From: Orientallactaga sibirica
Lineage: Eukaryota > Chordata > Mammalia > Rodentia > Dipodidae
Assembly (NCBI GenBank): GCA_036365145.1
Contig: JAEOAD010002670.1
Span: forward strand, 1 to 64,000
Direction of reading: 5' to 3'
Length of the DNA: 64,000 bases
In this document: piece by piece, positions 1 through 64,000 of the stretch
Numbering within the stretch: position 1 is the stretch's first letter
How the letters are laid out: the number at the start of each line of letters is the position of its first letter
Position numbers and translations under genes: made by a program
Notes under the pieces: generated by a model
What the model was told of the DNA's origin: nothing
The model's input: the letters and a program-made list of their open reading frames with translations, nothing else
Database searches by the model: none

Positions 1-3000
1 ACTTTACATAAGATATGGATGATCCCTCTCGCCACTCAGGTGTTGACCTTTACCTAAGGAATGGATGATCCCTCTGTTCAACGCAGGTGTCCACATTTAC
101 CTAAAGAAGGATGATACCTTTCTTCAAACCAGCTTTCGATCTTAACTTAAGGAATGGATGATCCTCTGGGGCAATGCAGGTGTATACCCTTCCTCAGGAA
201 TAGATGATCCCTCTGTGCATTGTAGGTGTTTACATTTACGTTCAGAATTGATGATCCCTCTGTGCAAAACAGGTGTTTACTATTACCTAAGGAATGGATG
301 TTTCCCTGTGTGCAATGCAGGTGTTTTCCTTTACATAAGTAATGGATGATCCCTCTCGGCCAGGCAGGTGTTGATCTTGACCTAAGGAATGGATGATCCC
401 TCTGTGCAATGCAGGTTTAGCTTGACACAAGGAATGGATGATCCCTCTGTGCATTGTAGGTGTTTACTATTACCTAAGGAATGAGAGATACCTCTGGTCA
501 ATGTTAGTGTTTACATTTACAAAAGGAATGGATGATCATTGTGTGCAACGCAGGTTTTTACCTTTACACCAGGAATGGATGATCCCTCTGGGCCAAGCAG
601 GTGTTGACCATTACCTAAGGAATGGATGATCCCTTTGTGCAATTCATGTGTTGACCGTTAAGTAACAAATGGATAATCCCTCTGTTCAATGCAGATGTTT
701 ACCATTACCTAAGGAATGGATGATCCCTCTGTGCAATGCAGGTGTTGATCTTTACCTAAGTAATATATGATCCCTCTGTGCAATGCAGGTGTTTACCTTT
801 ATCTTAGGAATGGATGATCCCTCTTTTCAATGTAGGTGTTTACAGTTACCTAAGGAATAGATGATCCCTCTGTTCAATGCAGGTGTTTACCGTTATCTTA
901 GCAATGGATGATCCCTCTCGTCAATGCAGGCGTTTACTGTTACCTAAGGAGTGGATGATCCCTCTGTTCAATGCAGTTGTTTATTATTACCTACGAAATG
1001 GAAGATGCCTATGTTCAATGCTGGTGTTTAACTTTTTTGAAGGAAAGGATGATTCCTCTGTGTAATGGAGGTGTTTATACTTACCTAGTGAATGGAAGAT
1101 CCCTCTGTGCAATGCAGGCTTTGTCCTTTTCCTAAGGAATGGATGACCTTCTGTGCAATGCAGATGTTGAACTTTATTTAAGGAATCGATGATCCCTCTG
1201 TGCAATGCACGTGTTGATGTTTACCTAAGGAATAGTTGATCCCACTCTTCAACTCACGTGTTTACGATTATCTAAGGAATGGATGATACCTCTGTTCAAT
1301 GCAGTTGTTTACCATTACCTAAGTAATAGATGATCCATCTGTGCAATGTAGGTGTTTACCTTTTCCTAAGAAATGGATGACCTACTTTGCAATGCAGGTG
1401 TTTACCTTTACCTACAGATTGGCATAAACCCTATGTGCAATACAGGTTTTGATCTTTAGCTAAGGAATAGATGATCCTTCTTTTCAATGCAAGTGCTTAC
1501 CCTTATCTAAGGATTGGACGATCTCTCCGTTCAATGCAGGTTTTTACAGTTACCTAAGTAATGGATGATTCCTCTGTTCAATGCAGGTTTTTAGTTTTCC
1601 CTAAGGAATGGATGATGCCTCTGTGCATTGCAGGTGTTTATATTTGACTTAGGAATGGATGATCACTCTGTGCAGTGCAGGTGTTTACTATTACCTGAGG
1701 AATGAAATGCATGATTCCTCTGTGCAATGCAGGTGTTTAATGTTACTTAAGGAATGGATGATCCCTCTCTTCAACACAGGTGTCTACCTTTGCCCAAAGA
1801 AGGATGATCTCTCTCTTCAAACCAGGTTTCTACCTTTACTTAAGAATGGATGATCCCCCAGTGCAATGCAGGTGTATACCCTTACATAAGGAATACATGA
1901 TCCCTCTGTGCATTGCAGGTGTTTGCTATTACCTAAGGAATGGATGTTACCTGTGTGCAATGCAGGTGTTTACCTTTACATAAGGTATGGATGATCCCTC
2001 TCGGCCAGTCAGGTGTTGACCTTTACCTAACGAATGGATGATCCCTCTGTGCAATTCAGGTGTTTATCTTTACGTGAGGAATCAATGATCCCTCTGTGCA
2101 ATGCAAGTGTTGTCCTATACCTAAGGAATGGATGATCCCTCTGTGCAATGCAGGTGTTGACCTTTACCTAAGGAATGGATGATCCCTCTGTTCAATGAAG
2201 GTGTTGACCTTTACCTAAGGAATGGATGATCCCTCTGTGCAATGCAGGTGTTTACCTTACCTAAGGAATGTATGATCCCTCTGTGCATTGCAGGTGTTTA
2301 CTATTAACTATGTAAAGGAAAATCCCTCTGTTCAATGCTGGTGTTTAACTTCACATGAGGAATGGATAATACCTCTGGGCCAGGCATGTGTTGACCTTTA
2401 CCTAAGAAATGGGTGATCACTCTGTGCATTGCAGGTGTTTACACTTACTTTAGGAATGGATGATTCCTCTGCAAGTTGCAGGTGTTTACTATTACCTAAG
2501 GAATGGAAGAACTCTGTTCAATGCAGGTGTTTACCTATACCAAAGGAACTGGTGTTTACTATGCGCAATGCACGTGTTTGCATTTTCATAAGGAAGGGAT
2601 GATCCCTCTTGGCTAGGCAGGTGTTGACCTTTACCTAAGGAATGAATGACACATCTGTTCAATGCAGGTGTTGAACTCAACTAAGGATTGGATGATCCCT
2701 CTGTGCAATGCAGGTGTTAACCATTATCTAAGGAATGGATTATCCCTCTGTTCAATCCAGGTTTTTAGCTTTACATAAGGAATGGATGATCCCTCTGTTC
2801 ATTGCAGGCATTTATATTTGTCTTAGGAATTGATAATCCCTCTGTTCATTGCAGGTGTTTTCTATTACCTAAGGGATGAAAGATCCCTCTGTTCAATACT
2901 GGTGTTTACCATTACAAAAGGAATGGATGTTCTCTGTGTGCAATGCGGGTGTTTACCTTTACATAAGGAATGGATGATCCCTTCTGGCCAGGCAGGTGTT

Positions 3001-6000
3001 GACCTTTACCTAAGGAATGGATAATCTCTCTGTGCAATGCAGGTGTTGACCATTACCTAAGGAATGGATGATACGTCTGGTCAATGCAGGTGTTTAACGT
3101 TATCTAAGGAATGGATGATCCCTCTGTGCAATCCAGGTGTTAACCGTTACCTAAGGAATGGATGATGTCTCTGCGCAATGCACGTGTTTACCTTTACCTA
3201 AGGAATGATATGATCCCTCTGTGCAATTCAGGTGTTGATCTTCACCTAAGAAATAGATGATCCGTCTGTTCAATTCAGGCGCTTACCCTTATCTAAGGAA
3301 TGGATGATCCCTCTGTTCAATGCAGGTGTTTACAGTTACCTAAGGAATAGATGATCCCTCTGTGCAATTCAGGTTTTTAGCTTTCCCTAAGGAATGGATG
3401 ATGCCTCTGTGCATTGCAGGTGTTCATATTTGTCTTAGGAATGGATGATCCCTCTGTGCAGTGCAGGTGTTTACTATTACCTCAGGAATGAAAGATCCCT
3501 CTTTTCAATGCAGGTGTTTACATTTACAAAAGGAATGGACGTTTTCTGTGTGCAATGTAGGTGTTTACCTTTACAAACGGAATGGATGTTCTCTGTGTGC
3601 AATGTAGGTGTTTACCTTTACATAATACATGGATGATCCTTCTGTGCAATGCAGGTGTTGACCATTACCTAAGGAATGGGTGATCCCTCTGTTCAATGCA
3701 GGTGTTTACCATTATCTTAGGAATGGATGATCCCTCTTTACAATGCAGGTGTTTACTGTTACCTAAGGAATGGATGATCTCTCTGCAATGCAGTTGTTTA
3801 TTATTACTTGAGGAATGGAAAATGGCTATGTTCAATGCTGGTGTTTACATTTATCTAAGGAAAGGATGATTCCTCTGTGTAAAGGAGGTATTTATATTTA
3901 CCTTGTGAATGGAAGATCCCTCTCTTCAATGCAGGTGTTGTCCTTTTTCTAAAGAATGGATGACATTCTGTGCAATGCAGATGTTGAACTTTACTTAAGG
4001 AATCGATGATCCCTCTTTGCAATGCAGGTATTGATCTTTACCTAAGGAATAGACGATCCCTCTCTTCAACGCAGGTGTTTACCATTATCTAAGGAATGGA
4101 TGATACCTCTGTTCAATGAGGTTGATTACCATTACCTAAGCAACGGATTATCCCTCTAATCAAATCAAGTTTCTACCTTTACCTAAGGAATGAATGACCT
4201 TCTGTGCAAAGCTGGTGTTTATCTTTACCTACGGAATGGCATAAATCCTCTGTGCAATACAGGTTTTGATATTTACCTAAGGAATAGATGATCCCTCTGT
4301 TTAATGCAAGTGCTTACCCTTATCTAAGGAATGGATGATCCCTCTGTTAAAGGCAGGTGTTTAAAGTTACCTAAGGAATGGATGATCCCTCTATGCAATG
4401 CAGGTTTTAGCTTTCCCTAAGGAATGGATGCAGGTGTTTATATTTGTATTAGGAATGGATGATCCCTCTGTGAAGTGCAGGTGTTTACTATTACCTCAGG
4501 AATGAATGATCCCTCTGTACAATGCCGGTGTTTACCTTTATAAAAGGAATGGATGTTTTCTGTATGCAATGTAGATGTTTACCTTTACAAAAGGAATGGA
4601 TGTTCTCTGTGTGCAATGTTGGTGTTTACCTTTACATAAGACATGGATGATCCTTCTGTGCAATGCAGGTGTTGACTATTACCTAAGGAATGGATGATCC
4701 CTCTGTTCAATGCAGGTGATTACGATTACCTAAGTAATGGATGATTCCTCTGTGCAATGGAGGTGTTTAATGTTACCTAAGGAATGGATGATCCCTCTGT
4801 TCAATGCAGGTTTTCTATCTTTGTCCAAAGAAGGATGATCCCTCTTTTCAAACCATGTTTCTTCCTTTATTTAAGGATTGGATGATCCCCCAGTGCAATG
4901 CAGGTGTATACCCTTAGCAAAGGAATAGATGATCCCTCTGTGCATGGCAGGCATTTACATTTACCTAAGGAATGGATGATCCCTCTGTTCAATGCAGGTG
5001 TTTACACTTACCTAAGGAATGGATGATCACTCTGTTCAATGCTGGTGTTTTCCTTTACATAAGGAAGGGATGATCCCTCTGTGCCAGGCAGGTGTTGACC
5101 TTTGCCTAAGGAATGGATGATCCCTCTGTGCAATGCAGGTATTGATTTTTAATTAGGAATGGATGATCCCTCTGTACAATGCAGGTATTAACCTTTAGCA
5201 AAGGAATGGATGATCCCTCTATGCAATGAATATGTTCACCTTTACCTAAGGAATATATGACACCTCTGTTCAATGAAGGTGTTTACCTTTACCTGAGGAA
5301 TGGTTGATCCCTCTGTTCAATGCAGGTGTTTACCATTATCTAAGGAATGTATGATCCCTCTGTTCAATGCATGTGTTTTCAGTTACAGAAGGAATGGATG
5401 ATCCCTCTGTGCAATGCGGGTATTGACCATTACCTAAAGAATGGATGATCCCTCTGTTCAATGCAGGTGTTTACCTTTATCTACAGAAGCGATGATCCCT
5501 CTGTGCAATCCAGGTATTTACCATTACCTAAGGAATGGATGATTCCTCTGTGCAATGCATGTGTTGATATTTACCTAAGGAATAGATGATGTCTCTGTTC
5601 AATGCAGGTGTTTACCCTTATATATGGAATGGATGATCCCTCTATTCAATGCAGCTGTTTACACTTACCAACGGAATGGATGATCCCTCTATGCAATGCA
5701 GGTTTTTAGCTTGACCTTAGGAATTGATGATCACTCTGTGCATTGGCCCGTGTTTATGTTTTTCTTATGAATAGATGATCCCTCTGTGCAGTGCAGGTGT
5801 TGATTTTTACCTAAGGAATAGATTATCCCTCTGTTCAATGTAGGTGCTTACCCTTATCTAAAGAATGGATGATCCCTGTGTTCAATGCAGGTGTTTACAC
5901 TTACCTAAAGAATTGATGATCCCTCTGTGTAATGCAGGTTTTTAGCTTCACCTAAGGAATAGATGATCCCTTTGTGCATGGCAGGAGGTTACATTTACCT

Positions 6001-8370
6001 AAGGAATGTATGATCCCTCTGTTCAATGCAGGTGTTTTCCTTTACATAAGGAATGGATGATCCTTCTGTGCCAGGCAGGTGTTGACCTTTACCTAAGGAA
6101 TGGATGATCCCTCTGTGCAATGCAGGTGTTGATTTTTACTTAAGAAATGGAAGATCCCTCTGTGCAATGGAGGTGTTGTCCTATACCTAAAGAATGGATG
6201 ATCCCTCTGTACAATGCATGTATTAACCTTTAGCTAAGGAGTGGATGATCCCTATATGCAATGAATATGTTTACTTTTACCTAAGGAATATATGACACCT
6301 CTGTTCAATGAAGGTGTTTACTTTTACCTAAGGAATTAATGATCCCTCTGTTCAATGCAGGTGTTTACCGTTATCTACGAAAGCGATGATCCCTCTGTGC
6401 AATCCAGGTATTTACCATTACCTAAGGAATGGATGATCCCTCTGTGCAATGCATGTGTTGATCTTTACCTAATGCAGGTGCTTACCCTTATCTAAGGAAT
6501 TGATGATCCCTCTGTTCAATGCAGCTGTTTACACTTACCTATGGAACGGATGATCCCTCTTTGAGATGCACGTTCTTAGCTTGACCTAAGGAATCGGTGA
6601 TCACTCTGTGCATTGCAGGTGTTTACTATTATCTAAGGAATGAAAGATCCCTCTGTTCAATGCTGGTGTTTACCTTTACAAAAGGAATGGATGTTCTCTG
6701 TGTGCAATGCAGGTTTTTAGCTTTACTTAAGGAATGGATGATCCCTTTGTCCAGGCAGCTGTTGACCTTTACCTAAGGAGTGGATGATCCCTCTGTGCAA
6801 TGCAGGTGTTTACCATTACCTAAGGAATGGATGATGCCTCTGTGCAATGCAGGTGTTTACCATTACCTAAGGAATGGATCATCCCTCTTTTCAATGCAGG
6901 TGTTTAACGTTACCTAAGGAATGGATGATCCCTCTGTGCAATCCAGGTGTTTACCATTACCTAAGGAATGGAAGAACCCTCTGGGCAATGCAGGTGTTTA
7001 CTATTAACAAATGGAGTGGAAGATCCCTCTGTTCAATCCAGGTGTTTACCTTTACGTCAGGAATGGATGATCTGTCTGTTCAATGTAATTTGTTTACCTT
7101 TACCAATGAAATGGATGTTCCCTGTGTTCAGTGCAGGTGTTTAACTTCACGTAAGGAATGGATGATCCCTCTCGGCCAGGCAGGTGTTGACCTTTACCTA
7201 AGTAATGGCATTGCAGGTGTTTCCGTTTACTTTAAGAATGGATGATCCCTCTGTGAGTTGCAGGTGTTTACTATTACCTAAGGAATGGAAGATCCCTCTG
7301 TTCAATGCAGGTCGTGACCTTGACCAAAGAAACTGGTGTTTACTGTGTGCAATGCACGTGTTTATATTTACATAAGGAGGGGATGATCCCTCTTGGACAG
7401 GCAGGTGTTGACCTTTACCTAAGGAATGAATGACACATCTGTTCAATGCAGGTGTTGAACTTACCTAAGGAATAGATGATCCCTCTGTGCATGGCAGGTG
7501 TTTACATTTACCTAAGGAATGGATGATCCCTCTGTTCAATGCAGGTGTTTCACCTTATCTAAGGAATTGATGATCCCTGTTCAATACAGGTTTTTAGCTT
7601 TACATAAGGAATGGATGATCCTTCTGTGCATTGCAGGCGTTTATATTTGTGTTAGGAATGGATAATCCATCTGCGCATTGCAGGTGTTTACTATTATGTA
7701 AGGGATGAAAGATCCCTCTGTTCAATGCAGGTGTTTACCTTTACAAAAGGAATGGATGTTCTCTGTGTGCAATGCAGGTGTTTACCTTAACATAAGGAAT
7801 GGATGATCCCTCTCTGCCAGGCAGTGTTGACCTTTACCTATGGAATGGATGATCACTCTGTACAATGCAGGTGTTTACCGTTATCTTTGGAATAGATGAT
7901 CCCTCTGTGCTATCCAGGTTTCTACCATTACCTAAGGAATGGATGATCCCTCTGTGCAATGCAGGTGTTGATCTTTGCCTAAGGAATAGATGATGTCTCT
8001 GTTCAATGCAGGTGCTTCCCATTATCTAAGGAATGGATGATCCCTCTGCTCTATGCAGCTGTTCACAGTTACCTAAGGAATGGATGATGCATCTGTTTAA
8101 TGCAGGTGGTTACATTTACTTAAGGAATGGATGACCTTCTGTGCAATGCAGGTGTTTACCTTTACCTACGGAATGGCATAAACCCTCTGTGCAATGCAGG
8201 TTTTGATCTTTACCTAAGGAATGGATGATGCCTCTGTGCATTGCAGGTGTTTATATTTGTCTTAGGAATGGATGATCCCTCTCTGCAGTTGGAGGTGTTT
8301 ACGTTTACCTCAGGACAGAAAGATCACTCTGTTCGAAGCAGGTGTTTACCTTTACAAAAGGAATGGATGT
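1..8370 (+). repeat. 47-bp tandem satellite array, segment 1
   Basis: Continuous head-to-tail copies of a 47-bp unit, about 178 copies here. Unit landmarks counted from GGAAT are GGATGATCC at 6-14, TGCAATGCA at 20-28, CAGGTG at 27-32, TGTTTAC at 31-37 and TACCTAA at 41-47. A clean unit with the TTGACC subtype lies at 2125-2171. Copies differ mostly by substitutions, so the phase is kept over kilobases. Subtypes recur: a unit containing GTTCTCTGTGTGC is often followed by one containing GGGCCAGGCAGG, for example near 2930-3010 and 7760-7830. The short ORFs here come from the period: three units make 47 codons, and one of the three phases carries a TAA in TTTACCTAA. I see no gene in this stretch. 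Confidence 0.97.
8366..8370. repeat. 5-bp target-site duplication of minus-strand ERV-L, left copy
   Basis: GATGT directly abuts the LTR terminus TGTATTAG at 8371 and is repeated at 10414-10418 beyond the other LTR end. Five base pairs is the usual duplication length for class III endogenous retroviruses. Joining the flanks restores an ordinary satellite unit of the GATGTTTTCTGTG subtype. Confidence 0.9.
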
Positions 8371-8899
8371 TGTATTAGTCAGGGTTCTCTAGAGGAACAG
8401 AATGGACAGAATGAATTGTATTAAAAGGGGATTTATTGGATTAGCTTACACAGTGCAGCAATAGCAGGTTGCAGGTCCGAGAGTCAAGAAACCCGGTAGC
8501 TGCTCAGTGCACGAGGCTGGAGGCCTCAGCAGTCCCAATCGGCACTGAAGGCCTGGAGGCTTCCTGAGAGACTCTGCTCTTCAGTCCACCCTGGTCTTCA
8601 GTCCACACTGAGAGCAGCAACACCAAGCAGCAGGTACCAAGCAGAAAACACCAAGCAGCTAGTAGCACCGGCAGCCAGGTGGGAGAGAGAGAGCCTTTCT
8701 TCCCAGAGCTCCTTTTATCAACCATCCCCCCCTCCAAGAGGGGCCGCCCACTCTGGGCCGCCCACTCTGGGGAAGGCTTACCCTGGGGAAGGATTCTTCC
8801 TTTAGTTAATCCTTCCTAGAGGCAGCCACAGAAACACACTTATGAGGAATGTCTGTGGATTCCTAAACAAATCAAGTTGACACAAACTTAACCATCACA
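8371..8899 (-). repeat. ERV-L 3' LTR (complete, MLT2/MT2-like)
   Basis: A 529-bp LTR on the minus strand, starting TGTGATGG at 8899 and ending AATACA at 8371. The polyadenylation signal AATAAA reads on the minus strand at 8437-8432. It is highly similar to 10022-10413 and clearly related to the LTR at 41000-41540. The tract next to its start (8900-8915, minus strand ACAAGGGGTGGACT) fits the purine-rich site that primes plus-strand DNA synthesis in retroviruses. Confidence 0.9.
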
Positions 8900-9246
8900 A
8901 GTCCACCCCTTGTCAACTTGACACCAAACCATATATCTTTACATTCTACTTAATTTCCAAATGAAGACAGTAACAAGGTCATAATTCCGCCTAACATGAT
9001 ATAACTATCCCTCGTACAACCGGAAAGGCACAATCATCCCCCCCCCACACACAAAGCAAGTTCCTTGAGGAAGGCTTAGTCTCATATAACAAGTCAAATA
9101 TAAATTCAACAGTGGTTAACTAGCAATATGACCTTAGTCAGTATTAATTACCTAATAGAGAAATAGAGGAAGAACAAAACATCTTAATATTGGTATACAT
9201 ATGTACAAACACTCTTAACAAGGTAAGACAGGAACACTCATGGCAA
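8900..9246 (-). other. ERV-L 3' non-coding region and polypurine tract
   Basis: Non-coding sequence between the dUTPase stop and the 3' LTR. It matches 48831-49121 of the plus-strand provirus in shared AT-rich stretches and then extends past the point where that copy is deleted. The purine-rich AAGGGGTGGA next to the LTR is the likely polypurine tract. A C-rich homopolymer lies near 9040. I see no ORF that resembles an envelope gene, consistent with ERV-L elements, which lack env. Confidence 0.7.
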
Positions 9247-10017
9247 TTACAGACCACGTTTTTGTAACTGGTCCCATGGCCTTAGCTGGTATTTGTTACT
9301 GCCTTCTTCTACTATCCATTCAGTATTTCCTCCACCTTCAGCAAGCACCTCAGCAGGTCTTGGTTCTTTACCTGGAGGGGTGACCCATACCTTCATTCCT
9401 GAATGATCTGGGCCATTTATCACATTGCCTTGATTGGGTTGTTGCAGTTGTTCATTGACTTTGATAACAGGGCATGGTAACACCAAGAGACGCCCTAGAG
9501 AATCTCCAGCACTCCAGACATACTCTTCCTTACCTCCATTGTGGAGGAGCAGTCCAATTCCCCCCTGGTAATCTGGATCAATTACCCCTGCTAACACTGT
9601 AACTCCTTTCTCAGCCTGTGCACTCAAGGGCATCAGGAGCCCAAAGTGGCCAGGGGGAAATCTCAGCTTCCAGTTCAATGGAATCTTCTTTGTGCCTCCT
9701 GGCGAAAGGACTCCCCCCTCTGGAACCAAGACCTCTAGGCCAGCAGAGCGTACAGTTGTGGGTACAGGAAGCAAAAATTTGGCTAATGGGTCACTTGGGG
9801 TGATGGTAAGTGGTACCATTCCCATTTCCACCCCTTGATTCCTGGACCCGTGAATCCGGGCTATAGGAGAAACAGCACCATATATAGGACGCTGATTCAG
9901 AGCATATACAGCCTGCTGGAGGACACTCCCCAAGCCCTCCAAGCTATTGCCACCTAGTTGGCACTGCAGCTGTTTCTTTAAAAGGCCATTCCACCGCTCT
10001 ATCAAGCCAGCTGCTTC
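9247..10017 (-). pseudogene. ERV-L pol 3' end: integrase C-terminal part plus dUTPase, open frame
   Basis: An uninterrupted frame of about 252 codons on the minus strand, the 3' end of ERV-L pol. Counting from the first Met (10005), residues 1-65 are the end of integrase, including the region of the third catalytic acidic residue (IERWNGLLKK). Residues ~75-180 are a dUTPase domain, with AGLEVLVPE as motif 1, a divergent PLSAQAEKG in place of PRSGLA, GVIDPDYQGG as motif 3 with its Asp, and GDSLGRLLVL as motif 4. Residues ~198-252 are a basic/aromatic tail. dUTPase downstream of integrase is diagnostic of ERV-L. The frame opens at the deletion junction, just after a TGA in LTR sequence, so the start is not a natural one. 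The remnant lacks most of integrase; the missing Arg in motif 2 makes dUTP hydrolysis doubtful. Confidence 0.88.
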
Positions 10018-10021
10018 AGGG

Positions 10022-10413
10022 TGGAGGCCTCAGCAGTCCTAATCCGGCACTGAAGGCCTGGAGGCTTCCTGGAGAGATGCTGCTCTTCAATCCACCCTGG
10101 TCTTCAGTCCACACTGGAGAGCAGCAACACCAAGCAGCAGGTACCAAGCAGAAAACACCAAGCAGCTAGTAGCACCGGCAGCCAGGTGGGAGAGAGAGAG
10201 AGCCTTTCTTCCCAGAGCTCCTTTTTATCAACCAGCCCCCTCCTCCAAGAGGGGCCGCCCACTCTGGGCCGCCCACTCTTGAGGATGGCTTACCCCTGGG
10301 GGAAGGATTCTTCCTTTAGTTAATCCTTCCTAGAGGCAGCCTCAGAAACACACTTATGAGGAATGTCTGTGGATTCCTAAACAAATCAAGTTGACACAAA
10401 CTTAACCATCACA
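10022..10413 (-). repeat. ERV-L 5' LTR, truncated
   Basis: The first ~390 bp of the LTR on the minus strand, from TGTGATGG at 10413 to a break at about 10022-10024, where integrase sequence begins. Compared with 8371-8899 it lacks the last ~140 bp, including the AATAAA. Three bases (TGG, 10022-10024) fit both sides of the junction. Confidence 0.88.
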
Positions 10414-13400
10414 GATGTTTTCTGTGTGCAATGTCGGTGTTTACCTTTACAAAAGGAATGGATGTTCTCTGTGTGCAATATAGGTGTTTTCCTTTACATA
10501 AGACATGGATGATCCTTCTGTGCAATGCTGGTGTTGACCGTTACCTAAGGAATGGATGATCCCTCTGTTCAATGCAGGTGTTGATCTTTACCTAAGGAAT
10601 TGATAATCCTTCTATTCAATGCAGGTGTTCACTATTATCTAAGGAAAGGATGATCCCTCCGTTCAATGAAGGTGTTTACATTTACCTATGGAATGGATGA
10701 TCGCTCTGGTCAATGCAGGTGTTTACCTTTACCTAAGGAATGGATGTTCCCTGTGTGCAATGCAGGTTTTTACCTTTACATAAGGAATGGATAATCCCTC
10801 TGGGCCTGGCAGGCGTTGTCCTTTACCTAAGGAATGTATCATCGCTCTGTGCACTTCAGGTATTGAACTTTACCTAAGGAATAGATGATCGCTCTGTTCA
10901 ATGCCAGTGTTTACCGTTATATGAGGAATGGATGATCCCTCTGCAAATGCAGGAGTTTACCTTCATTTAAGGAATGGAGGACCCTCTGTGCAATGGAGGT
11001 GTTGATCTTTACCTAAGGATTACATGATCCCTCTGTTCAATGCAGGTGTTTAGCATTACATAAGGAATGGATGGTCCCTCTGTGCAATGCAGATGTTGAT
11101 CTTTACATAAGGAATAGATGAGCCCTCTGTTCAATGTAGGTGTTTACCTTTATCTAAAGAATTGATGATCCTTCTGTTCAATGCAGAGGTTTACAGTTAC
11201 CTAAGGAATAGATGATCCGACATTGTACTGCAAGTGTTTACTTTACCTAAGGAATAGATGAGTCCTCTTTTCAATGCAGGTGTTTACTTTTACCAAAGCA
11301 ATGCATAACTAAGGAATGGGATGATCCTTCTGTGCAATGCAGGTGTGTACCGTTATCTATGTAATGGATGATCCCTCTGTGCAATGCAGGTGTTTATCCT
11401 TACCTAAGGAATAGATGATCCCTCTGTTCAACCCAGGTGTTTACTGTTATCTAAGGAATAGATGATCCCTCTGTTCAATGCAGGTGTTGATCTTTACCTA
11501 AGGAATAGAGGAGCCCTCTGGCAATTCAGGTGTTTTCATTATTTAAAGAATGGATGATCACTCTGTTAAATAGAGAGGTTTACAGTTACCTAAGGAATGC
11601 ATGATCAGACTTTGCAATGCAGGTGTTTACCCTTACCTAAGGAATGGATGATCCCTCTGGGAAATGAAGGTGTTTACCTTTACCTAAGGAATGGGAAGAT
11701 CCCTCTGGGAAATGCAGGTGTTGATTATTAAGTAAGGAATAGTGGTCCCTCTGAACAATGCCACCATTTACCGATATCTATGGAATGGACGAAACCTCTG
11801 TTCAATGCAGGTGTTTACAGTTATCTAAGAAATGGATGATCCCTATGTGCAATGCAGGTGTTGATCTTTACCTAAGGAATAGATGAGCTCTATTCTCAAT
11901 GCAGGTGTTTTCTGATATCTAAGGAATGGATGACCCCTCTGTTCAATGCAGGTGTTTACAGTTACCTAAGGAATGGATGATCCCTCTGATCACTGCAGGT
12001 GTTTCACATTACCTAAGGAATGGATGATCCCTCGGTGCAATGCAGGTGTTTACCGTTATCTAAAGAATGGATGATCCCTCTGTTCAATGCAGAGGTTTAC
12101 AGTTACCTAAGGAATGGATTACCTGACTTTGCAAAGCAGGTGTTTACCATAACCTAAGGAATAGATGAGCCCTCTTTTCAATTTAGGTGTTTACTGATAC
12201 CTAAGGAAAGGATGATCCCTCTGTGCAATGCACCTGTATAACTTTACCTAAGGAATGGATGATCCCTCCGTGCAATGCAGGAGTTTACCTTTACCTAAGT
12301 AATGGGATGATCCCTCTGTGCAATGCAGGTGTTGATATTTAACTAAGGAATAGATGATCCCTCTTTTCAGTGCATGTGTTTACCGTTTTCTAAGGAATGG
12401 ATGATCCCTCTGTTCAATGCAGGTGTTTACCTTTACATAAGGAATGGATGATAATTCTGTTCAACGCAGGTGTTTACCTCCACCTAAAGAAGGATGATAC
12501 CTCTGTTCAACCCAGGCTTCCACCTTTACTTAAGGAATGGATGATCTCTGTGCAATGCAGGTGTTTACCCTTACCTATGGAATAGATGATCCCTCTGTCC
12601 ATTGCAGGTGTTTACCTTTACCTAGGGAATGGATGAGCCCTGTGTGAATTACAGCTATTTACATTTACCTTAGGAATGGATGATCCTTCTACTCATTGCT
12701 GGTGTTTACTATTACCTAACTAATGGAAGATCCCTCTATTCAATGCAGGTGTTTACCTTTAACAAAGGAATGGATATTCCATTGTGCAATGCAGGTGTAT
12801 AATTTTCCTAATGAATGGGATTATCCCACTGTACAATGCAGTTGTTTACCATTATCTAAGTAATGGTTGATCTCTCTGTTCAATGCAAGTGTTTACAGTT
12901 ACCTAATGAATGGATGATCCCTCTGTGCAATGCAGATGTTTACCTTTACCTTATGAATGGATGATCCCTTTGTGCAATGCAGGTGTTTACCTTCACCTAA
13001 GGATTCGGATGATCGCTCTATGCAATGCAGGTGTTGATCTTTACCTAAGGGATAGATGATCGCTCTGTTCAATGCAGGTGTTTACAGTTACCAAAGGAAT
13101 GGATGATCAGTGTGTGTAATGCAGGTGTTTAAAGTTACCAAAGGAATCGATGATCCCTCTGTGCAATGCAGGTGTTTACATTTACCTAAGGAATGTAAGA
13201 TCTTTCAGTGCAATGCAGGTGTTTACTTTTGCAAAAGGAATGGATGTTCTCTGTGTGCTATGCAGGTGTTTACCTTTACATAAGGAATGAATGATCTCTC
13301 TGGGCCAGACGGGTGTTTACGATGACCTAAGCAATGGGTGATCCCTTTGTTCAATGCAGGTGTTTACCTTTACCTAAGGAAAGGATGAACCCTCTGTGCA

Positions 13401-16400
13401 ATGCAGGTGTTTACCGTTATCTAAGGAATGCCTGACCCCTCTGTTAAATGCAGGTGTTTACAATTATCTAAGGAATGGATGATCACTCTCTGCAATGAAG
13501 GTGATTATCTTTACCTAAGGAAAGGATGATCCCTCTGTCCAAAGCAGGTGTTTTCCGTTATCTAAAGAATGGATCATCCCTCTGTTCAATGCAGAGATTT
13601 ACAGTTACCTAAGGAATGGATGATCCTACTTTGCAATGCAGGTGTTCACTTTTACCTAAGGAATATATGAGCCCTCTATTCAATGCAGGTGTTTACTGAT
13701 ACCTAAGGAATGGATGATCCCTCTGTGCAATGCAGGTGGTTATCTTTACATAAGTAATGGATGATCCCTCTGTCCAATGGAGGTGTTGATATTTAACTAA
13801 GGAAAAGATGATCCCTCTTTTCAATGCAGGTGTTTACCGTTATCTACTGAATGGATGATCCCTCTGTGCAATCCAGGTGTTTACCTTTAAATAAGGATTT
13901 ATATGATCCCTCTGTGCAATGCAGGTGTTGATCTTTACCTAAGGAATATATGATGTCACTGTTCAATGCAGGTGCTTACCCTTATCTAAGTAATGGATGA
14001 TCCCTGTGTTCAATGCAGCTGTTTACATTTACCTAAGGAATGGATGATCCCTCTGTTCAATGCAGTTGTTTATTATTACCTAAGGAATGGAAGATGCCTA
14101 TGTTCAATGCTGGTGTTTACCTTTATCTAAGGAGAGGATGATTCCTCAGTGTAATGGAGGTGTTTATATTTACCTGGTGAATGGAAGATCCCTCTATGCA
14201 ATGCAGGTGTTGTCCTTTTCCTAAGGAATCGATGACCTTATTTGAAATGCAGATGTTGATCTTTACTTAAGGAATCGATGATCCTCTGTGCAATGCAGGT
14301 GTTGATCTTTACCTAAGGAATAGATGATCCCACTCTTAAACGCAGGTGTTTACCTTTACCTAGGGAATTATATAATCCCTCTGTGCAATGCAGATGTTGA
14401 TCTTCACTCAAGGAATAGATGATCCGTCGGTTCAATTCAGGTGCTTACTCTTATCTAAGGAAAGGATGATCTCTCTGTACAATGCAGGTGTTGTCCTTTT
14501 TCTAAGGAATATGATCTCTCTTTGCAATGCAGGTGTTAACATTTACCTAAGGAATAGATTATTCCTCTGTGCAATGCAGGTGTTGATCTTTACTTAAGGA
14601 ATCGATGATCCCTCTGTACAATGCAGGTGTTGTCCTATACCTAAGGAATGGATGATCTCTCTTTGCAATGCAGGTGTTAAACTTTACCTAAGGAATGGAT
14701 GATCACTCTGTGCAATGTAGGTGTTGATCTTTACTTAAGGTATCGATGATCCCTCTGTGCAATGCAGGTGTTGTCCTATACCTAAGGATTGGATGATCCC
14801 TCTTTGCAATGCAGGTGTTGACCTTTGCCTAAGGAATGAATGATCCCCATGTTCAATGCAGGTGTTTATTTTTAATTAAGGAATGGATGATTCCACTGTG
14901 CAATGGAGGTGTTGTCCTATACCTAAGGAATGGATGATCCCTATGTACAATGCAGGTGTTGACCTTTACCTAAGGAATGGATGATCCCTCTGTGCAATGA
15001 ATATGTTGTCATTTACCTAAGGATTATATGACACCTCCTTTCAATGCAGTTATTTACCTTTACCTATGTAATGGATGATCCCTCTGTTCAAAGCAGGTGT
15101 TTACCGTTATCTAAGGAAAGTATGATCCCTCTGTTCAATGAAGTTGTTTACAGTTACCAAAGGAATGGATGATCCTTATGTGCAATGCAGGTGTTTACCT
15201 TACCTAAGGAATGGATGATCCCTCTGTGCAATGCAGGTGTTGATCATTACCTGAGGAATGGATGATCCCTCTGTTCAATGCTTGTGTTTACAGTTATCTA
15301 TGGAATGGATGATACCTCTGTGCAATCAAGGTGTTTACCATTACCTAAGGAATGGATTATCCCTCTGTGAAATGCAGGTGTTTACCTATACCTAAGGAAT
15401 CGATGATCCCTCTGTGCAATGCAGTTGTTGTCCTATACCTAAGTATTGGATGATCCCTCTTTGCAATGCAGGTGTTGACCGTTACATAAGGAGTGGATGA
15501 TCCCCATGTTCAATGCAGGTGTTTATTTTTAATTAAGGAATGGATATCCCACTGTGCAATGGAGGTGTTGTCCTATACCTAAGGAATGGATGATCCCTAT
15601 GTACAATGCAGGTGTTGACCTTTAGCTAAGGAATGGATTATCCCTCTGTGCAATGAATATGTTGACCTTTACCTAAGGAATATATGACACCTCCTTTCAA
15701 TGCAGGTGTTTACCTTTACCTAAGGAATGGATGATCCCTCTGTTCAAAGCAGGTGTTTACCATTGTCTAAGGAAAGTATGATCCCTCTGTTCAATGAAGT
15801 TGTTTACAGTTACCTAAGGAATGGATGATCCCTCTGTGCATTGCAGGTGTTTACTATTAACTATGTAATGGAAGATCTCTCTCTGCAATGCAGGTGTTTA
15901 CCTTACCTAAGGAATGGCTGATCCCTCTGTGAAATGCAGGTGTTGACCATTACCTGAGGAATGGATGAACCCTCTGTTCAATGCTTGTGTTTACAGTTAT
16001 CTATGGAATGTATGATACCTCTGTGCAATCCAGGTGTTTACCATTACCTAAGGAATGGATTATTCCTCTGTGTAATGCAGGTGTTTACCTTTACCTTAGG
16101 AATGGATGATCCCTCTGTGCAATGCAGGTGTTTACCTTTACCTAAGAATTATATGATCCCTTTGTGCAATGTAGGTGTTGATCTTTGCCTAAGGAATAGA
16201 TGATGTCTCTATTCAATGCAGGTGCTTACCCTTATCTAAGGAATGGATGATCCCTCTGTTCAATGCATCTGTTTACAGTTACCTAAGTCATGGATGATCC
16301 ACCTGTGCAATGCAGGTTTTTAGCTTGACCTGAGGAATGGATGATCCGTCTGTGCATTGCAGGTGTTTATATTTGTCTTATGAATGGATGATCTCTCTGG

Positions 16401-19400
16401 GCATTGCAGGTGCTTACTATTACCTAAGTTATGAAAGATCCCACTGTTCAATGCTGGAGTTTACCTTTCCAAAAGGAATGGATGTTCTTTGTGGGCCGTG
16501 CAGGTGTTTACCTTTACCTAAGGAATGGATGATCCCTCTGTTCAGTGCAGGTGTTTCCCCTTTATCTAAGGAATGGATGACATCTCTGATCACTGCAGGT
16601 GTTTACCATTACCTAAGGAAAGGAAGATCCCTATGTGCAATGCAGGTGTTTAATGTTACCTAAGGAATGGATGATCCATATGTTCAATGCAGGTGTCTAC
16701 CTTTACCTAAAGATGGATGATCCCTCTCTTCAAACCAGGTTTCTACATTTATTTATGGAATGGATAATCCTCTGGTGCAATGCAGGTGTATACCCTTACC
16801 TAAGGAATAGACAATCCCTCTGTGCATGGTAGGTGATTACATTTACCTTTGGAATTGATGATCCCTCTGTGCATTGCAGGTGGCTGCTATTACTTAAGGA
16901 ATGGATGTTCCCTGTGTGCAATGCAGGTGTTTACCTTTATATATGTTATGGATGATCCGTCTTTGACAGTCAGGTGTTGACCTTTACCTAATGAATGGAT
17001 GATCACTCTGTTCAACGCAGGTGTTGACCTTTACCTAACGATTTGAAGATCCCTTTGTGCAATGCAGGTGTTGACCTTTACCTAAGGAATGGATGATCCC
17101 TCTGTTCAATGCAGGTGTTTACCGTTATCTACGGAATGGATAATCCCTCTTTGGAAGCCAGGTGCTTACCATTACCTAAGGAATGGATGATCCGTCTGTG
17201 CAATGCAGGTGTTTACCTTTACCTAAGGAATTATATGATCCCTCTGTGCCATGCAAGTGTTGATATTTGCCTAAGGAATAGATGATGTCTCTGTTCAATG
17301 CAGGTGCTTATCCTCATCTAAGGAATGGATGATCCCTCTGTTCAATGCCACTGTTTACAGTTACCTAAGGAATGGATGATCCCTCTGTGAAATGCAGGTT
17401 TTAGCTTGACCTAAGGAATGGATGAACCGTCTATGCATTGAAGGTGTTTATATTTATGTTAGGAATGGATGATCCCTCCGTGCATTGCAGGTGTTTACTA
17501 TTACATAAGGGACTATAGATCCCTCTGTTCAATGCTGGTGTTTACAAATACAAAAGGAATGGATGTTCTCTGTGTGCAATGCAGTTTTTTACCTTTGCAT
17601 AAGAAATGGATGATCCCTCTGGGCCAGGCAGTTTTTGACCTTTACCTAAGGTATGGATGATCCCTCTGTGCAATGCAGGTGTTTATCTTTACCTATGGAA
17701 TAGATGATCCCTCTGTTCCATAAAGTTGTTTACTGTTACCTTAGGAATGGATGATCCCTCTGTTCAATGCAGGTGTTTACAGTTACCTAAGGAATGTATG
17801 ATCCCTCTCTTCAAAGGAGGTATTTCCCGTTATCTTATCAATGGATGATCTCTCTGAACAATGCAGGTGTTTACCATTACCTAAGGTTCTGTCTGTTCAA
17901 TTACTGTTGTTTAACGTTATCTAAGGAATGGAAGATCCCTCTGTGAAATCCAGGTTTTTACCTTTACCTAAGGAATGGTTGATCCTCTGTGCAATGCAGG
18001 TGTTTATCTTTACCTAAGGAATAGATGATCCCTCTGTTCCATAAAGGTGTTTACTGTTACCTTAGGAATGGATGATCCCTCTGTTAAATGCAGGTGTTTA
18101 CAGTTACTTAAGGAATGGATGATCCCTCTCTTCAAAGCAGGGGTTTCCCATTATCTAAGGAATGGATGATCTCTGTGATCACTCCAGTTGTTTACCATTA
18201 CTTAAGGAATGATCCTCCAGTGCAATGCAGGTGTATACCCTTACGTAAGGAATAGACAATCCCTCTGTACATGGTAGTTGTTTACATTGACCTTCAGAAT
18301 TTATGATCCCTCTGTGCATTGCAGGTGTTTACTATTACCTAAGGAATGGATGTTCCCTGTGTGCAATGCAGGTGTTTAACTTTACATAAGGTATGTATGA
18401 TCCCTCTGGGCCATGCAGGTTTTGAACTATACCTAAGGAATGGATGTTCCCTCTGTGCAATGCAGGTGTTCACCTCGTACCTAAGGAATGGACGATCCCT
18501 CTGTGCAAGGCAGGTGTTGACCTTTACCTAAGGAATGGATGATACCTCTGTTCAATGCAGGTGTTGATCATTCCTTAAGGAATGTAAGATCCTTCTGTGC
18601 AATGCAGGTGATGTCCTATACCTAATGAATGAATGATCCCTCTGTACAATGCAGGGGTTGACCTTTACCTAAGGAATGGATGATCCCTCTGTGCAATGAA
18701 GGTGTTTACAGTTACCTAAGGAATGGATGATCCTTCTGTGCAATTCAGGTGTTTACCCTTACCTAAGGAATGGATGATCCCTCTGTGCATTGGAGGTGTT
18801 TACTATTACCTATGGAATGGAAGATCGCTCTGTTCAATGCAGGTGTTCACCTTTACCTAAGGAATAGATGATCAGTCTGTAATGGATGTTCCCTGTGTTC
18901 AGTGCAGGTGTTTAACTTCACATAAGTAATGGTGATCCCTCTGGGCAAGGTCGGTGTTGACCTTTACCTAAGGAATGGATGATCGTTCTGTGCATTGTAG
19001 GTGTTTACATTTACATTAGGAATGGATGATCCCTCTGTGAGTTGCACGTGTTTACTATTACCTAAGGAATGTAAGATCCCTTTGTTCAATGCAGGTGTTT
19101 ACCTTTACCAAAGGATCAGTTGTTTACTGTGTGCAATGCAGGGGTTTACATTTACATAAGGAAGGGATGATCCCTCTTGTACAGGCACTTGTTGACCTTT
19201 ACCTAAGGAATGAATGACACAACTGTTCAATGCAGGTGTTGAAATTACCTAAGGATTGGATGATCACTCTGTGCAATGCAGGTGTTCACCTTTACATAAG
19301 GAATATATTATCCCTCTGTGCAAGGCAGGTGTTTACATTTACCTAAGGAATGGATGATCCCTCTGTTCAATGCAGGTGTTTACCCATATGTAAGGAAAAA

Positions 19401-21734
19401 ATGATAGCTCTGTTAAATGCAGGTTTTTAGCTTTACCTAAGGAATGGGTGATCCCTCTGTGCATTGTAAGCGTTTATAATTGTCTTATGAATGGATAATC
19501 TCTCTGTGCATTGCAGGTGTTTACTGTTACCTAAGGAATGAAAGATCCCTCGGTTGAATGCAGGTGTTTACCTTTACAAAAGGAATGGATGTTCTCTGTG
19601 TGCAATGCACGTGTTTAACTTTACATAAGGAATGGGTGATCCCTCTGGTCCAGGCAGGTGTTGACCTTTACCTAAGGAGTGTATGATCCCTCTGTGCAAT
19701 GTAGGTGTTGACCATTACCTAAGGAATGGATCATCCCTCTGTTCAATTCAGGTGTTTACCGTTATCTACGGAATGGATGTTACCTCTGTGCAATCCAGCT
19801 ATTTACAATTACCTAAGGAATGGATGATCCCTCTGTGCAATGCAGGTGTTTACATTTACCTAAGGAATTATATGATCCCTCTGTGCAATGCAGGTGTTGT
19901 TCTTTGCCTAAGGAATAGATGATGTCTCTGTTCAATGCAGGTGCTTATCCTTATCTAAGGAATGGATGATCCCTCTGTTTAATGCAGCTGTTTACTGTTA
20001 CCTAAGGAATGTTTGATCCCTCTGTGCAATGCAGGTTTTTAGCTTGACCTAAGGAATGGATGATCCGTCTGTGCATTGCAGGTGTTTATAGATGTCTTAG
20101 GAATGGATGATCACTCTGGGCATTGCAGGTGGTTACTATTACATGAGGAATTAAAGATCCCTCTGTTCAATGCTGGTGTTTACGTTTATAAAAGGAATGG
20201 ATGTTCTCTCTGTGCAATGTAGGTTTTTACCTTTACATAAGGAATGGATGATCCCTCTGTGAAATGCAGGTGTTCTTCTTTAACTGATGAATAAGTGAGC
20301 CCTCTTTTCAATGCAGGTGTTTACTGACATCTAAGGAATGGATGATCCCTCTGTACAATACAGGTGTTTATCTTTACCTAAGTAAAGGGTGATCCCTCTG
20401 TGCAATGCAGGTGTTTACAGTTATCTAAGGAATGGATGACCCCTCTGTTCATTGCATGTGTTTACAGTTTCCTAAGGAATGGAAGATCTCTCTGTGCAAT
20501 GCAGGTGTTTATCTTTACCTAAGTAAAGGATGATCCCTCTGCGTAATGCAGGTATTTACCGTTATCTAAGTAATGCATGACCCCTCTGTTAAATACGGGT
20601 GTTTACAGTTACCTAAGGAATGGATGATCCCTCTGTTCAATGAAGGTGATTATCTTTACCTAAGGAAAGGATGATCACTCTGTTCCAAGCAGGTGTTTTC
20701 CGTTATCTAAAGAATGGATGATCCCTCTGTTCAATGCAGAGGTTTACAGTCACCTAAGGAATGGATGATCCGACATTGCTATTCAGATGTTCACTTTTAC
20801 CTAAGGAATAGATGAACCCTCTTTTCAATGCAGGTGTTTACTGATACCTAAGGAATGGATGATCCCTCTGTGCAATGCAGGTGTTTATCGTTACCTAAGG
20901 AATTGATGATACCTCTGTCTAATGCAGGTGTTGATATTTAACTAAGGAATAGATGATACCTCTGTTCAATGCAGGTGTGTACCGTTATCTAAGGAATGGA
21001 TGATGCCTCTGTGCAATGCAGGTGTTTGATCTCACCTATGGAATGGATGATCCCTCTGTGCATTGCAGATGTTTACCTTTACCTAAGGAATGGATGATCC
21101 CTGTGTGAATTGCAGGTGTTTACTTTTACCTTAGGAATGGATGATCCTTCTGTGCATTGCTGGTGTTTCTATTACCTAATGAATGGGAGATCCCTCTGTT
21201 CAATGCAGGTGTTTACCTTTACCAAAAGAATGGATGTTCCCTGTGTGCAATGCAGGTGTATAACTTTACCTAAGGAATGGGATGATCCCTCTGTGCAATG
21301 CAGGTCTTTACCGTTATCTAAGATATGGATGATCCCTCTGGTCAATGCAGGTGTTTACAATAACGTAAGGAATGGATGATCCCTCCGTGCAATGCAGGTG
21401 TTTATCTTTACTTAAGGAATGGATGATTCCTCTGTTCAATGCAGGTGTTCTTCTTTAACTAATGAATAAATGAACCCACTTTTCAATGCAGGTGTTTACT
21501 GACATCTATGGAATGGATGACCCTTCTGTTAAATGAAGGTGTTTACACTTACCTAAGGAATGGATGAACCCTCTGTGCAATGCAGGTGTTTACCTTTACC
21601 TAAGGAATGGATGATCCCTCTGTGCAATGCAGGTGTTTACATTTACCTAAGGAATATATGATCCCTATGGGCAATGCAGGTGGTGATCTTTCCCTAAGGA
21701 ATGGATGATCCCTCTGTCCAATGCATGTGTTAAC
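10414..21734 (+). repeat. 47-bp tandem satellite array, segment 2
   Basis: The same 47-bp unit resumes at the GATGT duplication and continues for about 240 copies up to the L1. Frequent subtypes here have GAGCCCTCTTTTCAATGC, and GAGGTTTACAGTTACC followed by a unit with GACTTTGC (for example 12080-12140, 13580-13640). A block at about 14740-15400 recurs at about 15397-16100. I see no gene or RNA in this stretch; the ORFs are period artefacts. Confidence 0.97.
14740..16100 (+). repeat. Local block duplication, ~14-15 satellite units
   Basis: A run of subtype units starting near 14740 is repeated starting near 15397. The rare string GGTGTTTATTTTTAATTAAG occurs at 14861 and again at 15518, a shift of 657 bp (about 14 x 47). 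Further right, the marker CTTGTGTTTACAGTTATC occurs at 15281 and 15984, a shift of 703 bp. One extra unit (near 15840-15885) therefore sits in the second copy. Confidence 0.8.
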
Positions 21735-21738
21735 TGCA

Positions 21739-23331
21739 AAGGACAAAGAGAGAGAAAAAGAAATAACTAACATCGTCCCATTTTCAATTGCAACAAAGAA
21801 AATAAAATACCTTGTAATAACATTAACTAAGGAAGTGAAAGAGCTATACAATGAAAACATAAAATCTCTCAAAAAAGAAATTGAGGAGGTCCTACAAAAA
21901 TGGAAAGACCTCCCATGCTCCTGGATTGGTGGAATTAACATTGTGAAAATGGCAATTTTACCAAAAGCACTTTATAGATTCAATGCAATGCCGATAAAAA
22001 TCCCAACTTCCTTCTTCAGTGAGATAGAAAAATGTATCTCAAAATTCATATGGAAAGGCAGAAGGCCTCGGATATCCAAGCTCATCCTCAGCAAAAGAAA
22101 CACCTCTGGATGCATCACCATACCTGATCTAAAATTATACTACAAAGCCATTGTAATAAAAACAACCTGGTACTGGCACAAAAACAGGAATATAGACCAA
22201 TGGAACAGAATTGAAGACCCAGACTTTGGGTCAGGAAACTACAGCTACTTCATATTTGACAAAGGCCCTAGCAATGTAGAATGGAAAAAGGACAGCATCT
22301 TCAACAAATGGTGCTGGACAAACTGGACAACCATATGTAGGAAAATGAAACTCGACCCACACATCTCTCCATGCACAAAAATTAAGTCCAAATGGATAAA
22401 AGACCTTAATATAAAACCAGAAACTCTGCTCCTACTGGAAGAAAAAATAGGAGGAACCTTCCATGATATAGGAGTGGGAAAAGATTTCCTGAACAAAACC
22501 TCAGCAGCTCAGGAAATTAAACAATCACTCAACCATTGGGATCTCATGAAGCTGAAAAGCTTTTTCACTGACAAAAATATAATAACCAAAGCCAGCAGAA
22601 TACCCACAGAATGGGAGAAAATTTTCACCAGCTATACAACTGACAAAGGCCTAATTTCTAGAATCTACAAAGAACTACATAACCTAAACAATAAATCACC
22701 AAACAACCCACTCACAAAGTGGGGCAGAGAACTGCACAGGGAGTTGTCAGAGGAAGAAATACAAATAGCAAACACACATTTAAGAAAATTTTCAACATCC
22801 CTAATCATCAGGGAAATGCAAATTAAAACAATTATGAGATTCCACTCTACCCCAGTAAGGATGGCTAACATTAAAAAAAAACAATGAAAACAAATGCTGG
22901 CGAGGCTGTGGAGAAATAGGAACAAGTCTTCACTGTTGGTGGGAATGTAAAATGGTTCAACCACTATGGACAGCTATATGGAAACTATTGACAAGGATGA
23001 CCATAGACTTACCAATGGATCCAGTTATTCACTTATTGGGCATTTACCCTAAAGGCCCCAAGCCTCAGATCAGAAACATTTGCTCAACCATGTTTATAGC
23101 TGCTCAATTCATAATAGCAAAGAGCTGGAATCAACCCAGGTGTCCATCAGTAGATGAATGGATAACAAAGATGTGGTATATCTATACTATGGAATTCTAC
23201 GTAGCAGTAAGGAAAGATGAAATAAGGAAATTTGAAAAAAATGGTCAAACATGGAACAGATCATCCTCAGTGAGCTCACCCAAGCACAAAAAGATAATTG
23301 TCGCATGGTCTCATTTATCTGTCGCCCCTAA
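21739..23331 (+). pseudogene. L1 ORF2 protein, C-terminal fragment with two frameshifts
   Basis: Encodes the region of L1 ORF2p after the RT catalytic core: the block around [20 protein letters not shown], the [13 protein letters not shown] block, and the Cys-rich CWRGCGEIGTSLHCWWEC near 22891-22945. ORF2p normally supplies endonuclease and reverse transcriptase; both catalytic domains are absent here. The frame is broken by one extra A in the A9 run at 22873-22881. It is broken again, in the compensating direction, between about 23230 and 23262, probably at the A7 run. After the second shift the frame reads ILSELTQAQKDN and ends at the expected TAA. No other stop lies between the breaks, so decay is light. 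Confidence 0.9.
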
Positions 23332-23390
23332 CAGGATTTCACATGACATGTGGCCAAACCTAATAAACACTATGAGGACGAGACAAGAAG

Positions 23391-23456
23391 GAGGGTGGGA
23401 TGGAGGGAGGGTAATGGTGGGAGGGAATCAGAGGGAGGGAGGGAGGACAAGGGGAG
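23391..23456 (+). other. G-rich polypurine tract, G-quadruplex candidate
   Basis: More than eight runs of three or more G, separated by one to several bases (GGGTGGGATGGAGGGAGGG and onward), on the same strand as the L1 transcript. The pattern satisfies the usual G3+N1-7 quadruplex rule several times over. Formation has not been shown here. Confidence 0.75.
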
Positions 23457-23611
23457 ATACAAATTGGGACCCAAAAGGGAAAAATATTACAAAACCCTTT
23501 ACTCTGAACAACAGGCTAAAACAGTGATCCTTCAGCAGGCCTACAGAGGGAATACTCGAACCACAGGAACCTGGAGAGAACATGATGAAGGCCAACTTTA
23601 ATCTTGTCCTG

Positions 23612-23672
23612 CTTCTCTTTCTCTTCTCTCTCTCTCCCTCCCTCTCTCTCTCTCTCTCTCCCTCTCCTCTCT
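23612..23672 (+). repeat. CT-rich simple repeat within L1 3' UTR
   Basis: An almost uninterrupted pyrimidine tract, mostly (CT)n with CCCT interruptions, downstream of the G-rich tract. Confidence 0.9.
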
Positions 23673-24820
23673 ATACTCACTTTCTCTTTTACATTATATA
23701 TATCTTTTTCCTCCTCACCTTCCTAGGTGCAGACTTATAACTCCCAGTGCCAGCAAGGGGTTAACTTCCACAATGAGCTGTTGATCTGAAACACCTACAA
23801 GGTTTCCCAAAAAAGACAGACTTCTGTCAGAGTACTTGGTGACCCACCAAAGGTTAATGGTAAGCCCCTACTGTTGAAGACAGCATACGTGTGTGAGACC
23901 AAACACAGAGAGACCTGGCCAGAATCTGGAAGAAGGTCAGTACCCAGACAGTTAGCTAGTCTAGTACCAGAGGGTGCTACACGAGCAACTGGGGAAAAAT
24001 GTCTGACATTGGTCCAAACAACTTGCAGTCTAAGATACCCAGCAGGAAACAATCTGAAGTAATGCTCATACAAGTGCAGTAGTGGCAAACAGCCATGGTG
24101 GGTAACCAACTGCTCTTGATTTGCCTAATAAATCCATTCAGTGGAATGGAACTCATTGCTGGAACTGGGAAATAAGTCAAAGCCATGTACAAAAAATGAG
24201 CACAGTCTCCAAGATCTAGAGGCCAACAAATGTGGGCTAGAAGAGAGCCAATGCATACAAAGTTCCCTCCAAAACATATATGGTTATCCCTTCTATCTAG
24301 TACTAACATCTCTCTCCGTTGGAGAATTTGCTTATCTCTTTTACAGGTGGACAACGAACCTGAAGGGAGGATCAGCTAACCACACCTCAGCAGCTGAAAC
24401 CATAGAACAACGCAAGGGAAGGGCAAGAATACAGCGCTCAAGGTGATCACAACACCAGAAAAAGGCTAAAGGAGATAAACACAGAGAACATCCAACTCCA
24501 ATCATAAGCCAGATATCCAGAGACACAGAGGCTCCCAAATCCTCATCAAGGAAGCAGAGCTAAAATGACCCAAATGTGGCTCAGGGAAACTCGCGGAAGA
24601 GGGGGCGGAAAGATTGTTAGAGTTACAAGTTGGGGCATTATGCACAGAGACTGGGGCCTATCCACCAGAACTCTTGAGCAAACTCACAATGCATGATACA
24701 CATTCCCCACTGATGAGGGCCCCTTTGAAAGTGGGAGGAAGGGGAGGAGGAAAATGGAACCAATTCTATGAATGTAAAATCAGAATTATATAAATAAAAT
24801 ATATATATTGATTAAAAAAA

Positions 24821-27800
24821 GAAATGGATGATCCCTCGGGGTAATGCAGGTGTTTACCCTTACCTATGGAATGGATCATCCCTCCGGGCAATGCAGGGGT
24901 TTACCCTTACCTATGGAATGGATCATCCCTCGGGGCAATGCAGGTGTCATCTTTATCTATGGAATGGATGATCCCTCTGTTCAATGCAGGTGTTTACAGT
25001 TACCAAAGGAATGGATGATCTCTCTGTGCAATGCAGGTGTTTGCCTTTACCTAAGGATGGATGATCCCTCTGTTCTATGCAGGTGTTTACGGGTATCTAA
25101 GGAATGGATGATCCCTTTGTTCAATGCAGTTGTTTACGGTAACCAAAGGAATGGATGATCCCTATGTGCAATGCAGGTGTTTACAATTACCTAAAGAATG
25201 AAAGATCCCTCTCTTCAACTCAGGTGTTTACCATTACAAAATGAATGGATGTTCTCTGTGTGCAATGTAGGTGTTTCCCTTTACATAAGGAATGGAGGAT
25301 CACTCTGGGCCAGGCAGGTGTTGACCTTTACCTAAGGAATGGATGATCCCTCTGTGCATTGCAGGTGTTTACTATTACCTAAGGAATGGTAGATACCTAT
25401 GTTCAATGCTGGTGTTTAACTTTACCAAAGGAATGGATGATCCTTCTGTGCAATGCAGGTGTTGACCTTTACATAAGGAATGGCTGATCCCTGTGTGCAA
25501 TGCAGGTGTTTACCATTACCTAAGGAATGGATCATAGGTCTGTGCAATGCAGGTGTTTACCTTTACCTAAATAACGGATGAACCCTCTGTGCAATGCAGG
25601 TCTTGATCTTTACCCAAGGAATAGATGATCCCTCTGTTCAATGCAGGTGTTTCACGTTATCTAAGAAATGGATGATCCCTCTGTGCAATGCAGGTGTTGA
25701 TCTTTACCTACGGAATAGATGAGCCCTCTTTTAAATGCAGGTGTGTACTGATATCTAAGGAATGGATGACCCATCTGTTCAATGGAGGTGTTTACAGTTA
25801 CCTAAGGAATAGATGATCCCCCTGTGCAGTGCAGGTTTTACCTTTACCTAAGGAATGGATGATCAATGCTCAATGCAGGTGTTTACCTTTACCTAAGCAT
25901 GGATGATCCCTCTGTTCGATGAAATTGTTTACAGTTACCTAAGGAATGGATAATCCCTCTGTGCAATGCAGATGTTTACCTTTACCTAAGGAATGGATGA
26001 TCCCTCTGTGCATTGCAGGTGTTTACTATTACCTATGGAATGGAAGATCCCTCTTTTCAAAGCAGGTGTTTACCTTTGCCTAAGGAATGGATGATTCCTG
26101 TGTTCAACACAGGTGTTTACGTTCACATGAAGAAGGATGATTCCTCTGTTCAACGCAGGTTTCTACTTTTAGTTAAGGAATAGATGATCCCTCTATGCAA
26201 TGCAGGTGTTTACTATTACCTAAGGAATGGAAGATCCCTCTGTTCAATGCAGGTGTTTACCGTTATCTAAGGAATGTATAATCCCTCTGTTCAATGTAGT
26301 TGTTTATAGTTATCTAAAGAATGGATGATCCCTCTCTGCAATACAGGTGTTTACCTTTACCTAAGGAATTGATGATACCTCTGTGCTATCCATGTGTTTA
26401 GCTTTACCTAAGGGATGGGATGATCCCCCTGTGCAATGGAGTTGTGGATTGTTACCTAAGGAATAGGTGACCCCACTGTTCAATCCAGGTGTTTACCGTA
26501 TCTAAGGAATGGATGATCCCTCTGTGCAATGCAGGTGTTAACCTTTACCTAAGGAATGATATGATCCCTCTGTGCAATGCAGGTGTTGATCTTTACCTAA
26601 GGAATAGATGATCGATCTGTTCAATGCAGGTGCTTACCATTATCTAAGGAATGGATGATCCCTCTTCAATGTAGCTGTTTACAGTTACCTAAGGAATGGA
26701 TGATCCCTCTGTGCAATGCAGGTTTTTTGCTTGACGTAAGGAATGGATGAACCCTCGGTTCATGGCGGGTGTTTATATTTGTCTTAGGAATGGATGATCC
26801 CTCTGTGCATTGGAGTTGTTTACTATTACCAAAGAAATGAAAGATACTTCTGTTCAATTCTGGTGTTTACCTTTACAAAAGGAATGCATGTTCTCTGTGT
26901 GCAATGCAGATGTTGAACTTTACTTAAGGAATCGATGATACCTCTGAGCAATGCAGGTGTTTACCATTACCTAAGCAATGGATGATCCCTCTGTGCAATG
27001 CAGGTGTTTACCTTTACCTAAGGAAAGGACGATACCTCTGTTCAACACCGGTGTTCACCTTTACCTATAGAAGGGTGATCCATCGGTTGAACACAGGGTT
27101 CTACCTTTACTTAAAGAATGGATGATCCCTCTGTGCAATGAATATGTTGACCTTTACCTAAGGAATATATAACCCCTCTGTTCAATGCAGTTGTTTACCT
27201 TTACCTAGAGAATGGATGACATTTCTGTTCAATGCAGGTGTTTACCATTATCTAAGGAATGTATGATCCCTCTGTTCAATGAAGTTGTTTACAGTTACAT
27301 AAGTAATGGATGATCCTTCAGTGCAATGCAGGTGTTTACCCTTAGCTAAGGAATGGATGAAACTCTGTCTATTGTAGATATTTACATTTACCTTAGGAAT
27401 GGATGATCCCTCTGTGCATTGCTGGTGTTTACTATTTCCTAAGTAATGGAAGATCCCTCTCTTCAATGCAGGTGGTTACCTTTATCTAAGGTATGGCTGA
27501 TCCGTCTGTTCAATGCAGGTGTTTACATTACCAAAGTAATGGATGTTCCCTGTGTCAAATGCAGGTGTTTAACTTTACATAAGCAATGGGTGATCCCTCT
27601 GGGACAGTCAGTTGTTGACTTTTACCTAAGGAATGGATTATCGCTGTGTGCATTGCAGGTGTTTACCTTTACCCATGGATTGGATGATCCCTGTGTGCAA
27701 TGCTGGTGTTTACTTTGACCTTAGGAATGGGATGATCCCTCTGGGAAATGCAGGTGTTAAACTTTACCAAATGAATAGATGATCCCTTTGTTTAACGCAG

Positions 27801-30800
27801 GTGTTTACCGTTATCTGAGGAATGGATTATCCCTCCGTTCAATGCTGGTGTTTTCATTTACCTAAGGAATGGATGATGCGTCAGTGCAATGAAGGTGATT
27901 ACATTTACCTAAGGAATGGATGATCCCTCTGTGGTATGCCTGTGTTTATCTTTACCTAAGGAATGGGATATTCCCTCTGTACAATGCAGGTGTGGATCTT
28001 TAGCTAAGGAATAAATTATCCTTCTGTTCAATACAGTTGTTTACTGTTTCATAAGGAATGGATGATCCCTCTTTGCAATTCAGGTGTTTACCCTTACCTA
28101 GGAAATGGATAATCCCTCTGTACGCTCCAGGTGTTTACCTTTACCTAAGTAATGGATGATTCATCTGTGCATTGCAGGTGTTTACTATTACCTAAGGAAT
28201 GGATGATCCCTCTGTTCAATGAAGGTGTTTAACTTTACCTAAGGAATCGATGAACGCTCTGTTCTATCCAGGTATTTACATTTACGAAAGGAATGGATGT
28301 TCTCTGTGTGCAATGCAGGAGTTAACATTTACGTAAGGAATGGATGATCCCTCTGAGCAGGCAGGTGTTCACTTTACCTAAGAAATGGATGATCCCTCTG
28401 TGCAATGCAGGTGTTGAACTTTACCAAAGGAATGGATAATCCCTCTGTGCATTGCACGTGTTTACCATTACCAATGGAATGTATTATCCTTCTGTGCATT
28501 GCAGGTGTTTATATTTGCCTTAGGAATGGATGATCCCTCTGTGCATTGCAGGTGTTTACTATTAACTAAGGAATGGATGATCCCTCTTTTCAATGCAGGT
28601 GTTTACCTTTACCGAAGGAATGGATCTTCCCTGTGTGCAATGCAGGTGTTACCTTCACAAAAGGAATGGATGATCCTTCTTGGCCAGGCAGGTGTTGACC
28701 TTTACCTAAGGAACGGATGAACTCTCTGTGCAATGCAGTTGTTTACCATTACCTAAGGAATGGATGATGCCTCTGTACATTTAAGGTGTTGACCTTTACG
28801 TAAGGAATGGATGATCCCTCTGTGCAATGCACGTGTTCACCACGTACCTATGGAATGGTTGATACGTCTGTGCAACTCAGGTGTTTACCCTTCCCTATGG
28901 AATGGATGATCCCTCTGTTCATTGCAGGAGTTTACATTTATGTAAGTAATGGGATGATCCCTCTGCGCATTTCAGGTGTTTATTATTATCTAAGGAATGG
29001 AAGATGCCTATGTTCCATGCTGGTGTTTACCTTTACCTAAGGAAATGATGATTCCTCTGTGCAATGGAGGTGTTCATCTTTACCTAATGATTGGAATATC
29101 CCTCTGAGCAATGCAGGTGTTGTCCTTTACTGAAGGAATGGATGACCGTCTGTGCAATGCAGATGTTGAACTATACTTAAGGAATCGATGATCCCTCTGT
29201 GAAATGCAGGTGTTGATCTTTACCAAAGGAATAGATGGTCCCTCTCTTCAATGCAGGTTTTTACCATTATCTAAGGAATGTATGATCCCTCTGTTCAATG
29301 CAGGTGATTCCCATTACCTGAGGAATGGATAATCCCTCTGTGCATCGCAGGTGTTTACTATTACCTATGGGATGAAAGATCCCTCTGTTCAATGCAGGTG
29401 TTTACCTTTACAAAAGGAATGGATGTTTTCTGTGTGCAACGGAGGTGTTTACCTTGACATAAGGAATGGATGATCCCTCTGTTCCTGGCAGGTGTTGACA
29501 TTTACCTAAGGAATGGATGATCCCTCTGTGCAATGCATGTATTGACAATTACCTAAGGAATGGATGATCCCTCTGTTTAATGCAGGTGTTTACCGTTATC
29601 TACGGAATGTATGATCCCTCTGTTTAATGCAGGTGTTTACCGTTATCTACGGAATGGATGATCCCTCTGTGCAATCCACCTGTTTACCATTAACTGAGGA
29701 ATGGATGATTCTTCTGTGCAATGCAGGTATTTACCTTTACCTAAGGAATTATATGATCCTTCTGTGCAATGCAGGTGTTGATCTTTGCCTAAGGAATAGA
29801 TGATGTCTCTGTTCAATGCTGGTGCTTACCCTTATCTAAGGAATGGATGATCCCTATGTTCAATGCAGGTGTTGACCATTACCTAAGGAATGGATGATCC
29901 GTCTGTTCAATGCAGTTGTTTAACATTATCTAAGGAATGGATGATCCCTCTGTTCAATGCAGGTGTTTACAGTTACCTAAGAACGGATGATCCCTCTGTG
30001 AAATGCAGGTTTTTCCGCTTTCCCTATGAATGGATGATGCCTCTGTGCATTGCAGGTGTTTATATTTGTCTTAGGAAAGGATGATCCCTCTGTGCCATGC
30101 ATGTGTTTACTATTACATCAGGAATGAAAGATCCCTCTGTTAAATGCAGGTGTTTACCTTTACAAAAGTAATGATGTTTTCTGTGTGTAATGTAGGTGTT
30201 TACCTTTACAAAAGGAATGGAAGTTCTCTGTATGCAATGTAGGTGTTTACCTTTACATAAGACATGGATGATCCTTCTGTGCAATTCAGGTGTTGACCAT
30301 TACCTAAGGAATGGATGATCCCTCTGCTCAATGCAGGTGTTTACCATTATCTAAAGAATGGTTGATCCCTCTGTGCAATCCAGGTATTTACCATTACCTA
30401 AGGAATGGATGATCCCTCTGTGCAATGCAGGTGTTTACCTTTAGCTAAGGAATGGATGATCCCTCTGTTCAATGCAGGTGTTTCCCATTATCTAAGGAAT
30501 GGATGATCACTTTGATCAGTGCACGTGTTTACTATTACGTAAGTAGTGCATGATTCCTCTGTGCAATGCAGGTGTTTAATGTTACCTAAGGAATGGATGA
30601 TCCCTCTGTTCAATGCAGGTGTCTAGCTTTACCCAAAGTATGATGATCCCTCTCTTCAAATTTGGTTTCTACCTTTACTTAAGGAATTGATGATACCCCA
30701 CTACAATGCAGGTGTATACCCTTACATAAGGAAGAGATGATCCCTCTGTGCATTGTATGTGCTTACATTTACGTTCGGAATTCATGATCCCTCTGTGCAA

Positions 30801-31115
30801 AACAGGTGTTTACTATTACCTAAGGAATGGATTTTCAATGTGTGCAATGCAGGGGTTTACCTTAACATAATGAATGGATGATCCCTCTTGGCCAGTCAGG
30901 TGTTGACCTTTACCTAAGGAATGGATGATCCATCTGTTCAATGCAGGTGTTGATCTTTACTAAAGGAATGGATGATACCTCTGTACAATGAATGTTTTGT
31001 CCTATACCTAAGGAATGGAAGATCCCTCTGTGCAATATATATGTTGACCTTTACCTAAGGAATGGATGATCGCTCTGTTCAATGCAGGTGTTGATCATTA
31101 CTTAAGAAATGGATG
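24821..31115 (+). repeat. 47-bp tandem satellite array, segment 3
   Basis: The array resumes directly after the L1 A-run and runs about 134 units to the chimeric retrocopy. The first units carry a local subtype with CTCGGGGCAATGC and CTCCGGGCAATGC (24830-24950), not seen to the left of the L1. ORFs on both strands (for example 26666-26857 minus and 28499-28720 plus) are satellite translations. No gene seen. Confidence 0.97.
31104..31115. repeat. 12-bp target-site duplication of U6atac-SINE chimera, left copy
   Basis: AAGAAATGGATG ends exactly where the U6atac 5' end begins, and is repeated at 31437-31448 right after the SINE A-rich tail. The A-rich start of the duplication is typical of the L1 endonuclease target. 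Because the target is a satellite, neighbouring units resemble it, but the exact AAGAAATGGATG with this tail junction favours a true duplication. Confidence 0.85.
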
Positions 31116-31197
31116 GTGTTGTATGAAAGGAGAGAAGGTTAGCACTCCCCTTGACAAGGATGGAAGAGGCCCTTGGGCCTTACAACACGCATATGGT
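31116..31197 (+). pseudogene. RNU6ATAC: U6atac snRNA 5' segment (about nt 1-82)
   Basis: The sequence begins GTGTTGTATGAAAGGAGAGA, the exact 5' end I recall for mammalian U6atac, and continues through the AAGGTTAGCACTCCCC segment (the U4atac/5' splice-site pairing region) to the stem around GCATATGGT. By memory of the human RNA there are about three mismatches in 82 nt. U6atac is the catalytic-centre snRNA of the minor (U12-type) spliceosome. The 3' part, with its terminal stem and oligo-U, is missing, and no snRNA-type promoter is visible in the satellite upstream, so it should be non-functional. It starts at nucleotide 1 of the RNA, as expected when reverse transcription runs to the template end. 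Confidence 0.85.
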
Positions 31198-31199
31198 AC

Positions 31200-31436
31200 G
31201 GGGCCTGGAGAGATGGCTTAGTGGTTAAGAACTTGCCTGTGAAGCCTAAGGACACTGGTTCAAGGATCGATTCCCCACGACCTATGTAAGCCAGCTGTAC
31301 AAGGTGGCACATGCAGCTGGAGTTCATTTGCAGTGGCTGGAGGCCCTGGCACTCCCATTCTCTCTCTAACTGTCTGCTTCTTTCTCTCTCTGTCTGTCAA
31401 TTTCAAATAAATAAATAAATAAACAATTTTAAAAAA
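31200..31436 (+). mobile_element. B2-headed tRNA-derived SINE (3' partner of chimera)
   Basis: Starts with a B2-like head (GGGGCCTGGAGAGATGGC). It has a pol III A box, TGGCTTAGTGG, at 31214-31224 and a B box-like GGTTCAAGGATC at 31257-31268. The body, containing TTTGCAGTGGCTGGAGGCCC, is followed by a CT-rich stretch and an (AAAT)n/A-rich tail that includes AATAAA. The same family occurs at 48369-48605 and, reversed, at 44119-44276. I associate this form with dipodoid rodents; that family assignment is from memory. Confidence 0.85.
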
Positions 31437-31899
31437 AGAAATGGATGATCCCTCTGTGCAATTCAGGTGTTGTCCTATAACTAAGGAATGGATGATCCCA
31501 CTGTATAATGCAGGTGTTGACCTTTACCTAATGATTGGATGATCCCTCTGTGCAAAGAATGTGTTGACCTTGACCTAAGGAATATATGACACCTTTGTTC
31601 AATGCAGGTGTTTACCTTTACCTAAGGAATTGATGATCCCTCTGTTCAATGCAGGCGTTTTCCTTTACCTAAGGAATTGATGATCCCTCTGTTCAATGCA
31701 GGTGTTTACCTTTACCTAAGGAATTGATGATCTCTCTGTTCAATGCAGGTGTTTTCCTTTACAAAAGGAATGGTTGTTCTCTGTGTGCAATGCAGGTGTT
31801 TACCTTAACATAAGGAATGGCTGATCCCTCGGGGCCAGGCAGGTGTTGACCTTTACCTAAGGAATGGATGATCCCTCTGTGCAATGCAGGTATTAACCA

Positions 31900-34800
31900 T
31901 TACCTAAGGAATGGATGAAACCTCTGTTCAATGCAGGTGTTTACTGTTATCTACTGAATGGATGATCCCTCTGTGCAATCCAGGTATTTGCCATTACCTA
32001 AGGAATGGATGATCCCTCTGTGCAAAACAGGTGTTTACCTTTACCTAAGGAATGATATGATCCCTCTGTGCAATGCAGGTGTTGATCTTTATCTAAGGAA
32101 TAGATGATCCCTCTGTTCAATGCAGGTGCTTACCCTTATCTAAGGAAAGGATTATTCCTCTGTTCAATGCAGCTTTTTACACTTACCTAGGGAATGGATA
32201 ATCTCTCTGTGCGATGCACGTTTTTATCTTGACCTAAGGAATCGATGATCCCTCTGTGCATTGCAGGTGTTTATATTTGTCTTAGGAATGGATGATCACT
32301 CTGTGCATTGCTGTGTTTTCTATTACGTAAGAAATGAAAGATCCCTCTGTTCAATGCTGGTGTTTACCTTTACAAAAGGAATGGATGTTCTCTGTGTGAA
32401 ATGCCGGTTTTTACCTTTACATAAGGAATGGATGATGCCTCTGTACAATGCAGGTGTTGACCTTTACCTAGTGATTTGATGATCCCTCTATGCAATGAAT
32501 ATGTTGACCTTTACCTAAGGAATATGATGCAGGTGTTTACCTTTACCTAAGGAATTGATTATCCCTCTGTTCAATGTAGGTGTTTTCCTTTACAAAAGGA
32601 ATGGATGTTCTCTGTGTGCAATGCAGGTGTTTACCTTTACATAAGGAATGGATGATCCCACTGGGCCAGGCAGGTGATGACCTTTACCTAAGGAATGGAT
32701 GATCCCTCTGTGCAATGCAGGTATTGACCATTTCCTAAGGAATGGATGATCCCTCTGTTCAATGCAGGTGTTTACCATTATATACTGAATGAATGATCCC
32801 TCTGTGCAATCCAGGTGTTTACTATTGCCTAAGGTATCGATGATCCCTCTGTGCAATGCAGGTGTTTATATTTGTCTTAGGAATGGATGATCACTCTGTG
32901 AATTGCAGGTGTTTACTATTACCTAAGGAATGAAAGATCCCTCTGTTCAATGCTGGTGTTTACATTTACAAAAGGAATGAATGTTCTCTGTGTGCAATGC
33001 CTTAGGAATAGATGATCCGTCTGTTCAATTCAGGTGCTTACCCTTATCTAAGGAATGGATGATCCCTCTGTTCAATGCAGCTGTTTACAGTTACCTAAGG
33101 AATGGATGATCCCTCTGTGCAATGCAGGTTTTTAGCTTGACCTAAAGAATGGATGATCCGTCTGTGCATTGCAGGTGTTTATATTTGTCTTAGCAATGGA
33201 TGATCACTCTGGGTATTGCAGGTGTTTACTATTACGTAAGGAGTTAAAGATCCTTCTGTTCAATGCTGGTGTTTACGTTTACAAAAGGAATTGATGTTCT
33301 CTGTCTGCAATGCTGGTTTTTACCTTTACATGTGGAATGGATGATCCCTCTGTGCAATGCAGGTCTTTAGCTTTCCCTAAGGAATGGATGATGCCTCTGT
33401 GCAGTGCAGGTATTTACTATTACCTCCGGAATGAAAGATCCCTCTGTTCAATGCAGGTGTTTACCTTTACAAAAGGAATGGATGTTTTCTGTGTGCAATG
33501 TTGGTGTTTACCTTTACATAAGACATGGATGATCCTTCTGTGCAATGCAGGTGTTTACCATTACCCAAGGAATGAATGATCCCTCTGTTCAATTGCAGGT
33601 GTTTATATTTATCTAAAGAATGGATGATACCCTCTGTGCTATCCAGGTGTTTACCATTACCTAAGGAATGGATGATCCTCTGTTAAATGCAGGTGTTTAC
33701 ATTTATCAAAGGAACAGATGATCCCTCTCTTCAATGCAGGTTTTTCCGTTATCTATGGAATGGATGATCTCTCTGATCACTGCAGGTTTTACCATTACAT
33801 AAGGAATGGTTGATCCCTCTGTGCAATGCAGGTGTTTAATGTTACCTAAGGAATGGATGATCCTCTGTTCAAAGCAGGTGTCTACCTTTACCTAAAGAAG
33901 TATGATCCTCTCTTCAAACCAGGTTTTTACATTTACTTAATGAATGGATAATCCCCTGGTGCAATGCAGGTGTTTACACTTACCTAAGGAATAGACATCC
34001 CCTCTGTGCAATGTAGGTGTTTACATTTACCTTTGGAACTGATTATACCTCTGTGTATTGCAGATGTTTACTATTACCTACGGAATGGATATTCCTGTGT
34101 GCAATGCAGGTGTTTACCTTTACATAAGGTATGGATGATCCCTATTTGCAAGTCAGGTGTTGACCTTTACCTAAGGAATGGATGATCCTCTCTATGCAAT
34201 GAATATATTGACCTTTACACTCAGGAATATATGACACCTCTGTTCAGTGCAGGTGTTTACCTTTGCCTAAGGAATGGATGATCCTCTGTGCAATGTAGTG
34301 TTTACCCATACCTAAGGAATGGATGATCCTCTGTGCAATGTAGTGTTTACCCATACCTAAGGAATGGATGATCCTCTTTGCATTGCAGGTGTTTCCTATT
34401 ACTTATGGAATGGAAGATCCCTCTGTTCAAAGCAGGTGTTTACCTTTACCAAAGTAATGGATATTCCCTGTTTTCAATGCAGGTGTTTAACCTCACATAA
34501 GGAATGGATGATCCTCTGGCCAGGCAGATGTTGACCTTTATCTCAGAATGGATGATCGCTCTGTGCATTGCAGGTGTTTACATTTACTTTAGGAATGGAT
34601 GATCCCTCCGTGAGTTGCAGGTGTTTACTATTACCTAAGAAATGGAAGATACCTCTGTTCAATGCAGGTGTTTTCCTTTACCAAAGGAACTGGTGTTTAG
34701 GGTGTGCAATGCAGGTGTGGGCATTTACACAAGGAAGGGATGATCCTCTTGGACAGGCACGTGTTAACATTTACCTAAGGAATGAATGAGGACATCTGTT

Positions 34801-37800
34801 CAATGCTGGTGTTGAACTTACCTAAGGATTGGATGATCAAGGTGTGCAATACAGGTGTTCACCTTTACCTAAGAAATAGATGATCCCTCTGTGCAAGGCA
34901 GGTGTTTACATTTACCTAAGGAATGGATGATCCCTCAGTTCAATGCTGGTTTTTAGCTTTAAAAAAGGAATGGATAATGCCTCTGCGCACTGTAGGCCTT
35001 TATATTTGTCTTAGGAATGGATAATCCCTCTGCGCATTGGAGGTGTTTACTATTACCTAAGGAATGAAAGATCCTCTGTTCAATGAAGGTATTTATCTTT
35101 ACAAAAGGAATGGATTTTCTCTTTGTTCAATGCAGGTGTTGACCATTACCTAAGGAATGGATGATCCCTATGTTCAATGCAGGTCTTTACCATTATCTAT
35201 GGAATGGATAATCCCTCTGTGCAATGTAGGTGTTGACCATTACCTAAGGAAATGGATGATCCCTCTGTTCAATGCAGGTGTTTACAGTTACAAAGGGAAT
35301 GGATAATCCCCTCTGTGCAATGCAGGTGTTGACCTTTACCTAAGGAATGGATGATCCCTCTGTTCAATGCATGCGTAAGGAATGTAAGGTGTTGATCATT
35401 ACCTAAGGAATGGATGATCCTCTGATCAATGCAGGTGTTTACCATTACCTAAGGAATGGATGATCCCCTGTTCAATGCAGGTGTTTATCTTTAACTATGG
35501 AATGGATGATCCCTCTGTGCAATGCAGGTGTTTGCCTTTACCTAAGGAATGGATGATCCCTCTGTTCAATGCAGGTGTTTACAGTTACCTAAGGAATGGA
35601 TGATCCTCTGTTCAATGCAGGTGTTGATCTTTATCTAAGGAATAGATGATCCCTCTGTTCAATGCAGGTGTTTACCTTTATCTAAGGAATGGATTATTCC
35701 TCTGTTCAATGCAGGTGTTTTACCTTTACCTAGGGAATGGATAATCCTCTGTGCAATGCAGGTGTTTATCTTTACCTAAGGAATAAATGATCCCATCTGT
35801 GCAATGCAGGTGTTTATATTTGTCTTAGGAATGGATGATCACTCTGTGCAATTGCTGTGTTTACCTTTACGTAAGAAATGAAAGATCCCTCTGTTCAATG
35901 CTGGTGTTTATCTTTACAAAAGGAATGGATGTTCTCTCTGTTCAATGCCGGTTTTTACCTTTACATAAGGAATGGATGATGCCTCTGTACAATGCAGGTG
36001 TTGACCTTACCTAGTGATTTGATGATCCTCTATGCAATGAATATATGTTGACCTTTACCTAAGGAATATGCAATGCAGGTGTTTACCTTTACCTAAGGAA
36101 TTGATTATCCTCTGTTCAATTCAGGTTTTTCCTTTACAAAAGGAATGGATGTTCTCTGTGTGCAATGCAGGTGTTGACCTTACATAAGGAATGGATGATC
36201 CCACTGGGCCAGGCAGGTGTTGACTGTTACCTAAGGAATGGATGATCCTCTGTGCAATGCAGGTATTGACCATTTCCTAAGGAATGGATGATCCTCTGTT
36301 CAATGCAGGTGTTTACCATTATATACTGAATGAATGATCCCTCTGTGCAATCCAGGTGTTTACTATTATCTAAGGAATGGATGATCCCTCTGTGCAATGC
36401 AGGTGTTTACATTTGTCTTAGGAATGGATGATCACTCTTTGCATTGCAGGTGTTTACTATTACCTAAGGAAATGAAAGATCCCTCTGTTCAATGCTGGTG
36501 TTTACATTTACAAAAGGGAATGAATGTCCATGCAATGCAGGTGCAATTACCTAAGGAATAGATGATCCGTCTGTTCAATCAGGTGCTTACCCTTATCTAA
36601 GGAATGGATGATCCCTCTGTTCAATGCAGGTGTTTACAGTTACCTAAGGAATGGATGATCCCTCTGTGCAATCCAGGTTTAGCTTGATATAAAGAATGGA
36701 TGATCCGTCTGTGCATTGCAGGTGTTTATATTACAGTTAGCAAGGAATGGATGATCACTCTGGGTATTGCAGGTGTTTATCTTTACCAAAGGTGGAAGAT
36801 CCTTCTGTGCAATGCTGGTGTTTACGTTTACAAAAGGAATTGATGTTCTCTGTTTAATGCTGGTGTTTTTTACATGTGGAATGGATGATCCTCTGTGCAA
36901 TGCAGGTGTTTAGCTTACCTATGGAATGGATGATGCCTCTGTTCAGTGCAGGTATTTACTATTATCTCCGGAATGAAAGATCCCTCTGTTCAATGCAGGT
37001 GTTTACCTTTACAAAAAGGAATGGATGTTACGACTGTGCAATGTTGGTGTTTACCTTTACATAAGAACAGATGATCCTTCTGTGCAATGCAGTTGTTTAC
37101 TTATACCAAGGAATGAATGATCCTCTGTTCAATACAGGTTTTACAGTTATCTAAAGAATGGATGATCCCTCTGTGCAATCCAGGTGTTTATGTTTACCTA
37201 AGGAATGGATGATCCCCTCTGTGCAATGCAGGTGTTTTACATTTATCTAAGGAACAGATGATCCCTCTCTTCAATGCAGGTTTTTCCCGTTATCTATGGA
37301 ATGGATGATCTCTCTGATCACTGCAGGTTTTTACCATTACCTAAGGAATGGTTGATACCTCTGTGCAATGCAGGTGTTTAATGTTACCTAAGGAATGGAT
37401 GATCCCTCTGTTCAAAGCAGGTGTCTACCTTTACCTAAAGAAGTATGATCCCTCTCTTCAAACCAGGTTTCTACATTTACTTAATGAATGGATAATCCCC
37501 TGGTGCAATGCAGGTGTATACACTTACCTAAGGAATAGACAATCCCTCTGTGCATGGTAGGTGTTTACATTTACCTTTGGAACTGATTATACCTCTGTGT
37601 ATTGCAGATGTTTACTATTACCTACGGAATGGATATTCCCTGTGTGCAATGCAGGTGTTTACCTTTACATAAGGTATGGATGATCCCTATTTGCCAGTCA
37701 GGTGTTGACCTTTACCTAAGGAATGGATGATCCCTCTATGCAATGAATATATTGACCTTTACCTCAGGAATATATGACACCTCTGTTCAGTGCAGGTGTT

Positions 37801-39060
37801 TACCTTTGCCTAAGGAATGGATGATCCCTCTGTGCAATGTAGTGTTTACCCATACCTAAGGAATGGATGATCCCTCTGTGCAATGTAGTGTTTACCCATA
37901 CCTAAGGAATGGATGATCCCTCTTTGCATTGCAGGTGTTTCCTATTACTTATGGAATGGAAGATCCCTCTGTTCAAAGCAGGTGTTTACCTTTACCAAAG
38001 TAATGGATATTCCCTGTTTTCAATGCAGGTGTTTAACCTCACATAAGGAATGGATGATCCCTCTTGGCCAGGCAGATGTTGACTTTTATCTCAGAATGGA
38101 TGATCGCTCTGTGCATTGCAGGTGTTTACATTTACTTTAGGAATCGATGATCCCTCCGTGAGTTGCAGGTGTTTACTATTACCTAAGCAATGGAAGATAC
38201 CTCTGTTCAATGCAGGTGTTTTCCTTTACCAAAGGAACTGGTGTTTAGGGTGTGCAATGCAGGTGTTTACATTTACATAAGGAAGGGATGATCACTCTTG
38301 GACAGGCACGTGTTAACATTTACCTAAGGAATGAATGACACATCTGTTCAATGCTGGTGTTGAACTTACCTAAGGATTGGATGATCACTCTGTGCAATAC
38401 AGGTGTTCACCTTTACCTAAGAAATAGATGATCCCTCTGTGCAAGGCAGGTGTTTACATTTACCTAAGGAATGGATGATCCCTCAGTTCAATGCTGGTTT
38501 TTAGCTTTACCTAAGGAATGGATAATGCCTCTGCGCACTGTAGCCTTTATATTTGTCTTAGGAATGGATAATCTCTCTGCGCATTGGAGGTGTTTACTAT
38601 TACCTAAGGAATGAAAGATCCCTCTGTTCAATGCAGGTATTTATCTTTACAAAACGAATGGATTTTCTCTGTGTGCAATGCAGGTGTTGACCATTACCTA
38701 AGGAATGGATGATCCCTATGTTCAATGCAGGTCTTTACCATTATCTATGGAATGGATAATCCCTCTGTGCAATGCAGGTGTTGACCATTCCCTAAGGAAT
38801 GGATGATCCCTCTGTTCAATGCAGGTGTTTACAGTTATCTAGGGAATGGATAATCCCTCTGTGCAACGCAGGTGTTGACCTTTACCTAAGGAATGGATGA
38901 TCCCTCTGTTCAATGCAGGTGTTGATCATTACGTAAGGAATGTAAGATCACTCTGTGCAATGCAGGTGTTTCCCATTATCTAAGGAATGGATGATCTCTC
39001 TGATCACTGCAGGTGTTTACCATTACCTAAGGAATGATCCCCCTGTGCAATGCAGGTGTT
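31900..39060 (+). repeat. 3.55-kb tandem duplication of a satellite block
   Basis: The same order of rare unit variants appears twice, about 3547 bp apart. The GATTTGATGATCC variant is near 32472 and 36019; the GGAACTGATTATACCTCTG variant near 34035 and 37577; and the TTTAGGGTGTGCAATGCAGG variant near 34695 and 38243. Two adjacent identical units with GTAGTGTTTACCCATACC occur in both copies (near 34290-34360 and 37830-37910). The middle of the pair (33670-37240) is degraded compared with the outer parts. Confidence 0.85.
33670..37240. other. Indel-rich stretch, possible unpolished assembly patch
   Basis: Here the usual GATGATCCCTCTG appears over and over as GATGATCCTCTG with one C missing (33676, 33860, 34271, 34366, 35420, 36020, 36240 and more). 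There are also stray homopolymer gains such as AGGAAATGG, GATCCCCTCTG and AAAAAGG. The matching units in the partner copy, at 31900-33660 or 37240-39060, have the normal length. Its length is nearly one duplication period, so removing it would leave one clean, in-phase copy. Confidence 0.75.
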
Positions 39061-40994
39061 CATCTTTAACTATGGAATAGATGATCCCTCTTTTCAATGC
39101 AGCTGTTCACTGACATCTAAGCAATGGATAATCTGTCTGTTCAATGCAGGTATTTACAGTTACCTAAGGAATGAAAGATCCCTCTGTGCAATGCAGGTGT
39201 TTACCTTTACCTAAGGAATGGATGATCCCTCTGTTCAATGCAGGTGTTTACCTTTACCTGAAGAATGTATTATCCCTCTGTGCAATGCAGGTGTTTACCT
39301 TTACCTAAGGAATAAATGAGCCATCTTTTCAATGCAGGTGTTTTCTTACATTTAAGGAATGGATGACACGTCTGTTCAATGGAGGTGTTTACCTTTACCT
39401 AAGAAATGGATGATCCCTCTGTGCAATGCAGGTGTTCATCTTTACCTAAGGAATAGATGATCTCTCTATTCAATGCAGGTGTTTACCTTTACCTAAGGAA
39501 TGGATGATCCCTCTGTTCAATGCATGTGTTGACCTTTACTTAAGGATTGGGATGATCCCTCTGTGCAATGCAGGTGTTCATCTTTAACTAAGGAATAGAT
39601 GATCCCTCTGTTCAATTCAGTTTTTTGCCATTATCTAAGGAATGGATGATCCGTCCCTTCAAAGCAGGTGTTGATCCTTACCTAAGGAACAGATGATCCC
39701 TCTCTTCAACGCAGGTGTTTACTGTTATGTAAGGAATAGATGATCCCTCTGTTCAATGCTGGTGTTTACCATTACATAAGGAATGGATGATCCCTATGTG
39801 CAATGCAGGTGTTGATCTTTAACTAAGGAATAGAGGATCCCTCTGTGCAATTCAGGTGTTTACCATTATCTAAAGAATGGATGATCTCTCTGTTCAATAG
39901 AGAGGTTTACAGATACCTAAGGAATGGATGATCCGACTTTGCAATGCAGGTGTTTACCTTTACCTAAGGATTAGATGATCCCTCTGGGAAATGCAGGTGT
40001 TTACCTTTACCTAAGGAAGGGGATGATCCCTCCATGCAATGCAGGTGTTGATTATTACCTAAGGAATAGTGATCCCTCTGATCAATGTAGGCGTTTAGCG
40101 AAATCTATGGAATGGATGATCCCTCTGTGAAATGCAGGTGTTGATCTTTACCTAAGGAATAGATGAGCCCTCTTTTCAATCCAGGTGTTTGCTGATATAT
40201 AAGGAATGGATGACCCCTCTGTTCAATGCAGGTGTTTACAGTTACCTAAGGAATGGATGGTCCATCTGTACAAAGCAGGTGTTTATCTTTACCTAGGGAA
40301 TGGATGATCCCTCTATGCAATGCAGGTGTTTACTGTTATAAGGAATGGATAATCCCACTGTTTAATGCAGTGTTCACCATTACCTAAAGAATGGGAGGAT
40401 CCCTCTGTGCAATGCAGGTGTTGATCTTTACCTATGGAATAGATGAGCCCTCTGTTCAGTGCTGGTGTTTACTGTTATCTTAAGAATAGATGATCCCTCT
40501 TTTCAAGGCAGAGGTTTACAGATACCTAAGGAATGCATGATACGACTTTGCAATGCAGGTGTTTACCTTTACCTAAGGAATAGATGAGCCATCTTTTCAA
40601 TGCAGTTGTTTACTTATACCTAAGGAATGGACGATCCCTCTGTTCAATGCAGGTTTTTACAGTTACCTAAGGAATGGATGATCCCTCTGTGCAATGCAGT
40701 TGTTGATGTTTACCTAAGGAACAGATGAGCCCTCTGTTCAATGCAGGTGTTTACCATTACCTAAAGAATGGATGATCCCTCTGTTCAATGCAGAGGTTTA
40801 CAGTTACCTAAGGAATGGATGATCCGACTTTGCAATGCAGGTGTTTACTTTAACCTAAGGAATATATGAGCCCTCTTTTCAATGCAGGTGTTTACTGATA
40901 CCTAAGGAATGGATGATCCCTGTGTGCAGTTCAGGTGTTTACCTTTACAGAAGGAATGGATGGTCCCTCTGTGCAATGCAGGTGTTGATCTTTA

Positions 40995-40999
40995 CCTAA
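40995..40999. repeat. 5-bp target-site duplication of plus-strand ERV-L, left copy
   Basis: CCTAA precedes the LTR start TGTGATGG at 41000 and is repeated at 49465-49469 after AATACA. Removing the provirus and one copy restores a normal TTTACCTAAGGAAT satellite junction. Confidence 0.9.
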
Positions 41000-41540
41000 T
41001 GTGATGGTTAAGTTTGTGTCAACTTGACTTGTTTAGGTTGCGTGTAGGGGATCCACGGGGCGTGTAGGAAGGATTAACAAAAAGAATAATCCTTCCCCCT
41101 GGGATAACGAATAATCCCTCCCCCAGAGATAAGCCTTCCCCCAGATTGGGCCACCCCACTTGGAGGAGGGGGCTGGTTGATAAAAAGAAGCTCTTGGAAG
41201 AAAGGTTCTCTCTCTCCCACCTGGCTGCCGGTGCTTCGCTCCTTGCCACTGGGTGCTTGGTGTTACCTGCTGTACTTGCTGTTGGTGTTGCTGCTCTCCA
41301 GTGTGGACTGAAGACCAGGGTGGACTGAAGAACAGAGTCTCTCCAGGAAGCCTCCAGGTCTTCAGTGCCGGATTGGGACTGCTGAGGCCTCCAGCCTCGT
41401 GGCCTGAGCAGCTACCGGGTTGCTTGACTCTCGTACCTACAACCTGCTATTGCTGGACTGTGTAAGCTAATCCAATAAATTCCCTTTTAATACAATTCAT
41501 TCTATCTATTCTGTTCCTCTAGAGAACCTTGACTAATACA
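41000..41540 (+). repeat. ERV-L 5' LTR (complete, MLT2/MT2-like)
   Basis: A 541-bp LTR with TGTGATGG...AATACA termini. A TATA-like GATAAAAAG lies at 41179-41187 and the polyadenylation signal AATAAA at 41474-41479. The start (TGTGATGGTTAAGTTTGTGT) and end (AGAACCTTGACTAATACA) match the MLT2/MT2 LTR class I know from mammals. The 61-70-codon ORFs inside it are chance. Confidence 0.9.
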
Positions 41541-41545
41541 GATTG

Positions 41546-41556
41546 TGGTACCAGGA
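41546..41556 (+). promoter_or_regulatory. Primer-binding site, tRNA-Leu(UAA) type
   Basis: TGGTACCAGGA starts 5 bp after the LTR and is the complement of the 3' end of tRNA-Leu(UAA), whose acceptor ends TCCTGGTACCA. The match fades after 11 nt. Leucine tRNA priming is what gives the ERV-L group its name. Confidence 0.85.
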
Positions 41557-41809
41557 TTGTTTCTAGAGAAACAGAATTGTAAGGATGGATTTCCCTAGTA
41601 GGCTTGGTGCTCTGTGGAGTTGGTTCTCCAACTTCAGTGCCACAAAAGGCTCTGCTGGTAATAAGGGCACTAATAATCCATAGTGTGAACTATTTAAAGA
41701 ACTCCACGAGATACATGTATTTGGTGATCCTGAGTCGTATCTTGTGAAGAGCAAGGTATTTATTGGCTCTGTATCTAGAACTTGTGAATATTTGTGGAAA
41801 AATAAGAGA
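41557..41809 (+). other. ERV-L leader
   Basis: Untranslated leader between the primer-binding site and the gag remnant. It holds no clear motif; a 63-codon minus-strand ORF here looks like chance. Confidence 0.55.
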
Positions 41810-43449
41810 ATGATGATGCTGGATGGTTGTTTCTAGCATCTCTGGATAAACTATTGAGAGAAAAGCAGAAGCTCAGAAAAGAAATCTCCAAGATTAAGAC
41901 CCATATACATGATCTGAAGTTTCTAGGGGTGACCTGGAGGAGAGTCTCCTCTGTAGCGATAACAGGGCTCAAATTGCAGAAAACCAAACCCAAGCTCTCA
42001 TTGTAAGATTGGATAACTTGCAACACAAGCTCAATTCACAGCCTCACAGGTTATCAGAAGTTAAAGCGAGGGCACTGATTAGAAAAGAGTGGGATCCTAT
42101 GACTTGGGATGGGGATGTGTGGGAAGACCCTGAAGAATCGAGGGACATTGAACTCTCAGATTCTGAAGAAGTTGTTTTGTATGAAAATGTGGCTTCCCCT
42201 CCTTTAGGGGTAGTTGCCTTCCCACCCCCTGAAGTATTGCCCTCTCCACCCTTGCCTGAGGGAATCACTCCTTCTTTGTCTGAGGATCCAGCAATGACCC
42301 TCCCTGTAGGAGGTGCTGATGCTTCTCAATGTCCACTGTCTTTGCCTCTAGGCCTATAACAAGGCACAAGGCTAGGCATGCCCCTAAAGGTGAGTTATAA
42401 AGAGTGACTCAAGAGGAAGTGAAGTACACCCCTAAAGAACTTCATGAGCTTTCTAATTAATTGTACAGGCAGAAGCATGGGGAATATGTGTGGGGATGGA
42501 TTTATTTTTATTTTTATTTTTTTCGAGGTAGGATCTCTAGCTCAGGCTGACCTGGAATTCCCTCTGTAGTCTCAGGGTGGCCTTGAACTCATGACGATCC
42601 TTCTACCTCTGCTTCCCCAGTGCTGGGATTAAAGGTGTGTGCCACCATGCCCAGCTAGGAATGGATTTTAAGGGTGTGGGATGATGGCAGAAGTAATATA
42701 TGATTAAATTAGGCTGAATTTATTGATATGGTCCCACTGAGCAACAATTTTAGATTTAACACTGTAGCTCATGCAGTTGGAAGAGGTTCCAAGAGTTTGA
42801 TTGGTTGGATGAAGTATGGATCCAAAGATGGCCTACTGTGAATGAGCTTGAGCTGCCTGATAGCCCTTGGCTTAATGTAAATGAAGGGATTAAAAGGCTC
42901 AGAGAACTTGGAATTCTGGAGTGGATTTTCCATGTAAACTCATCTTTACCCCCTTAATGGGTGCATCCAGAAGATGTGCACTTCACTAAGACTATAAAAA
43001 CAGATTTATGAAGGGAAACCCTGCATACTTAAAGTTGCCTCTAGTTGCCATAATATGTAGAGAAGACATCACAGTGGGAGCCGCAGTTGCTGCATTAAGG
43101 TAACTTAGATGCAATGGGTCTAACTGGATCTCAGGGTAACAAGGGCCAAGTATCAGCACTGAATTGCCAAAGGCAAGGTGAGAGTGTTTACCATAATGGA
43201 CAGAATAGGCAAAATAATGCTCATAATAGCATGAGTTGTATAGACCTTTGGAACTGGTGGATTAATCATGGTGTTCCCAGAAGTGAAATAGATAAAAAGC
43301 CTACTAAGTTCCTGATTGATCTGTATAAGCAGAAAAGTTCCAGAGCAAAGGACCAAAAGGCCACTTTGAACTATAGCAACAGAGAATCAAGGCCTCTTAA
43401 CCAGTTTCCAGACTTGAGCCAGTTTACAGATCCTGAGCCCCTTGATTGA
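41810..43449 (+). pseudogene. ERV-L gag remnant, interrupted by B1
   Basis: Remnant of gag, the structural polyprotein. Near 41840-41990 the translation is Lys/Glu/Leu-rich and looks like a coiled coil (KLLREKQKLRKEISKIK). At 42009-42359 a 116-codon frame carries WDPMTWDGDVWEDPEE, then an acidic and a proline-rich stretch. A B1 at about 42501-42656 splits the middle. After it come fragments including LPDSPWLNVNEGIKRLRELG and, at 43114-43449, a 111-codon frame with CIDLWNWWINHGVPRSEIDK. Stops and frameshifts lie between all pieces. The assignment rests mainly on position between the primer-binding site and the protease. I see no CCHC zinc knuckle. Confidence 0.65.
42501..42656 (-). mobile_element. 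B1 SINE
   Basis: A 7SL-derived B1 element in reverse orientation. A poly(T)-rich start (42501-42520) is followed by the complement of the B1 body, including GTGCTGGGATTAAAGGTGTG and CCACCATGCCCAGCT, which is the B1 start read backwards. The length of ~150 bp is full for rodent B1. Imperfect flanks (GGATGGATTTA before, GGAATGGATTTTA after) look like the target duplication. It splits the gag remnant. B1 elements are restricted to rodents. Confidence 0.92.
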
Positions 43450-43569
43450 AGGGGTGGCCAGGTACCCTTGAGGAGGACCCTCCTACAATCCCCAAAAGTT
43501 TCAATATTAAGCTTAGTCCTATCCTTCCTCAGAGGGACCTGTGGCCTTTTGCTAGGGTAACTTTACATT

Positions 43570-43870
43570 GAGGAAAAGGAAATAATCAGAACTTTGGGGG
43601 CTTACTGGACACTGGCTCTGAATTGACATTAATTCCAGGAGACCCCAAACAGCACCGTGGCCCTCCAGTTAAAGTAGATGCTTATGGAGGTCAGGTGATC
43701 AATGGAGTTTTGGCAAATGTTCGACTGACAGTGGGTCCAGTGGATCTGCAAACTCACCCTTTGCTTATTTCCCCAGTTCCAGAATGCATAATTGGGATAG
43801 ATACACTTAGGAGTTGGCAGAACCCCCACATTGGTTCCCTGACTTGTGGAGTGAGGGATATTATGGTTGG
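43570..43870 (+). pseudogene. ERV-L protease (retropepsin) remnant
   Basis: An aspartic protease domain with the active-site motif LLDTGSELTLIPG; its DTG codons lie at 43608-43616. The downstream ECIIGIDTLRSW segment corresponds to the IIG(R/I)D block of retropepsins. The frame is open from after a TGA at about 43572 into the RT start at 44099. In a virus this enzyme would cleave the Gag-Pol polyprotein. The TGA before the domain and the broken gag upstream mean it cannot be made as a normal polyprotein. Confidence 0.85.
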
Positions 43871-43899
43871 AAAGGCCATATGGAGTCCATTGGAGCTCC

Positions 43900-44118
43900 C
43901 TCCACCAGGGAAAATAGTGAACCCGAAACAGTGTCATATCCCTGGAGGAATTGCAGAAATTAATGCCACTATAAAGGACTTGAAGGATGCAGAGGTGGTG
44001 GTTTCCACCACATCTCCCTTTAACTCTCCTATTTGGCCTGTTCAGAAGACAGACGGATCCTGGAGATTACAGTGGATTATTGGAAACTTAATCAATTGAA
44101 GCTGCTGTACCAGATGTA
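43900..44118 (+). pseudogene. ERV-L reverse transcriptase, fingers segment (5' part)
   Basis: Continues in frame from the protease. It holds the N-terminal RT region, with TTSPFNSPIWPVQKTDGSWR (the conserved N-S-P-x-x-P-V-x-K block) near residue 130 of the 158-codon frame that starts at 43623. It ends at a TGA at 44097-44099 inside the segment that normally reads into RT motif A. A few bases later the reading is cut by the insertion at 44119-45723. The rest of RT resumes at about 45724. Confidence 0.85.
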
Positions 44119-44276
44119 GTTTTTTTTTTTCCACTCTTTTTTAAAAAAAATTATTTATTTATTTGAAAGATAGAGAAAGAGTACAGGTGCACCAGGGCCT
44201 TTGGCTACTGCAAACAAACTTTAGATGCATGTGCCACTTTGTGCATTTGGCTTACGTGGGTCCTGGGGAACCCCAA
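44119..44276 (-). mobile_element. B2-headed SINE, 3' part, reverse orientation
   Basis: A T-run at 44119-44131 followed by the complement of the SINE body: an ATTTATTTATTTG tail, AGGGCCTTTGGCTACTGCAA (the complement of the TTGCAGTGGCTGGAGGCCC region) and GTGGGTCCTGGGGAA. The tRNA-like head is missing; the match stops at about 44276 where unrelated L1-like sequence begins. Confidence 0.8.
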
Positions 44277-45555
44277 CCCCACTTTATTCACTCTTTTTAA
44301 AATTTATTTTTATTGATAACTTCCTTAATTGTAGACAATATCCCATGGCACTCCCTTCCCTCCCCCCACTTTCCCCTTTGAAACTCCACTCTCCATTATA
44401 TCCACTCCCCCTCTCAATCAGTCTCTTTTTATTTTGATGTCATCATCTTTTCCTCCTATTTTGATGGTCTTGTGTAGGTAGTGTCAGGCACTGTGAGGTC
44501 ATGGATATCCAGGCCATTTTGTGCCTGGAAGAGCACATTGTAAGGAGTCCTACTATTCCTTTGGCTCTTACATTTTTTCTGCCCCCTCTTCTGCAATGGA
44601 CCCTCCAAGGAAGGGGTGTTAGAGATGTTTCAGTGCTGAGCACTCCTCTGTCCCTTCTTCTCAGCCCCGTGGTGCCTTCTGAGTCATCCCAATGTTACCA
44701 CAATCTGAAATGAGAAGCTTCTCTAATTAAAAGTGAGAGTAGCATTAATATATGGGCATGGATATTAAGAGACATGCTTAGTGGGCAGTTTGGTGAGCAT
44801 AAAATATACATTTAGCCAGACACCAGCAGACATTACACCCTAGGGCTCATGACTACCCCTGTTGTAGGTTTTCAGTATCAGGGATGTATTCCCTCCCATG
44901 GAGTGGGTCTCCAGTCCAATTAGAGAACAGTTGGTTTCCCCCATAACAGACATGTCACTATTGCACCCATTGGCTCATTTGTCCTGGCTGGCCAAATTTA
45001 AAGCTTGCAGTGTTCACTGTTGAGTATCTCCACTGGTATTTTCTCTGTCTCCCATTGAACTGCATGCAGCATAGCTTTTTCCAGCTTTCTGTCAGCTGCT
45101 CCACATGGAGGAGGCTTTCAGCTCAGTGCCAGAAAGATTTCTCAGTGACCTTGCAGCCCAAGTATGTGGCGTCTTCAGCAATAGGGTCTTACCAGCTATT
45201 CCTGATTGGAAACCAAGGGCCTTGGCAATGGCCTATAATGTTTTGGGGGTATCTGTGACCTCCCTGGCCAACAACTCACTGGAAGGAATCCCATCCCTGG
45301 CACTGAAAATTTTCTACTAACAGTCTATTGCTTCTGAGTGTTTCATTGATTATACTTAGATTATACTTATAGGCCCAGAGAGCCAGATGTCACATGTTCT
45401 CTCTCATATATGGATTCTAGCTACAAATGATTGGACTTCTATGTGAGTAGGAATAAAAGTCAGTGGCAGAAGCCAGTAAGCTAGAAAGTGGATATAAAGG
45501 GAATAGAAAGGGAGGGAGGGGAGACTTAATAGGATCATATTGTGTGTATTTCTAC

Positions 45556-45608
<53 letters not shown>

Positions 45609-45723
45609 AGAACAGATTAATGGGGATTAAAAGGCCTAAGTGAGGTCAGGTGAAGATTTTGAGTAAAGGAAAGGTAGAAAGATGGCTAATCAAAATCTCT
45701 GAGGATATAAATAAGATATGGTT
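44277..45723 (+). mobile_element. Interspersed repeat block, probably L1 3' UTR
   Basis: About 1.4 kb of non-coding sequence inside the ERV-L RT gene. Passages such as GAGAAGCTTCTCTAATTAAA, CAGTTGGTTTCCCCCATAAC and CACTATTGCACCCATTGGCT remind me of rodent L1 3' UTRs. It also has a purine-rich GGGAGGGAGGGGAG near 45510 and a (TG)n tract. It is not similar to the 3' UTR at 23332-24820, so it would be a different L1 subfamily. AGATGTAGTTT before the SINE/L1 block (about 44112-44122) and AGATATGGTTT after it (about 45713-45723) look like the target duplication of the whole insertion. Confidence 0.6.
45563..45604 (+). repeat. (TG)n microsatellite
   Basis: About 21 uninterrupted TG dinucleotides inside the L1-like block, likely to be length-variable. 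Confidence 0.95.
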
Positions 45724-46600
45724 TCTTTACTTGAGCAGATTAACACAACTCCTGATACCTGGTATGCAGCTATTGATCTTATGAATGCTTTTTTTCTCCA
45801 TACCTGTCCATAAGGACCACCAGACGTAATCTGCCTTCAGCTGGCAAGGTCAGAGTACACATTTACTGTTTTCCCTCAAGGTTATATTAACTCTCCAGCC
45901 CTGTGTCATAGCTTAGTTTGCAGGGATCTTGATTGCCTGTCCCTTCCACAAGGTGTCATATATTGATGACATTTTGCTGATTGTATCAAATGAGCAGTAG
46001 GTGGCAGCCACTATGGAGTTGCTGGTACAGCATATACACATCAGGAGATGGGAAATAAATCCATCAAAAATTCAAGGACCTTTCACCTTGGTGAAATTTC
46101 TAGGAGTTCAGTGGTATGGGGCATGTAGGGATATTCCTTCTAAGGTGAAAGATAAGTTGTTGCACTTGGTCCCTCCTGCCACTAAGAAATAAGCACAACG
46201 TCTAGTGGGCCTAGTTGGATTTTGGAGACAGCACATTCCTCACTTGGGTGTGTTACTCCGTCCCATATACCAAATCGCTTGGAAAGCTACTAGTTTTCAG
46301 TGGGGCCCAGAACAAGAGAAGGCTCTTCAACTTGTCCAGGCTGATGTGCAGGCTGCTCTGCCACTTGGGCCATATGATCCAGCAGATCCAGTGGTACTTG
46401 AGGTGTCAGTGATGGATAGGGATGCTGTTTGGAGCCTTTGGCAGGTTAATCACAGTGGAGGCCCTTGGAATTTTGGAGCAAGACCCTGCTGTCATCGGCA
46501 GACAATTATTCTCCCTTTGAGACAGCTCTTGGCCTGCTATTGGGCCTTAGTAGAAACTGGACGCTTGACAATGGGCCATCAAGTTACTATGTGACCTGAG
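45724..46600 (+). pseudogene. ERV-L reverse transcriptase, palm and thumb (3' part)
   Basis: RT resumes with the motif A region (TWYAAIDLMNAFF, the first catalytic Asp), then [13 protein letters not shown] (motif B) and YIDDILL (motif C; catalytic Asp pair at 45965-45970). The thumb/connection has VKFLGVQWYG and LVGLVGFWRQHIPHLGVLL. Stops break the frame after the motif A segment (near 45810), after YIDD (a TAG at about 45999) and before the connection (a TAA at about 46190). In a virus this enzyme copies genomic RNA into DNA. All three catalytic motifs remain readable, but only in separate fragments. Confidence 0.88.
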
Positions 46601-46849
46601 CTGCCCATTATGAGCTGGTTGTTATCTGTCCCACCAAGCCATAAAGTTGGATACGCACAGCAGCAGTCCATCATCAAGTGGAAGTGGTATACCTGTGATC
46701 GGGCTTGAGCAGGCCCTGAAGGTGCAAGTAAGTTACAAGAGGATGTTGCCCAAATGCCTATGGTTTCTTCTCCTGTTTCAATGTCTTCTGTCCCCAAGCA
46801 TGCACCTATGGTATCATGGGATGTACCCTAAGATCAATTGACTGAAGAG

Positions 46850-47245
46850 GAGAAGACTAGGGCATGGTTTACAGATGGTTTAGCACATTATGCAGGCACC
46901 TCCCAGAAGTGGACAACTGCAGCATTACAGCCCCTTTCTTTGACAACCTCTGAAGGACTGTGGTGAAGGGAAGTCTTCACAATGGGCAGAACTTTGGGCA
47001 GTACACATGGTTACACATTTTGCTTGGAAGGAAAAATGGCCAGATGTGCAGTTATACACTGATTCATGGGCTGTGGCCAATGGCTTGGCTGGATTGTCTG
47101 GGACTTGGAAGGATCACAATTGGAAAATTGGTGAGAAAGACATTTGGGGAAGGTGTATGTGGATAGAGCTCTCTGAACGGGCAAAGGCTATACTTGTGTC
47201 CCATGTTAATGATCATCAAAAGGTGACCTCAGCAGAAGATTAATT
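46850..47245 (+). pseudogene. ERV-L RNase H remnant
   Basis: Fragments in two frames show an early block reading WFTDG (near 46866), then SQWAELWAVHMVTHF with the conserved Glu, YTDSWAVANGLAGLSG with the catalytic Asp, and VSHVNDHQ near the end, matching the H-x-x-x-H(Q) block of retroviral RNase H. The last part is open at 47007-47243 and stops at GAAGAT-TAA. RNase H removes the RNA strand during reverse transcription. Frameshifts near 46880-46980 separate the first motif from the rest. Confidence 0.83.
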
Positions 47246-48010
47246 TAATAATCAAGTAGATAAGCTGACACAGTCTGTGGATAGTGATCAACCTCTTTCC
47301 TCAGCCATCCCTGTCATTCATTGCCCAATGGGCCCATGAACAAAGTGATCATGGTGGCAGGGATGCAGGTTATGCATGGGTCCAACAATATGGACTTCCA
47401 CTACCTAAGGCTGTCCTGGCTACGGCTGCTGCTGAGTGCCAAATCTGCCAGGAGCAGAGACCAACTCTGAGCTCCCAATGTGGTAGCATTCCTTGGGGTG
47501 ACCAGCCAGCAACTTGGTGGCAAGTTGACTACATTGGACCTCTTCCATCATGGAAAGGGTAGTGTTTTGTCCTTACTGGAATAGACACTTATTCTGGGTA
47601 TATATATTCTGGCATTTGCTTTTCCTGCACATAATGATTCTGCCCAAACTACCATCTGTGGGCTTACAGAATACCTTATCCACCATCATGGTATTCCACA
47701 CAGCATTGTTTCTGACCAAGGAACTCACTTCACAGCCTAGAAAGTATGATAGTGGGCTCATGATCATGGAATTCACTGGTCTTACTATGTGCCCCACCAC
47801 CCTGAAGCAGCTGGCTCGATAGAGCAGTGGAATGGCCTTTTAAAGAAACAGCTACTGCACCAACTAGGTGGCAATAGCTTGGAGGGCTGGGGGACTGTCC
47901 TCCAGCAGGCTGTATATGCTCTGAATCAGTGTCCTGTATATGGTGCTATTTATCCTATAGCACGGATTCACAGATCCAGGAATAAATGTTTGGAAATGGT
48001 AATGGTACCA
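47246..48010 (+). pseudogene. ERV-L integrase remnant
   Basis: The N-terminal zinc-binding region is readable: AQWAHEQSDHGGRDAGYAWV (His pair), then AECQICQEQ (Cys pair). The catalytic core starts with WWQVDYIGPLPSWKG, holding the first Asp, and is cut by a TAG at 47560-47562. Further core pieces in other frames are VLTGIDTYSGYIY and VSDQGTHFT (second Asp). The region of the catalytic Glu lies in SIEQWNGLLKKQL at about 47815-47855, in a frame open to 48037. Integrase joins viral DNA to the host genome. Several stops and frameshifts between 47560 and 47815 make this copy dead. Confidence 0.87.
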
Positions 48011-48356
48011 CTTACCATCACCCAAGTGATCCATTAGCCAAATTTTTGCTTCCTGTTCCCACAACATTATGCTCTGCTGGCCTAGAGGTATTGGTTCCGG
48101 AGGAGGGAGTGCTTTTTCCAGGAGGCACAAAGAACATTCCATTTAACTGGAAGTTAAGACTTCCCCATGGCCACTTTGGGATCTCGATGACCTTGAGTGA
48201 ACAGGCCAAGAAAGGAGTTACAATGTTAGCAGGGGTAATTGATCCAGACTACCAGGGGGAAATTGGACTGCTCCTCCACAATGGAGGTAAGGAAGCGTAT
48301 GTCTGGAGTGCAGGAGATCCTTTAGGGCATCTCTTGGTGTTACCACGCCCTGTAAT

Positions 48357-48368
48357 AAAAGTCAATGG
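48357..48368. repeat. 12-bp target-site duplication of B2-headed SINE, left copy
   Basis: AAAAGTCAATGG immediately before the SINE head, repeated exactly at 48606-48617 after its A-run. The sequence belongs to the dUTPase gene (codons for KVNG), so one copy is original and the other new. Confidence 0.93.
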
Positions 48369-48605
48369 GGGGCTGGAGAGATGGCTTAGTGGTTAAGGTG
48401 CCTGCCTGCTAAGCTTAAGAACTCCAGTTCCAATCTCCAGGTCCCACGTTTAGCCAGATGCAAAGTGACGCAAGGGTGCAATACCACACTTGCCCACAAG
48501 GGGGCGCACGCATCTGGATTTCGCTCACAGCAGCTGAGAGACTGCTGGTGCGCCCATTCTCTGTCTCCCTTTCCCTCTCCTCTCCTCTCTCTGTCTCTCT
48601 CCAAA
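48369..48605 (+). mobile_element. B2-headed SINE inserted in ERV-L dUTPase
   Basis: A full element of about 237 bp with the head GGGGCTGGAGAGATGGC, an A box TGGCTTAGTGG at 48382-48392, a B box-like AGTTCCAATCTC at about 48426-48437, a body with CACAAGGGGGCGCACGC, a CT-rich stretch and a short A-run. It is the same family as 31200-31436 but with a CT-rich rather than AAAT-rich end. The exact 12-bp target duplication shows L1-driven insertion after the provirus had integrated. Confidence 0.92.
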
Positions 48606-48836
48606 AAAAGTCAATGGACAACTGCAACAACCTAATCAAGGCAGTGAGATAAATGGCCCAGATCCTTCAGGAATGAAGGTATGGGTCACCCCTCCAGGTA
48701 AAGAACCAAGACCTGCTGAGGTGCATGCTGAAGGCGGAGGAAATACAGAATGGGTAGTAGAAGAAGACAGTTACAAATACCAGCTAAGGCCACGTGACCA
48801 GTTACAAAAATGTGGACTGTTATTGTCATGAGTGTT

Positions 48837-49121
48837 TCTGTCTTATTTTGTTAAGAGTGTTTGTACATATCTACACCAATATTAAGATGCTTTTGTTCTT
48901 CCTCTATTTCTCTATCAGGTAATTAATACTGATTAAGATCATATTGGTAGTTAACCACTGTTGAATTTGTATTTGACTTATTATATTAGAGACTAAGCAT
49001 TCCTCAAGGAACCTTGCTTTGTGCTGGGGGAGAAGATTGTGCATTTCTGGTTGTATGAGGGATAGTTATATTATGTTAGGCAGAATTACGACCTTGTTAC
49101 TATCTTCATTTGGAAATTAAG
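48837..49121 (+). other. ERV-L 3' non-coding region (truncated)
   Basis: AT-rich non-coding sequence after the dUTPase tail, collinear with the minus-strand counterpart at 8900-9246. It ends at GGAAATTAA (about 49112-49120), where the other copy would continue to the polypurine tract and LTR start; that part is deleted here. Confidence 0.7.
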
Positions 49122-49464
49122 AGGCTCTCTGTCTCCCACCTGGCTGCCGGTGCTGCTTGCTCCTTGTCACTGGGTGCTTGGTGTTTTCCTCTTGGTCCTT
49201 GCTGCTTGGTGTTGCTGCTCTCCAGTGTGGACTGAAGACCAGGGTGGACTGAAGAACAGCGTCTCTCCAGGAAGCCTCCAGGTCGTCAGTGTCAGATTGG
49301 GACTGCTGAGGCCTCCAGCCTCATGGCCTGAGCAGCTACCGGGATGCTTGACTCTCGGACCTACAACCTGCTATTGCTGGACTGTGTAAGCTAATCCAAT
49401 AAATTCCCTTTTAATACAATTCATTCTATCCATTCTGTTCCTCTAGAGAACCCTGACTAATACA
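49122..49464 (+). repeat. ERV-L 3' LTR, 5'-truncated
   Basis: The last ~343 bp of the LTR, starting at about AGGCTCTCTGTCTCCCACC, which aligns with 41203 onward of the 5' LTR. It keeps AATAAA (49398-49403) and the AATACA end but lacks the first ~200 bp with the TATA-like box. The deletion also removed the polypurine tract. Confidence 0.88.
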
Positions 49465-52400
49465 CCTAAGGAATATATGATCCCGCTGTTCAACGCAGGT
49501 GTTTACCATTTTCTAAGGAATGGATGATCCGTCTGTGCAATCCAGGAGTTGATCTTTTCCTATGGAATAAATGAACCCTCTGTTCAATGCAGGTGTTCAC
49601 CATTATCTAAGGAATGGATGATCCCTCTGTGCAGTTCAGGTGTTTACATTTACCAAAGGAATGGATGATCCCTCTGTGCAATGCAGGAGTTTACCTTTAC
49701 CTAAGGAACAGGATGATCACTCTGGGCAATGCAGGTGTTTACCATTACATAGGAAATGGATGATCCCTCTGTGCAATCCAGGTGTTTACATTTACCTAAG
49801 AAATGGATGATCCCTCTGGTCAATGCAGGTGTTGAACTTTAACTAAGGAATAGATGATACATCTGCTTAATGCAGGTGTTTACTATTATCTCAGGAATGG
49901 ATGATCCCTCTGTGCAATGCAGGGGTTGATCTTTACCTAAGGAATAAATGAGCCCTTTGTTCCATGCAGGTGTTTACTGTTACCTAAGGAATGGATGATC
50001 CCTCTGTGCAATGCAGGTGTTTACCTTTACCTATGGAATGGGACGATCCCTCTGTGCAATGCAGGTGTTGATCATTACCTAAGGAATGGGATGATGCCTC
50101 TTTTCAATGCAGGTGTTTACCTTTACCTAAGTAATGGGATGATGCCCCTGTGCATTGCACGTGTTGAACTTTACCTAAGGAATAGATGATGTCTCTGTTC
50201 AATGAAGGTTTTGACCTTTATCTAAAGAATGGATGATCCCTCTGTTCAATGCAGGTGTTTAGCTTTACCTAAGGAATGGATGATCACTATGTGCAACGGA
50301 TGTGTTAAGCTTTACCTAAGGAAGGGGATGATCCCTCTGTGCTATGCAGGTGTTTACCTTTACCTTAGGAATGGTACGATTTCTGGGTGCAATGCAGGTG
50401 TTGATTTTTACCTAAGGAATATATGGTCCCGCTGTTCAATGCAGGTGTTTACCATTTTCTAAGGAATGGATGATCCCTCTGTACAATACAGGTGTTTTAT
50501 CTTTACCTGCAGAATAAATGAGCCCTCTGTTCAATGCAGGTGTTCACTTTTATCTAAGGAATGGTGATACCTCTGTTCAGTTCAGGAGTTTACCTTTAAC
50601 GAAGGAATGGATGATCCCTCTGTGCAATGCAGGAGTTTACCTATACCTAACGAATAAGATGATCCCTCTGGGCAATGCAGGTGTTTACCGTTATCTCAAG
50701 AATGGAAGATCCATCTGTTCAATGCAGGTGTTTAGCTTTACATAAGGAGAGGATAATCCCTCTGTGCAATGCAGGTGTTTACATTTACCTAAGGAATTGA
50801 TGATCCGTCTTTGCAATGGAGGTGTTGATCTTTACATATGGAATAGATGATCCCTCTTTTTAATGCAAGTATTTACCTTTATCTAAGGAATGGATGATCC
50901 CTCTGTTCAATGCAGGTGTTTACCATTACATAAGGAATGGATGAGCCCTCTGTTCAATGCAGGTGTTGACCTTACCTAAGGAAGGGGATGATCCCTCTGT
51001 GCAATGCAGGTGCATGTGCTTACCTAAGGAATGGATGATCCCTATGTGTAAGGCAGGTGTTTAGCTTTACCTATTGAATGTATTACCCCTTTTTGCAATG
51101 CAGGTGTTTACCTTTACCTAAGGAATGGGAAGATCCCTCTGTACAATTCATGTGCTGAACTTTAACTAAGGAATAGATGATCCCTCTGATCAAAGCAGGT
51201 GTTTACCATTTCTAAGGAATAAATGAGCCCTCTCTTCAATGCAAGGGTTTACCGTTATCTAAGGAATGGATGGTCCCTCTGTTCTATGCAGGTGTTTACA
51301 GTTACCTAAGGAAAGGATGATCCCTCTGTGCAATTCAGGTGTTTACCTTTACCAAAGGAACAGGATGATCCCTCTGTACAATGCAGGTGTTTACCTTTAC
51401 CTAAGGAATGGATGATCCCTCTGTGCAATGCAGGTGTTGATCTTTACCTAAGGAATATATGATCCCACTGTTCAATGCAGGTGTTTACAGTTACCTAAGG
51501 AATGGATGATCCCTCTGTGCTATGCAAGTGTTTACCTTTACCTAAGGAATTGATTATCCCTCTGTGCAATGCAGGTGTTTACCTTTACCTAATGAATGGC
51601 ATGATCTGTCTGTGCAATGCAGGTGTTGAACTTTACCTAAGGAATAGATGATGTCTCTGCTCAATGCAGGTTTTTACCTTTACCTATGGAATGGGATGAT
51701 GCTACTGTGCATTTCACGTGTTGATCTTTACCTAAGGAATAGATGATGCCTCTTTTCAATGCAGGTGTTGTCCGTTATCTAAAGAATGGATGATCCCTCT
51801 GTGCAATGCAGGTGTTGAACTTTACCTAAGGAATATATCATCCCGCTGTTCAATGAATGTCTTTACTGTTTTCTAAGGAATGGGTGATCCCTCTGTGCAA
51901 TCCAGGTGTTGATCTTTCTTACAGAATAAATGAGCCCTCTGTTCAATGCAGGTGTTCACTGTTATCTAAGGAATGGACGATCCTTCTGTGCAGTTCAGGA
52001 TTCTTACCTTTACCGAAGGAATGGATGATCCTTCTGTGAAATGCAGGAGTTTACATTTACCTAAGGAATAGGATGATCACTCTGGGCAATGCAGGTGTTT
52101 ACCTTTACCTACGGAATGGGATGATCTGCCTGTCAATGCAGGTGTTGATCTTTACCTAAGGCATGCATGATCCCTCTGGTCAATGCAGGTGTTCACCATT
52201 ATCTCAGGAATGGAAGATCCATCTGTTCAATACAGGTGTTTACCATTATCTAAGTAATGGGTGATCCATCTCTTCAATGCAGGTGTTTACCATTACATAA
52301 GCAAAGGATGATGCCTCTGTGCAATGCAGGTGTTTACCTTTACCTAAGGAATGGGATGATCATCCTGTGCAATGCAGGTGTTGATCTTTACCTAAAGAAT

Positions 52401-55400
52401 AGATGATCCCTCTATTCAATGCAGTGGTTTACAGTTAAAAAAGGAATGGATGATCCCTCTGTGCAATGCTGGTGTTTATCTTTACCTAAGGAATGGATGA
52501 TACCTCAGTGAAATGCAGGTGATTATCTTCACCTAAGGAATGGGATGATCCCTCTGTGCAATGCAGGTGTTTACTGTTACATAAGGAATGAAAGATCACT
52601 CTGTTCAATGCAGATATTTACATTTACAAAAGGATTGGAATTTCTCTGTGTGAAATGCAGGTGTTTGCCTTTACAAAAGGAATGGGATGATCCCTTTGTG
52701 CAATGCAGGTGTTTACAGTTATCTAAGTAATGGATGATCCCTCTGGTCAATGTAGGTGTTTACAATTACCTAAGGAATGGATGATCCCCCTGTGCAATGC
52801 AGGTGTTTAACTTTACCTAAGGAATGGTTGAATCCTATGTGCATTGCAGGTGTTTACAATTACCGAAGGAATGGAAGATACTTTTGTTCAATGCCAGTGT
52901 TTACCTTTACCTAAGGAATGCATGATCCTTCTGTGCAATGCAGGTGTTGATCTTTACATAAGGAATGGCTGATCCCTGTGTGCACTGCAGGTGTTTACCA
53001 TTACCTAAGGTATGGATCACACCTCTGTGCATTGCAGGTGTTCACCTTTAACTTAGTAATGGATGATCCTTCTGTGCAATGCAGGTGTTGATCTTTACCT
53101 AAGGAATAGATGAGCCCTCTGTTCAATGCAGGTGTTTACAGTTCACAAAGGTATGGATGATCCGACTTTGACATGCAGGTGTTTACTTTTACCTAAGGAA
53201 CATATGACCCCTCTCTTCATTGCAGGTGTTTACTGATACCTAAGGAATGGATGATCCGTCTGTGCAATGCAGGAGTTTACCTTAACCTAAGGAACGGATG
53301 ATCCCTCTGTGCAATGCAGATGTTTACCATTACCTAAGTAATGGATGATCCCTCTGTGCAATGCAGGTGTTTAACTTTACCTAAGGAATGGATGATCCCT
53401 CTGTGCAATGCAGGTGTTGACCTTTACCTAAGGAATAGATGAGCCCTCTTTTCAATGCAGGTGTTTACTGACATCTAAGGAATTGATGACCCCTCTGTTC
53501 AATGAAGGTGTTTACAGTTACCTAAGGAATGGATGAGCCCTCTGTGCAATGCAGGTGTTTACCTTTGCCTAAGGATTGGTATGATCCCTATGTGCAATCT
53601 AAGTGTTGATCTTTACCTAAGGAATAGATGAGCCCTCTGTTCACTGCAGGTGTTTACCATTATCTAAAGAATGGATGATCCCTCTGTTCAATGCAGAAGT
53701 TTACAGTTGACAAAATAATGGATGATCCGACTTTGTAATGCATGTGTTTACTTTTACCTAAGGAATAGATGAGCACTCTTTTCAATGCAGGTGTTTACTT
53801 ATACCTAAGGATTGGATGATCCCTCTGTGCAATACAGGTGTTTATCTTCACATAAGGAATGGGATGATCCCTCTGTGCAATCCAGGTCCTTACTATTACT
53901 TAAGGAATGAAAGATCCCTCCGTTCAATGCAGGTGTTTACAGTTACCTAAGGAATGCATGATCCCTCTGTGCAATGCAGGTGTTTCCCTTTACCTAAGGA
54001 TTGTTATGATCCCTATGTGCAATGAAGGTGTTCATCTTTAACTAAGGAATAGATGAGCCAGCCCTCTTTTCAATGGAAGTGTTTACTGACATCTAAGGAA
54101 TGGATGACCCCTCTGTTCAAAGCAGGTGTTTACAGTTACCTAAGGAATTGATGATCCCTCTGTGCAATGCAGATGTTTACCTTTACCTAAGGAATGGATG
54201 ATCCCTCTGTTCAATGCAGGTGTTTACTGATATCTAAGGAATGGATGACCACTCTGTTCAACGCAGGTGTTTACAGGTACCTAAGCAATGGATGACCCCT
54301 CTGTTCAATGCAGGTGTTTACCTCTACCTAAGGAAAGGATGATCCCTCTGTTCAATGGAGGTGTTTAACTTTACGTAAGGGATGGATGATCCCTCTGTGC
54401 AATTCAAGTGTTGATCTTTACCTAAGGAATACATGATGCCTCTGTGCAATGTAGGGGTTTGCCATTATCTAAGGAATGGATGATCCCTGGGTTCAATACA
54501 GGTGTTTACCCTTACCTAAGGAGTGGATTATCCCTCAGTGCATTGCAGGTGTTTACCATTACCTAAGGAATGGATGATCCCTGTGGGCAATTCAGGTGTA
54601 TACCTTTAGCTAAGGAATGGGATGATCCTTCTGTGCAATGCAGGTGTTGATCTTTAACTAAGCAATAGATGATCCCTCTGTTCCTAGCAGGCATTTACTG
54701 TTATCTACGGAATGGATGATGCCTTTGTCAATGCATGTGTTTACAGTTGCCTAAGGAATGGATGATCCCACTGTGTAAGGCAGGTGTTTTTCTTTACCTA
54801 AGGAATGCATGAACCCTATGTGCAATGCAGGTGTTTACATTTACCTAAGGAATGGGATGATCCCTCTGCACAATGCAGGTGTTTACCTTTACCTATGGAA
54901 TGGCATGATGATTCCGTGCAATGCAGGTGTTGATCTTTACCTAAGGAATAGATGATCCCTTTGTTTGATGCTGGTGTTTATCGTTATCTCAGGAATGGAC
55001 GATCCGTCTGTGCAATGCAGGTGTAGATCTTTACCTAAGGAATAAATGAGCATTCTGTTCAATGCAGGTGTTTACCGTTATCTAAGGAATGATTGATCCC
55101 TCTTTTCAATACAGGTGTTTACCATTATGTAAGGAATGGGTGATCCCTTTATTCAGTGCAGGTGTTTACCATTACATAAGGGATGGATGATCCCTCTGTG
55201 CAATCCACGTGTTTACATTTACCTAAGCAATGGATGATAGCTCTTGTTAATGCAGGTGTTTACCTTCACCTAAGGAATGGGATGATCGCTCTGTGCAATG
55301 CACGTGTTGATCTTTACCTAAGGAATAGATGTTCCCTCTCTTCAATACAGGTGTTTACCGTTATGTCAGGAATGGAAGATCCATCTGTTCAATGCAGGTG

Positions 55401-55439
55401 TTTACCATTATCTAAGGAATGGGTGATCCCTCTATTCAA

Positions 55440-57820
55440 TGCAGGAGTTTACCATTACATAAGGAATGGAAAATCCCTCTGTGCAATGCAAGTGTTTACA
55501 TTTACCGAAGTAATGGATGATCCCTCTGCCCAATGCATGTGTTTACCTTTAGTTAAGGAACGGATGATCCCTCTGTGAAATGGAGGTGTTGATCTTTACA
55601 TAAGGAATAGATGATCCCTCTGTTCAATGCTGGTGTTTACCGTTGTGTCAGGAATGGATGATCCCTCTGTTCAATGCAGGTGTTTACAGTTACCTATGGA
55701 ATGGATGATCCCTCTGTGCATTGCAGGTGTTTAGTATTACCTAAGGAATGGAAGATATCAATGTTCAATGCTGGTTTTTACCTTTACCTAAGGAATGGAT
55801 GATCCTTCAGTGCAATGCAGGTGTTGACGTTTACATAAGGAATGGCTGATCCCTGTGCGCAATGCAGGTGTTTACCTTAACCTAAGGAGTGGACCATACC
55901 TCTGTGCAATGCAGGTGTTTCTTTACCTAAGTAATAGATGATCCCTCTGTGCAATGCAGGTGTTGATCTTTACCTAAGGAATAGATGATGCCTCTGTTCA
56001 ATGCAGGTGTTTAACGTATTCTTAGGAATGGATGATCCCTCTGTTCAATGCAGGTGTTTACAGTTACCTAAGGAATGGATGATCCCTCTGTTCAATGCAG
56101 GTGTTTCCCATTATCTAAGAAATGGACGATCCCTCTGTGCAATGCAGGTGTTGACATTTACCTATGGAATATGTGATCCCTCTGTCCAATGAAGGTGTGT
56201 ACCTTTACCTAAGGATTGGATGATCCCTCTTCAATGCAGGTGTTTACCTTTACCTAAGGAATGGGATGATTCCTCTCTTTATTGTAGGTGTTTACTATTA
56301 CCAAAGGAATGGAAGATGGCTATGTTCAATGCTGGTGTTTACCTTTACCTAAAGAATGGATGATCCCTCTGTTCAATGCACGTGTTTACAGTTACCTAAG
56401 GAATGGATGATCCCTCTGTTCAATGCAGGTGTTTACCGGTACAAAAGGAATGGATGTTCTCTGTGTGCAAGGTAGGTGTTTACATTTACATAAGGAATGG
56501 ATGATCCCTCTGGGCCAGGCAGGTGTTGACCTTTACCTAAGGAGTGGATGATACCTCTGTGCATTGCAGGTGTTTAGTATTACCTAAGGAATTGAAGATA
56601 TCTATGTTCAATGCTGGTGTTTGCCTTTACCTAAGGAATGGATGATCCTTCTGTGCAAAGCAGGTGTTGACCTTTACATAAGGAATGGCTGATCCCTGTG
56701 TGCAATACAAGTGTTTACCAGTACCTAAGGAAGGGATCATACCTCTGTGCAATGCAGGTGTTTCCCTTTACCTAAGTAATACATGATCACTCTGTGCAAT
56801 GCAGGTGTTGATCTTTACCTAAGGAATAGGTGATGCCTCTGTTCAGTGCAGGTGTTTAACTTTATCTTAGGAATGGATGATCCCTCTGTTCAGTGCAGGT
56901 GTTTACAGTTACTTAAGAAATGGAGGATCGCTCTGTTCAATGCAGGTGTTTTCCGTTATCTAAGAAATGGATGATCCCTCTGTGCAATGCAGGTGTTGAC
57001 ATTTACATATGGAATATGTGATCCCTCTGTGCAATGAAGGTGTTTACCTTTACCTAAGGATTGGATGATCCGTCTGTTCAATGCAGGTGTTTACCTTTAC
57101 CTAAGGAATGGGATGATCCCTCTGTTTATTGTAGGTGTTTACTATTACCAAACGAATGGAAGATGGCTATGTTCAATGCTGGTGTTTACCTTTACCTAAG
57201 GAATGGATGATCCCTCTGTTCAATGCAGGTGTTTACAGGTACCTAAAGAATGGATGATCCCTCTGTGAGATCCAGGTTTGTATCTTTACCCAAAGAATGG
57301 ATGATCCCTCTGTTCAATGCACATGTTAACCGTAATTTAAGGAATGGATCATCCCTCTGTTCAATGCAGGCATTTACCATTACCTAAGGAATGGGTGATC
57401 CCTGTGTTCAATGCAGGTGTTTACAGTTACCTAAAGAATGGATGATCCCTCTGTGCAATCCAGGTTTGTATCTTTACCCAAAGAATGGATGATCCCTGTG
57501 TTCAATGCACGTGTTTACCGTAATCTAAGGAATGGATCAACCCTCTGTTCAATGCAGGCATTTATCATTACCTAAGGAATGGGTGATCCCTCTGTTCAAT
57601 GCAGGAGTTTACCATTACATAAGGAATGGATCATCCCTCTGTGAAATGAAAGTGTTTACATTTACCGAAGTAATGGATGATCCCTCTGCCCAATGCATGT
57701 GTTTACCTTTAGTTAAGGAACGGATGATCCCTCTGTGAAATGGAGGTGTCGATCTTTACATAAGAAATATATGATCCCTCTGTTCAATGCTGGTGTTTAC
57801 CGTTATCTCAGGAATGGATG
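55440..57820 (+). repeat. Nested satellite block duplications (846 bp and 2.16 kb shifts)
   Basis: Rare variants recur in order. The unit with GTTTAGTATTACC followed by AAGATATC(A/T)ATG appears near 55729 and again near 56571, a shift of about 846 bp (18 units) that holds over roughly 55710-56400 and 56556-57240. A separate run with CTGCCCAATGCATGTG appears at about 55526 and 57686, a shift of 2160 bp (about 46 units). Confidence 0.8.
57240..57615 (+). repeat. Four-unit (188-bp) tandem duplication
   Basis: A block of four variant units is repeated side by side. CCAGGTTTGTATCTTTACCC begins at 57272 and at 57460, a shift of exactly 188 bp (4 x 47), and the three following unusual units (CCGTAATCTAAGG-type, GGATCATCC/GGATCAACC, GCAGGCATTTA) also recur in order. 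The copies differ at only a few bases, so this is one of the youngest expansions visible. Confidence 0.9.
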
Positions 57821-60800
57821 ATCCTTCTGTTCAATGCAGGTGTTTACCGTTATCTCAGGAATGGATGAGCCCTCTGTTCATTGCAGGAGTTTACAGTTAC
57901 CTATGGAATGAATGATCCCTCTGTGTAAGGCAGGTGTTTATCTTTACCTAAAGAATGGATGATCCCTCTGTTCAATGCAGGTGTTCACCTCTTACCTAAA
58001 GAATGGATGATCCCTCTGTGCAAGGGAGCGGTTTTACTTTACCTAAGGAATTTAGATCACTCTGTTCAATGCAGGTGTTAATTAACATTTATGTAAGGAA
58101 TGGGATGTGTATTACATGTGTTTACTATTACTTAAGGATTGGAACATCCCTCTGTGCAATGCAAGTTTTTACCTTTACCTAAAGAATGGGATGATCCCAG
58201 TGTGCAATGAAGGTTTTGATTTTTACTTAAGGGTTGGATGATCCCTCTGTTCAATGTAGATGTTTTCCTATACCTAAGGAATGGATAATCCCTCTGTGCA
58301 ATGCAGGTGTTGACATTTACCTAAGGAATGGTTGATCCCTCTAATCCATGCAGGTATTAATCATTACTTAAGGAATGTAAGATCCCTCTGAGCAATGCAG
58401 GTGTTGTCCTTTACCGAAAGAATGGATGACCTTCTGTGCAATGCAGATGTTGAACTCTACTTAAGGAATCGATGATCCCTCTGTGCAATGCAGGTGTTGT
58501 TCTTTACCAAAGTAATAGAAGGTCCCTCTCCTCAACGCAGGTTTTTACCATTATCTAAGGAATGTATGATCCCTCTGTTCAATGCAGGTGATTCCCATTA
58601 CCTAAGGAATGGATAATCCCTCTGCGCATTGCCGGTGTTTACTATTACCTAAGGGATGAAATATCCCTCTGTTCAATACAGGTGTTTATCTTTGCAAAAG
58701 GAATGGATGTTCTCTGTGTGCAATGCAGGTGTTTACCTTGATATAAGGAATGGATGATCCCTCTGTTCCAGGCAGGTGTTGACCTTTACCTAAAGGAATG
58801 GATGATCCCTCTGTGCAATGCATGTGTTGACCATTACCTAAGGAATGGATGATCCTTCTGTTTAATGCAGGTGTTTACCGTTATCTACGGAATGGATGAT
58901 CCCTCTGTGCAATCCACGTGTTTACCATTAACTAAGGAATGGATGATCCCTCTGTGCAATGCAGGTGTTTACCTTTACCTAAGGAATGATATGATCCCTC
59001 TGTGCAATGCAGGTGTTGATCTTTGCCTAAGGAATAGATGACGTCTCTGTTCAATACTGGTGCATTCCCTTATCTAAGGAATGGATTATCCCTCTGTTCA
59101 ATGCAGGTGTTGACCATTACCTAAGGAATGGGTGATCCGTCTGTTCAATGCAGGTGTTGATATTTAACTGAGGAGTAGATGATCCCTCTGTGCAATGAAT
59201 ATGTTGACCTGTACCTAAGGAATGGATGATCCCTCTGTTCAATGTAGGTGTTGATCATTACTTAAGGATTGGATGATACCTCTGTGCAATGAATGTGTTG
59301 ACCTTGACTTAAGGAATATATGACACCTCTGTTCAATGCAGGTGTTTAACTTTACCTAAGGAATTGTTGATCCCTCTGTTAAATGCAGGTGTTTTCCTTT
59401 AACTAAGCAATTGATCCCTCTGTTCAATGCAGGTGTTTACCTTTACCTAAGGAATTGATGATCCCTCTGTTCAATGCAGGTGTTTTCCTTTACAAAAGGA
59501 ATGGATGTTCTCTGTGTGCAATGCAGGTGTTTACCTTTACATAAGGAATGGATGATCCCTTTGGGCCAGACAGGTGTTGACCTTTACCTAAGGAATGGAT
59601 GATCCCTCTGTGTAATGCAGGTATTGACCATTACCTAAGGAATGGATGAAACCTCTGTTCAATGCAGGTGTTTACGTTATCTACTGAATGGATGATCCTT
59701 CTATGCAATCCAGGTATTTACCATAACCTAAGGAATGGATGATCCCTCTGTGCAATGCAGGTATTTACCTTTACCTAAGGAATTATATGATCCCTCTGTG
59801 CAATGCAGGTGTTGATCTTTATCTAAGGAATCATGATCCCTCTCTCCAACGCAGGTGCTTACCCTTAACTAAGGAAAGGATGATCCCTCTGTTCAATGCA
59901 GCTGTTAACACTTACCTATGGAATGGATGATCCCTCTGTGCATTACAGGTGTTTATATTTGTCTTAGGAATGGACGAGTAATCTGTGCATTGCAGTGTTT
60001 TCTATTACCTAAGGAATGAAATATCCCTCTGTTCAATGGTGGTGTTTACCTTTACAAGAGGAATGGATGTTCTCTGTGTGCAATGCAGATTTTGACCTTT
60101 ACATAAGGAATGGATGATCCTTCTGTGCAATGCAAGTGTTTACCATTACCTAAGGAATGGATCATCCCTCTATTCAATGCAGGTGTTTAACGTTATCTAA
60201 GGAAAGGATGATCCATCTGTGCAATCCAGGTGTTTACCATTTCCTAAGGAAGGGATGATCCCTCTGTGCAATGCAGGTGTTTACCTTTACTAAAGGAATG
60301 GATGATCCTCTGTGAAATGCAGGTGTTGATCTTTACCTAAGGAATAGATGATCTCTCTGTTCAATACAGTTGTTTACAGTTATCTTAGGAAATGGATGAT
60401 CACTCTGGTCAATGCAGGTGTTTACACTTACCTAATTAATGGGTGATCCCTCTGTTCAATGCACGTGTTTCCAGTTATCCAAGGAAATTATGATCCCTCT
60501 GATCACTGCAGGTGTTTCCTATTACCTAAGGAATGGATGATCCCTCTGTACAATGCAGGTGCTTAATGTTACCTAAGGAATGGATGATCCCTCTCTTTAA
60601 CGCAGGTGTCTACCTGTACCTAAAGAAGGATGATCCCTCTCTTCCAACCAGGTTTCTACCTTTTCCTAAGGAATGGATGATCCTCCGGTGCAATGCAGGT
60701 GTATACCCTTACCTAAGGAATAGACGATCCCCCTGTGCATTATAGGTGTTTACATTTATGTTCTGAATTGATCCCTCTGTGCAAGACAGTTGTTTAATAT

Positions 60801-63800
60801 TACCTAAGGAATGGATGTCCTTTTGTGCAATGCAGGTGTTTTCCTTCACATAACGTATGGATGATCCCTCTGGGCCAGTCAGGTGTTGACCTTTACCTAT
60901 TTAATGGATGATCCCTCTGTGCAATGTAGGTGTTGACCTGTACCTAAGGAATGGATGATTCCTTTGTTCAATGCAGGTGTTGATCTTTACTTAAGGAACG
61001 GATGATCCCTCTTAACAATAAAGGTGTTGTCCTATACCTAAGGAATGGATGATCCCTCTGTGCAATGAATATGTTGACCTTTACCTAAGGAATGGATGAT
61101 CCCTCTGGTCAATGCAGGTGTTGATCATTACTTAAGGAATGGATGATCCCTCTGTGCATTGCTGATGTTGTCCTATACCTAAGGAATGGATGATCCCTCT
61201 GTACAATGCAGGTGTTGACCTTTACCTAATGATTGGATGATCCCTCTGTGCAATGAATATGTTGATCTTTACCTAAAGAATATATCACACCTCTGTTCAA
61301 TGCAGGTGTTTACCTTTATCTAAGGAATTTATTATCCCTCTGTTCAATGTTGGTGTTTTCCTTTACAAAAGGAATGGATGTCCTCTTTGTGCAATGCAGG
61401 TGTTTACCTTTATATAAGGAATGGCTGATCCCTCTTGGCCAGGCAGGTATTGACCTTTACCTAAGGAATGGATGTTCCCTCTGTGCAATGCAGGTATTGA
61501 ACATTACCTCAGGAATGAATGATCCCTCTGTGCAATGCAGGTGTTTAGATTTATCTAAGGAATACATGATCCCTCTGTTCAATGAAGGTGTTTCCCATTA
61601 TCTACGATGATCTCACTGATCACTGCAGGTGTTTACCATTACGTAAGGAATGGTTTATCCATCTGTGCAATGCAGGTGTTTAATGTTACCTAAGGAATGG
61701 ATAATCCCTCTGTTCAACACAGGTGTCTACCTTTACCTCAAGAAATATGATCCCTCTCTTCAAACCAGGTTTCTACATTTACTTAACGAATGGATAATCC
61801 CCCGGTGTAATGCAGGTGTATACCCTTTCCTCAGGAATAGACGATCCCTCTGTGCATGGTAGGTGTTAACATTCACCTTCAGCATTGATGATACCTCTGT
61901 GTATTGCAGGTGTTTACCATTACCCAAGGAATGGAGTTTCCCTGTGTGCAATGCAGGTGTTTACCTTTACGTAAGGTATGGATGATCCCTCTTTGCCAGT
62001 CAGGGGTTGACCTTTACCTAAGGAATGGATAATCACTCTGTTCAATGCAGGTGTTGATCTTTGCTTGAGGAACGGATGATCCCTCTGGGCAATGCAGGTG
62101 TTGTCCTATACCTAAGGAATGGATGTTCCCTCTGTGAAATGCAGGTGTTAACCTTTACCTAAGGAATGGATGTCCCCTCTGTTCAATGCAGGTGTTGATC
62201 ATTACTTAAGGAATGTAAGATCCCTCTGTGCAGTGCAGGTGTTGTCCTATACCTAAGGAATTGATGATCCCTCTGTACAATGCAGGTGTTGACCTTTACC
62301 TAAGGAATGGATGATACCTCTGTGCAATGAATATGTTGACCTTTACCTAAGGAATATATGACACCTCTGTTCAATAAGGTGTTTACCAATATCTAAGGAA
62401 TATTTGATCCCCCTGTTCAATGAAGGTGTTTAGAGTTAGCTAAGGAATGGATGATCCCTCTGTGCAATGCAGGTGTTTAACCTTACCTAAAGAATGGATG
62501 ATCCTTCTGTGCTTTGCAGGTTTTTACTATTACCCATGGAATGGAAGATCCCTCTGTTCAAAGCAGGTGTTTACCTTTACCAAAGTAATGGATATTCCCT
62601 GTGTTCAATGCAGGTGTTTAACCTCACATAAGGAATGGATGATCCCTCTTGGCCAGGCAGGTGTTGACCTTTATCTAAGGAATGGATGATCGCTCTGTGC
62701 ATTGCAGGTGTTTACATTTACTTTAGGAATGGATGATCCCTCTGTGATTTGCAGGTTTTTAGCTTGACTTAAGGAATGGATGATCTGTCTGTGCATTACA
62801 GGTGTTTATATTTGTCTTAGGAATGGATGATCCTTCTGTGCATTGCAGGTGTTTACTATTACGTAACTAATTAAAGATCCCTATGTTCAATGGCGGTGTT
62901 TACATTTACAAAAGAAATGGATGTTCTCTGTTTGGAATGCTGGTTTTTACCTTTACATAAGGAATGGATGATCCCTCTGGGCCATTCAGGTGTTGACCTT
63001 TACTTAAGCTATCAACGATCCCTCTGTGTAATGCAGGTGTTTACTATTACCTAAGGAATGGAAGATCCCTCTGTTCAATACTGGTTTTTAGCTTTACCTA
63101 AGGAATGGATGATCCCTGTGTGCATTGCCAGGATTTATATTTATCTTAGGAATGGATAATCTCTCTGTGCATTGCAGGTGTTTACTATTACCTAAGGAAT
63201 GAAAGATCCCTCTGTTCAATGCAGGTGTTTATCTTTACAAAACTAATGGGTGTTCTCTGTGTGCAATGCAGGTGTTGACCATTACCTAAGGAAGGGATTA
63301 TCTCTCTGTTCAATACAGGTATTTACCATTATCTTTGGAATGGATAATCCCTCTGTGCAATGCAGGTGTTGACCATTACCTAAGGAATGGATGATCCCTC
63401 TGTTCAATGCAGGTGTTTACTGTAATCTAGGGAATGGATAATCCCTCTGTGCAACGCAGGTGTTGACCTTTACCTAAGGAATGGATGATCTCTCTGTTCA
63501 ATGCAGGTGTTGATCATTACTTCAGGAATGTAAGATCACTCTGTGCAATGCAGGTGTATCCCGTTATCTAATGAATGGATGATCTCTCTGATCACGGCAA
63601 GTGTTTACCATTACCTAAGGAATGATCCACATGTGAAATGGTAGATGTTTACATTTACTTTTGGAATTTATGATCACTCTGAGCATTGTAGGTGTTTACT
63701 ATTACCCGAGGAATGGATTTTCCCTGTGTGCAATGCAGGTGTTTAGCTTTACATAAGGTATGGATGATCCCTCTGGGCCAGGCAGGTTTTGAACTATACC

Positions 63801-64000
63801 TAAGGAATGGATAATCCCTCTGTGCAATGCAGGTTTTGTCCTTTAACAAAGGACTGGATGATCCCTCTGTTTAATGCAGGTGTTTACCTTTACAAAAGGA
63901 ATGGATGTTCTCTGTGTGTGATGCAGGTATTTACCTTTACATAAGGAATGGATGATCCCTCTGTGCCAGGCAGGTGTTGACCTTTACCTAAGGAATGGAT

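What the first reader, a model, noticed from the sequence alone, without database searches (positions are those of the whole stretch)
31104..31448. U6atac-SINE chimeric retrocopy
Seen: 82 bp starting at nucleotide 1 of U6atac are fused to a B2-headed SINE with an A-rich tail. A single 12-bp duplication (AAGAAATGGATG) flanks the composite. Known: L1 reverse transcriptase makes such chimeras by switching template from L1 or SINE RNA to U6 and other small RNAs. Inference: this is a template switch from a SINE RNA onto the minor-spliceosome U6atac RNA, a partner I do not recall as commonly reported. If the family has more than one copy, it could be a new composite SINE.
Basis: partly seen in the sequence, partly recalled or inferred. 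Interest (0 to 1): 0.82.

Follow-up and report, generated by a model that had tools for sequence, protein, structure and literature searches.

The report
Fused U6atac–SINE retrocopy, single copy
A stray copy of part of a splicing RNA (U6atac) was pasted into a rodent's repetitive DNA together with a common jumping element in one event; this kind of accident is already known, though the break point inside the splicing RNA is unusual.

Summary
31116-31197 is U6atac nt 1-82 (Rfam 89.5 bits; 81/82 identical to full-length copies in this genome). Two unassigned bases (AC) follow, then a complete Dip-type SINE (31200-31435). One 12-bp duplication, AAGAAATGGATG, flanks the whole. The site is a 47-bp satellite, so the duplication might have been a repeat coincidence. 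That is unlikely: only 7 of 644 non-consensus units share their 12-mer with the next unit, and removing the insert restores the 47-bp phase.

Best reading: one L1-type insertion. Reverse transcription began on a Dip RNA, ran to its 5' end, added about 2 nt, and jumped into U6atac at the base of its 3' stem-loop.

A new composite SINE is not supported: the junction was found once in the held 2.82-Gb assembly. U6atac is a reported partner too: Doucet 2015 describes U6atac/L1 and U6atac/Alu chimeras, and this genome holds U6atac/B1, U6atac/Dip and U6/Dip fusions.

The unusual part is the internal junction at nt 82. The 8 other loci I count as direct U6atac-SINE fusions end at nt 123-125, and Doucet et al. 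state internal initiation was never seen for U6/L1 chimeras. The complete SINE 5' end also fits template jumping better than RNA ligation.

The parts
31104..31115 (+). 5' target-site duplication AAGAAATGGATG (site ACTT/AAGAAA, similar to the L1 endonuclease site TTTT/AA)
31116..31197 (+). U6atac snRNA nt 1-82 (3'-truncated; could be read as nt 1-84 with one T lost)
   Evidence: Rfam RF00619; 81/82 identity to copies in this genome
31198..31199 (+). AC, assigned to neither part; probably non-templated addition by the reverse transcriptase
   Evidence: the reading is inference
31200..31435 (+). Full-length Dip SINE (Dip_a2-like): overlapping B boxes at 31257-31274, AATAAA repeats, TTTT terminator at 31427-31430, short A tail from 31431
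   Evidence: Dip_a2 B-box motif quoted in PMC8466645 (passages)
31436..31447 (+). 3' target-site duplication AAGAAATGGATG (the leading AA may belong to the A tail)
24819..40999 (+). 47-bp satellite array that received the insertion

Best explanation
One L1-mediated retrotransposition event. L1 endonuclease nicked a satellite unit at TT/AAGAAA and primed reverse transcription on the A tail of a Dip SINE RNA. The enzyme copied the SINE to its first nucleotide, probably added about two non-templated bases, and jumped into a U6atac RNA at nt 82-84, at the base of its 3' stem-loop. It copied U6atac to its 5' end, and the product was sealed with a 12-bp target-site duplication. Shown: the anatomy, one enclosing duplication, a complete SINE 5' end, an internal U6atac junction, a single copy found in the held assembly. 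Inferred: L1 as the enzyme, the jump, and the origin of AC. The copy is probably inert (inference).
For: U6atac match with 81/82 identity. SINE start set by sibling copies. Duplication uses a minority 12-mer and keeps the 47-bp phase. Junction found once. The same genome has a clean U6atac/B1 chimera with a 15/15-bp duplication (L018) and U6atac/Dip fusions (L028/L032, L030), and U6/Dip fusions L091 (10-bp duplication) and L092. A 3'-truncated U6atac copy, L037, ends at nt 82-85 with a duplication of about 14 bp, 1 mismatch, suggesting the same entry point. Human ORF2p adds non-templated bases and jumps templates in vitro (PMC10830420, passages).
Against: Doucet et al. write that internal initiation was never observed for U6/L1 chimeras and that U6/Alu formation was not reproduced experimentally (PMC4476161, passages). 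Nt 82 lies inside a predicted stem, not a loop. No clear microhomology explains the jump. L037 is one supporting case. In one search the automatic search did not pick the 12-bp duplication first.
Confidence: 0.7

Rival explanations
1. RNA ligation first: a cleaved U6atac fragment was joined to Dip RNA (for example by RtcB) and the chimeric RNA was then retrotransposed, as reported for U6/L1 (Moldovan 2019, recalled; seen here only as a citation in PMC13247085).
For: A reported route for U6/L1 chimeras (passages). Law and Burns suggest that truncated U3, tRNA and 28S pieces in L1 chimeras come from cleaved RNAs (sections 10 and 11).
Against: RtcB needs a 5'-OH (recalled), while an intact pol III SINE transcript starts with a triphosphate (recalled); here the SINE is complete to nt 1. 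Ligation does not explain the extra AC. The snRNA is truncated, whereas U6 in U6/L1 chimeras is typically full length.
Confidence: 0.2
2. Two sequential insertions: a 3'-truncated U6atac retrocopy, then a SINE landing exactly at its end.
For: A 3'-truncated U6atac copy without a partner exists here (L037), and some U6 copies lie next to a separately inserted Dip (L089, L090).
Against: I see no duplication belonging to the SINE alone; the one found encloses both parts.
Confidence: 0.04
3. The composite belongs to a mobile U6atac-headed SINE family, or was copied from a source locus.
For: The SINE keeps recognisable promoter boxes, tail and terminator.
Against: The junction pattern with up to 3 mismatches finds the window and one ordinary Dip copy, L056. 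A gapped U6atac-to-Dip pattern finds 2 unrelated sites, but this is a weak negative: it also missed the window's own copy, because the held genome withholds some letters there.
Confidence: 0.04
4. The apparent duplication is a satellite-repeat coincidence and the insertion was endonuclease-independent with a small deletion.
For: The flanks are a tandem array, and the automatic search preferred other array units.
Against: It needs two neighbouring units sharing a minority 12-mer (7 of 644 pairs) and a deletion of exactly 35 bp.
Confidence: 0.02

Closest known systems
Group IV snRNA/retrotransposon chimeras (U6/L1, U6atac/L1, U6atac/Alu; Doucet et al. 2015, PMC4476161; passages, sections 8 and 9)
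   Same: snRNA starting at nt 1, same orientation, fused to a retrotransposon, one enclosing duplication, L1-like site
   Different: Junction inside the snRNA at nt 82; the partner is a complete Dip SINE
LINE-1 chimeras of Law and Burns 2026 (PMC13174262; outline with abstract, sections 10 and 11, passages)
   Same: Small RNA joined upstream of a retroelement in one insertion
   Different: Their partner is L1; the term U6atac has no occurrence in the main text; supplements not read
Mouse B2-U6-L1 and fungal WEIRD-SINE-LINE tripartite chimeras (PMC2104539; passages)
   Same: Fusion of a small RNA and a SINE with a flanking duplication, read as template jumping
   Different: Tripartite, with a different order of parts
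3'-truncated snRNA pseudogenes, Group III (PMC4476161, section 8)
   Same: Truncated snRNA copy with a duplication
   Different: Those have no partner; truncation is attributed to pairing with the target DNA

Membership tests
snRNA/retrotransposon chimera (Group IV) | snRNA sequence recognisable by covariance model | tested here: met
   RF00619 89.5 bits, gathering score 33
snRNA/retrotransposon chimera (Group IV) | direct fusion to a LINE or SINE in the same orientation | tested here: met
   2-nt gap, both on the + strand
snRNA/retrotransposon chimera (Group IV) | one target-site duplication round the composite | tested here: met
   12 bp, with a control for satellite repeats; not the top choice of the automatic search
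snRNA/retrotransposon chimera (Group IV) | L1 endonuclease-like site | tested here: inconclusive
   ACTT/AAGAAA against TTTT/AA, by eye, one site only
snRNA/retrotransposon chimera (Group IV) | parts arrived together (orthologous empty site) | not testable with these tools
   states that this genome has no relatives here
U6-type chimera as usually reported | snRNA copied from its 3' end (full length) | tested here: not met
   U6atac stops at nt 82 of 125
Dip SINE (Dip_a2) | overlapping B boxes GGTTCGAGGCTCGATTCC | tested here: met
   16 of 18 bases at 31257-31274, by eye against PMC8466645
Dip SINE (Dip_a2) | no 34-bp central insertion (Dip_b) | tested here: inconclusive
   judged only from the roughly 200-bp body; the 34-bp sequence was not compared
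Dip SINE (Dip_a2) | T+ tail: AATAAA, terminator, A tail | tested here: met
   31404-31435, by eye
new composite SINE family | more than one copy with the same junction | tested here: not met
   one copy found; lower bound, since some letters are withheld

The most novel reading that the evidence does not exclude
L1 enzyme running off the intact 5' end of a SINE RNA can enter U6atac internally, at a recurrent site at the base of its 3' stem-loop (nt 82-85, as in L037). SINE/snRNA chimeras would then record end-to-end template jumping, a route distinct from the RNA ligation proposed for U6/L1 chimeras.
Probability: 0.3. Interest if true: 0.45.

Novelty: new member of a known kind. Interest (0 to 1): 0.27.

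Why it matters
By itself it is one pseudogene, probably inert. It matters as a case that helps separate two proposed routes to chimeric insertions: RNA ligation, which should favour intact snRNA 3' ends joined to broken partner RNAs, and template jumping, which should favour junctions at an intact partner 5' end. This genome holds U6atac fused to Dip and B1, and U6 fused to Dip, so such junctions could be counted in it.

Tried and rejected
Rejected or held unlikely: composite SINE family (as a weak negative); satellite-repeat coincidence; two sequential insertions; chance U6atac match. L056 looked like a second junction but is an ordinary Dip copy flanked by AAGAATATGGTAT. The two hits contain no U6atac (judged from the matched letters). 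A first script for array units found only 30 units and was replaced. A slip model for the AC (copying ACGG of U6atac 78-81, then re-annealing) was considered and left as speculation. A U6-to-B1 count was planned, but searches did not complete, so no count is given. Not tested: species identity; the jerboa family is inferred from the Dip SINE. When preparing the report I re-read the loci: it showed that L052 carries the flanks of L018 and is its damaged duplicate, and that some loci had been left out of my fusion count (named in the full report).

Full report
The window lies in a 119-kb contig of a 2.82-Gb genome. Most of it is a 47-bp satellite, and 31116-31435 is a foreign insert in that array.

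U6atac part. cmscan of the whole window at gathering thresholds finds one family match, RF00619, at 31116 (89.5 bits, E 2.5e-20, gathering score 33). The model is stretched to 31236, but the match is real only for nt 1-82. The 82 nt are 81/82 identical to a U6atac sequence that three full-length copies of this genome share exactly (L009, L010, L013). L010 has TATAAATA about 30 bp upstream and is the likely functional gene (by eye; not tested). The only difference is C79T, in a CpG.

SINE part. A genome search with the whole finding lists 45 matches (40 of 6657 candidates scored); apart from the window itself the matches start at query base 94 or later, that is, in the SINE. Of 7 siblings fetched, 5 begin GGGGCCTGG and 2 begin GGGCC. 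Duplications of 10-15 bp were found at 6 of the 7 and only 7 bp at L006. SINE nt 1 is therefore 31200 or 31201. The top sibling is L002 (93%). Against six siblings (L004 left out because it has the same element as L003) 6 of 245 compared columns, tail and a few flank columns included, are private to the window copy. The overlapping B boxes at 31257-31274 match 16 of 18 bases of the Dip_a2 motif in PMC8466645 (passages). That paper calls Dip specific to Dipodidae, so the host is probably a jerboa or relative (inference).

Single event. AAGAAATGGATG is present just before U6atac and just after the SINE. Because the site is a tandem repeat I tested coincidence. The 12-mer occurs 12 times in the window, the two flanking copies included, against 298 consensus copies. 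One search found 1052 units; of 851 unit pairs exactly 47 bp apart, 644 begin with a non-consensus unit, and in 7 of these the next unit carries the same 12-mer. The joined flanks give one unit in exact 47-bp register with both neighbours. Against this, the automatic search, which scores length, mismatches, offset and a preceding A run, put 20-mers of other array units (2 mismatches) above the exact 12-mer. The site ACTT/AAGAAA resembles an L1 endonuclease site.

Copy number. The junction pattern with up to 3 mismatches gives 2 places: the window, and L056, an ordinary Dip copy (reversed control 0). A gapped pattern from U6atac to a Dip head gives 2 places, neither with U6atac (control 0). That second search also missed the window's own copy, because the held genome withholds some letters in this contig, so it is weak evidence and all counts are lower bounds.

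Context in the same genome. A search with RF00619 scored 46 places, all above the cut-off. A DNA search with the 82 nt listed 40 places (40 of 43 candidates scored), all 40 among those 46. I looked at all 46 Rfam loci. I count 8 as fused directly to a SINE. B1: L018, L031, L012, L041, L053. Dip: L028, its duplicate L032, and L030. In these 8 the U6atac part ends at nt 123-125. I left out L020, L024, L036 and L050, where 11-46 nt lie between U6atac (ending at nt 125, 125, 123, 117) and the SINE match; L039 and L045 (ending at nt 110 and 119), where only a tail or TC run resembles Dip; and L052, which has the flanks of L018 and is a damaged duplicate of it 3.6 kb away. So the rule 'ends at nt 123-125' holds for the direct fusions as I chose them, not for each copy lying near a SINE.

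Quality of those fusions. L018 has a perfect 15-bp duplication at TT/AAAA. L028/L032 match at 20 of 21 bp, but AT-rich. For L031, L012 and L030 and for L041 and L053 the script found no convincing duplication, so those five may not all be true chimeras. The B1 match begins at B1 nt 1 in L018, 2 in L031, 4 in L053, 8 in L041 and 10 in L012; Dip begins at about nt 82 in L028/L032 and 91 in L030 (BLAST).

Other U6atac copies. L009 is followed by an L1 ORF2 end (translation recognised from memory), with no convincing duplication. L013, L011 and L027 have duplications of 16 (1 mismatch), 14 and 16 (1 mismatch) bp; L015, L016 and L022 have none found. The sequences after L013, L027 and L040 are related, as are those after L015 and L022, which fits L1 3' ends but was not checked against a library. 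L037 is a partner-less copy ending at nt 82-85 with about 14 bp duplicated (1 mismatch).

Major U6. A pattern of the U6 3' end within 20 bases of a Dip head gives 4 places (control 0). In L091 U6 is fused to Dip nt 1, followed by B1 and a 10-bp duplication: a possible U6-Dip-B1 triple. L092 is fused near Dip nt 7 with no duplication found. L089 and L090 have A-rich spacers and look like separate insertions.

Mechanism. In U6/L1 chimeras U6 is typically full length and the L1 is often 5'-truncated (PMC13174262 section 10), which suits RNA ligation or switching. Here it is the reverse: the SINE is complete to nt 1 and the snRNA is entered at nt 82, the third base of a predicted 3' stem. RtcB needs a 5' hydroxyl (recalled), which an intact pol III transcript lacks, and two extra bases sit at the junction. 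Human ORF2p adds non-templated bases and jumps templates in vitro (PMC10830420, passages). Template jumping from the SINE 5' end is therefore the best reading. Against it: Doucet et al. say internal initiation was never observed for U6/L1 chimeras, and that U6/Alu formation was not reproduced experimentally (PMC4476161, passages).

Novelty. Of my eight answered full-text searches, PMC4476161 is the paper I found that treats U6atac chimeras; it reports U6atac/L1 chimeras and one U6atac/Alu locus with a 14-bp duplication. In the listings and passages I saw there is no U6atac/Dip chimera and no internal U6atac junction. These searches cover open-licence papers only, one search listed 20 of 65 papers, and supplements were not read. 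Buzdin 2003 and Kojima 2015 are not held. I rate it a new member of a known kind with an unusual junction.

Noticed in passing
L091 (G000:C1279:38651157-38651192): U6 snRNA fused to nt 1 of a Dip SINE that lacks its tail and is followed by B1 and poly(A), with one 10-bp duplication (AAGAAATTAG): a possible U6-Dip-B1 tripartite chimera.
   Followed up: partly
L018 (G000:C1777:4063514, minus strand): U6atac nt 1-123 fused to B1 nt 1 with no gap and a perfect 15-bp duplication: a clean U6atac/B1 chimera. L052, 3.6 kb away, has the same flanks and looks like a damaged duplicate.
   Followed up: yes
L028 and L032 (G000:C1613): U6atac fused to a 5'-truncated Dip SINE, present twice 2.7 kb apart with the same flanks, so probably duplicated after insertion.
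   Followed up: partly
L037 (G000:C57): Partner-less U6atac copy truncated at nt 82-85, the same place as the junction in the window.
   Followed up: partly
L053 (G000:C659): A U6atac/B1 fusion that appears split by a later insert with a 6-bp duplication.
   Followed up: no
window 41282-41540 and 49206-49464: Direct repeats 7.9 kb apart (97%) inside the satellite, shaped like the ends of an LTR element; contents not examined.
   Followed up: no
window 8566-8899 and 10072-10413: Four matching stretches (93-100%) about 1.5 kb apart, sharing a short motif (on the other strand) with the repeats at 41-49 kb; possibly a shorter element of the same group.
   Followed up: no
window 1-64000: A 47-bp satellite of over 1000 units (1052 counted) fills most of the window.
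   Followed up: partly
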